Source of the DNA: Ctena decussata
Lineage: Eukaryota; Mollusca; Bivalvia; Lucinida; Lucinidae
DNA length: 64,000 nt
NCBI GenBank assembly: GCA_963989385.1
Contig: OZ022501.1
Location: 99,160,502-99,224,501, forward strand
Direction: 5' to 3'
Shown: positions 1 through 64,000 of the stretch, piece after piece
Numbering within the stretch: the first letter of the stretch is position 1
Layout: every line of letters begins with the position of its first letter
Made by a program: the position numbers and the translations under genes
Notes under the pieces: model-generated
Databases searched by the model: none
What the model was told of the DNA's origin: nothing
Seen by the model: only the letters and a program-made list of their open reading frames with translations

Positions 1-960
1 CCGTCATCGGTATTTGAAACGGATTCGAAGAAAGTCAGTGGCTTCGGCGAAGTTTTATTTTTCATAGTTTCAATTGTTGAAATAATGTGAAATATACGCA
101 GACGAGAACAAATCGCGCCATAGCAAAACACGTCTAACTGCAGGCCCAAACCAGTAAAATATTGGTTCTATAGTAGGTCCTGTCCTTTGCAAAGAAAATG
201 CGTATTTTCCCAAGAAATATTATACTTTTATATGCAGCTAATTTTAAAATCATACAGATAGTTTTAAGAATTTCAAAGAAGTACCGCATTTGTACATAAT
301 CACGGCTCCGATCGCAACATCTTATTAAAGAAAACGTCCTCGCAGTTTGAAAATATCGCTGTTAACGCTTGAGATCTTAAAAGATTCTTATTACGTAAGT
401 TGCGCGGATATAAAATATTGTGATCGTTCTTTTGCAGTCTGATTACAGCATTTGTCTGAAGACTTTTTGCAATGTGTTTAAGCATAACAGCACGTGATTT
501 CTTTTAATCGCGTCCTCTCTCATGATAGTTGAAAGTATAAAGGTCTGTCGGCGACTTCAAACACACAAAAGTTGTTTCATATGTTGTGAAGTGTTTAGGT
601 TTACTTTTTTTTACCAATGTTACGTTTTGACATGGACTAGATCTATTATAAAATTGATAGCTTAATTAAACAGCATTCCCTTTGTTTCTTGTGTGCGCGA
701 ACATTTATTAAAAGTGAAATTGTGTTCAGACATTCGGTGTCCGCATGGTAATTGAATATTCATAATGGTTGTTTTTATTGCGGTACTTAGTTAAATCTAA
801 AAAAGTGCTCAGCCTTGTCACAGAAGCACACCGACGCGTGCTTAAATGAAATTTGGACACCAGGCATAAAATAAATGCATATATAGGTATTGCAAACAAT
901 ATTCACAGATGTATGTAATTGCGACAATCATATCTCCTAAGGTACTGGGTTTTATATCCT
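1..960. other. AT-rich stretch, nothing recognised
   Basis: No exon, RNA gene or repeat that I can support. Open frames here are short and show no protein-like composition or splice-bounded structure. Confidence 0.4.
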
Positions 961-979
961 TGCCATTTTTATCACCCAA

Positions 980-1047
980 TGACGTCATCCGGTAACTGGG
1001 AAAATCCCAAGCAAACATGGCGGTCTTCGTAAACATTCTCACAGCTA
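980..1047 (+). promoter_or_regulatory. Possible promoter and first coding exon (weak)
   Basis: A perfect CRE (TGACGTCA, 980-987) is followed by CCGG (989-992) and by a start codon in a YY1-like context (AAACATGGCGGTC, ATG at 1017). The short frame reads MAVFVNILTA and meets a plausible splice donor (CTA/GTAAGC) after 1047. CRE plus a YY1-type ATG is a common arrangement at animal housekeeping promoters. No downstream exon was found, so this is only a candidate. Confidence 0.22.
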
Positions 1048-1291
1048 GTAAGCTACGAAGGAAAAATCGCCAGTAAATATTAAATAAGACACATTGGGAA
1101 GGTCAGAAGAAGAAAAAGGCTGTTATTTATCAAAAAGAAAACATAATATATTGATTAATGCACAGTTTACAATGTGCCAAAATGATTTTATCGGCATCTG
1201 AAATACCCACACTGAGGAAGACTTACAGGTGCTGGACCTAAATTAGAAACTTTGTTTCTGAAATAATTTCGGTCCGGAGCTGGACTATCCT

Positions 1292-1472
1292 TAGAACCAC
1301 CTCGACGAGGCGGTTCTATGGCAAGCCATAACATTATTTTTGAAATAATACTGTAAAAACATGTGGATACTTATTAGAATCGCCTCGACGAGGCAGTTCT
1401 ATAGTTACCCACAGCATTATTTTAAAGCATGTTGTAGATATTTGTTAGAATTGCCTCGAAAAGGCAGTTCTA
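1292..1472. repeat. Three spaced copies of a 27-bp hairpin
   Basis: Near-perfect inverted repeats of the form TAGAAYYGCCTCG...GGCAGTTCTA lie at 1292-1318, 1375-1401 and 1446-1472 (spacing 83 and 71 bp). Intervening segments share AT-rich words around 'ggatacttattagaa'. Loop and stem substitutions differ between copies. Possibly termini of a degenerate tandem MITE. Confidence 0.7.
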
Positions 1473-1714
1473 ATGAATATCCACAACATACGTTTTTCAT
1501 GGAGAAATAAAAATAATTCCAAATTATCACAAAATACTCCTCTTATATGTTCCTCTGTAATAAGATGCATCTCGTAACACAAATCAAATAACTATGGTTT
1601 GTGTAAAAAGAAGAAAATAATCCTCATTCAAAGGAAAATCAAAGTGACCAGCCATGTTTGAGCTGCAAAAACTGAATGAATGGGAATGTGCAAAGTCATC
1701 TGAACACAAATCAT

Positions 1715-1839
1715 AAATGACAGCATGACACTCACTCTAGAAGCAGTATTCTAATTATGCTCCGCCTCTCCAAGCTAAATGACAGCCTGGCAAAAACTTT
1801 AAAAGCAGTATTCTAATTAAGCCCCTCCTCTCCAAGCTA
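1715..1839. repeat. Two direct copies of a 62-bp unit
   Basis: AAATGACAGC begins each unit, and both contain 'agcagtattctaatta' and 'cctctccaagcta'. The units abut at 1776/1777. No coding content. Confidence 0.7.
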
Positions 1840-2049
1840 TTTTGGGACTGTCATGATATTGCATAATGTTTTGACGTTACATCATTACTATAATCAAAGT
1901 ACATTTTGGGATTTTTTTGATTTATCATTATTTTTTTCTTTATTTTTATTTTTTTAAACACAAAATATCTCTCAAAAAAGATTATCTGAAAGATGTTGGA
2001 AAACAGGGCAGACCAGGATCAGTTTATTATCTGGGACAAACACTAAGCC

Positions 2050-2152
2050 GGTTAGGGGCTATGAAGAGAAATCTTCGCAATTAAGAACCTTCCGCTCGCT
2101 ACGCTCGCTTCAGGTTCTTAATTGCGAAGATTTCTCTTCATAGCCTCTAACC
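2050..2152. repeat. Foldback element, 41-bp arms
   Basis: Positions 2050-2090 and 2112-2152 are inverted copies with one mismatch, starting GGTTAGGGGCTATGAAG. The ~21-bp spacer is itself a repeat of CGCTCGCT/ACGCTCGCT words. Transcribed RNA would form a long hairpin. Of the same general type as the elements at 27848, 45493 and 55922. Confidence 0.85.
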
Positions 2153-2215
2153 TATACATAGACATGAAAACTTCATGTATCTGATATACAGTACAGTAGA
2201 CACATCAATGGAAAA

Positions 2216-2280
2216 AACAACATTGTTTCAAAGTTGATTCAACGCCAAGGCGTTGAATCAACGTTAGAACAATGTTGTTT
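2216..2280. repeat. Hairpin of the GTTGATTCAACG family
   Basis: Inverted arms of about 31 bp (AACAACATTGTT...AACAATGTTGTT) centred on CGCCAAGGCG. The GTTGATTCAACG word recurs at 20083, 20960, 45640, 52250 and 52611. Confidence 0.7.
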
Positions 2281-2400
2281 CAAAGATTCTTGCCGCTGCA
2301 ATGTTCGTATCATTGACAGAGAAAAATGGAGATAAAAAGATAAATCTTTGTCATTTAAAATATCTTTTACCAAAATTACAATTAACGTAACAACATATGT

Positions 2401-2514
2401 CTAAGGTATGGTGAAGAACTTGGTGGCGCGTTTGCCGCAGAATTTGGCGTCTTCAGTACTTATCTGATCCTTGGTTACAGAGGTCGCTACGTCCATCATC
2501 TGCAGAAACTTCAG
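2401..2514 (-). CDS. Terminal exon of the His-rich secreted protein
   Basis: Acceptor TTTTTTCAG precedes 2514. The exon is 38 codons including TAG at 2401-2403. It encodes LKFLQMMDVATSVTKDQIST followed by a segment with one Cys (KFCGKRA) and the carboxy end TKFFTIP. The Cys and the pattern C-G-x-x-x-T near the end are reminiscent of the last Cys of BRICHOS domains. Confidence 0.6.
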   Translation of the reverse strand: MKFLQMMDVATSVTKDQISTEDAKFCGKRATKFFTIP

Positions 2515-5500
2515 CTGAAAAAATTACAATGGTCGTTCATGAATAAGTCGATATAGTTGCTCCTTACAGAATTTCGATAAAACTTATTTGAGCCGGGACA
2601 CGAGAAAACCAACAATGTGGTTGTGTGCCCAGCGCGGACTCAGATCAGCCTGGGCATCCGCCCAGTCTGATCAGAATCTTCACTGTCCGCATGAAGGTAG
2701 CTTAGTCGCTTAGCTACCCTTTAAGTGCTTAGCGAAGATTCTGATCAGACTGGGCGGATGCCCAGGCTGATCTGAGTCTGCGCTGGGCGCACAACCACAT
2801 TATTGGTTTTCTCGCGTCGCGGCTCATTGAAAGTATTCAATAAAACGACCGTGCCCTAGTTCTTGTCATAAAACACTGTAAACGTCCACTTATGTATCTA
2901 AAAGTATCTGAATGCTGTCCTCATTCGAAAATAACTGAAGTCATTTCCTACATGCCTAGCACACAAAAATTTATTGAAACAAAATTCGTGTTAGTAAGTT
3001 CAGCATCATGACGTCATTTCCCAGCAGGCACATGACGTTGAAATGACGTCGTACTGACGTCGATGCGACGCAAAGACGTCGCATCGACGTCAACACGTCG
3101 TCATTTTGACGTCATGTGCCCGCTGGGTTGCTGCAAGCCAAGAAGAAACAGAACAGTGAAACAATACTCTATCAAGTTAGAGTCAACATAACTGCGTCCT
3201 ATCCTGCACACAAAGAGGACAAAAAATGTAGATAGAATACTCTGTCAAGTTACATCCAACTTCATGCCGTCTTTTCTGCACGACAAAAGATAAAACAAGA
3301 GCTGTCACTAGACAGCATAGCTCGCCTGAACTGGTGATTGCCGATCAAGTTTTAAGATTGTGATCTTGACCTCAACACTAAATTAGGAAAGTGATGCTGC
3401 TACCATGTAAAACTCTGGAGCATTATCTGTCATTAGTATGGGTATAACTTTCCATCTAGGAAGTATGAGAGAGGTGGTGTTGGTATCATGTAAAACTCTA
3501 GATCAGCAGCTAACGGAATTCTAAGTGTCAACTGAATCCATCCACATTAAAAAAACATTGTGCCTTTAGGGAGCTTTCACCAAAAATTTTAACAAAACAT
3601 TTATAAGTCTATGACCTTGACCTCAGTCATAAAGGGGGTTGGAGTGGTACTGCATAAAAATTTAGACCATTACCTAACAGCCATGGAAGTATAAAGAAAA
3701 TCTATCAAGGAGTAAGGAGATTTAACCAGGTACACTCAAATTTCAATATAAAATTTCTAAGTGACCTGTAGGTCATGTTCAGGGATGGGGATGGTGCTGA
3801 ACAAAATTTTGGACCAATATCTATCATCATACTAAATCTAATTTTAATCGATCGAAGGGTTGAGAAACTATGAGTTCTTATAAACTTTAATGTAAAACTT
3901 AAACATAAAATTTCTAAGTCCGTGACCTCGACCTATTGGTCATGACCAGGGGTTAGATGATGCTGAATAAAATTTTGAACCAATATCTATCACCATGTCA
4001 AACATAATTCAAAACAGTTGAAGGGTTTAGGAACTATGATATCTTAAAACCTTTAACGCAAAACTTTAACATAAAAAATTCTAACCCCGTGACCTTGACC
4101 TTCAGGTCATGACCAGGAGTGGGGATGGTGCAGAAAAAAAAATTGGACCACTATCTATCATCATACTAGAAATAATTTAAATCGATCAAAGGCTATAGAA
4201 ACTATGAGATCTTTAAAACTTAAACGTAGAACTTAAACATTTTTTCTAACGCCACCGCCGCCGTTAACGCCGACGCCGGGGGTAGTACAATCGCCATTCC
4301 TGAACTTCGTTCAGGTGAGCTAAAAGTTTAGTTCCACATCATGACGCAATTTGCTGCAGGTCAAACAGACACAAAACGTTATTGTGTCCTGTCCTGCACG
4401 CCAAAAACAAAACACAAAAGGTCTTTTTCTGCACACCAAACAGACAATACTCTTTCAATGTTGGTTTAACGCCATTTCGGCTTTTTTCTGCATGCCAAGC
4501 AGACACAAAACTTTGAAATAATGCTTTGTCAGCGTTTCATCCAGCTACAGTAAGTAACGTTAGGTCGTCTTTATTTACAAGTACATATATATGATACATA
4601 TCACTAAAATGGTTCTACGATAAACAGAATCTTGAACTCGTGATAAATTCATATAAAATTTATAGCACTCGCCAAATGCCCGTTTAAAAAAGTAGATGTC
4701 AATGACCGTTTGTCTTATTTCTGGGACTGCTTATATACTCTTTTATCCGAGCATGCAATTCAGCGGCAAGTAAATGCCAGGACTGACTGACGGCGAAACC
4801 TGGCGACGACTACATGTAACGGACGATCGATCATTTATTTATTTATGTTGTAATTTTTGTTTTTGTTTTACTTCATAATACTGCAGTATTGGTGACGGCA
4901 GAATGATAACGTCATGCAGACACGATGACCATAGCATGTTCTCGCCTCAGTAACACCAATTTTAACACTTTTAAAAAATGCTAAAAATGTAAATAATTGA
5001 ATTTGCTGACAACGATGGTCTAGCTGAAGAAGACGGCTCATAAAAACCTCATCTTGATCTACACTGTTTGATTTTGGTTGGTTGGTTGTTTTTGGTTTAA
5101 CGGCCCTTTGAGACAGTATTTCAGTCTATATCGGGCTGTCTTCCAGAGAGAGGAAGAAAGAAAAGAGAAATGACAGACGAGAGAAACATGTCCATGCAAC
5201 TCCCGCCCGCAGCTAATGCAAGCACAGTGGACTTTTACCCTACTATTTTACAAATTAGTAGGACACCCCGGCACTGAAGGTTACCCAGCACCATCGCCCG
5301 ACCACGACCATCCGTACACTGTTTTACCTCCAGTATGAAATCCTATGTATAATAATGATAGCTTGGATGAAACATGTTTGAAATTTTGCAGATGCAAATT
5401 TTGTGTCTGCTGCTTTGGCGCTTAAAGGGTTATTTACAAAGTGTCAGCTTACCTCTAGTGTTCTGATGCCCGTGTCGGTGTGGACAGCTTTGGCCTCATC

Positions 5501-8500
5501 TAGAGTCAGTGTGGCGACATAACAAGTAGGGCCAGAGTGGATATAGAAGTGTTGCTATGAAAAAAAAATGATGGTCAAATGTATGAACATACACTATCAG
5601 GGGAAGCAACTGTGCGATTGTAATTTTTTCCTTCCGTCTCCTAGAGCAAATTCTTTCTTTAAGAGTTGATACCTGTCTGGAAGGGTGGTTTAAACATATT
5701 TTATTCGCTTCTTCAGTTACATTTTACACATAAATAGTTCAAGTAGTCTTTCCCCAAATATTTTTCCATTGACTTAAGTGCATTTGCAAGTATGCAAGAA
5801 ATTGAAGTCGGAGACTTGTGTTCATGTGTTCATAATAATGCAAATACAAAGATGAAAAGAAAAAAAAAGTGAGGCCTGAGGTTGGGTTTGTAAAAGTTGA
5901 TTTCTAAAGATTATCTGCAACAGAAAAGTAGAAAAGACATAGGATTTTTTGTGTTCTCACATAATTATCTTTGAGAAATGAGGAATATATAAAAACTGGT
6001 TTATAATGCAATACAGAGAGTACAAGTGTACGTCAGCTTAAAACCGTTTTGTGTTTTGGATATACTTCTGAACTGCTTCAAACCAAATTATTTATCTCTA
6101 GCGGCATTGAAGTATCACCGAATAGGAGCAGATTGAAAGAAAACTGCCAGTGTTGTGATATAATCTGTGTAAGTGCAAGTCTTTGTTGGTGGCAGATAGG
6201 ACATTGCAAGAGAAAATGTTCTGCATTCTCGAGTTCGCCGCAACGACAGAGCAGTGAGTCGTTTAGGCGCCGAAGAAAGATGTCATAATTCAGAGAACTA
6301 CATTTCGTTCTGAGGCGAGTATGCACTATCTGTCTGGAAGGGTTTTGTCATCCGGGGAAGCAAAAGGGAGATAATCTTTGTGATTTCCTGTCTGTAAATG
6401 GGTAACAAAAAGTTAAGACACAAACGTAGAAGATATCCAATTTACACGCTTCATGTCAATAGTCATTATGAACTCTATTGCCTATAATTTGTTTAACTGG
6501 TCCCCTGTTGTTGTCAGACAGGTACAACAGGTACGATACAAAATTCACTAAATTGTTTGAACAGAAAAAGCATGGGAAACAAGGAATGCGTCCGGTGACG
6601 TCATAACAATGGTGTCGTCCTTTTCTTGCCAAAGGCTGTTTAATGGAAATAAAAATAGAAGAAGCGTCATAGCCTTTTGTAACAAACTAAATATATTTTA
6701 TTTGAAACTTGAATTCCTTCCGTATTAAATATCCTTTCCACGGGTTTCTATATCCGTTGGCGAGCAGGAACAGATTGTACAGATTGCTAGCTGTATAGCC
6801 GTGGAGTAGCGTAGTATTTTTTGAACGCTTTCATTCAGGAAACAACAAAGATGCACCCAGCAGGCACATGACGTCAAAATGACGTCGCACTGACGTCGAT
6901 GCGACGTCATTACGTCGCATCGACGTCAGTACGACGTCATTTCAACGCCATGTGCCTGCTGGGCAATAATACCAAGTCGATTCTTACCGTAAGAGGCTGG
7001 TAATTAAAAAAGAAACTGTCTTTTTCTGACGGCTCTCTTGTTGGATGACTTCCTGGAGGGTGAGTGCCGTGAGAATGATGGTGGCCTCTGGTCACGTGAC
7101 CTGTTGGGTGAGGACGATGGCTATGAGGATGCCTTGTGGTTGAGGCTGCCTGAATGAAAATGGAAAAAGTGACATCCTATGTAGTATTATTCTTACCGTT
7201 TGTGGCTGGTAATTAAATCCAAACTGTTCTTTTTCTGACGGTTCCCTTGTAGGATGAGTGCCATGAGAATTGTGGTGTCCTCCGGTCACGTGACCTGTCG
7301 GGTGAGGGCGATGGCTGTGAGGACGCCTAGTAGTGGATGCTGCCTACAACAATGCAGACAATATGACATTTTTACTATTTAACCCACATCTGCCCAGTTG
7401 CGTAGTCTACCCTTATCAATTTGCAAATTAAGAGTGTCTGGTTCAGTTTAATTTTTACGTTTTTTTACTATCCTTTGGAAAAGGCTTGTTTGCCTTATGC
7501 AGATAGTGTAGACCGTGGTCAGACGCCGCGTATTGCGGCGTTTAACCCGGTTTTGCACTGCAGTTTGCCTTTGTCCCGTTTATTGGACGCAAGGCATTGA
7601 TGTGTTATTATAATATACTTGTCTGAACTGTATTCTTTTTTTTTTGAATCCGCAACAGGGTTACGTCCGAGTACTTGCTTCAGATACGACTTTCCTTAAG
7701 TATATTATCAACACATGACCTAGTCGAATAAAATCAGCCATAAAGACGTTTCAAGAATATTTCTAGACTTATTGTATGATGGTAAGTAACCACATAACAG
7801 AATATAGTCCTAGACAAAGCGCAGTGATTTCTCTTGGTAACTGATAAATTAAATATGGATGACGATTTCTAAAAGTAGCATTTTTGACGGTGCTATTCTG
7901 TATTCGAATGATATATACATATATAAAGAGTGGTTAAAACTGTATTTCTGTGTTGACCATTTGCTAAGCTTTGACGCACGGATTTGATTAATTGCATTTA
8001 TCCACAGCAATAGAAAACGTTCGTTTTGAATTATGCAACAGTTCAGTGATTCGAAGAGCATGAGTCTAACTGTTGACATCATTGGCAATTAATGACGGGT
8101 TTATGACATTTTGATGACTTTTCTTCAGGCTAGACGGCGTACCTTTTCTTTTTCAAAATAAAAACGTAAAGAAAACGTTCATTTATCTGTGTTACACTGA
8201 AGAATACTGGCACGGCTCAATGCACGCGCAGTCTTTATGGTTGTGAGAATTTGAAGAAATAGAATACTTTTTCAGCATTTTCGGGGAAAACATGTAGAAA
8301 GGAAGTAGTTCAGCTCTAGCAGTGAACGTTTGAATAAGAATTCACAGTTTGTCAGTTGTAACTAGAAATATCGCTCGCACTCTGCGCTCGCGATATGTGC
8401 TACTTTACGACTGACCTATCACTAAGCAATTCACCACTAGAACTGGTATTTTTCCTACGCAGCATATTATTCCTGGACATTTTAATAAATTTAGATAGAG

Positions 8501-9806
8501 AGAGGAGTGTTTTATCAGTACTGCCAGTATGGTAAGAGAATTACAAGAACGATATGGTGTTGTAATAGAGTCAGTTCTCGATATCTCAAAGTTGAAGTTC
8601 ATCCCAAACTACTTTTATCACAAAGTGAAGTTTCCGACTTCCGGAAAAATTACTTTGAGATACCAGTGGTTTTAGATATCCGGAGTTGAACTGCGAAGAA
8701 AAACAACGAAAGTGGCAAAATTATAATTGAGCTGCGACAATGTGGTTGTGCGCCCATCGCAGACTCAGATCAGCCTGGGATCCATCCAGTCTGATCAGAC
8801 TCTTCGCTAAGTGCTTAAGGGGTAGATAAGGGTCTAAGCTACCTCAGTGCGGACAGCGAAGACTCTGATCAGACTGGGCGGATGCCCATGCTGATCTGAG
8901 TCTGTGTCGGGCGCACAACCACCTTTTTCTTCGTGAAGCGGCAAATATTTTTTGATACTGGACTGTACTTTAAGATATCTATGTTTAAGACAACGAGCGT
9001 CAGCACTACTCTATAGTGAAACATTGGGTACGCACACTAAATGGCACCGCTATAAACCAGAAGTAACCCAATAACGTCTAGCGTCCCACAAGACAGGGCC
9101 TAAGCGGACAGATCGCGGCATCTGATTAGGATCTATAATTTTAACATACACTGTTCAGCAGTTTCTATACATAAGACTTCCGTTCAGTTCAGTTCAATTT
9201 TCCTATCGACGTTCCCCAAGTGGCTCAACGGTATGTAACCATAGTTGCACACACTTGGCGCCGTGTGTCCGTCCAATATACATATGACAAACATCAGACA
9301 CCAAAAATCGCTAAATAAACTCGTCCAATTTGTAAGGACAGAAAAGTGTTCTAGCCCTAAATGGATATGCATGTCCTGTCAATTTCACCTACAAGACTTT
9401 ATCCTAATTCTTTGTTAATAAGACGGGATATTTTCCTCCCAAAACAATCTCAAACATCTAGATCCGTCTTATAAGACGGATCTAGATATTTGGGATTGTT
9501 TTGGAAATAAGACGGATCTAGATGTTTGAGATTGTTTTGGGAGAGAAAATCCCATTGTATAAATGCCTTAAACAAGACTAATTTATATATTTGTGGTAAT
9601 TTTTTAAGAGAAAACCTCATTTTATAGCTGAATTACAAGACCGCTCATATTCGCGGTAGTTTTGGAAGGGTAAACTCCCTTCTTATAACCGAATAAACAC
9701 GGTCAGTGTATAAAATTTGTAAATTTTCATATCGTGTGAAACTTTAGCAGACCTGAGCTAGGCATATTCCAGCGAGAACGACAACCAAAACAACCAACAG
9801 TTTCAT
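2401..9806 (-). CDS. Split gene: secreted His-rich protein, BRICHOS-like C-end
   Basis: Five exons, all phase 0, can be joined on the minus strand: 9753-9806, 7197-7343, 6988-7149, 5453-5554 and 2401-2514, giving 192 residues. The order is an 18-residue signal peptide (MKLLVVLVVVLAGICLAQ), two homologous His-rich exons, an exon with SGPTCYVATL, and a terminal exon with KFCGKRATKFFTIP and a stop. The spacing of CYV and the late FCG resembles BRICHOS domains (CYV-like and terminal C-G motifs). That domain call is an inference and the usual Asp-containing segment was not located, so an exon may be missing or diverged. Introns hold transposon debris. Secretion is predicted from the leader. The His clusters suggest metal or pH-dependent binding, which is unproven. 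Splice sites are canonical except the first donor (CAG/GTCTGC), which is weak. Confidence 0.5.
2590..2825. mobile_element. 236-bp hairpin MITE (GAGCCGCGACACGAG type)
   Basis: GAGCCGGGACACGAGAAAAC at the left, GTTTTCTCGCGTCGCGGCTC at the right; flanks ATTT/ATTG. Lies in the last intron of the His-rich gene. Each arm contains its own hairpin, GACTCAGATCAGCCTGGGC against GCCCAGTCTGATCAGAATC. Confidence 0.92.
3020..3127. mobile_element. 108-bp CRE-rich palindromic MITE
   Basis: Ends CCCAGCAGGCACATGACG and CGTCATGTGCCCGCTGGG. The interior is almost wholly built from GACGTC and CGATGCGACG words arranged as a palindrome. Flanked by TT on both sides, consistent with a 2-bp target duplication. A second copy of identical length lies at 6856-6963. 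Confidence 0.8.
3294..4325. mobile_element. ~1-kb element with five TGACCT-rich internal repeats
   Basis: Starts ACAAGAGCTGTCACTAGAC and contains AGCTCGCCTGAAC at 3320-3332, whose inverse GTTCAGGTGAGCT lies at 4309-4321. Between them are about five degenerate units of ~155-170 bp, near 3350, 3606, 3760, 3916 and 4090, each centred on GTGACCTTGACCT...GGTCATGACC. The right end has a GCCGCCGACGCCG-like segment. No ORF, so it is non-autonomous. Confidence 0.6.
4326..5004. other. Intron/repeat DNA, no gene recognised
   Basis: Contains repeated words such as 'tctgcacaccaaacagacacaaaa' in several diverged copies (about 4345-4510), suggesting an old short tandem repeat. No coding signal. Confidence 0.35.
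5005..5430. repeat. TTAA-type MITE copy split by a SINE-like insertion
   Basis: The outer parts match the ~205-bp TTAA-flanked family seen intact at 24413 and 29657: ACGGCTCATAAAAACCTCATC and CTACACTGTTTG on the left, TTTTGCAGATGCAAATTTTG and GCGCTTAAAGGGTTA on the right. About 270 bp (5074-5335) of another repeat is inserted between. It shares a segment with 50130-50215 in inverse orientation (CCCGATATAGACTGAAATAC). Confidence 0.6.
5453..5554 (-). CDS. Cys-containing exon of the His-rich secreted protein
   Basis: Bounded by acceptor TTTTCATAG and donor GAG/GTAAGC on the minus strand. 102 bp, open only in phase 0 (the other two frames contain stops). Encodes QHFYIHSGPTCYVATLTLDE and then a 14-residue acidic-basic segment ending RTLE. 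Aromatic-rich FYIHSG...CYV is BRICHOS-like. Confidence 0.6.
6033..6345 (-). pseudogene. LINE C-terminal fragment
   Basis: The frame (6078-6326) encodes RLRTKCSSLN, then a C-x-C-G-E...H-x-L-L-x-C zinc-binding type motif (LCRCGELENAEHFLLQC). This matches the carboxy terminus of the LINE at 15674-19027 (LCVCGEVENTHHYLFDC). A one-base shift near 6075 moves the frame, after which AVQKYIQNTKRF reads in the next frame, again matching the LINE end. It is a 5'-truncated, frameshifted relic inside the intron between exons at 5554 and 6988. Confidence 0.8.
6346..6855. other. Intronic DNA, no feature recognised
   Basis: Lies between a LINE relic and a MITE inside the intron of the minus-strand His-rich gene. 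Nothing further recognised. Confidence 0.35.
6856..6963. mobile_element. 108-bp CRE-rich palindromic MITE
   Basis: Second full copy of the element at 3020: CCCAGCAGGCACATGACGTC at the left and its inverse at the right, flanked by CA on both sides. Contains at least one exact TGACGTCA and many GACGTC cores. It ends only 24 bp from the donor of the His-rich exon at 6988. Confidence 0.85.
6988..7149 (-). CDS. Duplicated His-rich exon, copy 2
   Basis: 162 bp, 54 codons, phase 0. Acceptor TTTCATTCAG, donor ACG/GTAAGA. Reads AASTTRHPHSHRPHPTGHVT, then RGHHHSHGTHPPGSHPTREP, then SEKDSFFFNYQPLT. It is a paralogue of the neighbouring exon 7197-7343 with a five-residue insertion (PPGSH). Twelve His in 54 residues. 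The aromatic end FFFNYQ reads directly into the Cys-bearing exon. Confidence 0.7.
7197..7343 (-). CDS. Duplicated His-rich exon, copy 1
   Basis: 147 bp, 49 codons, phase 0. Acceptor TTGTTGTAG, donor ACG/GTAAGA. Reads AASTTRRPHSHRPHPTGHVT, then GGHHNSHGTHPTREPSEKEQ, then FGFNYQPQT. The intron to the next exon is only 47 nt. Conservation of frame, splice sites and residues between the two copies argues for real coding function. Confidence 0.7.
7378..7605. repeat. Degenerate TTAA-type MITE (GACGCCGCG family)
   Basis: Shares AGACGCCGCGT-TGCGGCGTY, 'ctgcagtttgcc' and 'gtcccgtttt' with the better-preserved copy at 47057-47297. Begins TTTAACCCACATCTGCCCAG. In the intron upstream of the His-rich exons. 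Confidence 0.5.
7606..8728. other. Intronic DNA, mostly unrecognised
   Basis: Contains a small hairpin (8350-8397, ATATCGCTCGC...GCGCTCGCGATAT) and the phrase 'cagctctagcagtgaa' (8313) also found at 32590. No exon that keeps phase with the flanking His-rich gene was found. Confidence 0.35.
8729..8942. mobile_element. GAGCCGCGACACGAG-type hairpin MITE, eroded copy
   Basis: Keeps GTGGTTGTGCGCCCA, GACTCAGATCAGCCTGG and the inverse right half, but has lost part of each terminus. Confidence 0.85.
9425..9690. repeat. ATAAGACGGATCTAGAT repeat cluster
   Basis: Three copies of a ~45-bp word (AAGACGGATCTAGAT..TTGGGATTGTTTTGG), one inverted and two direct, followed by diverged 'ggtaaactcccttcttataaccgaataaa' tails. 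The same word recurs at 26140-26260 and 27028-27090. Confidence 0.7.
9753..9806 (-). CDS. Signal-peptide exon of the His-rich secreted protein
   Basis: ATG at 9804-9806 in context CAGAATGA, encoding MKLLVVLVVVLAGICLAQ: one Lys, a 13-residue Val/Leu core and a CLA/Q cleavage-type end. Coding continues only to VC-stop if unspliced, so a donor at CAG/GTCTGC (weak) is proposed. Phase 0 matches the downstream exons. The link to them is inferred from strand, phase and proximity. Confidence 0.5.
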
Positions 9807-10149
9807 TCTGTCTGTTTGCACTGACAATGAAGCACTGACTAAAACCTCAAAATCTGGAGGCACTAATGTCCGGTGAGTTTTATCTAAGTTTTCAAGTGCA
9901 TAATCGTGTAGACAATATCATCTACCTGACAGATAAGGGCATCAAAGCCGTCTTAGAATAACAAAACCACGTTTTGTTACGCCACAGTGTTACACGTGTA
10001 TTGTAACCTTTCAAAGGTGATTATCTGGGCAATATTACCAGTTCCATTTGAACCAATTTCCCTTCTCTGCCTGCTGAAGTATTTCATTTATTTATGCCCC
10101 ACGCCCCATATTCGGGTGAGGGAAATGGGGAGAGGGGCTGCATACTGTT

Positions 10150-11340
10150 TTTGGTGCGGATCCTGTCGGCTTCAGCGTCTACGCGTTGCTTCTTGTCTGT
10201 ACTCTATCACCTGAAGGGATAAGTGGATTTTGACCAAATTTGCATTATTGGGTAAGTAGAAGAACTGATTAGATGTTGGTGACCTTGACTCTATTTTCAA
10301 GGTCATTGGAGGTCAAATGATGTTAAAAATGGTTTGTCTGCACTCTATGTTCTGAAGGGATAAAAGGACTGAAACCAAACCGGCACAGATATATTATTGG
10401 GAAATGCAAAAAATCTGAATATATTTTAATGACCTTGGCCCTATTTTCAAGGTCACAGACGGTCACAGAGGAGGGGTAAATGGCTTGTTTCTACTTTATC
10501 TCCTAAATGAATGGATGGATTTTTACAAAACTCACAGATATATTAACGGAAAATTCAAAATAAGTATTGAGATTTTGGTGACCTCGACTTTATTTTCAAG
10601 GTCGGTCACAGGAGGTCGGAGAATGCTGAAAAATGGCTACCCTGTACCATATTTCCTGAAAGAAATTTATGGATTATGACCAAACATTAACAAGTGTATT
10701 TTGGGAGATGGGAAAGAACTGATCTGTTACATTTTGGGGACCTTGACCTAATTTTTAAATTCACAGGATGTCTTACAATGTTGAAAAATGCCTTGTTTGC
10801 ACCATATTACTTAAGGAATGAATGGATTTTGACCAAACTTGCACATATGCATTATTGGGACATGGGAACGAATTGAATATGCTTTGATGACCTCGGCCCC
10901 TTTTAAAAGGTTACAGGATGTCTTTGAATGCTGATAAATGGCCTGTCTATACCCAGTATCTTGAAAGAAATGGTTGTTTTACCAAACTACTATGGAAACA
11001 TCAGTCGGACAAGGGGCAGATTTTATTAGGTATTGGTGACCTTGGCTCTGTTTTTAAGGTCATACGAGGTCTAATAATGTTAGAAAAGGCTTGTATGCAC
11101 TTTATATTGTGAGCTTTAAGTTGAATTCATACTTGACCAGCAATAAATCATCATTGAGAGAGGGCTCATAACTGATTACGGTTTGGTGACTTTGACCCTA
11201 TTTTCAAGGTTATACATGTATGTGGATTCGTTCTTTAAACAATGAAATTTCTTAAACCAGTTAATGGAGTTTTACTAAACTTGCAAACATATATTTTTGG
11301 ACATTTTAAGAAAGACTCAGATTGATTTTGTGGCCTTTTT
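10150..11340. repeat. Degenerate ~150-bp tandem array with TGACCTTGA motifs
   Basis: Seven units, recognisable by GGTGACCTTGACYCTATTTT followed by CAAGGTCA, at about 10278, 10432, 10580, 10741, 10889, 11037 and 11189. Each also has a 'ctgaagggatgaatggattttgaccaaacttgc'-like middle. Short ORFs in it are by-products. A further copy lies at 12930-13150. Confidence 0.8.
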
Positions 11341-11559
11341 CAAACATTTGTTTCGCATGAAATATAATATTAATATTCAAAATTCAAAATAAATGAACTT
11401 AAACCAGAAATTATGCATTCTAAATGGGCTTTGTTCAGTCAGGAAGGAATTTGCTCCTAAAGAAGCAAATTCTGTCCTTTAGAAGTTGGCCCTCTTTGGA
11501 AGGGACAAAAAGAATTGTGCAGCTAGCTCCCCTGAGGTGTGCCCATATTCCTTAATTTG

Positions 11560-11672
11560 CTGTTTCTGTATATATTAGTGTATTGCTTCTAAATGTCTGT
11601 TTACATGTGATTCAAAGAGGACCCCAGGGAAAATTGGATGTAGATCCAACTGGGCTTCCTCTATAAATAAAG

Positions 11673-11706
<34 letters not shown>
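11560..11706 (+). repeat. Probable retroelement 3' end with ATT microsatellite
   Basis: A run of ATT (11675-11706) follows CTATAAATAAAGTC. The layout, unique sequence then AATAAA then simple repeat, is typical of non-LTR retrotransposon 3' ends. The upstream body is not recognisable. Confidence 0.4.
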
Positions 11707-12476
11707 GGCTCCATATTTACAATATCATACAGGTAAAATAGGACTTAGACAATTTCTCATGCTGATAGAAGAAGGTCAACCCCGAGATTTAAGAATATTT
11801 GGAAGCATTTAAATCTAAAAAAACATGTACAAATTATACAACATTGTAAAGTTCAGAAAGTAAGGAAAACATTTATGACAGGAAAAATATCACACTGGAC
11901 ATGAAAACAGGTTTACAGTCTTCTCAAATGTGAAAACTCAACGGTTACCAGATCCATGTCAGTTTCTTTTGAGGATCTCGGGAAGCATCAAGACGATAAA
12001 ATAATTTAGTAAAATTTATTTTTTATATCACTATAAAGGCAGTAACATTTTCTTCCTGAATATAACAAGAAAAAATATGACAATTGTAAAAAAAAATCTT
12101 ATAGGAAATATTTATTTGTTTCTCCGGGTTTCCCCTTTGATCAGTTCATACTGTCATAATGGTAAATACGCATTCGGACTTTCGCTGCTTTATTTGTATT
12201 GCTGATTGAAGATCAAACCCGATTTTTAAGAAACTCTGAAAGCAAGAAGATCTAAATAAAGATACACAAAGTATGCATCATTGTAAAGTTCAAAAAGTAA
12301 AGAAATTATTTATAACCATGATAACAGGAAACAATATCTCATTTTATATGAAAACAGGTTTATATTTGTTTCAAATGTAAAAAAAATCACGTTTCCAACA
12401 GTATTTCCAGAGCTGGTAAACGAGAAGCTTATCAGTCGCCTTTGTTAATTTCGGGAAGCATCAAGACGATAAAAAT
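11707..12476. other. AT-rich, internally duplicated, no gene
   Basis: Two diverged copies of one ~400-bp segment: the phrases 'gaaaacaggttta', 'gggaagcatcaagacgataaaa' and 'tatcactataaaggca' occur around 11907/12349, 11980/12454 and 12030/12731. The second copy is interrupted by the hairpin MITE at 12478. Confidence 0.6.
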
Positions 12477-12477
12477 T

Positions 12478-12713
12478 GAGCCGCCACGCGACAAAACCAA
12501 CAATGTGGTTGTGCGCCCTGCGCAGACTCAGATCAGCCTGGGCATCGTCCCAGTCTGATCAGACCCTTCAATAAGTGCTGAAAGGGTAGCTAAGGGTCTA
12601 AGCTACCCTCATGCGGACAGTGAAGACTCTGATCAGACTGGGCGGATGCCCAGGCTGATCTGAGTCTCTGCTGGGCGCACAACCACATTGTTGGTTTTGT
12701 CGTGTCGCGGCTC
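12478..12713. mobile_element. 236-bp hairpin MITE (GAGCCGCGACACGAG type)
   Basis: Full copy with both termini. Arms contain GTGGTTGTGCGCCCTGCGCA and GACTCAGATCAGCCTGGGC. Inserted in the duplicated segment described for 11707-12476. Flanks AATT/ATTA are an imperfect 4-bp duplication. Confidence 0.9.
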
Positions 12714-12929
12714 ATTAATATTCTAAAAATTTATATCACTATAAAGGCAATATAATTTTCTTTCTGAAAACAACAGGGAAAAATTGAAATAAAATATCTT
12801 TAAGTAAATATTTGTTTTTGATTCTCCATTGGTTTCAGTGCAAATTATTCTACAGGCAAATCAGTTCACACCTTTTTAGGGAAACCAATTATCTTCGGAT
12901 ATTTTAGCCTCTATGATGTACATAGCTCG

Positions 12930-13150
12930 ACAAGCTCATTTTCAAGGTCACATGAGGATTTTCCCTAAAAAGTAAAGATACATTTGGAACTAGTGGATGA
13001 ACTTTTACCCAAACATAGATAGATATATATACTGTTAGAACAAACCAAATGTGTCATTGGGTGCTTGTGGCCTTTTATCGCATTTTAAGGTCACAGGAGG
13101 ACTTTGCTGTAACACCCTTTTAGGTCGGCATGTTAACTTGGCAAAATTTA
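12930..13150. repeat. Outlying unit of the TGACCTTGA-type array
   Basis: Contains TTTTCAAGGTCACATGAGGA and a second CATTTTAAGGTCACAGGAGG 160 bp on, matching the period of the array at 10150-11340. Confidence 0.6.
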
Positions 13151-13266
13151 GGGGAGACGATACTGCTGGGAAAGCGCAGGTGTGGAGGGACAGCTGTGTT
13201 TGTCTGTGTTCTTATTTTCTGGACGGAGAAGCCTTTCCAAAATGGGTTCAACTTCTTTTATTTTAA

Positions 13267-13471
13267 CCCTTAAAGCGCCAAAAATGAAAAGCTGTTGATT
13301 TTGCAAACAGTGTAGATCCAGATGAGGTGGCTCATGAGAGCCACCTCATCTGGATCCACACTGTTTGCCCTATAGTCTTTGAATTCTTAATATGATATAG
13401 CTTGGGCAAAACACTTTTCTTAAATTTCTGCAGACGTAAATTTTGTCGTCTGCTTTTCGGCGCATTAAGGG
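13267..13471. mobile_element. ~205-bp TTAA-flanked MITE
   Basis: TTAA (13263-13266) then CCCTTAAAGCGCC, ending GGCGCATTAAGGG then TTCA. An internal 56-bp hairpin carries GATGAGGTGGCTC and its inverse. The right half has TTTTGTCGTCTGC. TTAA plus CCC/GGG ends suggests a piggyBac-type non-autonomous element (inference). Confidence 0.75.
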
Positions 13472-13677
13472 TTCAAAATGGGTTCAACTTCTTTTATCTT
13501 AAGATTCAGTTTCATTGACAAAAGGGCAAAAATGAAAATTTCAGAGTTGTTTCCCCTATAGAGTGTACCCATTCACCTGTCCATAACTCATCAACATCTG
13601 TGATGATGCATAGGCGTTGCTACGACGTTGTCTCGCAGTCACGTGTGGGTGTGTACATAAACATGAAGTCGATAAAT

Positions 13678-13915
13678 GAGCCGCGACACGAGAAAACCAA
13701 CAAAGTAGTTGTGCGCCCAGCGCAGACTCAGATCAGCCTGGGTATCCGCCCAGTCTGATCAGAGTCTTCGCTTTGCGCTTAAAGGGTAGCCAAGGGTCTA
13801 AGCTAGCTCCATGCGAACAGCAAAAAAACTCTGATCAGACAGGGCGGACGCCCAGGCTTATCTTAGTCTGCGCTGGGCGCACAACCACTTTGTTGGTTTT
13901 TTCTTGTCGCGGCTC
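13678..13915. mobile_element. Hairpin MITE with perfect 4-bp duplication AAAT
   Basis: GAGCCGCGACACGAGAAAAC at the left, inverse at the right, AAAT at 13674-13677 and 13916-13919. One of three copies in the window that fix the target duplication length at 4 bp. Confidence 0.92.
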
Positions 13916-14226
13916 AAATGGGTACTTATTCACGCTGGTCTGGCATTCAACACAGCCAACGAAGGCAACGTACTATAAAACTCAGTTGTGTTCGCATACT
14001 TCTCACATTAATTAAATTCAAACTATCATTCTTACGGACCCGGCAGTATGTTAGACCTCCTAATCAGACCAGATTTTCGAAGAAATTCCATCTACTATAA
14101 ATGCAGTGCTTGAATAAGGGTTTTCACCAATTCGTTATCTGGTCGTTGCAGCCCAAAAGTTGTTTTCAAGTATTTCTTGAATATGCATATTAATTCAGTA
14201 AAACGTTTGATTCCTATTTCAAGCGT

Positions 14227-14255
14227 GGGAGGGGGGGGGGGGGGGGGGGGGGGGG
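14227..14255 (+). repeat. Poly-G tract
   Basis: GGGA followed by 25 consecutive G. Prone to G-quadruplex formation and to assembly error. Confidence 0.9.
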
Positions 14256-14522
14256 TCGGATGGTCAGTGAGACTAACTTATTCTGATGAGCAGAAGAAGC
14301 AGTGTCCGTTACGTTGTCTTCGTTGCCTGTGTTGAATGCCAGACCAGTGAGTTATTGCATGCTGACAATTCAAGTTCTAAACAATATGTCACTATGTTTT
14401 CTAAAGGGAAATCATTAATTGACATTCCATGTATTAATCACTGCCCCCGATGCTCGATGCTATATGACGTCACATCGATAACATACAAGGACGTCAGTCA
14501 TTAAGTTCTAGTATTGTTATAT

Positions 14523-14759
14523 GAGCAGCGACACAACAAAACCAACATTGTGGTATGTGCGCTCAGCGAAGACTCAAATCAGCCTGGGCATCTGCCCAGT
14601 TTGATCGGACTCTTCGTTAAGAGCTCTTAGGGTGTCTAAGGGTCTAAGCTACCTCCATGCGGACAGCGAAGACTCTGATCAGACTGGGCAGATGCCCAGG
14701 CTGATCTGAGTCTCCGCTGGGTGCACAACCACATTTTTGGTTTTGTCGTGTAGCGGCTC
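14523..14759. mobile_element. Hairpin MITE (GAGCCGCGACACGAG type)
   Basis: Slightly diverged (GAGCAGCGACACAACAAAAC at the left, CGTGTAGCGGCTC at the right). Flanks ATAT/ATAC. Confidence 0.88.
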
Positions 14760-15673
14760 ATACAAGGATGTTGGTCATTCAAGTTCTAGTATTGTGATTC
14801 TATTATGTTGGAAGAAATCACGGTATCCCGTGGCATAGTGTCCGGTTTTAGAGGTTCACCATATCTTGGGCAGAACAGACAAAAGGCGGAGCCAATTTCT
14901 TTCGCTTCCTTAAAATTACTGAGATTCGAAACACGTATTCGAGTTTCAACCGCATTAATTTGTTTATTTTATTTCGTTTTATCATTTGTTAGAACAAGAT
15001 ATATCTATTGTCTCTTTGTTTTGCATTTACTGTCACGAATCCGTCCTTTAGGATTTGTCCTGTGATATGCCTTATTGCAATTAACACGTTTTTCTTGATA
15101 TCAACAATTAACACTCATACAAGTGCATTTACATGAAGTCCTCAGAACGGCTGTACTGCAAATGAAACTAAACGTGTATGGAGAGTGACTGGCATTTCCA
15201 ACACATAAAACTTTAACGGACTGTACATTTAGGCACATGGAACTTGGTTTAAACAGTATTTTATTTGTATAATATACATATGACAGTGACATTGACAACA
15301 GCAAATCATAATTATACAAACTGGGATTCAGAAGAAAGTCGTGAGACTTTTGTAATCTGTATCCCATTGTTGCAAGCAAATATTGACTAGTAATTTGTGA
15401 TTTGAGATTCATGTTACAATACAACAGTACAATGCAAGTAAAGTAAGTATATGAGGCTGAACATGTGTTGTATGTGCATCCAATATAAATGCCACCCAAC
15501 TAAGGCTCCACGGGGAATGGAATTTGGTTGCTTCTCGACAGAGAGAGAGAGACTTATGCAAAATAATCATCCATATAATGTACAATCAGTACACAAACAG
15601 TATCATTACAGTCGTCTACCTATTAGAAGGCGGCTGACAAAGCAACTAATTTCACCTATGTACTGGATATTGG

Positions 15674-18600
15674 TTAATTAACTTGAAATCGTTTTGTGTT
15701 TATCAAGTAGTCCTGGACGGCAGTGAAGATATGCTGATTCAGGGTTAACGCAAGTGCTGGGTTACCAAATAATAGTGTATTAAAAGTTGGTTCGCAGTAA
15801 TGAGAGACGGCATTTATGAGATCACGTCTTTGATCACCATACCGAGTACAATCAAACAAATAATGGTGTGTGTTTTCTACCTCACCACAAACACACAGTG
15901 GGCTGTCCACTAGATTTTTTGAGAACAAGTGCTCATTTAATGAGCTGCAATGGGTTCTCAATCTAGCATGATAAATCTGACCTAGACGGGAGCCAGAGTT
16001 GTAATATGCAGGAGGTTTAGTAATATCGACATTTAATTTGCATCTAAATGTGCCCAAACTGTTCGAATCGCGCACGTCTTGCGGGAGTTCATTCCATTCT
16101 CGCGTAACTGATGGAAGGAACGAATTAAAATATAATTGTGTATTTGCATGTATCAGGTGTATATCTGAAGCATTTCGCAAGTGGTATGCTGAAGTGCTTC
16201 CAACAGTTGGCGGGACTAATGAGGACAGGTAATCAGGTGACAAATTATTTTGCATTTTGTAAAATAATTGGAGTTTGTGTTTTTTCCTACGCTTAGCTAG
16301 AGTTTCCCAACCAGTTTCTGCAATAAGTGAATTAAGTGATACCAGTTTTGTGGCGCCAGTCACAATCCGAGCTGCTTCGTTTTGTATTTTTTCAAGTTCG
16401 GACACCTCGTACTGTGTACAGTTGTCCCAGACAACGTCGGCGTACTCCAGCAGAGGTCTAACGAAAGAAAAGTATATTGTTTGTAAGGACAGCCTATCAA
16501 GAGTAAATTTTAATTTTCGCATAATATTAATTCGAAACCATGCTTTTTGCTTAACGGAGTCTAGGTGTTCATGCCATGTACAATCACTGGTAAAGGTTAG
16601 GCCTAAATGTTTATGGTCAGTCACTTCGGTTATTACATTATGGTTCATACTTACAGGTGGATGATATGGTCTATTTTGCTTCCGAGTAAATAAAAGTGAT
16701 TCTGGCTTAGCTGGGTTAAATGTAACTAACCACTTTGAGGCCCACTGGTGCACTTTTTCAAGGTCTGCATTAAGTTGAATTGCTGCTTCAATAGGGTTAT
16801 CTACTATTATATAGAGACTAGTGTCGTCCGCAAAAAGCCTTATACTTGAATCGATAACATCAACAATATCGTTAATGTACACCAAAAATAAGAGTGGGCC
16901 AAGTATTGAGCCCTGGGGAACCCCAGCTTTGATGCTTGTCCATCTGGAAGTTGCACCAGGTAGGACAACTCTTTGTTTTCTGTTACTCAGGTAATCTTCA
17001 AACCAGTCTATGAGAGAATCAGTGACACCAATTGATTTGAGTTTGAACAAAAGACCTTGGTGCCATACCCTATCAAAAGCCTTACTGACGTCACAGAATA
17101 TGGCACGAACTTCTTTTCCCTCATCTAGGGCCTTGCAGAAAGTGTTGTGAATGTCGACAAGTTGGTTTACTGTTGAGTCTGCTGGTACAAATCCAGACTG
17201 TAAGTTAGTTAACAAAGAGTTAGCTTGAAGAAAATTGAAAACATGTTTATGTATTATCTTTTCTAGTGATTTACCTATGGTACTTAAAAGTGAAATTGGT
17301 CTGTAATTAGAAAAGTTCGACGGGTCATTCTTTTTATAAATAGGTGTTACATTAGCTTGTTTCCATAAAGTTGGGACTTTACCTTGTGCCAGGGAGAAGT
17401 TAAAAAGGTCGCAAATAGGAAAGGATAGAGCGGTGGCAGCTTCTTTCAGAAGTCTATTATTTATACAGTCAGGGCCTGCGGCTTTACCAGTTTTTAATGA
17501 TTTAAATATTGATTCAACTTCAAAGGGTGTAGTTGACACTGAACTAAGAGTAGAGGCCGGGATAGGAATCACTGAGGGTAGAGAGGCGTTAGTTTCATCT
17601 AGTATTGTTTGCTCCGTAAAAAAAGTATTAAATATATTAGCTTTATCATTAGGGTCAGAGTAAATGACATCGTCTTTGTTTAACGGCGGAATGGCTGATG
17701 TTTGTCCGGGTTTAATGAGATTTTTTAGAGTTTTCCACCAGTCTTTCGAGTTAATATTATCATTTCTAAGTTTCTGTGCTAATTTGTCAGTTTCAAGTAC
17801 CTTTGCCTTCCTTATAGCTGCAGTTACTTTATTTCGCGTTTGCTTATAGCTTTCAAAGTCGGTACTAGATTTTGTTCTTTTATATTTATCATAGAGGCGT
17901 TTTCTTTTTCTCATAAGTTTCTTTATATTATTGCAAAGCCAGGGTGGATCTGATTGACGGCTTTTAATTAGTTTGTTTGGGATGTGCTTCTTAGCTAATT
18001 TAGTTATATGGTTAGTTAAGTCTTGGGCATATTTATCAATATCATTACTCTTAATATCATCCCAGTTTGTTTGCCTAATATCATTAGAAAAAGCTTCGTA
18101 GTCCCCCCTATCATAAAGCCAAATATGCCTTTCATATGAGGATGTAACAGTTTTGTTAAAATTGAATACACAGTATATAGGGCAGTGGTATCTTATGTTT
18201 TGTTCCAAGAAGGGCTCACCAACACCGCTTAATAATATAGTATCCTTTTTTGTTGTAAGAAATAAGTCAATAATTGAAGACGAGGATTCTGTATAATGTG
18301 TTGGTTCATTTATGAGCTGTTCAAGGTTAAACTGTTGACAAATGTCGTTTACTTTTCTTTTAGAAGTTTGTTTAAGCATATCAAGATTGAAATCTCCAGT
18401 AATGAGAATATTCTCTATGTCTGTGTCGAAAGCTAGGCCTATGGAATTTTCAATGGATGTCAGGGTAGCAGGAGTTGAATTAGGAGGTCTGTAAAAAGTA
18501 CCTATAAGAACCTTTCTGTTGCGATTATGAATTTCTAGCCAAATACATTCTACGTCTGCCATTTCAAGGTCATTCCTGCGCCGTGAATATAGTTCCTTCT

Positions 18601-19027
18601 TAGCAAAAACACAAATGCCACCGTAAGCATCCCTTGCTCGGTCCCGACGATACAAGCTATATTCATTTAATACTAATATATCATCACTAGTTCGCTGGTC
18701 AAGCCAAGTTTCTGTCAGGCAAATTACGTCGAAGTTAAATAGCTCTGACTCAATGGTTCCAATTTTAGGTAATAAACTTTGCACGTTGTAGTGGATGACT
18801 GAAAATTTGTTTCTTATTATATCTTCAAACTGGGTTGAAATGCTTGAAGAGGAAGAGACGCTGTCAGTATCAGGACCAGGATTCAGTTCAACATCTCCTG
18901 ATTTTAAGAGCAACAGGGACAAAATTATCAAAAATTCGAAAGACGTCAAGTAATCAAGACCCTTAATTTTGTTATGACGACTGTAATGTAGGCCTATCCG
19001 CATCCTATAGACTGCTATAGGGTCCAT
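15674..19027 (-). CDS. LINE polyprotein: 2A leader, APE endonuclease, RT, Zn tail
   Basis: Residues 26-43 are strongly hydrophobic (FLIILSLLLL) and run into a 2A peptide, DVELNPGP (45-52). Residues 75-290 form an apurinic-type endonuclease: HYNVQSL (N81), LTETWL (E106), GDFN (211-214), IIDLFLT (D254) and YHC (H281) in the place of the usual catalytic His. The reverse transcriptase spans about 510-790: palm Asp in FCDVSKAFD (D646), GVPQGSILGP (702-711) and FADD (732-735). The carboxy end has LRTHCSSLN and a C-x-C-x7-H...C cluster (C1045, C1047, H1054 or H1055, C1060) common in Jockey/CR1-like proteins. It would nick the target and prime reverse transcription of its own RNA in the nucleus. 2A skipping would release a ~51-residue hydrophobic leader from the enzyme. 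Start chosen at 19027 because TAA lies immediately upstream in frame. Confidence 0.95.
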   Translation of the reverse strand: MDPIAVYRMRIGLHYSRHNKIKGLDYLTSFEFLIILSLLLLKSGDVELNPGPDTDSVSSSSSISTQFEDIIRNKFSVIHYNVQSLLPKIGTIESELFNFDVICLTETWLDQRTSDDILVLNEYSLYRRDRARDAYGGICVFAKKELYSRRRNDLEMADVECIWLEIHNRNRKVLIGTFYRPPNSTPATLTSIENSIGLAFDTDIENILITGDFNLDMLKQTSKRKVNDICQQFNLEQLINEPTHYTESSSSIIDLFLTTKKDTILLSGVGEPFLEQNIRYHCPIYCVFNFNKTVTSSYERHIWLYDRGDYEAFSNDIRQTNWDDIKSNDIDKYAQDLTNHITKLAKKHIPNKLIKSRQSDPPWLCNNIKKLMRKRKRLYDKYKRTKSSTDFESYKQTRNKVTAAIRKAKVLETDKLAQKLRNDNINSKDWWKTLKNLIKPGQTSAIPPLNKDDVIYSDPNDKANIFNTFFTEQTILDETNASLPSVIPIPASTLSSVSTTPFEVESIFKSLKTGKAAGPDCINNRLLKEAATALSFPICDLFNFSLAQGKVPTLWKQANVTPIYKKNDPSNFSNYRPISLLSTIGKSLEKIIHKHVFNFLQANSLLTNLQSGFVPADSTVNQLVDIHNTFCKALDEGKEVRAIFCDVSKAFDRVWHQGLLFKLKSIGVTDSLIDWFEDYLSNRKQRVVLPGATSRWTSIKAGVPQGSILGPLLFLVYINDIVDVIDSSIRLFADDTSLYIIVDNPIEAAIQLNADLEKVHQWASKWLVTFNPAKPESLLFTRKQNRPYHPPVSMNHNVITEVTDHKHLGLTFTSDCTWHEHLDSVKQKAWFRINIMRKLKFTLDRLSLQTIYFSFVRPLLEYADVVWDNCTQYEVSELEKIQNEAARIVTGATKLVSLNSLIAETGWETLAKRRKKHKLQLFYKMQNNLSPDYLSSLVPPTVGSTSAYHLRNASDIHLIHANTQLYFNSFLPSVTREWNELPQDVRDSNSLGTFRCKLNVDITKPPAYYNSGSRLGQIYHARLRTHCSSLNEHLFSKNLVDSPLCVCGEVENTHHYLFDCTRYGDQRRDLINAVSHYCEPTFNTLLFGNPALALTLNQHIFTAVQDYLINTKRFQVN
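18872..18895 (-). other. 2A ribosome-skipping motif in the LINE ORF
   Basis: Encodes D-V-E-L-N-P-G-P, an exact match to the 2A consensus D(V/I)EXNPGP, preceded by LLLLKSG. In known 2A peptides the Gly-Pro bond is not formed and translation resumes at Pro. Residues 45-52 of the ORF. Such leaders occur in APE-type non-LTR elements of echinoderms and molluscs (established knowledge). Confidence 0.92.
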
Positions 19028-19663
19028 TTATGTAATACAGTCAACCAAAAACCTAAGTAGCTTAAGGGATGCGGGGGGCTTCAAACTATGCAATTTATAA
19101 GCAGTATCAGTTGCATAAGTATACGATACAGAACAAGCAAATTTAAATCCCCATGGAGCCTCAGACAGGAACACAAATATAAGCACATAAAAAACCACAT
19201 GCAGGAAAGCACACATCGCAGAAAAAAAAGGGTGAGGGTGAGGAATAAGATGCAAAATCTATGATCGTCTAGTAGTGACAGTGAAACGGCTGAGTCACAA
19301 ATGAGCGGCGACCTCAGAAGAAACAAAACAAGGGCTGCTAGCCCTCACAGAGACCGTCCTGCTCTGGCGGTTCCAATGAGGGGCCACAACACATCATTCC
19401 ACAGATATCTAACCAAAACCAACCTAAAAATAATTAGTACACCGCCCCATTCTAAACTCAGCCTAACACTACACGCCAATGTCTATCTCTGGCCATTGTT
19501 GCTGCCTCAATCCTCGCAACAATGTTACAATAATTGACACAACAACAACAGCCAAAGACAAACATTTGTATCTTTAGCCATCAGACTTTTAAGTATTTAT
19601 ACGTGCTCACAGCTGGATTTTCATAACAGGTAAGCGGAACTTGAAAGAGTTCACGGATGTGCT

Positions 19664-19702
19664 GGCACCAAGCTGCAAACACATTTGCTAGCAGCTTGGT
19701 AC
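19664..19702. repeat. Hairpin beside the LINE 5' side
   Basis: TGGCACCAAGCTGC and GCAGCTTGGTACCA inverted around a 12-bp loop. Function unknown. Confidence 0.55.
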
Positions 19703-20082
19703 CAGTACACCAGTTGACCGCTGACGCTCGCCAGATGTCACGAAGTTAAAAAGAAAAAAAATCAACAATGATTCGACGTTATGACATATTCATGATCATC
19801 TGCTGACCGGCGCCGCGCGCCCATTGACTATATTACACGGTAAGAACAAACGAATCGCCTCGGGAGAAAACAAACCATTAGACTGAGGCATCCGTTCTGT
19901 ATGAACGCTTGCACAGCCCCTCTAACGTCAACAGTGCTCTTAAAGACTACATCATGAAAACATGTATAGTTATCTCCCGATGCGATACGTCCTGTGAAAA
20001 CTGACGAGACTGTTGGCAAATAAAAAAAGAAAAGATAAATAGTATACTTACAGTGTAGGGTAGAAAACTATATCCCACTGGG

Positions 20083-20165
20083 CAAACAATATTGAACGAG
20101 CACAGAATCAACGTCTATTCAACGCTATAACGTTGAAACAACGTTGATTCAGTGCCAATTTAACC
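20083..20165. repeat. GTTGATTCAACG-family element
   Basis: Begins CCCACTGGGCAAACAA and contains repeated AACGTTGATTC/GAATCAACG words. The CCCA..GGGC end recalls the CCCAGC ends of the CRE-rich MITEs. Confidence 0.5.
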
Positions 20166-20198
20166 TTAGTGTCTGCCGAACTAATAAAAAATTATGTA

Positions 20199-20424
20199 CA
20201 GGGGCGTAACTAGGGACAATTTCATAATACGCACAACCATGTTTTATTCTCTACTTCATGAAGGGAAAGCTAGTATTTCAGCCACTTTGGTAATTGGTAT
20301 TGAAATCTTGTCTAATTTATAAATATTCAGCTTGCAAATATGCAGGTGCGTTTTGAAATTTTGTCAATTTTGACAAAATTTCAATACGCACTTATATATT
20401 TGCCGTATAGTAGCTACGCCCTTG
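20199..20424. mobile_element. 226-bp MITE with 5-bp target duplication ATGTA
   Basis: CAGGGGCGTAACTA at the left and TAGCTACGCCCTTG at the right, flanked by ATGTA (20194-20198 and 20425-20429). Its right half contains a strong palindrome, TTGAAATTTTGTCA...TGACAAAATTTCAA. From 20307 onward this half is the start of the tandem array units. Confidence 0.8.
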
Positions 20425-23400
20425 ATGTATACGTATATTTGAGCGATTAGAGAGCCAAGCCCTTTCTCACATTAGTCCACAGAGCCTCAGAGTATAGTAT
20501 AACACCATTCTATAAACAGAGCAGATCCAGATCAGACGGCTCCTAGTGGAGCAGTCCAATCATGATCTTCACAGTTTGTCATTCCATCGTTAGTTGTACT
20601 TATTTTATGTGTCCCAATCTTTGGAATTTTTACGGTAAATACCGTCGCATAGCACCTGATCTACACATACATAAAGATCTATGAAGGCAGAGAAAAAAAA
20701 AGTAATGTGCCTATGCCAATGCCGTGAACGCACCAAGTCCAAACAGAAACGGACATACTAAGTCATGGTAATATCATATTACTCTGGTACAGAATAAGAT
20801 ACCATATTTAGTTCAATGAGGCTAAACATTTTCTCGCTCCAATAGCCAAAAGCCTATAAACATGGAGCTAGCGCAGCATTTGCTATGTACCAACCAATTA
20901 GTATGTTTCCATGACAGCACCATCACGCAGAGCTTTTCAGCACCGCAACACAACGCCAAATCACATTCAATCAACGGTGTTTCAACGTCGTAACGTTGAA
21001 TCAACGTGGATCAAAAGTCGATTCGGCGCTGAGCGGATGCTGGGAAACAGGTAGCATACTGTACGGGAATCAAGTTGACCAGACCCTTGCAAAACTAAGT
21101 CATAACTTCTTGTTGTTTCCATTCCAAAATGGCATCACACTATACCCAAGTGCAGTATGACAATTGTCAATAGTGGTTGGCCTTATATAGGGCTACAAAA
21201 GTACTGCAGTCTACAGTGCACTCTACAAGTAGCCACGTCTCCAAAATAGTGCCACACCGAGCTATTCATATCATCGCATCTAGCCGTGACGGACATACTA
21301 AGTCATGGTAATATCATATTACTCTTGTCTAATTTCTAAATAGTCAGCTTGCAAATATGCAGGTGCGTTTTGAAATTTTGTCAATTTTGACAAAATTTCA
21401 ATACGCACTTGCGTATTTGCCGTATAGGTAGCTACGCCCTTGATGTATACGTATATTTGAGCGATTAGAGAGCCAAGCCCTTTCTCACATTAGTCCACAG
21501 AGCCTCAGAGTATAGTATAACACCATCCAAGATGACATACATAGGGCTACAAAATACATGTTTAACATACCTTCGAGGTATAAGTACCAAACCAAACACA
21601 TGCAAAATAAACAGCCCTCCGCCTAAATATAGCATAGCATCAGCTGAACTTGTAAAGATCTACGCTGGAAAATACACAAGGTGGGAACCGCTGTCTAAAA
21701 GCCAGTAAAATCCAATATATTAGGACACAGGTAAGTCTGAGCAAACAGAGCAGATCCAGATCAGACGGCTCCTAGTGGAGCAGTCCAATCATGATCTTCA
21801 CAGTTTGTCATTCCATCGTTAGTTGTACTTATTTTATGTGTCCCAATCTTTGGAATTTTTACGGTAAATACCGTCGCATAGCACCTGATCTACACATACA
21901 TAAAGATCTATGAAGGCAGAGAAAAAAAAAGTAATGTGCCTATGCCAATGCCGTGAACGCACCAAGTCCAAACAGAAACGGACATACTAAGTCATGGTAA
22001 TATCATATTACTCTGGTACAGAATAAGATACCATATTTAGTTCAATGAGGCTAAACATTTTCTCGCTCCAATAGCCAAAAGCCTATAAACATGGAGCTAG
22101 CGCAGCATTTGCTATGTACCAACCAATTAGTATGTTTCCATGACAGCACCATCACGCAGAGCTTCTCAGCACCGCAACACAACGCCGAATCACATTCAAT
22201 CAACGGTGTTTCAACGTCGTAACGTTGAATCAACGTGGATCAAAAGTCGATTCGGCGCTGAGCGGATGCTGGGAAACAGGTAGCATACTGTACGGGAATC
22301 AAGTTGACCAGACCCTTGCAAAACTAAGTCATAACTTCTTGTTGTTTCCATTCCAAAATGGCATCACACTATACCCAAGTGCAGTATGACAATTGTCAAT
22401 AGTGGTTGGCCTTATATAGGGCTACAAAAGTACTGCAGTCTACAGTGCATTCTACAAGTAGCCACGTCTCCAAAATAGTGCCACACCGAGCTATTCATAT
22501 CATCGCATCTAGCCGTGACGGACATACTAAGTCATGGTAATATCATATTACTCTTGTCTAATTTATAAATAGTCAGCTTGCAAATATGCAGGTGCGTTTT
22601 GAAATTTTGTCAATTTTGACAAAATTTCAATACGCACTTGCGTATTTGCCGTATAGGTAGCTACGCCCTTGATGTATACGTATATTTGAGCGATTAGAGA
22701 GCCAAGCCCTTTCTCACATTAGTCCACAGAGCCTCAGAGTATAGTATAACACCATCCAAGATGACATACATAGGGCTACAAAATACATGTTTAACATACC
22801 TTCGAGGTATAAGTACCAAACCAAACACATGCAAAATAAACAGCCCTCCGCCTAAATATAGCATAGCATCAGCTGAACTTGTAAAGATCTACGCTGGAAA
22901 ATACACAAGGTGGGAACCGCTGTCTAAAAGCCAGTAAAATCCAATATATTAGGACACAGGTAAGTCTGAGCAAACAGAGCAGATCCAGATCAGACGGCTC
23001 CTAGTGGAGCAGTCCAATCATGATCTTCACAGTTTGTCATTCCATCGTTAGTTGTACTTATTTTATGTGTCCCAATCTTTGGAATTTTTACGGTAAATAC
23101 CGTCGCATAGCACCTGACCTACACATACATAAAGATCTATGAAGGCAGAGAAAAAAAAAGTAATGTGCCTATGTCAATGCCGTGAACGCACCAAGTCCAA
23201 ACAGAAACGGACATACTAAGTCATGGTAATATCATATTACTCTGGTACAGAATAAGATACCATATTTAGTTCAATGAGGCTAAACATTTTCTCGCTCCAA
23301 TAGCCAAAAGCCTATAAACATGGAGCTAGCGCAGCATTTGCTATGTACCAACCAATTAGTATGTTTCCATGACAGCACCATCACGCAGAGCTTTTCAGCA

Positions 23401-24085
23401 CCGCAACACAACGCCAAATCACATTCAATCAACGGTGTTTCAACGTCGTAACGTTGAATCAACGTGGATCAAAAGTCGATTCGGCGCTGAACGGATGCTG
23501 GGAAACAGGTACCATACTGTACGGGAAATCAAGTTGACCAGACCCTTGCAAAACTAAGTCATAACTTCTTGTTGTTTCCATTCCAAAATGGCATCACACT
23601 ATACCCAAGTGCAGTATGACAATTGTCAATAGTGGTTGGCCTTATAGGGCTACAAAACTACTGCAGTCTACAGTGCACTCTACAAGTAGCCACGTCTCCA
23701 AAATAGTGCCACACCGAGCTATTCATATCATCGCATCTAGCCGTGACGGACATACTAAGTCATGGTAATATCATATTACTCTTGTCTAATTTATAAATAG
23801 TCAGCTTGCAAATATGCAGGTGCGTTTTGAAATTTTGTCAATTTTGACAAAATTTCAATACGCACTTGCGTATTTGCCGTATAGGTAGCTACGCCCTTGA
23901 TGTATACGTATATTTGAGCGATTAGAGAGCCAAGCCCTTTCTCACATTAGTCCACAGAGCCTCAGAGTATAGTATAACACCATCCAAGATGACATACATA
24001 GGGCTACAAAATACATGTTTAACATACCTTCGAGGTATAAGTACCAAACCAAACACATGCAAAATAAACAGCCCTCCGCCTAAAT
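20307..24085. repeat. Tandem array, 1.23-kb unit
   Basis: Units start with CTTGTCTAATTTATAAATA at 20307, 21324, 22553 and 23781. The spacings are 1017 (lacks ~212 bp), 1229 and 1228 bp, and the last unit is partial, ending at about 24085. Units are nearly identical, with a few substitutions and small indels. Each contains half of the CAGGGGCGTA MITE, a GTTGATTCAACG hairpin (20960, 22189, 23418) and, in each of the first three units, two direct copies of a ~36-bp segment, ACGGACATACTAAGTCATGG and on to ATTACTC, about 540 bp apart. The second of these forms the unit junction. The 60-codon frame repeated once in each of the first three units is not a convincing gene. Confidence 0.92.
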
Positions 24086-24233
24086 GGAACTTGAAGCATA
24101 TTGGTTGAACAAACTCAAAATATCTAGCTTTCCTAACATGAAAGTGAACCTTAAAGTTCAACCGTAGTCGTTCATGGCCAAATGTGCCGCCCGCCTCTGA
24201 ACCATCTCAATCTATCGAGTTTTGTTTTATTGT

Positions 24234-24352
24234 TCTAAGCTACCTCCATGCGGACAGCGGACTCTGATCAGACTGGGTGTATGCTCAGGCTGATTTGAGT
24301 CTTCGCATGGCGCACATGCCAATTTGATGGTTTTATAGTGTTGCGACGCATT
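24234..24352. mobile_element. Right half of a hairpin MITE
   Basis: From CTAAGCTACCTCCATGCGGA through CTCTGATCAGACTGGG to a decayed right terminus (GTTGCGACGCAT). The left half is missing. Confidence 0.8.
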
Positions 24353-24412
24353 ATTTCAAAACAGAAATATTACGGTGCCAGAATATTTGTGGTAAACTCG
24401 GAAATTCATTAA

Positions 24413-24615
24413 CTCTTTAAGCCCCAGTGACGCAATTAGCAAAATTTGCAAACAGCGTAGATCCTGATGAGGCGGCTCATAATGAGCCGCCTCATCTAGA
24501 TCTACACTGTTTGCCCTCTAGTCTCTGAAGTCTCAATATAAAAAGTCTTGGACAAGGCATTTTTTTAATTTTTGCAGACGTAAATTTTGTCGTCTGCTTT
24601 TTGGTACTGAAAGAG
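24413..24615. mobile_element. ~203-bp TTAA MITE, best-preserved copy
   Basis: TTAA on both sides (24409-24412, 24616-24619). Ends CTCTTTAAG / CTGAAAGAG. Central hairpin GATGAGGCGGCTCAT/AATGAGCCGCCTCATC flanked by AGATC and GTGTAGATC words. Confidence 0.85.
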
Positions 24616-24689
24616 TTAAAGTGCCAGAAAGCACTGAGACGATAAAACGAAGTCTACAAAAGTTTCGTGCAAACTATTATCACAGTGAG

Positions 24690-24790
24690 AGTTCAAAACC
24701 CAGAGGACAAACAAGGTAGATCTTGTTGAGGCGGCTTATCATGATTATCAGGAGCGGCCTCATTTGAATCAACGCTGTTTGCAAATTCCA
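24690..24790. repeat. Fragment related to the TTAA MITE core
   Basis: GTAGATCTTGTTGAGGCGGC...CGGCCTCATTTGAATC and CGCTGTTTGCAAA match the central hairpin of the family in diverged form. Confidence 0.5.
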
Positions 24791-25332
24791 TTATTATAAC
24801 AATTTTGGCACATTTAATGTCAAGTGTGGGACATGAGTCAATGTATCAACTCGTCAAATTATTGCTTGTGTCAGCGAACAGTGAAGGTTGTTGTAAGTGT
24901 ACTCCGTGAACGCCACCGGCTCTTATCACATTCAAAAACAAATAAAGTAAAAAGAGAGAACGGAAGAAAGAAATATATTGAAAAAGTGACAACAGCTCAG
25001 GAAAGGCACTCTTGATTAAGAAACATATTCCATTTTTCCGATGTTCACGGAAGTATGAACACAAGAGTCATGTGCAAAGTAAGTGACGCTCGAAGGGCGT
25101 TCACGGACGTTAGCTTTGGACCCTTTCACGAACTTCGGAAAAAATATCTATAAATATATAAATATTTAATAAATATAATTACATGTACATTTAATCTTAA
25201 AATTATTTAGAGCATCTTTTTCGATTTTTAGAGCAACGTTTGTAAGATATACGACGAAAAACTGTCACTAACCAAGTAGGAAACCGCGTACGTTAAACGG
25301 CCGTCACCAAACTTTAGGGAGAAAAACTCTAT
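24791..25332. other. No gene recognised; short inverted words
   Basis: Includes TGTTCACGGAAGTATGAACA (25040) and repeated 'gttcacgga' words. Open frames on both strands overlap and lack support. Confidence 0.35.
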
Positions 25333-25429
25333 AAGCGTCCAGCTTTCGTTCTAATCCCAAGCCTGTATTGTATACTATATATGTATGTATTTTACAATTT
25401 CTAATATGAATAAAATATGTTTAAACCAA
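25333..25429 (+). mobile_element. Solo LINE 3' tail
   Basis: Stem-loop AAGC-gtcca-GCTT (25333-25345), then TTTCGTTCTAATCCCAAGCC, and the terminus GAATAAAATATGTTTAAACC ending at 25429. Same layout as the 3' UTR of the 15.2-19.5 kb LINE. It is a heavily 5'-truncated insertion. Confidence 0.7.
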
Positions 25430-26000
25430 ACTTTGACGTCAAATAGAGCATTACAACGATCAATGGCGTCGTTTGTTTACACGAGACGTTGCGTACCAAC
25501 GAGGTCGCGTGACCGACTGCTATTCATAGAAGTATGAGCATTGTTTCTCCGAAATACTCGTAGGTTCATCTAGGAAAAATTAAAGGAATACAATTATATA
25601 TTGAATGAACAGCTCTTTCCCAGACAGGTGGTCAGTCAGCCACCCAACTAAAAATTTCTCCCGTACAACAGGTGGAGGAAAACGCCTTTATGGACGTAAG
25701 AAGTAACGGGCTCCACCTTGGAACATTAGTTAGAAGTAACTAAGGGGAGGTGGGGTCGAGTTGGGCTTAAACTAGTTTTACGGGATCCAAACTCTCGCCC
25801 ACATCTGCAACTGGCTCGAAACGATTGGTTAGCTGATTCGGTCCGCGTGAAAGTTTTCCAATAACAAATCAATGACTCATCACGGGAACGGATAAAAACG
25901 ATGATGAATCAAAGATTTACCTTCCAACACTTCGTGTAGAAAAAAATATGCTTTTTGTGTTAATTTCCGAATTAGTTATCGTAACTGGTTACAGTGTAAG
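25430..26000. other. No gene recognised
   Basis: Mixed-composition sequence without a supportable exon or repeat. Confidence 0.35.
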
Positions 26001-26260
26001 GCCGATACCGTTTTTATTCGGCTATAAGACGGAACCTCTTCAAATGTTCACCAACTATGCAAATCAGTCCTGTAATAACTGGCTATGCAGATTAGGCTTT
26101 TCCCTTTCGAAATAATCCCAAAAAGCTAGATCTGTTTCCAAAAGATTCCCAAAAATCTTGATCCGTCTAGTAAGACGAGTTCAAATTTTTGGGATTGATT
26201 TTTAACACGGATCTAGATTTTAGGATTGTTTTCGACGTGAATAAGCTCTGCCATATAAAT
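26001..26260. repeat. Diverged GACGGATCTAGAT repeat cluster
   Basis: Several copies of AAAAATCTTGATCCGTCTAG-type words and their inverses, followed by 'ggattgttttcgacgtgaataagc', corresponding to the cluster at 9425. Confidence 0.55.
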
Positions 26261-26434
26261 GACAAAAATGCGGTATGTTTCGCCCTTGATACCAAGAAAT
26301 GGTGCATGTCGTTATTACCTATGCTCTATTGCTTACAAGTGCTGTTTCATTCCTTACTTTGATTTTCGATAAAAAAAATAAATGAACAACAACAAAAAAA
26401 AATCAAATTATCAGTCCGATCGCCACGGTGCAGA

Positions 26435-26549
26435 CCCAGCAGGCACACGGCGTCCCCATGACGTCGCATGGACGTCGATGCGACGTGATGGATCGGCGTC
26501 AATACGACGTCATGTTGACGCCATCTGCCCCCTCCCCCCCCCCCCCCCC
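26435..26549. mobile_element. Eroded CRE-rich MITE plus poly-C
   Basis: Left end CCCAGCAGGCACACGGCGTC and interior CGTCGATGCGACG match the 108-bp elements at 3020 and 6856. The right end has degenerated into a poly-C run. Confidence 0.7.
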
Positions 26550-26778
26550 ATTGAATGGGGGCCACAAATGGCAATCCATTGCACACAGTCTTTCATTATC
26601 ACCCTTCCATCGTCCTGATATGAATGAAATACGGTTGAAAAGGACGTAAAATCGCAAGTCATGATCCAATTATCAAATTTTCTAGATTAGTTCGAATGAG
26701 TCCGTTTCTTTAAGATAGTCTTTAGGTGTATAAGATGTATAGGGCCTTTCTCTCTCAAAACAATTCCTTAAAAAACAT

Positions 26779-27014
26779 GAGCCGCGACACGAGAAAACCA
26801 ACAATGTGGTTGTGCGCCCAGTGCAGACTCAGATCAGCCTGAGCGTTCGCCAACTTTGACCAGACTCTTCGTTAAGTGCTCAAAGGGTAGCTAAGGGACT
26901 AAGCTACCTCCATGCGGACAGCGAAGACTCTGATCAGACTGGGCGGATGCCCAGGCTGATCTGAGTCTGCGCTGGGCGCACAACCACATCGTTGGTGTTC
27001 TCGTGTCGCGGCTC
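26779..27014. mobile_element. Hairpin MITE (GAGCCGCGACACGAG type)
   Basis: Full copy, both termini near consensus. Followed within 15 bp by an 'acaagacggacctagatctttgggattg' repeat. Confidence 0.92.
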
Positions 27015-27416
27015 AATGTCCATCTAACAAGACGGACCTAGATCTTTGGGATTGTTTTGGCAGGGAAAAATCGGCCTTAAAACTGAATAAATAGGGATGT
27101 GTAATCATTCAGGAAATGTGATATCTACGAAATTCAACTCCTGTAAAGAAAATGTCAGATTTCTCTATATTTGCATTATCGTGTGTATTATAACTGCTTT
27201 TCGGGATGCATTACAATCATCTTCCGGATACCGGGTACAAACAATAAACATATATACACACCCAGATTTTTTAATACTTTGCGATAATTTATTTTCTGTT
27301 GCAATGCCCTTATAAAACTGCATTCTGTGGTACAACATGTACTTTGTCAACAATGGAAACTGAATGGACGGATGACTTGTGATTCTACGTCCTGTTAAAC
27401 AGTCATATCAGTACGA

Positions 27417-27612
27417 TGGCGTGTGTGTGTGTGTGTGTGTGTGTGGGGGGGGGGGGGGGTAGGTGTTTTTTAAGGGTGTGTGCAATGGGACCCCGTTGCG
27501 CTTGGAAAGATTTCCGCTTGGGGGGGGGGGGGGGGGGGGGGAAGGCGGTAGGTGATATTTTAAGGATGTGTGCAATGGGGCCCCGTTGCGGTTGGAAAGA
27601 TTTCCGCCTCCA
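27417..27612. repeat. (TG)n, poly-G and a ~90-bp direct repeat
   Basis: TG microsatellite (27421-27445) then G13. A ~90-bp unit (GTGTGCAATGGGACCCCGTT...GGAAAGATTTCCGC) occurs twice (27476 and 27567), separated by a G22 tract. The 102-codon frame across it is low-complexity. Confidence 0.8.
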
Positions 27613-27683
27613 GCGGGTCTTGAACCCAGGGCCGCTATCTCAGCAGGCCAGCGCTGAGCCTACTGAGCTATTGGGTCTCAAGA
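27605..27683 (-). repeat. tRNA-like SINE head
   Basis: On the minus strand: A-box-like TAGCTCAGTAGGC and B-box-like GGTTCAAGACC about 40 nt apart. The anticodon arm is not convincing, so it is read as a SINE promoter relic rather than a tRNA gene. Confidence 0.45.
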
Positions 27684-27847
27684 GAATGAAAAAAAAGGAA
27701 GACGTTTGGTGTTGTGAAATATAATAAATTCAGAATTTTGCAAAACGTGCTTATTATATCAAAAAGTTAATGGGAACGCAACTCTCCCGTTTACATTATT
27801 GACTCCCTTCTCAATGGGAAACAACTCTTTAAGAAATAGAGGATCTT

Positions 27848-27938
27848 ATACGAGTGGTCGATTCATATGAAATTTATGAAACGAGCCTTCGGCGAGTTTC
27901 ATAAATTTCATATGAAATGACCACGAGTGTAAGATTCT
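27848..27938. repeat. Foldback element with TTCG loop
   Basis: Arms AGTGGTC.ATTCATATGAAAT and onward to GTTTCATAAATTTCATATGAA, joined by GCC-TTCG-GC. As RNA, the loop would be a C(UUCG)G tetraloop. Confidence 0.8.
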
Positions 27939-28149
27939 GTATATCATATGACCCTTTAAAATGGAATGTCAACACCTTATAATTAACATTGTTTCAATAA
28001 AAAAACGCTTTGTTGACAAGTACGTTGTCAATGACGTTACGTGTACGCGCCAAAGTGTTATTAGACGTGTGGTCATACGATTTTTATGACACAATGTTAT
28101 CTACTGAATAACAGCGACATCATATGATAAAGTAATTTATCCACTAATA

Positions 28150-28780
28150 GTGTTTTTCCTTTACGAGTTGACCCACTTTGGAAGGGCTTCTGCAGCCACT
28201 GAAGCAAACACCGTCTCAAAAGTGTTCCCTTGGTGGGAAGCAAGTAAGTGTATCCATACAGTTTATCTTAAATTTGACATGGAACTCAGAGACACTCACC
28301 AAAAACCTTTGCCTAGCCAGGATTGGAGAACTACTATTTACAACTTATTAAGCTCTCGACAGATCCTATCCATTTGCCCCTTCTTTATGAAATGGATATG
28401 AAGTTGTTGAGCAAATATAAACGGTGTGATATTTTACAATTTAATGTCAATTTTTGAGACAAATGAAATCTTAATTTTGATATCAGAATATCGAGTTTTC
28501 ATTTGAAATGATGACAATAATTCATGATGTCGAAAATTCGTTTTATGATCTCCAGAAAACTCAATTATTAAAATAAGCAATCGATTTTTTTTTTTGGATA
28601 AAAAAATCGATATTTCATTCTAAAAATCCATTTTTTGGCGCATTCATTTTTTTCTCTCTTTTTTTCAAATTTTGAAACCATGAAATGTTAAAATTTCTAA
28701 TATCAAGAACTCGGTTGTTTTTTTTATATCAAAACTGTTTTATCTATGTTTTTTTCACATTAACTCGTCTGTATGTCTAC
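28150..28780. other. Unassigned; T-rich low-complexity segment
   Basis: An 83-codon frame (28150-28401, +) has ordinary composition but no recognised motif or splice context. 28440-28760 is T-rich with AATCGAT(T)n/(A)nATCGAT words. Confidence 0.25.
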
Positions 28781-28947
28781 AATGAATTTCTTAACATAAT
28801 AAATAGACAATGATTTTATTGACAAATGGCGATGTAGTTCAACGTGAAGGCAAATGTCGGCTTTCAAACTTCCGAGTCACGCATAATTTTGTCTGTTTTC
28901 AAATTCTCTTTAAAAGAGTTGATTCTGGAGATCAGCTTACGAAAAAT

Positions 28948-29182
28948 GAGCCGCGACACGAGAAAACCAACAAAGTGGTTGTGCGCCCAGCGCAGACTCA
29001 GATCAGCCTGGGCATCCACCCAGTCTGATTAGACTTTCGCTAAGCGCTTAAAGGGTAGCTAAGGGTCTAAGCAACCTCCATGCGCACAGCGAAGACTCTG
29101 ATCAGACTGGGCGGATGCCCAGGCTGATCTGAGTCTGCGCTGGGCGCACAACCACATTGTTGGTTTTCTCGTGTCGCGACTC
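28948..29182. mobile_element. Hairpin MITE (GAGCCGCGACACGAG type)
   Basis: Full copy; flanks AAAT/AAAC. Confidence 0.92.
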
Positions 29183-29656
29183 AAACTTATTCTTGAAATT
29201 TTTATTTTTTTCTAATAAAGACACATTGAACCGAAAGTAAAGATAATGTCACTAGAAACACATTACAGTCTTCAATTTTGGAAAATAAAGACATTTATAT
29301 ATTTGCAGTTTCTGGTTGTGGTGCTTGTGGGTATAACCATCCGTGTCCTACAGCGAGTTGCTCAAATTTTAACCACATCTTCACGTTGAGCACAGTAACA
29401 GTCATAAAAAAACACGTATTTACATATTTTTCAAGAACTCTCATTCATAAATAACGTCCAAAAAGAGACTCTCCTATCTTGCTGGCTGGTCAGATGAAAC
29501 CATTTACTCTCTGATGGTTTTTTGTGTTGAAAATTTCATTTCAAAAACAAAGAGAATTGACCCAATCAGACGCAGCGGACTGCGGTGTATGATCTGAGTC
29601 CACTGTTTGCAAAGGTCTCATGTCAAATTGTATAAGTGTCGGTTAAAACAACATAA

Positions 29657-29858
29657 CTCTTTAAGCCCCAGTGACGAAATTAGCAAAATCTGCAAACAGT
29701 GTAGATCCTGATGAGGCGGCTCATAATGAGCCGCCTCATCTAGATCTACACTGTTTGGCCTCAAGTCTTTGATTTCTGAATATTGAATGTCTTGGAAAAG
29801 GCATTTATCAATTTTTGCAGACGTAAATTTTGTCGTCTGCTTTTTGGTGCTTAAAGAG
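29657..29858. mobile_element. ~202-bp TTAA MITE
   Basis: Ends CTCTTTAAGC / GCTTAAAGAG, right TTAA intact, left mutated to ATAA. The central hairpin is nearly identical to that at 24413. Lies ~100 bp beyond the stop codon of the GPCR gene and may be part of its 3' region. Confidence 0.85.
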
Positions 29859-29958
29859 TTAATTCAGCTCATTACTTGTCCCAGTGAGGTAATCACGTTG
29901 TAAGTGACTTGTGTGACATGAATCTAAATCAGAAATGACGCGTATTACATATAAAAAG

Positions 29959-31614
29959 CTATAGTCTGCTCAAAATTACTATCTCAGAATTGTCACAATT
30001 CTTCTCAGTATAGGCATTATTAGCAGTGGTTCCCATCTCCACCGCGGGTGATTCCGATATTTTAGCAGACGACTTTGACAATTGTGACACTGTAACGTCT
30101 ACTGATAGCTGAGACGATTCATTTGAAATTTGGCTCGAAGTTTCTGTCTCAGCACTTTTGTAGTTCTTTTCAGTATTGTCATCAGCGGTAGTTTCCATAA
30201 CAACGGCTGATGAATCCGCCGCATCAGCAGACGACTTTGACGACTTGGAAACTGTGGTGTCCACTGATGGGCGAGACGATTTCTTTGTAATGCTGCTCGA
30301 ATCATCCGTCTCCGCACTTTGATAGTTCTCAGTATGCCCATTAGAAACAGTTCCCATAACAACAGCCGGTGTTGCCGCTACTGCAGCAGACGACATTGAC
30401 AACTGGGACACCGTCGTGTCCACTGAAGGTCGAGATGATTTCTTTGAAAAACTACTGATGCTGCTTGATCGTGTACTGCTCCCAAAAACACTCTCAAGAC
30501 CTGGTTTCCTGCAGCAGAAGAGCCCGAATATTTCCCGCCGAAATTTCGAGCCGCTGAGAACATAGAAAATAAAATTGCAGGTGGCATTTAAATAACCAAC
30601 ACAATTCACAACGGCATGCCAAAAGATCAAGTACTCCATGTCGGCCCGAGCTTGTAGAGACTCTTCAAGAGAAGTTATGTCTCTAGAAGTAATCGCTTTT
30701 ATCCAGTAGGGTTGGCCAATGAAATAAATTGACACAGGGGCCAGGCAAATAAAGAACAAAACACACAGACAAATGAGTAACACAGTGACGACGTTGTTGT
30801 CTCTTTCAATTGAACGTAACGTATTGCCTTGGCCTACACTCATACGTCGACGATGTCGTCTGGTCAAAGTAAGTTTTACAATAATTATAATATTGCATGT
30901 TGTAAGAATAATAAACGGAACAGCAAAAGCTACAAGAAAATCTATCCACGGCCAAACGTCATCGGAAAAATCTTGATATTTCGAAGTCTTAGGCCAGCAA
31001 GGATGGTACACGTCTCTTCCTTGCAAGGCCGATTGCTCCCTGACATAGCCGTAGCCTATCCCGAATAGAAAATGACCGTTTAACAAAATAAGAACTCCAG
31101 CTGTTGACACAATAGCTATGGCCGCCACTTTCACTGTGCTAATAGATTTGATGCGATGGGGCATTATTACACTTAACACACGTTCCAGTGTCACAGCAAC
31201 TAGCAGCCATGATGAGAAGTGAACGCTTGAGTATGTGAGAAATGTATGGATTCTGCAACTTGCCTCATTTTCTTGTCGAATATCCATTCCATTCCAATCT
31301 TTATTATGTAATATCCATTGTCGTAATGGCCCCGTGTATAAGACTAAAAGATCTGAGAAAGCCAAGCAAAGCAGAAACAGCGATGTTGGAGAAAGAATTT
31401 GCCGAAATATTTGCCGGAAAATGACTATAATTGTTAACACATTTCCAACTGTGCCTATTGACATTATAAACGGCGGCACGTATGTCCAAATTTCTGTGGT
31501 AACGTTAAAATAGTATCCGGGTGGCGGTTCTCCCATGAACATAGGGGGTGGCCCCGGCGGCGGCATGGAACCATTTTCATGTGGGATGGCGGAGGTATTT
31601 TCTGTCGAATTCAT
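29959..31614 (-). CDS. Class A neuropeptide-type G-protein-coupled receptor
   Basis: A 551-residue single-exon receptor, plausibly plasma-membrane, peptide-liganded (FMRFamide/TRH-receptor-like; the exact ligand cannot be read). Seven hydrophobic segments: TM1 ~45-67 with GNVL (N58), TM2 ~78-97 with LAFSDLL (D88), TM3 ~122-146, TM4 ~162-180, TM5 ~222-248 with P233, TM6 ~275-299 with FFICLAP (P293), TM7 ~329-353 with NFIFY (347-351) in place of NPxxY. C120 and C206 fit the conserved disulfide. The DRY motif is ERV (144-146) and TM4 lacks the usual Trp. The N-tail has four NxS/T sites (N2, N6, N14, N37) and a Pro-rich stretch. C367/C368 after helix 8 could be palmitoylated. The tail from 391 is three Ser-rich repeats. 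The first ATG of the open frame gives a complete N-tail. Confidence 0.92.
   Translation of the reverse strand: MNSTENTSAIPHENGSMPPPGPPPMFMGEPPPGYYFNVTTEIWTYVPPFIMSIGTVGNVLTIIVIFRQIFRQILSPTSLFLLCLAFSDLLVLYTGPLRQWILHNKDWNGMDIRQENEASCRIHTFLTYSSVHFSSWLLVAVTLERVLSVIMPHRIKSISTVKVAAIAIVSTAGVLILLNGHFLFGIGYGYVREQSALQGRDVYHPCWPKTSKYQDFSDDVWPWIDFLVAFAVPFIILTTCNIIIIVKLTLTRRHRRRMSVGQGNTLRSIERDNNVVTVLLICLCVLFFICLAPVSIYFIGQPYWIKAITSRDITSLEESLQARADMEYLIFWHAVVNCVGYLNATCNFIFYVLSGSKFRREIFGLFCCRKPGLESVFGSSTRSSSISSFSKKSSRPSVDTTVSQLSMSSAAVAATPAVVMGTVSNGHTENYQSAETDDSSSITKKSSRPSVDTTVSKSSKSSADAADSSAVVMETTADDNTEKNYKSAETETSSQISNESSQLSVDVTVSQLSKSSAKISESPAVEMGTTANNAYTEKNCDNSEIVILSRL
29962..30444 (-). repeat. Three in-frame ~160-bp repeats in the GPCR tail
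   Basis: Residues 391-443, 444-497 and 498-551 align: KKSSRPSVDTTVSQLS, KKSSRPSVDTTVSKSS, NESSQLSVDVTVSQLS, followed in each by a PAVVMG/SAVVMET/PAVEMGT segment and (T/Y)xxEN(Y/C). All are Ser/Thr-rich, hence likely phosphorylation/arrestin-type tail. The repeat length preserves frame. Confidence 0.85.
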
Positions 31615-31713
31615 TCTTCAAAGCCTCTAACATGAAGTTAACACACGTATTCCATATTATTACTTAAATTTGGAATCAAGAGGCTGTGAATTTCATGTCA
31701 TTAGTTTCCCCGG

Positions 31714-31722
31714 TTATATATA
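31714..31722 (-). promoter_or_regulatory. TATA-like site upstream of the GPCR
   Basis: TATATATAA on the minus strand, about 100 bp before the GPCR start codon. Position is compatible with a core promoter. No other support. Confidence 0.3.
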
Positions 31723-31729
31723 ATATTCC

Positions 31730-32935
31730 AAACTGCTGTTGTAGTTTTGCGCATCAAGTCAGCTTAATTCCTTTAGCTACTAGGTGCTTTAAGTTATAAA
31801 GAAGCAAAAACGTAGTTAGTTTATTTAGTTACCCGTAACACTGGTAATATCAAAGTTAAACTGTTTTAAAAAAAATAACAACAAAAATAAAAAACATTTA
31901 TAGTCAAATTGCCACGTAACTGAAGCGCAGTGAGAAATTGGGCATTATACTTGTAGCATAACACTATGCCTAAAATGACTACTCAGACCAACCTGCGCAT
32001 CAGCGTCTGTTAATTTAATTTTTTTTAAGTAAGAGACTGTTAATGCAAACAAGGAAGACTCCGATCAAACTGCGCGAATGCGCAGGCTGATCTTAGTCTG
32101 CATGTACGCTATAACGCCTGTTTCATAAACGAGCTGGCTCAACGATGCTTTTAACAACTTCCTATTATAGCCCATCACACCCGGAGTCGTGTTAATTTTT
32201 ATTATGATAAATGATATTATCTTTTTGACAGTATTGTGGTATCTAAATTAAACACCTTAGCGTACTGTTTCATCAACCAATGAAAACGGCTACATTAAGA
32301 TTCCCTTAAATCAACCGAAATATTTGGCCAACCCAAACGAGTTTATTATACCATCCTAAAAACAAAAAAGTTAATGATTCAATGCCGAGACTGCAGCCCA
32401 CAATTCGACTGCTACTATGAAGAGCCGTCTGTAACTTATCTGTGTGCACGCTGCTTGCTAAGGTAATTTTGACCCAATATTAAACGTAAGCATGGTATCC
32501 GGTATCGTCAATCTTAAAACCGAGTCCGGAAAAATGACAATTTAGTTAATGGTTATCAACAGAAAGTTAGAGGTGTATTTTATTTAAGAAATAGATCAGC
32601 TCTAGCAGTGAATTCACTCTTTGCAAAGAAGACGAGATAACGAGCGCGGAGCGCCAGTGACTGACCAACAGCCCTTCTCATCAATTCAATGCTAAGGCTA
32701 AACTATATCAACCTAACACTCAAAAACGCTGAAAAAGAGTCCTTTAATTCAAATTCACCCAGCCTCTCCGCCAGCGTGTTCCAGATTACGCCAAGAGTCT
32801 TCACTGTAACAGAGATAAATGTACGTTTTTTAAACGAGTTTATAAAGACAAAAAGCCCTTGTTAGAATATAGCTAAGCAATTATCTTCACTTGACTATCG
32901 TAGTCCATAAACTGCACGACTTTTTATTTACAGGT
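31730..32935. other. Upstream of the GPCR, no gene recognised
   Basis: 31975-32130 carries a very diverged relic of the hairpin MITE (ACCAACCTGCGCATC...CTCCGATCAAACTGCG...AGGCTGATCTTAGTCTG). The remainder is unassigned. Confidence 0.4.
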
Positions 32936-33181
32936 AAAACATCAGACGCACCAACAGCTGGACATGAGGACAACGGGGTCGACAACTTCCTATCAGCAAC
33001 TCCAGGAAATCATAGACCAAACATATGAGAAGGACATTCTAGTTGTACAAGGCGGGGGAGGGAGGGTTGGATTGCTAAAGTTGGAAAGGATGCACTGGCA
33101 GACTGGAAAAAGATGTTGACCCAACTGCAATGTGGAAACAAATGAGAGAGGTTTCAGACTCTTAGAATTTGCAACCTTTAA

Positions 33182-34043
33182 GGTGGTGATAATCACTGAT
33201 TTGGGACAAAGACAAAAATCTGCATAAAATACTCAAAATAACACAGATCTTTTCCAAACTTAGCAGATGCCTTCTTTATGTTGTTTCTCATAATTTAGAA
33301 TCCCAAAATGCAGCATTTGTTAAGGTTAAAAAGTGTTTTTATAAGAGAAGATCAAAGAGTAATTTTCTGCGAATAAATCTGAAAAAATAATATCGTTATT
33401 GAAAATAACTTAGTACTTAGAGTACCTTGTTGCATAATGGAGAGCGTCCTAGCAATTATTTTTTCAAACTCTTTCACACATTATCAGGCTGAGCAGATGA
33501 AAAAAGATGCAGTCTATGTCCAAATTTTTTTGTCAAAACACACAGGTGAGACAGGTAAGACTATTTTAACAAGGTTGAACAATTTCATCTACACACCACT
33601 GATCATGTCAGTAATGTATTATTTATATTGTAGGTGTTAACATAGGTATGCTTGCCTACCCTATATTTAATAAATGCGTCCAGTGTACATTTACTTTGTA
33701 CATGGTTGAATATTTGAGAAAAGGCTACCGTTTTAATCTGGTCTACATTACAATTTGAGAAAGAGTTGGAATAATAATAATTGCTAGCACGCTCTTCATT
33801 ATGCAATAATGCACCTTCAGCACTGCGTAAATTTTCAATAACGATATCATTTTTCAGATTTATTCGCAGAAAATTACCCTTTGATATTTCCTTGTAAAAA
33901 CACTTTTTTAAGCAGCATGTACATCTATTTTGTATTCTAAACTGTAAAGAACAACAAAAATAAGAAGTCTGCTAACTTTCAGGGAGATACAGAACTTTTT
34001 TATGGTTTTATGCAGATTTTTACATTTACCAAAAATCACCACC
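33182..34043. mobile_element. 862-bp TTAA-flanked foldback element
   Basis: GGTGGTGAT at the left and ATCACCACC at the right, flanked by TTAA (33178-33181, 34044-34047). Inverted arms extend about 350 bp with indels: for example TGCATAATGGAGAGCGTCCT near 33433 mirrors the segment near 33800, and CAGATTTATTCGCAGAAAAT near 33860 mirrors 33360-33385. The ~160-bp centre is unique. Excising it restores the interrupted LINE frame (..ATFN/NFVLTNTLGP), so the duplication is certain. Confidence 0.88.
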
Positions 34044-34696
34044 TTAACAACTTTGTACTGACAAATACCCTGGGCCCCAACAAACATTCCAGAAGCCAGA
34101 AGGTGGGCATGGCACAGCCCTGACAGGAAGTATCAAAATCAGATTGACTAAATCTTGGTGAGGAAGCGATGCCAATCTGGAGTTAACATCCATAGGACAA
34201 GACGCTTTCCTGGAGCAGACATAGGAAGCGACCATGACCTGGTGATGACGACCTTCCGAGTTGGTCTGAAGAAGGCCAGAAAGCCAACCCAACCAAGACT
34301 GAGGTTTGACCTTGAGAAGTTAAGAACCACCGATGTGACAGGCACGTTCCAAGCAACAATAGGTGGGAAATTTGCACCACTCATCAGTTTGAGGGATGAT
34401 GAAATAGAGAAGGAGAGCATGATTACCACCTTCAATACAGCAGTGACTGACACAGCCAGTGAGATACTTGGGAGAAAACGTCGCAAGAAAAAGCCCTGAG
34501 TCACCGGAGATGTTCTTCACCTCTATGATGAGAGAAGGGGTTTGAAGAAGAGGCGGTATGAAGAAGAAGGAGAAAGATACAGAAAAGCTAACAAGAAGAT
34601 TCAGATGGCCCTGTAGAAAGCAAAGGAAGCCTGGAAAGGTACTCAGTGCAAGGAGATTGAACCTTGTCTGAACAAAACAACAGCAAGAAAGCATAT

Positions 34697-34826
34697 GAAC
34701 CGCGACACGAGAAAACCAACAAAGTGGTTGTGCGCCCAGCGCAAACTCAAATCAGCCTGAGCCCAGTATGATCAGAATCTGCGCTTGGCGCACAACCACT
34801 TTGTTGGTTTTCTCGTGTCGCGGCTT
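34697..34826. mobile_element. Internally deleted hairpin MITE inside the broken LINE
   Basis: 130-bp derivative keeping both termini (GAACCGCGACACGAG / CTCGTGTCGCGGCTT), flanked by ATAT on both sides (34693-34696, 34827-34830). The interrupted LINE codons read GCA-TAT-CAA-CTA (AYQL) when one ATAT is removed, which proves the 4-bp duplication and the element ends. Confidence 0.93.
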
Positions 34827-35690
34827 ATATCAACTAGTAAAAGATCTAACTTCAGAGAGGCAGGGTAGATCCACAACTATCCAGGACGTCTGGAAAATGT
34901 CTAACAGAAGAACAAGAGAGTCTCAGCAGATGGACAGAATATTTGCTCGGAACTATACAACTATGAGCGTTATGGTGACAATACAGTTCTGCACTGCACT
35001 CAGCACCGAGAAGATCTAGAACTGATTCTCCAGGGGAAGTTAAGATTGCTGTAGCTGAACTGAAAAAGGAACAGTTTCAAGCTTCAAGTACCTTTGAGCA
35101 ATTGTCTTAGATGAAGGCTCAAAACCGGAGGTTCTCTCAAGCCACAAGGCACTGTAGCTCAGAAAAAGCCGAAGCCAATATGGAGAGATAGCAACATATT
35201 CTTAAATCAAAGGTGAAACTGATTTGCTCCCTTGTCCTGTCCATTTTTCTGTATGCCTGTCAGTCATGAACCTTGACAGCTAGGTTAGAGAAAAGAATGC
35301 AGGCCTTTGAGATGAGATGCTACCGAAGGTTACTAAACATTTTGTACAAGGACCATATAAACAACGAGGAGGTTCGCAGGAAGATCCAAGCAGCCATTGC
35401 AGATGATGACAAACTCTTAACCTTGATCAAGAAACGGAAACTGGTGTGGTTTGGTCACGTCTCAAGGCACCCCGGTTTAGCAAAGACAATTCTGCAGGGC
35501 ACAGAGAAGGGAAAGAGAAAGAGAGGTAGACAGAAGGAGAGGTTGGAAGACAATTTTAAGAAATGGGCAGAGATAGATTTTGCTAGCTCAACTATGGAAT
35601 CTGAAGACAGGTATAGAGTCATCTATGATGCCCCAATGACCTCACAAGGTTATGGTATAGTCTAGACTAAAACATCTTATGAGCAGATTC

Positions 35691-37570
35691 GGCGCTGAGC
35701 TTTGCTAGTGAGGCTGGATTGGAGGATTATTCAATCAGACACAATTACCGCCCACACAAAAAGAACAATGAAAGCATCACTTTGGACAATAAGAACAAAT
35801 TAATCGAAGAAAATGAACATCTGTTTTTGCCTACTTTTATTTTTTATTTCAAAACCGGCATATCAAAAAGCAGAGTGGACAGCAATACGCATTACATTGC
35901 TAGCAGACCACAGAAAAAAAAAATCAAAAAAAAAAATCAGAGAAGACATATGATGAATCGGAGATGAGAACTCGACAGAAACAACAAATCGCGACACCTG
36001 GAAATCCCTAGGGTGTCAAACAAAACCATTGAAATACCGGAGCAAAGAAAACCCACCAGTTGAAACCCGACTGACCAAGCAACAGACAAGGTAAGCTCCG
36101 GCCCCAGCCAAAATAAATAGGTTTGGAGTTCATTCTAATTTTAGTTAACTTCGTCGAATTCGTTTTAACTACAGTCAGGAGTCAAATGTCTTTTCCCCAA
36201 ACTGTATTTTGCATTTGCAAGTGTGCGGGGATTTTTTTTTTTGCTGTTTCAATACTGCTGACTGTATGATGTTAGTTCGTTGCCGTCAGGCAACGTCTGA
36301 CCTTACTATTGACCCATATTTTACGCCATTCCATTGGCCGGTATAATAAACAGATCGGCCCGTCGCCAGTTGTATTGGACTAGACACACAGCTTTTTCCG
36401 AAAGTTGACGGAAAATAAAAGACGGAGGACTGACTAGTTGGTCTTTAAGAACACTGGCACTTGAGTTCCAAAGAGATTGTAAATTGTCCGACTTATTCCT
36501 TTAAAAGCGAATACACAGTTCCGAGCCACACCCAGAATGTCACACAAAATCACATGATATCGTATACCTGGCCAATGCAACGACAACTTAGCACGTGACA
36601 TAGTCTCACAAACAAATCGCACGTGGTCAATACCAACAGAAGTCCGTGATTTTACCTTTCAGTTAATGAAGGGATGCATACCTGTTTAAAGAAAACAAAC
36701 TAACACCACTTTTGATAAATTTTACCCTGCTTTGCAAGAACAGAACGCATCGGAACCGCATGATGCGCCAACTGCCATGTGTAGGCCAAGAGGAGGCTGA
36801 TTCTTCGCCATAGATCGCCAACATTTAGCAGGCACTTGCATTTGTCATTTGTTTTTCCGCCATCTTTGTGTAAGCTTGTGAGACGTAGTAACAGTAACTA
36901 AGCAGGCGGAGCTTAGCAGCTATTCTCGGAACTGTGTATACTCAAATGTGTCCATATGTAAACTTTAGATATGTGTACATTGACTGTGAAGACACATTTG
37001 TGTAGTGTACGTTTAAATGATTTGAGTATATACCACGTGGTATATACACTTCGAAACTCAAATGCCAGTTCGGGTATCGCTTATTTGTGGGTTATCAAGG
37101 AGGGGGGAGGGGGTGGGGGTGGACGGTTACGGCCCGGTTGATAACGGGGAAATGTCGAACACGTAAGTAACCTAACCACACTGTTTCTGTGCAAGCCTCA
37201 CAGAGGCAGTCTACCACTACTGAGTGCACATTCCTTCGCTCTGAACTGACTGCTGTTCTTATAAAAATCAACGGAAGAGAGGGAGATGTCTCCACGAAAG
37301 AACGTAACGGATGCAAGGATCAAGCATTCGCAGCCGGGACACGCTCCTGACCGAGGTACGGAGCCCAGCAATTTATAACTTAATATTTCTCTGGCAACGT
37401 TTATCTTTTTTAAAGATATTTCTTGTTTTTATATGATTAGAAAGAGAAATACTTTTACATCTAATAAGTTTTTATTTGAAGTCAAGTTTTTGTTCTTTTT
37501 GAAATATACTTTCAAAGGCCATACCATTTTTTCTGAAGTAAATTTTGAACGACGTTACCATTGATGTATA
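35691..37570. other. No gene recognised
   Basis: Includes A-rich tracts (35910-35935) and a partial palindrome around GTATATACCACGTGGTATATAC (37024-37046). Open frames are short and unsupported. Confidence 0.35.
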
Positions 37571-37654
37571 TAGAATATGTTCTATAAAAGGGTTATCCTT
37601 TGGAAACAAGGATCACACCAAAGAACTGAAAAATGTCGAGTGTACAAGTTTTCT

Positions 37655-37700
37655 GGGCCAGACTAGCTAGTTTCGGCCAATTAGGCCTCATCAGTGACCC
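37655..37700 (-). ncRNA. Type I hammerhead ribozyme, unit 1
   Basis: Minus strand: stem I strand GGGUCA, core CUGAUGA, stem II GGCC-UAAUU-GGCC, core GAAA, stem III ACUA-GC-UAGU (A15.1 and U16.1 included), cleavage nucleotide C after GU (site GUC), then UGGCCC closing stem I (six pairs, one G-U). Predicted cut between 37661 and 37660. All invariant core nucleotides are present. The two-nucleotide stem III loop implies action in cis within a dimer or concatemer. Confidence 0.93.
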
Positions 37701-37915
37701 TCAAATATTTTTAAAGTTATACAATGGAATCAATGATTCCAAAGGACTAGAAAATAAAATCTACACTAGGATGAAGGGCAGGGAGACTTTTTACGGTGAC
37801 CACACAGTCCCAATCACCAGCTGTAGTGAAGTTCAATATGTTCTATAAAAGGGTTATCCTTTGGAAGCAAGGATCACACCAAAGAACTGAAAAATGTCGA
37901 GTGTACAAGTTTTCT

Positions 37916-37961
37916 GGGCCAGACTAGCTAGTTTCGGCCAATTAGGCCTCATCAGTGACCC
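37916..37961 (-). ncRNA. Type I hammerhead ribozyme, unit 2
   Basis: Identical core, stems II and III and stem I to unit 1. Predicted cut between 37922 and 37921. In a B-type unit: the sequence just 5' of stem I on the RNA differs from A units by a 10-bp deletion. Confidence 0.93.
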
Positions 37962-38166
37962 TCAAGTTAATACAATGGAATCAATGATTCCAAAGGACTA
38001 GAAAATAAAATCTACACTATGATGAAGGGCAGGGAGACTTTTTACGGTGACCACACAGTCCCAATCACCAGCTGTAGTGAAGTTCAATATGTTCTATAAA
38101 AGGGTTATCCTTTGGAAGCAAGGATCACACCAAAGAACTGAAAAATGTCGAGTGTACAAGTTTTCT

Positions 38167-38212
38167 GGGCCAGACTAGCTAGTTTCGGCCAATTAGGCCT
38201 CATCAGTGACCC
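38167..38212 (-). ncRNA. Type I hammerhead ribozyme, unit 3
   Basis: Same 46-nt motif. Predicted cut between 38173 and 38172, 251 nt from the previous site. Confidence 0.93.
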
Positions 38213-38427
38213 TCAAATATTTTTAAAGTTATACAATGGAATCAATGATTCCAAAGGACTAGAAAATAAAATCTACACTAGGATGAAGGGCAGGGAGACT
38301 TTTTACGGTGACCACACAGTCCCAATCACCAGCTGTAGTGAAGTTCAATATGTTCTATAAAAGGGTTATCCTTTGGAAGCAAGGATCACACCAAAGAACT
38401 GAAAAATGTCGAGTGTACAAGTTTTCT

Positions 38428-38473
38428 GGGCCAGACTAGCTAGTTTCGGCCAATTAGGCCTCATCAGTGACCC
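38428..38473 (-). ncRNA. Type I hammerhead ribozyme, unit 4
   Basis: Same 46-nt motif. Predicted cut between 38434 and 38433, 261 nt from the previous site. Confidence 0.93.
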
Positions 38474-38678
38474 TCAAGTTAATACAATGGAATCAATGAT
38501 TCCAAAGGACTAGAAAATAAAATCTACACTATGATGAAGGGCAGGGAGACTTTTTACGGTGACCACACAGTCCCAATCACCAGCTGTAGTGAAGTTCAAT
38601 ATGTTCTATAAAAGGGTTATCCTTTGGAAGCAAGGATCACACCAAAGAACTGAAAAATGTCGAGTGTACAAGTTTTCT

Positions 38679-38724
38679 GGGCCAGACTAGCTAGTTTCGG
38701 CCAATTAGGCCTCATCAGTGACCC
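38679..38724 (-). ncRNA. Type I hammerhead ribozyme, unit 5
   Basis: Same 46-nt motif. Predicted cut between 38685 and 38684. The array ends 86 bp further on the plus strand, so this unit is partial. Confidence 0.93.
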
Positions 38725-38810
38725 TCAAATATTTTTAAAGTTATACAATGGAATCAATGATTCCAAAGGACTAGAAAATAAAATCTACACTAGGATGAAG
38801 GGCAGGGAGA

Positions 38811-39788
38811 AAACTGCATTTGTGAAAATTACATTTAGAGTTCAAACATAGTTCAATTATAATTATAAGAAGGTATAGAGCAAGCTAAAATTTAGTTGTA
38901 TATTTTAGAAATCTTTTAAGGCTTTAAGCATGCAAACATTATTATGAATGTTAAATACAATCCTCACAGTAAAATTCCTTGCACACTTGCATATGCACTA
39001 TAGGCAATGGGAAATAAATTTTGAGGAAAGCCTTTTTACACTTGACTATAGTTGTTACATATTATTCAGTCGAAAAGTGATTCTTTAATATTAAAAGCAT
39101 ATTCAAAGCAAGTGAACAACGATTTAAATGATAAAAAATCTGTGCGCCCAATTTGTTAAGAATTTATTGTGTGAGTAGGATTTCCTCATATTTTGAAATA
39201 TCATTATACCTTTATCTCTTCAGATTAAAACTAGACTTACAAAAAGATACACTTCATTTGGTAACAAACGTACATGACATCTGAGGACGGGATGAAAAAA
39301 AAAAACTAAAACTTCTTAAAAAAAGAAAAAAAAAAGACTTTAAGCTTGAGTTTCATTTTGAAACTTTACATAATAAAAATCATAGGCAAACCTAACTACT
39401 TTCAGAATAAGTGCTCACAGACTAGGAACGGAAAGTGGTAGGTAGTAATGGGAGAGGGTGAAGAACGGTATTTAAATACTTGTAAATTACATTTGATTGA
39501 AAATGAAATACATTTTCTTTGTGAATGTAAAAAAAATATTATACTCTAAGATTAAAATTGTATGACAATATTAAATGCACAACATTTATTCCAAGTGATA
39601 ATTCTGAGAAATTGTTTATAATTTTGATGACCGGTGATGATTACAATGTTTTAAGAGATGTTGGCATATTGTCACATAACTTAATTATGTTAAACTAGTC
39701 TTTAGCTTCAAACTATATACCTTTTTCATTTTTTCATCAACGCGTATGGTTAAAATGTTCGTCAGTGTTCATGTTTAAACTTGTATTA
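38811..39788. other. AT-rich, no gene recognised
   Basis: A-rich runs near 39295-39335. Nothing coding. Confidence 0.35.
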
Positions 39789-40031
39789 AAGCCGCAACTC
39801 CACAAAACCAACAAAGTGGCATGTGCGCCCAGCGAAGACTCGTTGCAGACTGGGCATCAGACCAATCTGACCAGAGTCTTTTCTGTTACGCGGCACCTGA
39901 AGGGTAGCAAAGGGTCTAAACTAGCTCCATGTGGACAGCGAAGACTCTTATCAGACTGGGCGGAAGCCCAGGCTGATCAGAGTCTTCACTGGTGCACATG
40001 CCACTTTGTTGGATTTTTCATATCGCGGCTC
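39789..40031. mobile_element. Diverged hairpin MITE
   Basis: Carries AAGCCGCAACTCCACAAAAC at the left and TATCGCGGCTC at the right. The arms use GTGGCATGTGCGCCCAGCGA, a subfamily variant (GCATGTGC instead of GTTGTGCG) also seen at 56635 and 57517. Confidence 0.85.
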
Positions 40032-40427
40032 ATTTGTTTTGTGTGAATAGTTACTTTTTATCTGCCTTTAACCCGGTAAACGGCTATACTTGTGCAATAA
40101 ATTCTATTTTTTTTTTATTCTGTTGTATTCTATTCTATTCATATGATTTCCACATATCCATTGGCGGATTATCTTTTTAGAAAAGCCAATTAGTTTGGCT
40201 TGCCGAAAATTAAGCAAGACAGCTTCTCTTGATTTGGCACGCCCTAAACCAAACAGATAAAAATGCATCAGAATGCGGGGATATACGGACTGATCAGGTA
40301 ATTTCTAGCATGTTTCGAACGGAGAAAACTCGAATCAGTCTGCGTGAAGGCGTCGGTTGAACTGAGCGCTTGCTGTTCGCAGAACAACTGCAAGCAAGCA
40401 CCTAAGGGATAATCAAATGTGCTTGCA

Positions 40428-41120
40428 TAGGACAGGTGCTTGCTTAATACGGGTACATTTCAATGTATTTGCCTTTATCGGAAACTGAATGCATGCTTGC
40501 TTAATACAAGATGTTCGCTAAGACAGGTTTTACTGTTTGTGATAGTGTGTAGCAGCTATAAGAAACATGCTCGCGATGTCGCGTGGTATTTGCCTGGGTG
40601 CTTGCTTAGGATAGGTACATGTCAATATATTTGCCTTTATCGGAAACTGAATACATGTTTGCTTAATACAGGTTGTTCGCTTAGACAGGTTTTACTGTTT
40701 GAGATAATGTGAAGTAGCTATAAGAAACATGCTCGCGATGTCGCATGGTATCAGCCCGGGTGCATGCTTAGGGTTGGTGCTTGCTTAATACAGGTACATG
40801 ACAATATATTTGCCTTTATCGGAAACTAAATACATGTTTGCTTAATACAGGTTGTTCGCTTAGACAGTTTTTGCTGTTTGTGATAATGTGAAATAGCTTT
40901 AAGACACATGCTAGCGATGTCACATGGTATCAGCCCGGGTGCATGCTTAGGGTAGGTGCTTGCTTAATACAGGTACATGACAATATATTTGCCTTTATCG
41001 GAAACTGAATACATGTTTGCTTAATACAGGTTGTTCGCTTAGACAGGTTTTACTGTTTGTGATAATGTGAAGTAGCTTTAAGAAACATGCTCGCGATGTC
41101 GCGTTGTACCAGTCCGGGTA
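40428..41120. repeat. Four-unit tandem repeat, 162-179 bp
   Basis: GCCTTTATCGGAAACTGAAT occurs at 40471, 40633, 40812 (variant) and 40991. Each unit also has GGTGCTTGCTTAATACAGG, TTGTTCGCTTAGACAGG and CATGCTCGCGATGTCGC. No ribozyme core or coding potential found. Confidence 0.85.
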
Positions 41121-41368
41121 GGTCCGATTGTGGTCGAGGGCCAATATGGAGCTGTCGGATCGTATACCATACCTGCCTTCTAGCAAGCTCAAGGTGTCGT
41201 CATGCACAACTAAATATTTAACAGCTTTAAGAATCCATGATTTGGATAGCATTTACGGTGTTATAATAAAACAGCGTTGTACTAAAGCTGTTCTGTATAT
41301 CTTTTCTCCTGTCGCGGCTCACTGGTTCTGAGCTACACCTGATTTCTTGTGTCATAAAACATCCTTTT

Positions 41369-41584
41369 GAGCCGCGACACGAGAAAACCAACAAAGTGGT
41401 TGTGCGCCCAGAGCAGACTCAGATCAGCCTGGGCATCCACCTAGTCCGACCAGACTCTTCGCTGAGCGCTTGAAGGAAAGCTAGGGGTCTAAGCTACCTC
41501 CATGCGGACAGCGAAGATGCCCAGGCTGATCTGAATCTGCGCTGGACGTACAGCCCATTTGTTGGTTTTCTCGTGTCGCGGCTC
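41369..41584. mobile_element. Hairpin MITE with a central deletion
   Basis: Both termini near consensus; part of the right arm around AGCGAAGA-TGCCCAGG is deleted. A bare right terminus (TGTCGCGGCTCACTGG) also lies at 41312. Confidence 0.88.
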
Positions 41585-42342
41585 AATTTTTTAATAGTTC
41601 GTATCCGCTTTTGGTTAAAAGAATATTAAACAATATCATACTTTATGATCTATGGGTAGATTCTTGCTTAATGGGGCGACTCCAATACCCAAGGCCATAT
41701 CAGTTTCATCCGTAACTGCTTAACGCTTCGTAACATTGTATCTTTTAAACTAAATGCATAGATACGTTTAATTTTGCAATTTCAAATACTTGAGTGTAGT
41801 CCGGTTGGCCAGATTTATCTCACTTTTTTCGGCCAAGAGATTGCCTTTTTCCAAATCGCGAGAAATAAGATTTATTTGATACAATTTCATCAGATAAATT
41901 ACCTTAGCATTCATGCTCTTAAATTGCAAAGGACTTCTATACTTAAGGCGAAGATTTTCCCCATTAGACCGACAGGACAGGCTCGACTTTTCAAAAGTGC
42001 AAAGTGTATATATTTTTCTTAGCAGGGCATCCACAAATATGTAAACCGAATGAAATTAGAACATATGTGACTCAGACTCGAATACATGGGGAGATAACCA
42101 AGGCTGAACTTACCTACCCAAGGTTTTCTAATACCTCATTTTTTGAGGTGATAAAATGTTGAAATCAGTCAATCATTCCAAAAGTTTTTGTCATAAGTGC
42201 ATGCTAAACACATGCATATCACAATACAAAGCAACGATTTTCTTCATGTTACGCCTGACTGGCATTCACACTTGCAAAACCAAAAATACACTTCCGGTCA
42301 AAACGGCCAAAAGAGAACGCTTCACTATAATTAAAATACAAG
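41585..42342. other. No gene recognised
   Basis: Overlapping open frames on both strands at 41768-42034 mirror each other and have no domain. Confidence 0.35.
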
Positions 42343-42452
42343 TACTGTCCCCCCTGTGACCCAGCATTTCCTTTATGCAGCAGACTTGTATATGACAAGT
42401 ACACAAATATAAGTGGGAAGCTGGGTCACGGGGGGGGGGGACGATACTCAGT
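42343..42452. repeat. Inverted-repeat element with GTGACCCAGC arms
   Basis: AGTACTGTCCCCCCTGTGAC and CCAGC on the left, CTGGGTCACGGGGGGGG and ACGATACT on the right, about 55 bp between. The G tract is expanded on the right. Confidence 0.65.
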
Positions 42453-42499
42453 AAGCCAAAGTAGAAGAATGGTCAAAAGTAGCACCTTGATCTAATTCT

Positions 42500-42560
42500 T
42501 AAAGGATTTATTGTGTACGATGACCTTGAAATGCGGTCAAGGTCACACATTTGATCAAAA
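42500..42560. repeat. Isolated TGACCTTGA...TCAAGGTCA inverted pair
   Basis: GATGACCTTGAAATGCGGTC then AAGGTCACAC; a single unit resembling the arrays at 3.3-4.3 and 10-11 kb. Confidence 0.5.
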
Positions 42561-42864
42561 CTATCAAATGTTGTCTGTTATGTAAGTAATGTAAGTAAAA
42601 ACGTGTGAAATGTATACAATAGATCATTATTTCAACGATTAGTTTGAGTATAATTTACAATTAATCCCAACAATGACGCCAACGTCAACGTATGTTTGAG
42701 GTTCTTAACATAGACACAAACGCTTGAAAATTCATTTGTCATGCAAGTTACATATCATAGGCAAAAATGCAAAGCAGAAGTCAGTGATCCGTATAACTTT
42801 TTAATAATGGGGAAGATTCACGCCTTAAGCATAGAAATCCTTTATTTTCAAACACCTTTACAGT

Positions 42865-43270
42865 TGAATTGGCAAACTACATAGATCCAAATGAAGCGGC
42901 TTATAAGCAGCCATCCTACATCCTATCTGCACGGTGGTAAGAGCAATTACCCTACCTGTGCTTTCGACCGAGAAAGTCAGTAACCATACAAGCTAAAGTA
43001 TCTGTCGACTAATACAATCCTCAGCATTATCAGCTCGGTCGGCAGCCATTAACAAATGTACCTTTAACTGTTATTGGTAGTGCTTACGACCAAACATTAG
43101 AATAGTACCGGATCGGTAGACAACACTGGTAGGCACATTGGTATTACCCGCATGATCTGGATCTACACGGTTTGTCCTCTTATCTTAAATTCTCAATTTA
43201 ATATAAGTCGGATTTTATTATTATCATTATAATTTTTAATTATTTTTATATTTTTGTAGATGCACAGACT
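42865..43270. repeat. TTAA-MITE core split by ~230 bp
   Basis: GGCAAACTACATAGATCC and GCGGCTTATAAGCAGCC on the left, ATGATCTGGATCTACACGG and TTTGTCCTCTTATC on the right, correspond to the two halves of the ~205-bp family. The intervening 42925-43150 is unassigned. Confidence 0.45.
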
Positions 43271-43448
43271 GATCTGGCTCTTAGCCATTTGCGTTTACTA
43301 TAAGAGTTTTTTTTTCCATTATTTTTCTGCTTATCAGATTGATATTTCGAGAGATATTTTATTGATGGGTTACTAATTTTGTCCACATGTCCTTTCCTAT
43401 CCCCCAGTGTGTCATTTTTCGAAGTTTGCTTGCGAAAACAAAATCAGT

Positions 43449-43683
43449 GAGCCGCGACACGAGAAAACCAACAAAGTGGTTGTGCGCCCAGCGCAGACTC
43501 AGATCAACCTGGGCCTCCGCCCAGTCTGATTAGACTCTTTGCTAAGCGCTTTCAGGGTAGCTAAGGGTCTAGGCTACCTCCATGCGGACAGCGTAGACTC
43601 TGATCAGACTGGGTGGATGCCCAGGCTGATCAGAGTCTGCGCTAGGTGCACAACCACTTTGTTGGTTTTCTCGTGTCGCGGCT
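43449..43683. mobile_element. Hairpin MITE (GAGCCGCGACACGAG type)
   Basis: Full copy with near-consensus arms; last base of the right end mutated (GGCTG). Confidence 0.92.
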
Positions 43684-43839
43684 GAAATTGTCAGGTAAAC
43701 ATGAATGCCATTTTTCAGTGAGTCTGTCACATGACTTCTCAGAAAGCTGAATCACAACCATACCTCCAGAACAGAACCCGATCGGCTATTTATGCATTCG
43801 AATATTTACATTCTCAATGCATTTATTGAAAAAGCCATT

Positions 43840-44310
43840 AGAACGTAATGTAGTTTATACTTCAATAACTACATCGGGTCACGCGACGTTACACGAGGTT
43901 AAGTGACGTCAAAATAAACCATGGCTCTCTCCAATCTGATTGGACGTAAGCGACGTTATGACGTCGTTGACGCTGTTCCACTGTTCGTCGAAAAACTGCG
44001 TATAAATAATGTTTGCTTCAGTTGTAGCCCTAACGCCAATTTGTGGTCAATTAATATACAAAAAAGAATGTAAATATAAGTAATGAACTTGATTTTTCTG
44101 GTGTTTATCGAGGTATAAACTACATTGGGTCGCGTGCAAAGTTTACACGAATCCCTTCGGGGTTCACTTACTTTGCACATTGGGTCGCGTGCAAAGTTTA
44201 CACGAATCCCTTCGGGGTTCACTTACTTTGCACGCGACCCAATGTAGTTTACACTTCAATAAACCTCAGAAAAATGAAATTCATTCTCTAATTTCAAACG
44301 ACGATGATCT
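43840..44310. repeat. Foldback element with internal 52-bp duplication
   Basis: Arms around TAAACTACATTGGGTCGCGT (44116) and its inverse (44231) extend outward through TTTTTCTG and AATGAA words. The hairpin tip, GCAAAGTTTACACGAATCCC-TTCG-GGG, is present twice in tandem (44127 and 44178). A related head with CGCGACGTTACACG and AAGTGACGTCA lies at 43880. Confidence 0.7.
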
Positions 44311-44346
44311 TTGTTTTCCGATACAAACTGAACGGAAGCACTATTT

Positions 44347-44580
44347 GAGCCGCGACACGAGAAAACCAACAATGTGGTTTTGCAACGAGCGCAGACTCAG
44401 ATCAGCCTTGGCATTCGCCCAGTCTGATCAGAGCTTTTGCTCTGCGCTTAAATGGTACCTGAGGGTCTAAGCTGCCTTCATGCGGACAGCGAAGACTCTG
44501 ATCAGACTGGGCGGATGCCCAGGCTGATCTGAGTCTGCGCTGGACGCACAACCACATTGTTTGTTTTCTCGTGTTGACTC
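44347..44580. mobile_element. Hairpin MITE (GAGCCGCGACACGAG type)
   Basis: Full left end; right end shortened (CTCGTGTTGACTC). Confidence 0.9.
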
Positions 44581-44862
44581 AACGTTCATTTGTGCTGTAG
44601 CTTATCATTCACGACAACATTAGAATCAGCTTCAAAGGTTATAACTAAATGAAGTTGAAAACAAAATAAAGCGGTAGTGACGTTGAGCTTTATACGTGCA
44701 AAGGTTGTCACGCATGATTCAATTTCCTGCGAAATACCCGTGACCTACACATATTTGGTAATCTAAAATATGGAATTGCTAACACAGTTTGGACGGTTGC
44801 TGATTGGGCATTGAATCAACGTTATTGCATAAAAAGCAGTGCCGAGAGGTATTAACAGCCGT

Positions 44863-44922
44863 GCATCAACCGGCGAAAAGCCGCGTTTCAACACGGGTTT
44901 TCACGCGCTGTTGATGCACGAT
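44863..44922. repeat. Hairpin
   Basis: GTGCATCAAC and GTTGATGCAC enclose a GCG-rich imperfect stem. Confidence 0.6.
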
Positions 44923-45492
44923 GCCAGAACTTTCATTATGTTTGTGCCGGGCCACTAAAAAAATCCGCCATGCAACTGTGTCTCTCCCGTTTCGGTCGAA
45001 TTACAAAAATTGGTGGTGCACTACCTAAGTATGCCTATATAACGTCATTATGCCTTTGTAATCTGACGTCATCTTCGTGACTCAGGTTAAAAGCGATGTT
45101 GTTTACATTCTTACGATGCCAAATGGAGGGTATATAAGTGTTAAAGAAACATGCATCTCAAGCTTTCAGCCATAAAGAACTGCAGGATGGTATATGAATA
45201 GATCAGGCTTGTTCTGCATGGAAATTATTGCTCAAGGTATCTGCTTTTTGTTGATTAATTTGCAATCTATTTTGCATCAACTACAACGACCGTCTTTGAC
45301 AATTTTTCGAAATATTGAGGTTGAACAGAATGATGGCCGCCGTTTTGAATAGCTGAATGCTCTCTGGCCCGGAAGACGAATATTAGTAAAAAGATGCACC
45401 AGCGCGTTGGCTGCCAAACGGTAACAAATTATAGTGCCAAGTTTTATTCTCAAATTTTAAAGAATAATTCGTTGAATTTATGCAATAACAGC

Positions 45493-45631
45493 GATCAAAC
45501 ATTTGTTTCCAATGCATTAACATTTGTCAGGTCCCTCGGGAGATGTTAAAAACCTCGGCCTTCGGCCTCGATTTCCAACATCTCCCTCGGGATCTGGTAA
45601 AACGTTAATGCATGAAAAAAACATGTTTGAT
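45493..45631. repeat. Foldback element with TTCG loop
   Basis: GATCAAACAT...ATGTTTGATC outer arms, CAGGTCCCTCGGGAGATGTT and its inverse inside, centre GGCC-TTCG-GCC. Immediately followed by GTTGATTCAACG-type words (45640-45702). Confidence 0.8.
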
Positions 45632-45779
45632 CCCTATATTGATGCAACGTCACGACGTTGGATCAACGTTGATTCAATGTTGATTCGACGTTGTGAGACC
45701 GGTGAGACACCAACAGTCGGCTTTAATTGTATGCTTCAAATCACATGCCGTTCGCTTTTATCGGTTATTGCAAACTATG

Positions 45780-45888
45780 GTACAGATTTATTAAAGTCAT
45801 CGGACTTTCTTCTGAATCCTATTTGTATAATGCACTTATACATGCATTTGATATCATTATTATGCAAATGAAATAAAGTTTAAACCAA
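45780..45888 (+). mobile_element. Solo LINE 3' tail
   Basis: Stem-loop AAAGTC-ATCG-GACTTT (45793-45808), then TCTTCTGAATCC, terminus GAAATAAAGTTTAAACCAA. Matches the 3' UTR of the LINE at 15.2-19.5 kb. Confidence 0.85.
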
Positions 45889-46365
45889 AGCCCACGAGAA
45901 TAGTTTCTTTGCGACGACTACAGCAGATCGTGAAGTTGTTGTTCAAACTCTCGTTACGATGTTCTCGAGGAGGCTTATAGAAACGAATCGATAGTTGCAC
46001 ACTCCCGGCACCGACTCTATGGAGACTGTCCAAAATTTTAAGATGACCGAGCAGGAATTTTGAAAAAATGATTTTTTTGGGTCTATCGATGCGTAAACGC
46101 CGGCGAACTTAAGATATGGTTCTTCAGGCTAAATCAGTTTCACGAATGATTTGCTAGGATTAACAAAAAAAAACAAAAACAAATATCATCCCTGCATTGG
46201 CGAAGCATAAAGTCCCAATGGAGATAACATATTACATATACAATTAAAAAATTAGTGTTGATTTTCTGTCATTCATCGGAGCATAAAGGTCACTTGGTTC
46301 GCCAACAAAGTAACTATACCCGGAAGGATCCAATAAAACTTATGATCACGACCAACTGACCGTCA

Positions 46366-47056
46366 TACTGCATGAGGGTCAGAAAAAAAAGAAATAACAA
46401 TTTGTAGTTTGAAAACATTTAACAAATTTATTCACTCAGTCTATATATTTAACAATGGCAAGCAAGCAATGAGGAGCATGGCAAGCGTAACATGCATAAG
46501 ACTCAATCTACATGGCGAAGCCAATTTTGTACACATTTTCTTGCCTTTTCCTTGGTATATGAGGACCTAGAGAGAAGTTATGATGTCCGGACACCACATT
46601 TTATACCCCAACATTCTAAACCAGTAGCAAAACACACTTTCATAAACGTTGACCAGACTTGACCCCTTGGAGATACATCCCCAAGGGCTAAAGTCTGGTC
46701 ACCGTTTTTTTTTTTTTTTTTTTTTGTTGTTTTGTTGTTGTTTTTTTGTTAATTATTTTATGTGTGAGTGTGTGTGTGGTGGGGGGGGGGGACAAAAATA
46801 ACAGCTGAATGTTTTCTTAGAACTCGGTTTAGTAAATTCCTATACACGTGTAAGTGGAAATAAACGTTTTCCGAGAGATCATTCTCTTTCAAGAGACAAA
46901 TAACCCATAGAATTGATGCCCTAAAGTGACTGGTCTTCAATGTGGGTATCTTAAATGTGTTTTTGAAAGCTTTTGTAATTATAGCATTTATTGCAGTGCT
47001 TTTGTGGCATCCTCACCCATATGAATATATGTTCACGCTGATAATCTGCCTCTCTG
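46366..47056. other. No gene recognised; T22 and GT/G tracts
   Basis: Contains an imperfect hairpin TTGACCAGACTTGACCCCTT...AAGTCTGGTCA (46650-46700), a T tract (46706-46725) and GTGTGTGTGTGGTGGGGGGG (46768-46790). Confidence 0.5.
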
Positions 47057-47297
47057 TTAACCCATTAATGACCAGTGGACTGTTCTATCTGTAGGTATTG
47101 GATGAGCCCATTTGTTATATCAGGAGTGTCCGTTTTAGTTAATTTTTATCAGTTTCATTTCATTTTTGTATAGCTAGCCATTCATCTGATGCAAATACTG
47201 TAGTCCCTGATCAGACGCCGCGTCCTGCGGCGTCTGATCTGGGTCTGCACTGTTTGCCTATGTCCCATTTTCGGGAAGCTAGGCATAACTGGGTTAA
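47057..47297. mobile_element. TTAA-flanked MITE, CCC...GGG ends
   Basis: TTAACCCATTAATGACCAG at the left and ATAACTGGGTTAA at the right, with an internal GACGCCGCGTCCTGCGGCGTC hairpin. TTAA plus terminal CCC/GGG is the piggyBac signature; non-autonomous. Confidence 0.75.
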
Positions 47298-47733
47298 TAA
47301 GGACATCGCTTTCTAAAACTAACTGGAGACTGAAGATGACACCGTTACAGTCAGAGCAAAGGAGACAACTAGGGAAGCCAAGAAGAGAATTTACACAAGG
47401 AAGTTATCTCGCAACGGCGAAGCCTGAGCTTTTTAGACGAAGTCTAATAAAATCATCGTTGGCGCCAAAACTTGACTTGATCTCTGTATGGAAGAGAGCA
47501 TATGTCATGGAATTGTTATTCACCGGTCAGAAGATTTAGTTACATTAAAAATGTTATTATTTGCACTTTGCATTTAGTTTTAAATATGTTTTTCACTTTA
47601 AAGCTGTAATGATTGATAGAGTTAAGCAGAACGCGAGAAACGCAAATGCCGATGGCTTGAGAAAAAATGATTCTATGGTGCGAAAAGTCTTTCGTAGTAA
47701 AAAAGTAGTTCTTTTCCTTCCAAAGGCTGTACT
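47298..47733. other. No gene recognised
   Basis: A 67-codon frame (47336-47539, +) has no recognised motif. Confidence 0.3.
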
Positions 47734-48317
47734 CGGTGCGTAAATTTACCGGAACGGACCTAATTACCGGGTCGGACCGGAACGGACCCTTATTATTCAT
47801 ATTTCCAGCCGATTTTTTTAGATATTTTGATACAATCTACACGCGCAGATTAATTCAAGGCGCTACCTATGACTAACATGTATTATCTTAACTTGCAACC
47901 CCTGATTTCATCCACCGACTTGATAAATATAGCTCTACATATTTTCTATGGCTGAAATGTTGGTCATGATACTATGGAACAAAAATTCGGGAATTTTTGT
48001 GTTTTTCTTTCGCTCCAAGTCTTGGAAGAAAGATAACCAGATTTTTGTATAAGATTATATGATTTTAAGATGAAACGCATATGCGTGAGGTATTAAGAGG
48101 CCTACCCATGGCGCAAAAATACCCAAAGAGTATTTTGACTAATATCTCTAATTGATTTGCGCTAGATGGCATACAGAATATGTATTAATATTAAATAAGA
48201 GTTATTCAATAAAGAATATTACAAATATCTACTGAAGATATGGGAAAACTGGTCCGTTCCGGTGTCCGTTCCGGTAATTCAGTCCATTCCGGTCCGTTCC
48301 GGTAAATTTACGCACCC
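47734..48317. mobile_element. 584-bp transposon with 26-bp TIRs and 9-bp duplication
   Basis: Perfect 26-bp inverted ends start GGTGCGTAAATTTACCGG (47735-47760, 48291-48316) and the target GGCTGTACT is duplicated on both sides (47725-47733, 48318-48326). Subterminal ACCGGAACGGAC words repeat up to three times per end. A 9-bp duplication is typical of Mutator-like elements. No transposase. Confidence 0.88.
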
Positions 48318-48326
48318 GGCTGTACT

Positions 48327-49105
48327 GAACCGGGTAAAATACAGTACCGTATCATCGGAAGCATATCGGAATGTACCGAAGAATGTCAATAATTTACGGA
48401 CCAGTTTGGTTTCTCGCCATAGTGGATAACCCCAACATCATGATACTGCTATTCAATAATAATATCAGAAACAGCTGTGATACAGCTGAGAAGACAAATA
48501 GGGAGATTTTCCTCTACATTTTTTCCAAATAGGGAGAATGATTAAACAAAGATAGGAATTCTAGTATTTTGGTAGGGAGATCTGAAAATTCCAAATAGGG
48601 CGATGTACAAGACATATATGGGGAAATTCTGAAATTCCAAATAGGAAATGGGCAATTTCAACAGAATAAAAAAAATATATTATTTGTTTCAAATATGTCT
48701 TCTTTCACTTCGTCATATATATTTTTTTTAAAGATATTTCTTGTTATATATATATATATCTTGATACTTGCTTTGTGTGTTCCATACAGTATTCGATAGT
48801 TACAGGTCCGATGTCTGCTGTATTGGCCCAAGGTCGAAGGCCGAGTTGGCCTGTATTAGTCGAGTTTGTCAAAATAAGCTCTGTTTATGACTGGTATGAT
48901 GTCGACTGCTTTTACCGTAAAAGTCCTGTATTACTATTTTATAGTTAATAGTGTCATTTAATACTTGTTTTGTTAAATTTATGAATTAAAGACAAAATAC
49001 CAGTTTTCCAGCAGAAGGTGAGCTTTGGTGTGTTGTTAACTACCATTCCGAAATGACTAAAGACGAAGAGTCTAGCTCATCCATTTGCCTTTATTTAGGT
49101 ATACA
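48327..49105. other. AT-rich, no gene recognised
   Basis: 48500-48660 repeats 'ccaaatagggagat' words four or five times, a weak minisatellite. Confidence 0.4.
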
Positions 49106-50029
49106 GGGTTATTCATAATATCTGAATCAGCTTCAAGCGCAATAACAAAATGAAGTTGAAAACAAAATAAAGCGGTAATGACGTTGACCCTTATAAGCGC
49201 AAAGGGTTGATTTAATTTCCTGCAAAATACCCGTGACCTACACATATTTAGTAATCTGAAATATGGAATTGTTAACACAGTTGGACGGAGGCATTTGTAA
49301 AAACCAAGAGAATACTTTCTTTGCGACGACTACAGCAGATCGTGAATTTCAAGATATGAGCCCGTCCAGATAGAAATTGACCTTATGACACGCGACGTGA
49401 AACTGAGATAAGTGACGTCAAAGTTTGACGTTACGTCAGACGATTTTCCCGCTGTTTTACATGGCATATGATTCAACTTTAATATGAATGTTAATAGTGT
49501 GGGAAACCACCGTAGCCACATATTTGTTGCCAGGGATACAGAAATATGATTCTTTGGAGCCTTATGCATCACCAAAATTGCAGTTTGCGTTTATTACCGA
49601 ATTTAATGGATTGAAAAAATATGTTATTCGCAGATGCGTAAAAAGCTTGACACTGGCGGCAGTTCTGGTCCCGTTTTAGTTCATGTTCATAAATTTTCAG
49701 CTTTGATCTAGCGAAAATAGTTTTCAATCTCGGAGAACAACAACATTAATAATAACACTAATAATAATAACTATATTATTAATATCAAAAGTAAAATCCC
49801 GAACCGAAAAAAAAGTTTTGTGTAGGTACATGTATACAAACAGCGTCAGAATTTTCATGCATTCACTTGCATTGTTTACAATTTTTCAGTTTAAACTCTA
49901 AGACAGCAAACAGAAAGAAGATAAAATCTTGTGTAAGAGCAATTTCAAGTTTTCATGCATTGCTTGTTTTCTATACCACAGACTGCCAGATCGAAAGTTA
50001 ATTTGCAATACGATTTTTCCTCTCCATCA

Positions 50030-50218
50030 GTGCCGGGATGGACATTGTACGGCAAGGGCCTACTGTGTCAGCAGTAGGTGCGGGTGAGCGTTGTTTGGAC
50101 ATTTTTTCTCTGGTCTATTATTTCTCTTCTTTCTCCCTCTCTCTGGGAGACTGCCCGATATAGACTGAAATACTGTCTCAAAGGGCCGTTCAACCCAAAA
50201 CAATCAATCAGTCAATCC
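50030..50218 (+). repeat. SINE-like repeat with CCCGATATAGACTGAAATAC core
   Basis: AAGGGCCTACTGTGTCAGCAG at the start and GGGCCGTTCAACCCAAAAC with CAATCAATCAGTCAATC at the end. The same core lies inverted at 5085-5150, and a decayed copy at 56328-56480. Confidence 0.6.
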
Positions 50219-50551
50219 TCTCCTACCTGTCAGCACTGACGAATCCCGGGTGACAAACGGCAAAGGGCGGCATAAAGAAGTGTCGTCTGAATCTTAATGT
50301 CTCTAAATGGTGGAAGACAAAACGCTTTCCAATTTTAACACAGTTTTCGAAGATCCTAAACCATTTTGATCTACTTACAATTCCCTGTCCAATGAGATGA
50401 AACTTGCGAGTTTAAGTCAAAAGTCTGTCTGGTTGTTTTGTGTGTTTTTCCTTACGCTTATATAGTTTTAATTTTTATTTCTTCTTTCCCTATTTATATT
50501 GCTGGTGGTTGGTGGATTATATTTGTAAAATGAATTAACAAATTAAGAAAA

Positions 50552-50578
50552 AGAAAAAAAAAAAAAAAAAAAAAAACA
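50552..50578 (+). repeat. A-rich tract
   Basis: Long A run just 5' of the tRNA-like SINE. Confidence 0.8.
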
Positions 50579-50643
50579 AGGTGTTTTACATTCGTGTAAA
50601 ATTGTGATTTGTTTGCTTTTCCGCGGTTTGGTAACTCAAAGTC

Positions 50644-50920
50644 GCCGGGCCGCGTAGCGCAATCGGTAGGGCACCTGACTCGTAAGTAGGAGGTCCTAGG
50701 TTCGAAATCCGGTCTGGCCACATACTTTCGTTTCTCCTTCCGCTGATTCAAGAAGGGCAGTTGTCAGTTACTGGCGAAAGAATGTGCTCTTAGTACTGGT
50801 TAACCGCTTAGAAGGTCTACGCCTGCCCAGGAATAGTGTGCTTAGGTTAACTGACCGTCCCGACATGACCTTAGCTGTTTACCGTGGACGATAAGCCTCA
50901 AATCAACCAACCAAAAAATA
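50644..50920 (+). repeat. tRNA-derived SINE
   Basis: The head (50644-50720) folds as a tRNA: acceptor GCCGGGC/GTCTGGC, A box TAGCGCAATCGG, anticodon loop CTCGTAA (CGT, Thr-like), B box GGTTCGAAATCC. It continues ~200 bp into a body (CTGCCCAGGAATAGTG, ACTGACCGTCCCGACATGAC) and ends in CAAATCAACCAACCAA. The body and tail mark it as a Pol III-transcribed SINE. Confidence 0.82.
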
Positions 50921-51016
50921 ACTCGAAGTCCGTACCTGATACCTTAGTGACGATTTTATTTTTGTTACGGACACAGAAAATATAAGATCACATCCCCTTT
51001 CTAAAGAGACGCCTAT

Positions 51017-52171
51017 ATGATCAAGAAATCCATTTTAACCAAAAGCTGGCATAGGTGTGGATGTGGAAAAGCGGGAGGGGAGGAACGAACTCGCAATACA
51101 TGGGCAACAAAATGGTTAGTTACTTTTAATCCCCTTAAAACAGAGGAAATGATTTTCTCAAGGAAATTAAACAAACCACAACATCCGCCTATACACATGA
51201 ACCAACAGCCAATTGCACAAGTAAGCTCTCATAAACACCTAGGACTCACCTTTTCTGAAGACTTATCATGGAACGAGCACTTTGAATATATCAAATCTAA
51301 GGCTTGGAGCCGTATAAACATCATGCGTAAGCTTAAGTTTCAGCTCGACAGAAAATCTCTCCAAACAATTTATTTCTCTTTTATTAGACCTCTTTTGGAG
51401 TATGCAGATGTTGTCTGGGACAACTGTTTTCAGTATGAAGCAAATGAGTTGGAAAAAATTCAATATGAGGCCGCCAGAATTGTTACTGGTGCGACTAAAC
51501 TGGTATCAATTAATAATTTGTTAAAAGAAACTGGGTGGGAACTACTTTCAACCAGAAGAAAAAAGCATAAACTCACACTTTTCTACAAAATGAATAATGG
51601 CTTAAGTCCCAATTACTTGACCTCATTGGTCCCTCCAACTGTCGGTAACAACACCACTTATAGTCTTCGAAACGCTACAAATATCCAAACCATTCATGCT
51701 AAATCGCAGCTTTACTATAACTCATTTCTCCCGTCCGTTATTCGAGACTGGAACGATCTACCAATGGACACTCGTAACGCAAGCAGTTTAAATTCCTTCA
51801 AGTATAAATTAAACACTGACGTAAAACTTCCGCCCGTATATTTTAATGATGGTATTCGCCACGGTCAGAAATACCATTCTCGGCTCAGAACCGGCTGTAG
51901 CTCTCTGAACTGTCATCTCTATGAAAAACATATAATTGATAGTCCGCTATGCAATTGTGGTCAGGTCGAAGACACAAAACATTATTTACTTCAGTGTAAT
52001 GGATATGCAGATCTTAGAAGAGATATGCTTAACACTATATCTACTTTTTGTCCACCAACTATCAATACATTACTTTGGGGTAACTTTGAGCTTTCACGCG
52101 AATCAAATAAAGAAATTTTCTTAACTGTTCAGAAGTTTATATTGAAAACTAAGCGCTTTGAAATACAGTAA
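51017..52171 (+). pseudogene. LINE ORF remnant, post-RT and Zn-tail
   Basis: From WATKWLVTFN (about 51101) the frame is homologous to residues 762-1117 of the LINE at 15674-19027: SHKHLGLTF, IYFSFIRPLLEYADVVWDN, ARIVTGATKLVS, LFYKMNNGLSPNYLTSLVPP, LRTGCSSLN, C-N-C-G-Q...H-Y-L-L-Q-C and a KRFEIQ end. The first ~27 codons are unrelated flank. The frame is intact but lacks endonuclease and polymerase motifs, so it is inert. Confidence 0.9.
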
Positions 52172-52981
52172 GTTAATCTTTATTCTATATTACATATAAT
52201 TAGAATACATGGTGTGGTTAAATCGCAATATTACACAGGGCACTATTTTGAATCGACACTGAGCCGACGTTGATTCAACTTCACGACGTTGATCTAACGT
52301 CACGACGTTGAACCAGCGTTGACTCGGGGGTTATTAGGTCTTGCGTGCCTGTTGTGGCTGCTATTTTCAAATTGAAGTGAATCCGTCATACGTCTGTGCA
52401 AACCTTTGGCTTTTCAGCAATTAGAATGTTTTTGATTCTTATGTGCCTTTGCATATCTTGAGAAGTGGTAATTGACGGCAAACTCAAAGTTCCATTCCCC
52501 GTGGAGCTCTCCTTTGCACATATTTTGCTCTGTTTCACACTTGTTGTCCTTTTCTCGGAATCTTTTCTATTTGTCTCTTCTAAATGTCCCACCGGCCACA
52601 CAACGTTCAGTAGGTATCGAATCGACGTTGGTTCAACGTCAATGACGTTGGATAGGCGTTGATTTGAAGTTTATTGATCTTTGTGTTTCCGCCGTGGACT
52701 TTAATAACTTTACTGTCCTTACTGTCTAGTATCTTGTTCTCAAAATACCCGATTATATGTTACACTTTTGCTAGTCATCTTTAGTTAAAACAGTCAATTG
52801 TTGAAAGTTTCAAAGTTCAAATTACTATATATTTGTTGACATGATCGATAGTAAAATAGGATACAGATTCACATAAGTCGAAAGACTTTCTTCTGAATCC
52901 TATTTGAACTGATTTCATTTATATATTATTGTATTCACTCTATGTATGCTTCAGTTTCAAATAAAATATTGTTTAAACCAA
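51098..52981 (+). mobile_element. 5'-truncated LINE (same group as 15.2-19.5 kb)
   Basis: Begins within the RT/post-RT region and runs to the shared terminus TTTAAACCAA (52972-52981), with stem-loop AAGTC-GAAA-GACTT at 52875-52888. The 3' UTR has gained GTTGATTCAACG-type elements (52244-52330, 52596-52676). Confidence 0.85.
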
Positions 52982-53403
52982 CTCGCAATAAAACGTAACT
53001 GAGTTTCACATAAAAAAAAAGGTTGAAAAAAATATGAGTCTTTTAAGTTGGCAACTAAAATTACCTCCTTTCGAGTGAGTTTTTTTAGCTTGAACAAAAT
53101 GGTAAAAATACAACGTACAAGCCTGGAACCCCATTTATTGTCCTACCTTTGTTTATATTGCATTGCTGGGCGGGAAACTAGAACAAGAAATTGTGTTTTG
53201 CTGAGCAGTTAGACAGTTTTCAAAATTATGTTCTCTCTACTTTTTGCCAGTTATCTGGCACAGTATATGCTCATCAACCCACATTTTGTCACCAGTCATG
53301 AAGGTTGAGATGCTTTTCAAAACGATTTTGTTTAGGCAATTTTACAACTGATCGGAATATGGAGACTTTAATAGAACATGCATGCAACTATTTGTATGCA
53401 AAT

Positions 53404-53639
53404 GAGCCGCGACGTGACAAAACAAACAAAGTGGTTGTGCGGCCAGCGCAGACTCAGATCAGCCTGGGCATCCGCCCAGTCTGATCAGAGTCTTCGCTCT
53501 CCGCATGGACGTAGCCTAGACCCTTAGCTTGCCTTTAAGCGCTTAGCGAAGGTTCTGACCAGACATGGTGGATGCTCGGGCTGATCTGATTTTGCACTGG
53601 GCGCACAACCACTTTGTTGGTTTTCTCGTGTCGCGGCTC
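53404..53639. mobile_element. Hairpin MITE (GAGCCGCGACACGAG type), inverted centre
   Basis: Full copy. The centre runs TCTTCGCTCTCCGCATGGACGT, that is, the opposite orientation to most other copies, showing that insertion occurs in both orientations. Flanks AAAT/AAAA. Confidence 0.92.
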
Positions 53640-54553
53640 AAAATAAACTCAGCCTTTGCACCAGTGTCTCTGAGTCCACTAGGCATTTAGGCCTGATAAA
53701 TTGTATGGTGAACAGATGCTCCAAAGCAGAAGTGATATTTCTTGTGACGTGGCATATACCACATGTGTAGGTTTTCCCACCATTTTTACAAAGGGAAACA
53801 ACTTTTGTGACTTTCTTTTATGCTTCCTCGGACGTAGCTCTTCAAAAATGCGATCTACTCTGAAAGGTAAAATGCTGCTGAAGGACTCTTGCACAGAAAC
53901 AAATTCTTTGCTTTATTAAAAAGAAATGAAAAACTTAAACTTAATTGCTTACTCATCTTTGGAAACTATTGAAGTATTTCAAAATATCTATAGGTATGTT
54001 TTGTTGTTTTTCTTTTTGCTTTATGCACTCGAAGCCAAAGGAGCACCGGAGGTATGAAGTTTCCGGATCGTCAGTACGTGCGAACGGCAGTACTTAAGCA
54101 TGTCGGTCAGTCCGAATATTAAGTTTATTTCTTGTTATAGCTGCTTCGGAAAATATATTTTTGGATAACCGTTCGAGGTAAAGGGATCATACTTGGTATG
54201 ACATTTACTTGGATCAAGGCCTTTCCATCTTTTCTACCTTTCCCAAGAGGCACGTCCAAGGGCTAGACTAAAGTCTAGAGCTTTGTTACGGGAAGATTAC
54301 ATGCGTTTGCTGTGTTAGCGTTAATAATAATGATATGCATTTCAAGTAAAAACATTGATAATGGCGTTATCCATAACAGTGTAACGTGACGTCACGTAAC
54401 GTTATTAACTCTGGCAAATTTCATTAGATACCAGTATGTTTAAATCTGCCATAACATCCTTAATAATCTAGATAACTTCATACGGTTTTTACCTATTTGT
54501 TCTATAATGGCATGCGCATTCAGATAACAGAAAACCTAAAAATCGAATTTTTA
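53640..54553. other. No gene recognised
   Basis: 54390-54410 has GTAACGTGACGTCACGTAACG, a CRE-centred palindrome near the right inverted terminus, comparable to AAGTGACGTCA near the left one (49410). Confidence 0.4.
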
Positions 54554-55010
54554 TGTCATAAGGTCGATTTCTATCTGGACGGGCTCATATGTTGTTGTTG
54601 TTCAAATTCTCATAACGATGTTCTCCAGGAGACTCACAGGAAATGATCCATAGCTACATACTCCAGGCACCGAGGCTATCGAGCTTGTCCAAAATTTTAA
54701 GATGATCGAGCGGGAATTATAAAAAAAAATGATTTTTTGTCGGGTCTACCGATGCGTAAACGCCAGATATGGTTCTTCAGGCTAAATCACTTTGTGAATG
54801 ATTTGCTAGGATTAACAAAAAACAAATGCCATCCCTGCATTGGCTAAGCATAAAGTCCCAGTGGAAATAATATATTACATATACAATTAAGAAATTGGTG
54901 TTGATTTTCTGTCATTCATCGGAGCATAAAGGTCACTTGGTTCGCCAACAAAGTAACTATAGCCGGAAGGATCCAATTAAACTTATGATCACGACCAACC
55001 GACAAAATAA

Positions 55011-55763
55011 CTTTTTATGACGGAAACTAAAGCACCAAACAATGTTACATTTAAAAGCAGGCATAGTTAAGTTTTTGTTGCTAGGTATTTTTAAGTTACG
55101 TTTCGCCTCAATTACTTTTTCAAGGCACCCGAACATTTTGCGGGTTTTCTTTGTGGAAAAACACAAATTTAAGGATATTTTTGGTCAAGAATTTGGCATA
55201 AAATGTCGGCCCTTAACTCTACTAATGCAAAATTAATTTGTATTTGACGCCAATGATCAGCAGGAGATATTCCCTAATATCCTGCCTAAGGATGTAACTG
55301 AATTAAATCATCTAAAGTAAAATAAATGAATGGATTCTGTGCTCGTATGCGAACCATCGTTTGATTGTCAGAAAGACTTGGACCTAAAATTTCCTCAAAG
55401 TGACGCCGTTTAAAATGTGGGAAATATTTTGACATCTGGTAAATTAATAGAAAATGAAAATATATCTAGGAACACGTAACAAAAAGCTTAAATATAATTG
55501 CTTTTAAATGATATATTGCATGCTTATGCTTCAATGTATGCCCTATGTACGTTGTAAAATGAAATCGGATAATATGAAAACACCCTGTATGTAATAATAA
55601 TAGACGGACACATGGTGCCAGGTGTGTGAAACTGTGGATACGTTCCGCTGAGCCACCTAGGGAAGATCGTTACGAGAATTGAAACAGATTAGAACAGTAG
55701 AAACTCATTCTGATGCACTTACGTATGTAACGCATACGTATGATTTGATAACGTCAAAAATTC
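55011..55763. other. No gene recognised
   Basis: Unassigned sequence between the repeat segment and two hairpins. Confidence 0.3.
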
Positions 55764-55793
55764 GCGACAGTATATTCTGCGATATACTGTCGC
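55764..55793. repeat. Short perfect hairpin
   Basis: GCGACAGTATAT-TCTGCG-ATATACTGTCGC, flanked by ACGTCA words. Confidence 0.75.
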
Positions 55794-55921
55794 AAACCCG
55801 ACGTCATTAAGTAACGTCGTTTCTAATTGGCTGACGTTTGGTTTTACGTTGCTGACAGCGCTTGAAATGGGTGCAAACTTGTACATTGTAAAAGGTGGAA
55901 ATGTAGAAAAGTGCATTAGAA

Positions 55922-56046
55922 TGGGGATAACTGTATTGAAAATTGTCATTTAGGGAGGTAAATCGTCGGTTTTATGGTCGCAAATTTCCGACCATAAAAC
56001 CGACGATTTACCTCCCCAAATGACAATTTTGAGTACAGTTATCCCC
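55922..56046. repeat. Foldback element, ~57-bp arms
   Basis: GGGGATAACTGTATTGAAAA... and its inverse, with only about four mismatches, around the loop CAAATTTC. Inner arm GGTAAATCGTCGGTTTTATG. Confidence 0.88.
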
Positions 56047-56327
56047 TAAATATACACATACTGGCTATGATTTTGGGGATGCCTGCAAGGATCTCGTGGA
56101 AGTAATCGTTTGGAATGGGTATAAGAGTTATGAAGTTGGAAGTTCGTCCTATACATTCGGATGTAATTAGTTCTGCTCCTCAACAATGATGTAACAATAA
56201 GATCAATCCGTTCATTTAACATATTTGACATACATGATAATCGCTGATCTTTATACGGCCCATGCAAGCCCATTGATCCGGTAGAAGGGGTAGAGGGATG
56301 AGGGGGGGGGGGATTTGGCAAAGATAA

Positions 56328-56480
56328 TATTAGAGCAAGACCTGCTACGCTTGCAGTAGGTGCGGCATAGAGTTTTTATCTGTCGTCCTGATCAATGTTC
56401 TTTCATCATGTCTTTCCGAAAAACGTCTAGATTAAAACTAAAATCCTTTCTCAGAGGGGCGTTAAACCCAAACCTATCAT
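56328..56480 (+). repeat. Decayed SINE-like repeat
   Basis: AAGACCTGCTACGCTTGCAG and GGGGCGTTAAACCCAAACC correspond to the ends of the repeat at 50030-50218. Confidence 0.4.
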
Positions 56481-56634
56481 GCAACCAATCTATGATCGGA
56501 CTGGCATGGGCAGTATGAAAGGATTCTGATAAACTAACTGGTTTTGATCGTACATTGATTGGTATTGATTTGATATATTTAATCCGAAAAAACATTGTGA
56601 CGAAGTTAACTAGTCATATGATAGGCCTATAAAT

Positions 56635-57105
56635 GAGCCGCAACACGAGAACCCAAACAAAGTAGCATGTGCGCCCAGCGAAGACTCAGAGACGGACACC
56701 CGCCCAGTCTGATCAAGGTCTTTGATGCACGCAAGCAGGAGCAAGCTTAGACCTTAGCTATCATTTGAGAATAAAGCGAAGACTTTGATCACACTGGGTA
56801 GATACCCAGACTGAGTTGAGTTCCAAGGCGGCAGCTTTGTTTGGTTCGTTTTGGTTGTTTTATGTGTTGTTTGTTGCTATGTCTGTTATTGATATATTGT
56901 TTGTGATTTTTAGGCTAGCTCGTTAACCACCTACATGGGAAATGGCTGTTCACATAGCTGCCGCTGGAGTTATTTTGTGTTGTCTCTTTCCCACATGGTG
57001 TCGTGGGTTGGATCTGGAATTAAATTGTGTCAGTTCCTGAGAAATTTCCTACTTACTTTGGCTGGAAGCACATGCCACTTTGTTGTTTTTGTCGTGTCGC
57101 AGCTC
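56635..57105. mobile_element. Hairpin MITE interrupted by a retroelement tail
   Basis: The termini and first arm are intact. About 230 bp (56830-57060) of foreign sequence replaces most of the right arm. It resembles the 3' tail of the element at 60240-60424 (ACCACCTACATGGGAAATGG, GTTGGATCTGGAATTAAATT, GTGTCAGTTCCTGAG). Confidence 0.75.
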
Positions 57106-57153
57106 ATTCATTAGGAAGTGCTGTCAGGTCAACCTAAATATTCGACAATACTT

Positions 57154-57387
57154 GAGCCGCGACACGAGAAAACCAACAATGTGGTTGTGCGCCCAGCACA
57201 GACTCAGAACAGCCTGGGCGTCCACCCAGTCTGATCAGAGTCTTCGCTGTCCGCATGAAGGTAACTTAGACCCTTAGCTACCTTTTTAGCACTTAGGGAA
57301 GACTCTGATCAGACTGGGCGTATGCCCAGGCTGATCTTAGTCTGCGCAGTGGCATGACTACTTGTTGGTTTTGTCGTGTCGCAGCTC
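57154..57387. mobile_element. Hairpin MITE with perfect 4-bp duplication ACTT
   Basis: ACTT at 57150-57153 and 57388-57391. The centre is in the opposite orientation to the copies at 13678 and 26779. Confidence 0.93.
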
Positions 57388-57516
57388 ACTTGTTTTCAGC
57401 ATAAACTGGGTGTACCATCTTGTTGAAGTGACGTCATATGAACGTCGATTTTTGCGACAGAAATGGAAAACGGAAAGAGTCGCTTTCCCTGTAAGTGTAC
57501 CCATTTCTCGTAAAAT

Positions 57517-57755
57517 GATCCGCGACACGGCAAAACCAACAGTGGCATGTGCGCCCAGATAAGACTTTGATCAGCCTCGGAACCACCCTAGTCTGGTCAG
57601 AGTCTTTGCTGTCGGTTGGAGGTAGCATTGACTCTTAGCTATCTTTAAAGCGCACTGCAAAGACTCTGATCAGACTCGGCGGGCTGATGCCCAGTCCGAT
57701 CTTAGTCTTTACTGGGCGCATATACCACTTTGTTGGTTTTGACGTGTCGCGGCTC
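57517..57755. mobile_element. Hairpin MITE, GTGGCATGTGCGCCC subfamily
   Basis: Left GATCCGCGACACGGCAAAAC, right GACGTGTCGCGGCTC. Third in a cluster of three copies within 1.1 kb. Confidence 0.9.
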
Positions 57756-58808
57756 ATCACTTTTGCTACAAACATGACAAACATTATCGCTTATGTTATC
57801 AAATTGTATTAGCACTGTGATTTTAATAGAAATCTTCAGATAAAGATCCCAAATGACTAAACAATGGTAATGTACCATCATACTTCACGTTTCATTATGC
57901 CCACTGTATTTAATGACAGTATTAATGTTGTTGATATTATTCACAATTCCGCGGAGGCCTCAGGAAAATTTTACGAATCACTTGTGAGCATTGAAATTGA
58001 TAAAAACTTCATTCATTATTCATAACATTGTATTATGACCATTAAGTTCTGTCACACACGGTCAAGTATCAATATTTGTGTCATCGATAAATTGCTTAAC
58101 TTGCGATTTCGCAATAAATTTATTTTTGCACATTTACCAACTTTTGCAAAAATTAGGCCTCGCATACCGTAAACACGGTAATTTTCGGGGTTCCAATTTC
58201 CGCGATTAATGGTCAAAAACATACACATTAATTTTCGCGATGTAAAATTTTCGCGGTTAGCAACATGCACGAAAAGCAAAGCTACGCTTTTTTCACAATA
58301 ATAATTTCCTGTTTCTTACCAGGTATCTCCTGTAGACACAATGTTCATATATTTCGTTTCTGTTTGCTTCGGAAATTGCTGGTTCTTTCATTATCCTGCA
58401 GCGGCCCTGAGTTTTTCTGTGTCATTGACGGCACTTCCCCTTGACAGCCGCCTTGGCGTAAAATGAAAGGAGACGATAAACAGCCTTCCACGTTGACTGA
58501 AAATGTCATGTCACTGTAAAGATCACGACATAAAACCAATCATCTCCTCTTATTCCATCCAGATAAAACTCTCTGCTCTTGAAGGAACTGCGTAATATTT
58601 TAATTTTACCTCACTGCAGCTGGTGTTCTACCGTGTGGCGGCCGTAAAACATCTCCCCGTACATCATCCATAGTGCAGATTATACATTGTTTTCGTCCTT
58701 TGAGATCAGAGGATACATTCTGAGAAATCTAACGTTTGAGATTGATTTAGACAATTATTAAAGATCATCGTCTGTTACATTAATTGGATCCTGATTGATA
58801 CTAATTAG
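57756..58808. repeat. TTCGCGG-type repeat, otherwise unassigned
   Basis: 58090-58262 repeats TTTCGCGATT/AATTTTCGCGG words around TACCGTAAACACGGTAATTT. A similar cluster (GTTCGCGGTGTAAATGTTCG) lies at 61935-62050. These look like halves of one hairpin MITE family. Confidence 0.5.
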
Positions 58809-60424
58809 TCTAAGTTACACAGACAAATTGTAGGAATTCCGATGGGTACTAACTGCGCTCCTCTTATAGCAGATTTGTTTCTATTTTGCTATGAAAGAGA
58901 TTTTATAATGTCTCTTTCTGATGATACTCAAGTTCATGTCATTGAAGCATTCAACTCAACGTCTAGATACTTGGACGACCTTTTAAATATTGACAATCCT
59001 TAACTTGTTTTGAAGGATCGGTTAGTCAAATTTATCCTGCTGAATTGCAGTTAAATAAAGCAAATACTTCTGATACCGAGGCTCCATTTTTGGATTTACA
59101 TTTATCAATTTTAGACGGATTCGTTTCATCTAAAATTTATGACAAACGCGATGATTTTGATTTCGACATTGTTAATTTTCCGTTTTTGGATGGTGATGTT
59201 CCCCGCACCACTTCTTATGGTGTTTACATTTCTCAGTTTATTTGCTTCGCTAGGGTGTCTAGTCATTTGGCTGATTTCAATCCTCGTAATAAAAGTTTGA
59301 CTGCCAAACTGTTACAGCAGGTGTTTCGGTATCATAAACTTCGGAAAGCTTTTTCTAAATTTTATCGTGGACACTTTGAATTGTTTTCTAAATATAATAC
59401 AGGGTTAAGGTCACTTTTGCAACAAGGCCTATCGGAACCTGAATTTTATGGTGACTTAGTATATAAATTACGCAAAATCATAGGGAAACAGAATTTCCTG
59501 ATCAATTTAAGAAAATTATCATGCGATTTAAACGCATTGGCTATAACATAGATGTAATGCGACAGTCTGCATGCTTAATGGTTAACCCAATCCTTGACGG
59601 TTGACAACTTTGCTGTCCTCTTTAATTGCACGCCGGTGGGTCGGGGTTCAGACTGTATGACAGCCCCTACATAAAGCTATATATTAGTTGGTTGGGGCCG
59701 GATGTTTTTCTGTTTCTTGGCCCACCAACAAATTGTGTGCACCGCGGCGGAGGGTGAGGGTGAAAGTTTGGGCCCAGTAAAACCGGTTTAAACCCCCAGT
59801 AGTTATTACTGACCGTCCCAAGGTGGTACTTTCGTTGCGGTTGCATTTGTGTTATGTTCAGTGTGGTTTAACTTATTGTGCTTTCATCTTAACCCTTCTT
59901 TAATTTAAAAAAAATATAGAAAATAAGTAAAAATAGTTGTTAATTGTTTTCCGTATAATTTCTTTAGTCTGTTGTGTGGTACATGTGTGCACCGCGGCGG
60001 AGGGTGCGGGTGAAGGTTTGGGCCCAGTAAAACCGGTTTAACCCCCCCCCTCAGTAGTTATTACTGACCGTCCCAAGGCGGTACTTTTGTTGCGGTTGCA
60101 TTTGTTTTATGTTCGGTGCTGTTTAATTACTGTGTTCTTATTTTAACCATTCTATACTAAAAATAGAACATAGGTAAAAATAGTTGTTAAATGTATTTCG
60201 TATGATATGTTTAGTCTGTTGTAACCCTTCTGTTGGTCTCAATTATTTAGTTCAATAAAGATAGCTGAGTTGCCACCTATTTAAGAAAGAGCTGCTGACT
60301 CGGCTAATCACTTGTAATTTATTGTTTGTTGGGATGTCTTTGTCAGTCTATCCCTTTGATGTTGGGGATAGGAATTGGGATCTGATTCAGTCAGTTCCTG
60401 AAGTGTTGTTACTCTTTAAATTTG
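58809..60424 (+). pseudogene. Frameshifted YLDD reverse transcriptase plus 3' tail
   Basis: Translating from 58809 gives GIPMGTNCAPLIADLFLFCY and YLDD (58968-58979), the RT palm. A frameshift near 59000 is followed by QIYPAELQLNKANTSDTEAP, FLDLHLSI, YDKRDDFDFDIVNFPFLDGD, YGVYISQFICFARVSSH and SEPEFYGDLVYKLRKI. Further shifts near 59490 and 59590 separate KIIMRFKRIGYNIDVMRQSA and FNCTPVG. The family is common in invertebrates. Whether it is Penelope-like is not decidable here, and no GIY-YIG domain is visible. Downstream, a ~440-bp tail beginning GTGTGCACCGCGGCGGAGGG is present one and a half times (59733-59978, 59990-60424). Confidence 0.8.
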
Positions 60425-61904
60425 AAGCGACTGCAAATTAAAATTAAGAAATTACAGTGTGCTTTCCTTTGGTTTCGTCACCAGATATTGTGAGGGTCAC
60501 TGACGAGGCTTTATTAGCCGAAACTATGTAGTCTGGCCCATGTTCCTTCTTCTGAATGTATTCTCTGCTCTTGAAGGAACTATTTAAGATTTTAATTAGA
60601 AGCAGCTCATGTTTAACAATGTCAAATACTTCTTGTATGATTAGTGTGACTACAAACAAATGCTCATTTGTATCCCTTGCTTCATTGATACATTATGTGA
60701 GAATGACCCCAAATGATGACCATCCAGCCGTGAAAACTTTTGAAGTGATTACGTTCAGGTAAAATATTATACAAAGAACAGGTATCACTGGAATTCCCAT
60801 GTATAAATCAAAGGGTCAGATTATATTCCTTTTTGTAGATTGGGTAGATAATCTTTTTGTTTTCAAAACTGGAAAAAATGGCATTTTCTTGACTATTTAA
60901 TGCAGTACACATAGTAAGCAACCTTTTAAAGGGCCTTTACCGAACATAAAAACGCCCACATAAAATGTCCATAATGTTAGCACCTTTATTACATACTTCG
61001 GACAACAGTTCCCTCTCTGGATTCTACAGTGCAGGATTATAAGCTAGGGTGAGTTTCTCTTGTGGTTTCTCAAAGTTACATGTTATGTCCGCGTGTCTAT
61101 GGTCTCGAGCAATTTGGTCACCTAGCTAGCTGTCCATTCTGCTTTCTTTTTTGTTTTGTTTTGTTTTGTAATTAAGAAAAGAAAAAAGGTACACTGCTGC
61201 TGCTGATTTTTGATTGGGGAAGCTATATGACCACCTATTTGGGAAAAAGATGTTCATTCGGTTTGCCGTGCGAGTCTATCGTACACTTTTGCCAGGCGGG
61301 GTGTGGAATTTGATTGTGCTAATTCCTGATCATTGTCTATTTTTTTCCTTTTCATACTACTTCGCTTTTATTATCAGCCTTCCATGGTGAAATGGTGTTA
61401 AAAAGATCGTAAAACCACAAGTCATTCATTCATCTGAACCTTGCGGTACATTGTGCTACCTTGTGACACCATATGCAATTCTGCGGTATTTCATATGATC
61501 GTTCACAATATCTATGCGAACAGCGCTCATGCCATATGCGAACCGACTCTCTGTCACTGAAGCTCCTTTAAATATTAAGACAATAAAATAACATGGTACG
61601 GTCACCTTCGATCGCAGCATAAAGGCCAAGCTTCATTGTAGATAACTAATAGCTGTATTCTCATGTCTGAGTCGATGACTAGACTGTCTACGCCCATAGA
61701 CAATAACACCTCGACTTTCGAGACTTATCCTGTACCATTATCTGCAAATTAATATATATAGTCGATTTCAAGCAAACATGCACTATTCGATGCATGTATA
61801 TAACCTAGAATGACTATGTAAGAAGGAGTTTACATCTGCAAATCCGTTCAAAGTTTATCTTTTTCATTACCATGTCTCTCTTGCAGAGAAGAATTCATAA
61901 TCCC
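60425..61904. other. No gene; fragments of the retroelement tail
   Basis: TTCTCTGCTCTTGAAGGAAC at 60557 recurs at 58568, and 61200-61330 (GACCACCTATTTGGGAAAAA, GGAATTTGATTGTGC) is a diverged tail copy. Nothing else recognised. Confidence 0.45.
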
Positions 61905-62070
61905 CACCGCTAATTATGCAATTGTACAAATGTTCGCGGTGTAAATGTTCGCGATTTTCGCGGTCAACATAAATGCGGGAACATTAATATCCGCGAACAT
62001 TATTGACAAAGGAATTACAGGAAAGCACGACGAACTCGCGAACTTTAAAACCCGTAAATGTTTCTAAAAT
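61905..62070. repeat. TTCGCGG-type repeat cluster
   Basis: Multiple GTTCGCGG/CCGCGAAC words in both orientations; compare 58090-58262. Confidence 0.5.
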
Positions 62071-63320
62071 AAAAGAAAAGAAAAATACGAACTTTTTCCC
62101 ATACAATTACAGTAATATACGAGCAAACATTGGTGCAAAGGATCGATACACCGGGTAGCTCGGTCATATTTATCTTTTGCAACCTGAGACTGTGGACATA
62201 TTAAGAAATATTGACACTAGCAATGTTAAACTGGAGTTTGTGGTGTTTTCTAGCTGGTGACTTCATGTAGTTCGTGTACTATTCCTATAAGATGCCATAA
62301 AACAACAAGTAGACTCTTACAACCAGAATTCCCTGGAATGCAGTGTCTTTGTCACAAAACAGAACTATGACCAACAAAAATTTAGGTGTTTTTAATCACC
62401 CGACCTACCCCAACTTTTCTCCCGAAACTAAAGATTTTATTGCATATCCAGAAAAATATAATATTTCTGTCGGTTTGCCGACATACTCGGATTTTCGCTC
62501 GACGCTGAAAATTTTATTGCATTCCTAGGAGAAAAATTCCGACAAAGCTGTGCGTGAGATCCACCATCTTGTTATCTTGTTTTGGTGATGTATTTTACCA
62601 CTCAGTGTATTTTCCAGTGTCCGGTATCTACCGGTCCGCTATTCAGGGCGTTTCGTCCCTGTGACATGGTGCGCATGAATCTAAACAGTTTACAGGTGAC
62701 ACGTCAAAAAGAAAATTATTAACTGGGAACCTCGACTGAGAGAGCTAGTCCTTAGACCTCAACAATGTGGTGAATGTAGAAACAGAATCCTCTGTAGCTT
62801 CAGCCGACTTGTAAAAAGAGGATGGAGCCCAGTACGACCAGATAGCAATAGTCCACTTCTAAGGCAGTCCCATGCATTAATTCTAAATACACCATTTCCA
62901 ATATGCATATATCAATATATCCGTATGTGACTGGCTTTTTTGGGTGGTGGGGCGTAGGTCCTTAGGGGTTCACCCATATAAGGACCCTGTTTTCCAGATT
63001 CTTTGTCTAAAATTCTATTTATTGAATCTGAAACTAGTTTGATTCAAGAGCTCTCCCAATGGTTTTTATACCCGACTGGTGCTAAATCAGGCATTATTTC
63101 ATCTCCGTAGTACTTGATAGCAGATATGTGACTTTAGAAGTCGGTCCCAGACGACCTCGTTTTGAAGCGAGATGATTTCCGACACGGCAACCATGTCAAC
63201 ACCAACAGAGAAGGCTTCATCTCCATTTCGATAAAATCATAAACAACAAGACAGCAGTCCCCTTATTTTCTGCCCCCCCCCCCCCCCCCCCCTTCTAAAA
63301 ACTCACAATGAATAAACCAC
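62071..63320. other. No gene recognised; poly-C at 63273-63292
   Basis: Short unsupported frames only. The C20 tract ends ~35 bp before the retroelement copy begins. Confidence 0.35.
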
Positions 63321-63324
63321 GCAT

Positions 63325-63979
63325 CTGTTTCTTGGCCCACCGGGGTTCAACTGGTGGTCTTCTTTTGCTCCAGTACACCAGTGGTGTTGCTGACGCCCCA
63401 GGGATCTCCGGGTGTCTCAACACATTTTGGCTGTCGAGTCCTCATCCTTGTTTCATCATGGTCTTTTCTTGATCTTAATTGTTGACCGTGATGACTCTCT
63501 GATGAGTTAGGGGACATCCATACGAACCGAACTACCAACTAATTGTGTGCACCGCAGCGGAGGGTGAGGGTGAAGGTTTAGGCCCAGTAAAACCGGTTTA
63601 AACCCCCCAGTAGTTATTACTGACCGTCCCAAGGCGGTACTTTTATTGCGGTTGCATTTGTTTTATGTTCGGTGCTGTTTAATTTATGGTGTTCTCAGTT
63701 TAATCCTTCTATCATAAAAATAGAAAATAGGTAAAAATAATTGTTAAATGTTTTTCATATAATTTGCTTAGTCCGTTGTAACCCGTCTGTTGGTCTAAAT
63801 TGTTTAGTTCAATAAAGATAGCTGAGTTGCCATCTATTTGGGAAAGAGCTGCTGACTCGGCTTATCACTTGTAATTTATTGTTTGTTGGGATGTCTTTGT
63901 CAATCTTTCCCTTTGATGTTGGGGATAGGGTTTGGGATCTGATTCAGTCAGTTCCTGAAGTGTAGTTACTCTTTAAATT
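63325..63979 (+). mobile_element. 3' portion of the YLDD retroelement, second copy
   Basis: Starts TCTGTTTCTTGGCCCACC (as at 59710), has ~190 bp absent from the first copy, then GTGTGCACCGCAGCGGAGGG and the whole tail to GTTACTCTTTAAATTT, where homology with 60424 stops. This defines the 3' end of the family. Confidence 0.8.
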
Positions 63980-64000
63980 TATTAAGATTGTCCCTTGTCA

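What the first reader, a model, noticed from the sequence alone, without database searches (positions are those of the whole stretch)
37574..38810. Five tandem type I hammerhead ribozymes: a retrozyme-like element
Seen: every unit has, on the minus strand, CUGAUGA, a four-pair stem II, GAAA, a four-pair stem III with a 2-nt loop, a GUC cleavage site and a six-pair stem I, all in correct order. No invariant core base is missing. Known: small tandem arrays with type I hammerheads in animals are transcribed, self-cleave and yield circular RNAs. Inference: this locus emits 251- and 261-nt self-cleaved RNAs from the minus strand. The very short stem III suggests a dimeric ribozyme, favouring concatemer processing.
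Basis: partly seen in the sequence, partly recalled or inferred. Interest (0 to 1): 0.93.

Follow-up and report, generated by a model that had tools for sequence, protein, structure and literature searches.

The report
Retrozyme array sharing Penelope element parts
This stretch of an apparent animal genome is a small tandem array of self-cutting RNA units, a known kind of mobile element, and its sequence suggests that it descends from a type of jumping gene found nearby (a Penelope-like element) and uses that element's copying machinery.

Summary
Five exact type I hammerhead (HHR) motifs lie on the minus strand of a 1,237-bp array (37574-38810) of alternating 251- and 261-bp units; 0 of 100 simulated windows had one as good. 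Rfam does not reach its gathering score (HH9, 18.9 vs 52 bits). All six differences between the two HHRs respect the fold; two form a compensatory stem II change. A second, non-ribozyme segment of the unit (90-188) also matches that PLE (58608-58708; 0 of 500 shuffles). The array's sense 3' end and the PLE copy's 3' end fall on the same homologous base, 87 nt past the HHR cut in the array; a purified PLE starts reverse transcription 85-92 nt past its cut (PMC11167929). I read this as a metazoan retrozyme reduced from, and mobilised by, a PLE: an HHR plus an RT-start module. RNA activity, circles and copy number could not be tested; no TSD was found; the genome-search tool did not complete.

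The parts
37574..38810 (-). Tandem retrozyme array, 4.8 units of alternating 251/261 bp; sense strand is minus
   Evidence: TRF; unit dissection and alignment
38679..38724 (-). Hammerhead 1 (cut between 38685 and 38684)
   Evidence: descriptor, alignment, cut coordinate
38428..38473 (-). Hammerhead 2 (cut 38434/38433)
38167..38212 (-). Hammerhead 3 (cut 38173/38172)
37916..37961 (-). Hammerhead 4 (cut 37922/37921)
37655..37700 (-). Hammerhead 5 (cut 37661/37660)
38497..38595 (-). Body segment (unit 90-188) shared with the PLE at 58608-58708; further copies at 38246-38344, 37985-38083, 37734-37832
   Evidence: blastn 73.8% over 103 columns, E 8e-9 (coordinates of the four copies); 0 of 500 shuffles reach the score
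37574..37660 (-). Sense 3' end of the array: ends at unit position 87, proposed reverse-transcription start
58570..58605 (+). PLE leader, upstream copy of the 36-nt terminal repeat, followed after two bases by the body segment
   Evidence: blastn vs 60562-60597, 88.9%, E 6e-7
58608..58708 (+). PLE segment homologous to the retrozyme body
58809..59671 (+). Decayed PLE reverse transcriptase remnant (GIPMGTNCAPL, YLDD); 5' part missing, frame broken, internal stops
   Evidence: tblastn with 5 homologues; protein search
59649..59712 (+). SECIS element overlapping the end of the RT reading frame
   Evidence: Rfam RF00031, 38.6 bits, gathering 35
59734..60423 (+). PLE 3' region with a direct repeat of about 245 bp; recurs at 63534-63980
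   Evidence: blastn
60494..60539 (+). Sixth hammerhead, in the PLE; compensatory change in stem II; cut after 60533
60562..60597 (+). PLE downstream copy of the 36-nt repeat; the copy ends at 60597
   Evidence: no significant homology beyond 60597

Best explanation
A metazoan non-LTR retrozyme that is a stripped-down derivative of a Penelope-like element. Two modules are kept from the PLE: a type I hammerhead, acting best as a dimer, and about 100 nt lying just 3' of the place where the PLE reverse transcriptase starts copying. Minus-strand multimeric transcripts cut themselves at GUC into 251/261-nt (and, if incompletely cut, 512-nt) RNAs, which a host ligase may close into circles. A PLE RT supplied in trans binds the body module, starts at unit position 87 and runs round a circle or along a multimer, laying down tandem copies. 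Shown here: motifs, array structure, shared PLE segments, coincident 3' ends. Inferred: cleavage, circles, RT binding, mobilisation in trans.
For: Five perfect HHRs, none as good in 100 simulated windows. Sixth HHR in a PLE, 88% identical over 50 nt; all 6 differences are tolerated, which only 180 of 200,000 random sets of six changes achieve under the core and pairing rules I set. Body segment homology: 52.7 bits, best of 500 shuffles 38.3; second control 0 of 1000. Array 3' end (unit 87) and PLE 3' end (60597 = 58605) are both 3 nt before the body start (unit 90 = 58608); past 60597 the PLE does not continue into the body (114 and 135 of 1000 shuffles as good under two scorings). The array end is 87 nt past the HHR cut; in PAc, a Poseidon PLE, the cut is at +26 and RT starts at +111-118, i.e. 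85-92 nt, and the RNA needed reaches +172 (PMC11167929, main-text section read). HHR dimer is the computed minimum. Cervera & de la Pena 2020 propose PLEs as strong candidates to mobilise retrozymes, from co-occurrence, tandem order and shared HHRs.
Against: No expression data. In the PLE copy the cut-to-end distance is 64 nt, not 85-92, and the start region is not AC-rich (0.48 and 0.43 A+C, unit overall 0.46) as in PAc. The match of a second PLE tail (63534-63980) stops about 70 nt before the HHR position, though the window ends 20 nt later. No TSD in 80-bp flanks. Unit 8-87 and 189-218 show no PLE homology. The 251-nt monomer folds no better than shuffles (z -0.45) and forcing the local HHR costs 2.7-6.8 kcal/mol. 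Rfam models do not reach their cut-off. The ABABA order needs a dimeric or multimeric template. PAc insertion did not need HHR cleavage. Only one PLE copy, itself decayed, was compared.
Confidence: 0.68

Rival explanations
1. Ordinary satellite DNA: a PLE-derived fragment with an HHR was amplified at the DNA level by unequal crossing-over; the ribozyme is a passenger.
For: The ABABA order with 100% identical 512-bp dimers is what DNA-level duplication of a dimer gives; no TSD; one array only in this window.
Against: Differences between array and PLE ribozymes are confined to tolerated positions; the array's 3' end lies on the same base as the PLE copy's 3' end.
Confidence: 0.16
2. A retrozyme mobilised by a LINE rather than a PLE.
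For: A 1117-aa LINE ORF with endonuclease and RT domains lies in the window at 15674-19027(-), and large LINE-like TSDs are reported for Nematostella repeats (PMC4918200, passages).
Against: No blastn match of the unit within the LINE ORF even at E 10; no TSD here; both shared segments belong to the PLE.
Confidence: 0.12
3. DNA copy of an independent viroid-like or HDV-like RNA replicon.
For: Small, HHR-bearing, non-coding circle-sized units.
Against: No ribozyme found on the other polarity of the array; ordinary folding stability; longest ATG-started ORF in three joined 251-nt units 35 aa; homology to a retroelement explains part of the sequence.
Confidence: 0.03

Closest known systems
Metazoan non-LTR retrozymes (Cervera & de la Pena 2020, PMC7229834)
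   Same: Tandem units of 150-450 bp with one type I HHR each, low GC, no LTRs seen, two size variants through an indel (compare the 20-nt indel in Acropora, whose place I did not see).
   Different: HHR has a very short, palindromic stem III that favours dimers, described there for amphibians and not for most invertebrate retrozymes; part of the body matches a PLE; no TSD; folding not above shuffles.
Minimal hammerheads of Penelope-like elements (Cervera & de la Pena 2014; Lunse 2017; neither held; known here through passages of the review PMC7761336)
   Same: Short helix III, expected to work as dimers, in the terminal region of a PLE; the sixth HHR here looks like one.
   Different: In the array the HHR sits in a free-standing short non-coding tandem repeat.
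PAc, Poseidon PLE of Anolis (PMC11167929, main-text section read)
   Same: HHR followed by an internal RT start 85-92 nt past the cut; array end here at 87 nt.
   Different: PAc is a coding element with a C-terminal endonuclease; its start is AC-rich; its insertion did not need HHR cleavage in vitro.
Naiad (N-terminal endonuclease) PLEs, Craig et al. 2021 (recalled; not held)
   Same: RT frame ends with nothing after it in most printed relatives; SECIS at the end of the reading frame; a CxC-like motif in one long relative, P0318.
   Different: Recalled to lack canonical hammerheads; the copy here has one downstream. Three other long relatives have WDC, not CxC, at that place. Endonuclease not confirmed by any model.
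Plant LTR retrozymes (described in PMC7229834 and PMC4918200 passages)
   Same: Non-autonomous, HHR-bearing, non-coding.
   Different: Type III HHRs, LTRs, dimeric arrangement, 4-bp TSDs; here type I HHRs, no LTR or TSD seen.

Membership tests
Metazoan non-LTR retrozyme | Short tandem repeats (150-450 bp), each with a type I HHR | tested here: met
   251/261-bp units, five HHRs
Metazoan non-LTR retrozyme | GC below 50% | tested here: met
   array GC 0.399
Metazoan non-LTR retrozyme | No LTR, PBS or PPT | tested here: inconclusive
   The 974-bp and 890-bp flanks do not match each other by blastn; PBS/PPT not searched
Metazoan non-LTR retrozyme | TSD longer than 4 bp, when present | tested here: not met
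   No shared direct word of 7 or more in the 80-bp flanks; the published feature is optional
Metazoan non-LTR retrozyme | Highly self-paired monomer | tested here: not met
   61-63% paired; 251-nt unit z -0.45, 70 of 200 shuffles as stable; the 2016 paper speaks of above 70%
Metazoan non-LTR retrozyme | Self-cleavage and linear/circular RNA in tissue | not testable with these tools
   needs transcription assay and RNA
Metazoan non-LTR retrozyme | Dispersed, many genomic copies | not testable with these tools
   The genome search did not complete
Metazoan non-LTR retrozyme | Loop 1-loop 2 tertiary contact (canonical HHR) | not testable with these tools
   Constrained secondary-structure folds do not model tertiary contacts; no known loop motif was looked for
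Hammerhead ribozyme (Rfam) | Covariance-model score above the family's gathering score | tested here: not met
   No hit at gathering; HH9 18.9/18.2 bits against 52
Hammerhead ribozyme (catalytic core) | Invariant core, three stems and NUH site in order | tested here: met
   5 of 5 in the array and the sixth copy
PLE-type minimal dimeric HHR | Very short helix III and better folding as a dimer | tested here: met
   Native dimer is the computed minimum, -43.3 vs -30.2 (array), -33.4 vs -28.4 (60494); activity not tested
Penelope-like element (60494 locus) | PLE-type reverse transcriptase | tested here: inconclusive
   RT-like motifs and thousands of homologues, but no Pfam hit above cut-off in the window piece or in the relatives scanned (best RVT_1 14.3 bits against 29.6 in P0294); PLE assignment rests on recalled motifs
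Penelope-like element (60494 locus) | Terminal pseudo-LTR repeats | tested here: met
   58570-58605 vs 60562-60597, E 6e-7; short
Naiad PLE | N-terminal GIY-YIG endonuclease, CxC, C-terminal RT (recalled) | tested here: inconclusive
   P0318 has CDC and an endonuclease-like stretch before the RT (by eye); P0289, P0293 and P0269 have WDC there; Pfam silent; window copy lacks this part
Viroid-like or HDV-like replicon | Unusually stable (rod-like) fold or ribozymes on both polarities | tested here: not met

The most novel reading that the evidence does not exclude
The retrozyme is a minimal two-module parasite of a SECIS-bearing, N-terminal-endonuclease (Naiad-like) PLE: it keeps only the ribozyme and the RT-start/RT-binding RNA, and tandem arrays arise because the PLE RT starts inside the unit and rolls round a ribozyme-made circle or multimer. 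This would identify the autonomous partner of animal retrozymes and show a hammerhead in a PLE branch recalled to lack it.
Probability: 0.35. Interest if true: 0.75.

Novelty: new variant of a known kind. Interest (0 to 1): 0.56.

Why it matters
Which element moves animal retrozymes is open in the 2020 paper; its case for PLEs rests on co-occurrence, tandem order and shared ribozymes (PMC7229834). Shared non-ribozyme sequence and a shared 3' end turn it into a genome-wide test anyone can run: do retrozyme insertions end at the PLE start site? In the library I could search, no paper holds 'retrozyme', 'Penelope' and 'bivalve' together, nor 'hammerhead', 'Penelope' and 'selenocysteine'. Those are narrow searches; 22 papers hold 'Penelope-like' and 'hammerhead ribozyme', of which I looked into four (PMC11167929, PMC7229834, PMC7761336, PMC4918200), and most subscription papers are not held.

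Tried and rejected
External DNA relatives: five scans of viral contigs, two of genome contigs and one search of phages found none. Host species: not identified. The RT family has at least 8000 homologues (capped; 120 listed); among the listed rows only three carry a name: two Candidatus Thiodiazotropha MAG proteins (P0153; P0328), which I recall as lucinid clam symbionts, and one Campylobacter sp. protein (P0319), all probably host contamination; so a bivalve is a guess. Some listed relatives carry a precomputed PF26215, which hmmscan did not report and which I did not pursue. P0281 carries a precomputed RVT_1 and a weak group II RT match at residues 68-332; whether that is the PLE part was not settled. 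RT structure: AlphaFold model of P0293 had mean pLDDT 48 and was not used. PDB sequence searches gave no credible RT. Covariance counts: only two distinct HHR sequences, so the shuffles are uninformative (235 of 500). A CM built from the six HHRs finds those six, by construction, and one chance-level match at E 3.9. A first HHR alignment used coordinates off by one and was redone. Homology of unit 8-87 and of the segment before the HHR to the PLE, and a degenerate HHR upstream of 58570: not supported. Literature searches that led nowhere.

Full report
What is there. The array at 37574-38810 is a clean tandem repeat. Cut at the ribozyme sites it reads, in the minus (sense) direction, 126 + 251 + 261 + 251 + 261 + 87 nt; full units of one type are identical, the two types differ by 3 mismatches and 10 gap columns, and the last 87 nt carries one private change. 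Each HHR (5 of 5) has stem I GGGUCA/UGGCCC, core CUGAUGA and GAAA, stem II GGCC/GGCC, a self-complementary stem III and a GUC site. A descriptor scan of the 64-kb window, both strands, found six motifs; 100 simulated windows gave two at the same setting (4/3/3 bp) and none at 6/4/4 bp. Rfam gave no ribozyme above gathering in the window and HH9 at 18.9 bits (three units) and 18.2 bits (two units) against 52 in a focused search.

The ribozyme probably works as a dimer. Stem III is the palindrome ACUAGCUAGU. Two copies pair into the native dimeric hammerhead as their computed minimum-energy state, -43.3 kcal/mol, against -30.2 for two separate monomers; the sixth copy behaves alike (-33.4 vs -28.4). 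As single 46-mers another fold wins by 1.8 kcal/mol (array) and 3.3 (sixth copy); in 220-nt contexts forcing the monomer ribozyme costs 6.8 and 2.7 kcal/mol, and 3.3 for the sixth copy in its context. These energies ignore tertiary contacts. The 251-nt unit RNA as a whole is not unusually stable (z -0.45 sense, -0.42 antisense); the 261-nt unit was folded without shuffles.

A sixth ribozyme and a PLE. On the + strand, 60494-60539 holds a sixth HHR. It differs from the array HHR at 6 of 46 positions: the free core position, one stem II pair changed on both sides, one loop II base, two loop III bases. Only 180 of 200,000 random sets of six substitutions keep all the core and pairing rules I set. 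Upstream on the same strand lie a SECIS (59649-59712) and the remains of a reverse transcriptase: tblastn with 5 homologues matches 58809-59000 in one frame and 59009-59671 in another, the second with internal stops. The family has at least 8000 relatives (capped). In 6 of the 7 long relatives first printed and 2 of the 5 printed later the frame runs to the same conserved C-terminus after the RT, with no further domain. One long relative, P0318, has before the RT a CDC motif and a stretch that looks to me like the end of a PLE endonuclease; P0289, P0293 and P0269 have WDC at that place. The domain order and the SECIS suggest the Naiad branch, known to me from recall only (the paper is not held). 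No Pfam model above its cut-off confirms RT or endonuclease in what I scanned, so this assignment rests on motifs read by eye.

The retrozyme shares more than the ribozyme with this PLE. Blastn of a unit dimer against the window finds, outside the array, only two places with E below 0.1: the HHR (60491-60540, E 1e-12) and unit 90-188 at 58608-58708 (73.8%, E 8e-9). The body alone scores 52.7 bits; the best of 500 dinucleotide shuffles reaches 38.3; a second alignment test gives 0 of 1000. The PLE piece is tied to the ribozyme end by a 36-nt direct repeat: 58570-58605, two bases before the body, recurs at 60562-60597, 22 nt past the HHR. So in PLE and retrozyme alike the order is HHR, spacer (about 60 or 82 nt), body. 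The spacer and the 30 nt before the HHR region show no homology.

Shared 3' end. The array ends, in the sense direction, at unit position 87; the PLE copy's terminal repeat ends at 60597, which equals 58605; both lie three bases before the start of the body alignment (unit 90 = 58608). What follows 60597 is not significantly body-like (114 and 135 of 1000 shuffles as good under two scorings). In PAc, a PLE studied in vitro, the hammerhead cuts at +26 and reverse transcription starts at +111-118 inside the template, that is 85-92 nt past the cut; genomic copies end at RT start sites, and RNA up to +172 is needed (PMC11167929, main-text section read in two parts). The array ends 87 nt past the cut, and the shared body lies just 3' of that point. 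The PLE copy here ends 64 nt past its cut, so the distance is not fixed, and the start region is not AC-rich as in PAc. My reading: position 87 is the RT start, and the body is the RNA that the RT recognises. From there a linear monomer would be copied for 87 nt only; a circle or multimer gives tandem units.

Problems. The match of a second PLE tail, 63534-63980, stops before the place of the HHR, with only 20 nt of window left. There is no TSD. The alternating unit order cannot come from one monomeric circle; it needs a dimeric circle, an uncut multimer, or DNA-level duplication. PAc inserted without HHR cleavage. The PLE compared is one decayed copy, probably rearranged, since its leader joins the middle of the RT. 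No relative could be fetched from other collections and the genome search did not complete (nine tries).

Place among known things. Cervera and de la Pena 2020 (PMC7229834; abstract, parts 1 and 2 of 3 of the Results, and the Discussion read; passages) describe animal retrozymes as tandem 150-450-bp repeats with type I HHRs and low GC, giving circular RNAs, and propose PLEs as strong candidates to move them. The array fits; high self-pairing and TSD are not seen, RNA was not tested. They describe dimer-dependent HHRs for amphibians; the 2020 review (PMC7761336, passages) describes minimal HHRs in PLEs that may self-cleave as dimers. An array of such a PLE-type ribozyme with PLE-type body is therefore a variant joining the two. 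It is not a categorically new system.

Noticed in passing
59649-59712 (+): A SECIS above Rfam gathering overlaps the end of the decayed RT frame: the last residues of the family's conserved C-terminus and the following stop lie inside the SECIS, suggesting a transposon selenoprotein.
   Followed up: partly
63534-63980 (+): Second copy (85-94% identical) of the PLE 3' region; the match stops about 70 nt before the position of the HHR, 20 nt from the window end.
   Followed up: partly
15674-19027 (-), 51005-52171 (+): Long LINE ORF with endonuclease and RT domains (Pfam), and an ORF resembling its C-terminal part by eye.
   Followed up: no
57061-57111 and 25 further matches across the window: Abundant short interspersed repeat (blastn E 1e-4 or better), probably a MITE-like family.
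   Followed up: no
40435-41119: Another tandem array, 179-bp period, with no HHR by descriptor or covariance model.
   Followed up: partly
29959-31617 (-): Uninterrupted rhodopsin-type GPCR ORF (7tm_1, E 2.7e-21).
   Followed up: no
50648-50720 (+): tRNA-like sequence above Rfam gathering (31.5 bits) but not called by ARAGORN; possibly a tRNA-derived SINE head.
   Followed up: no
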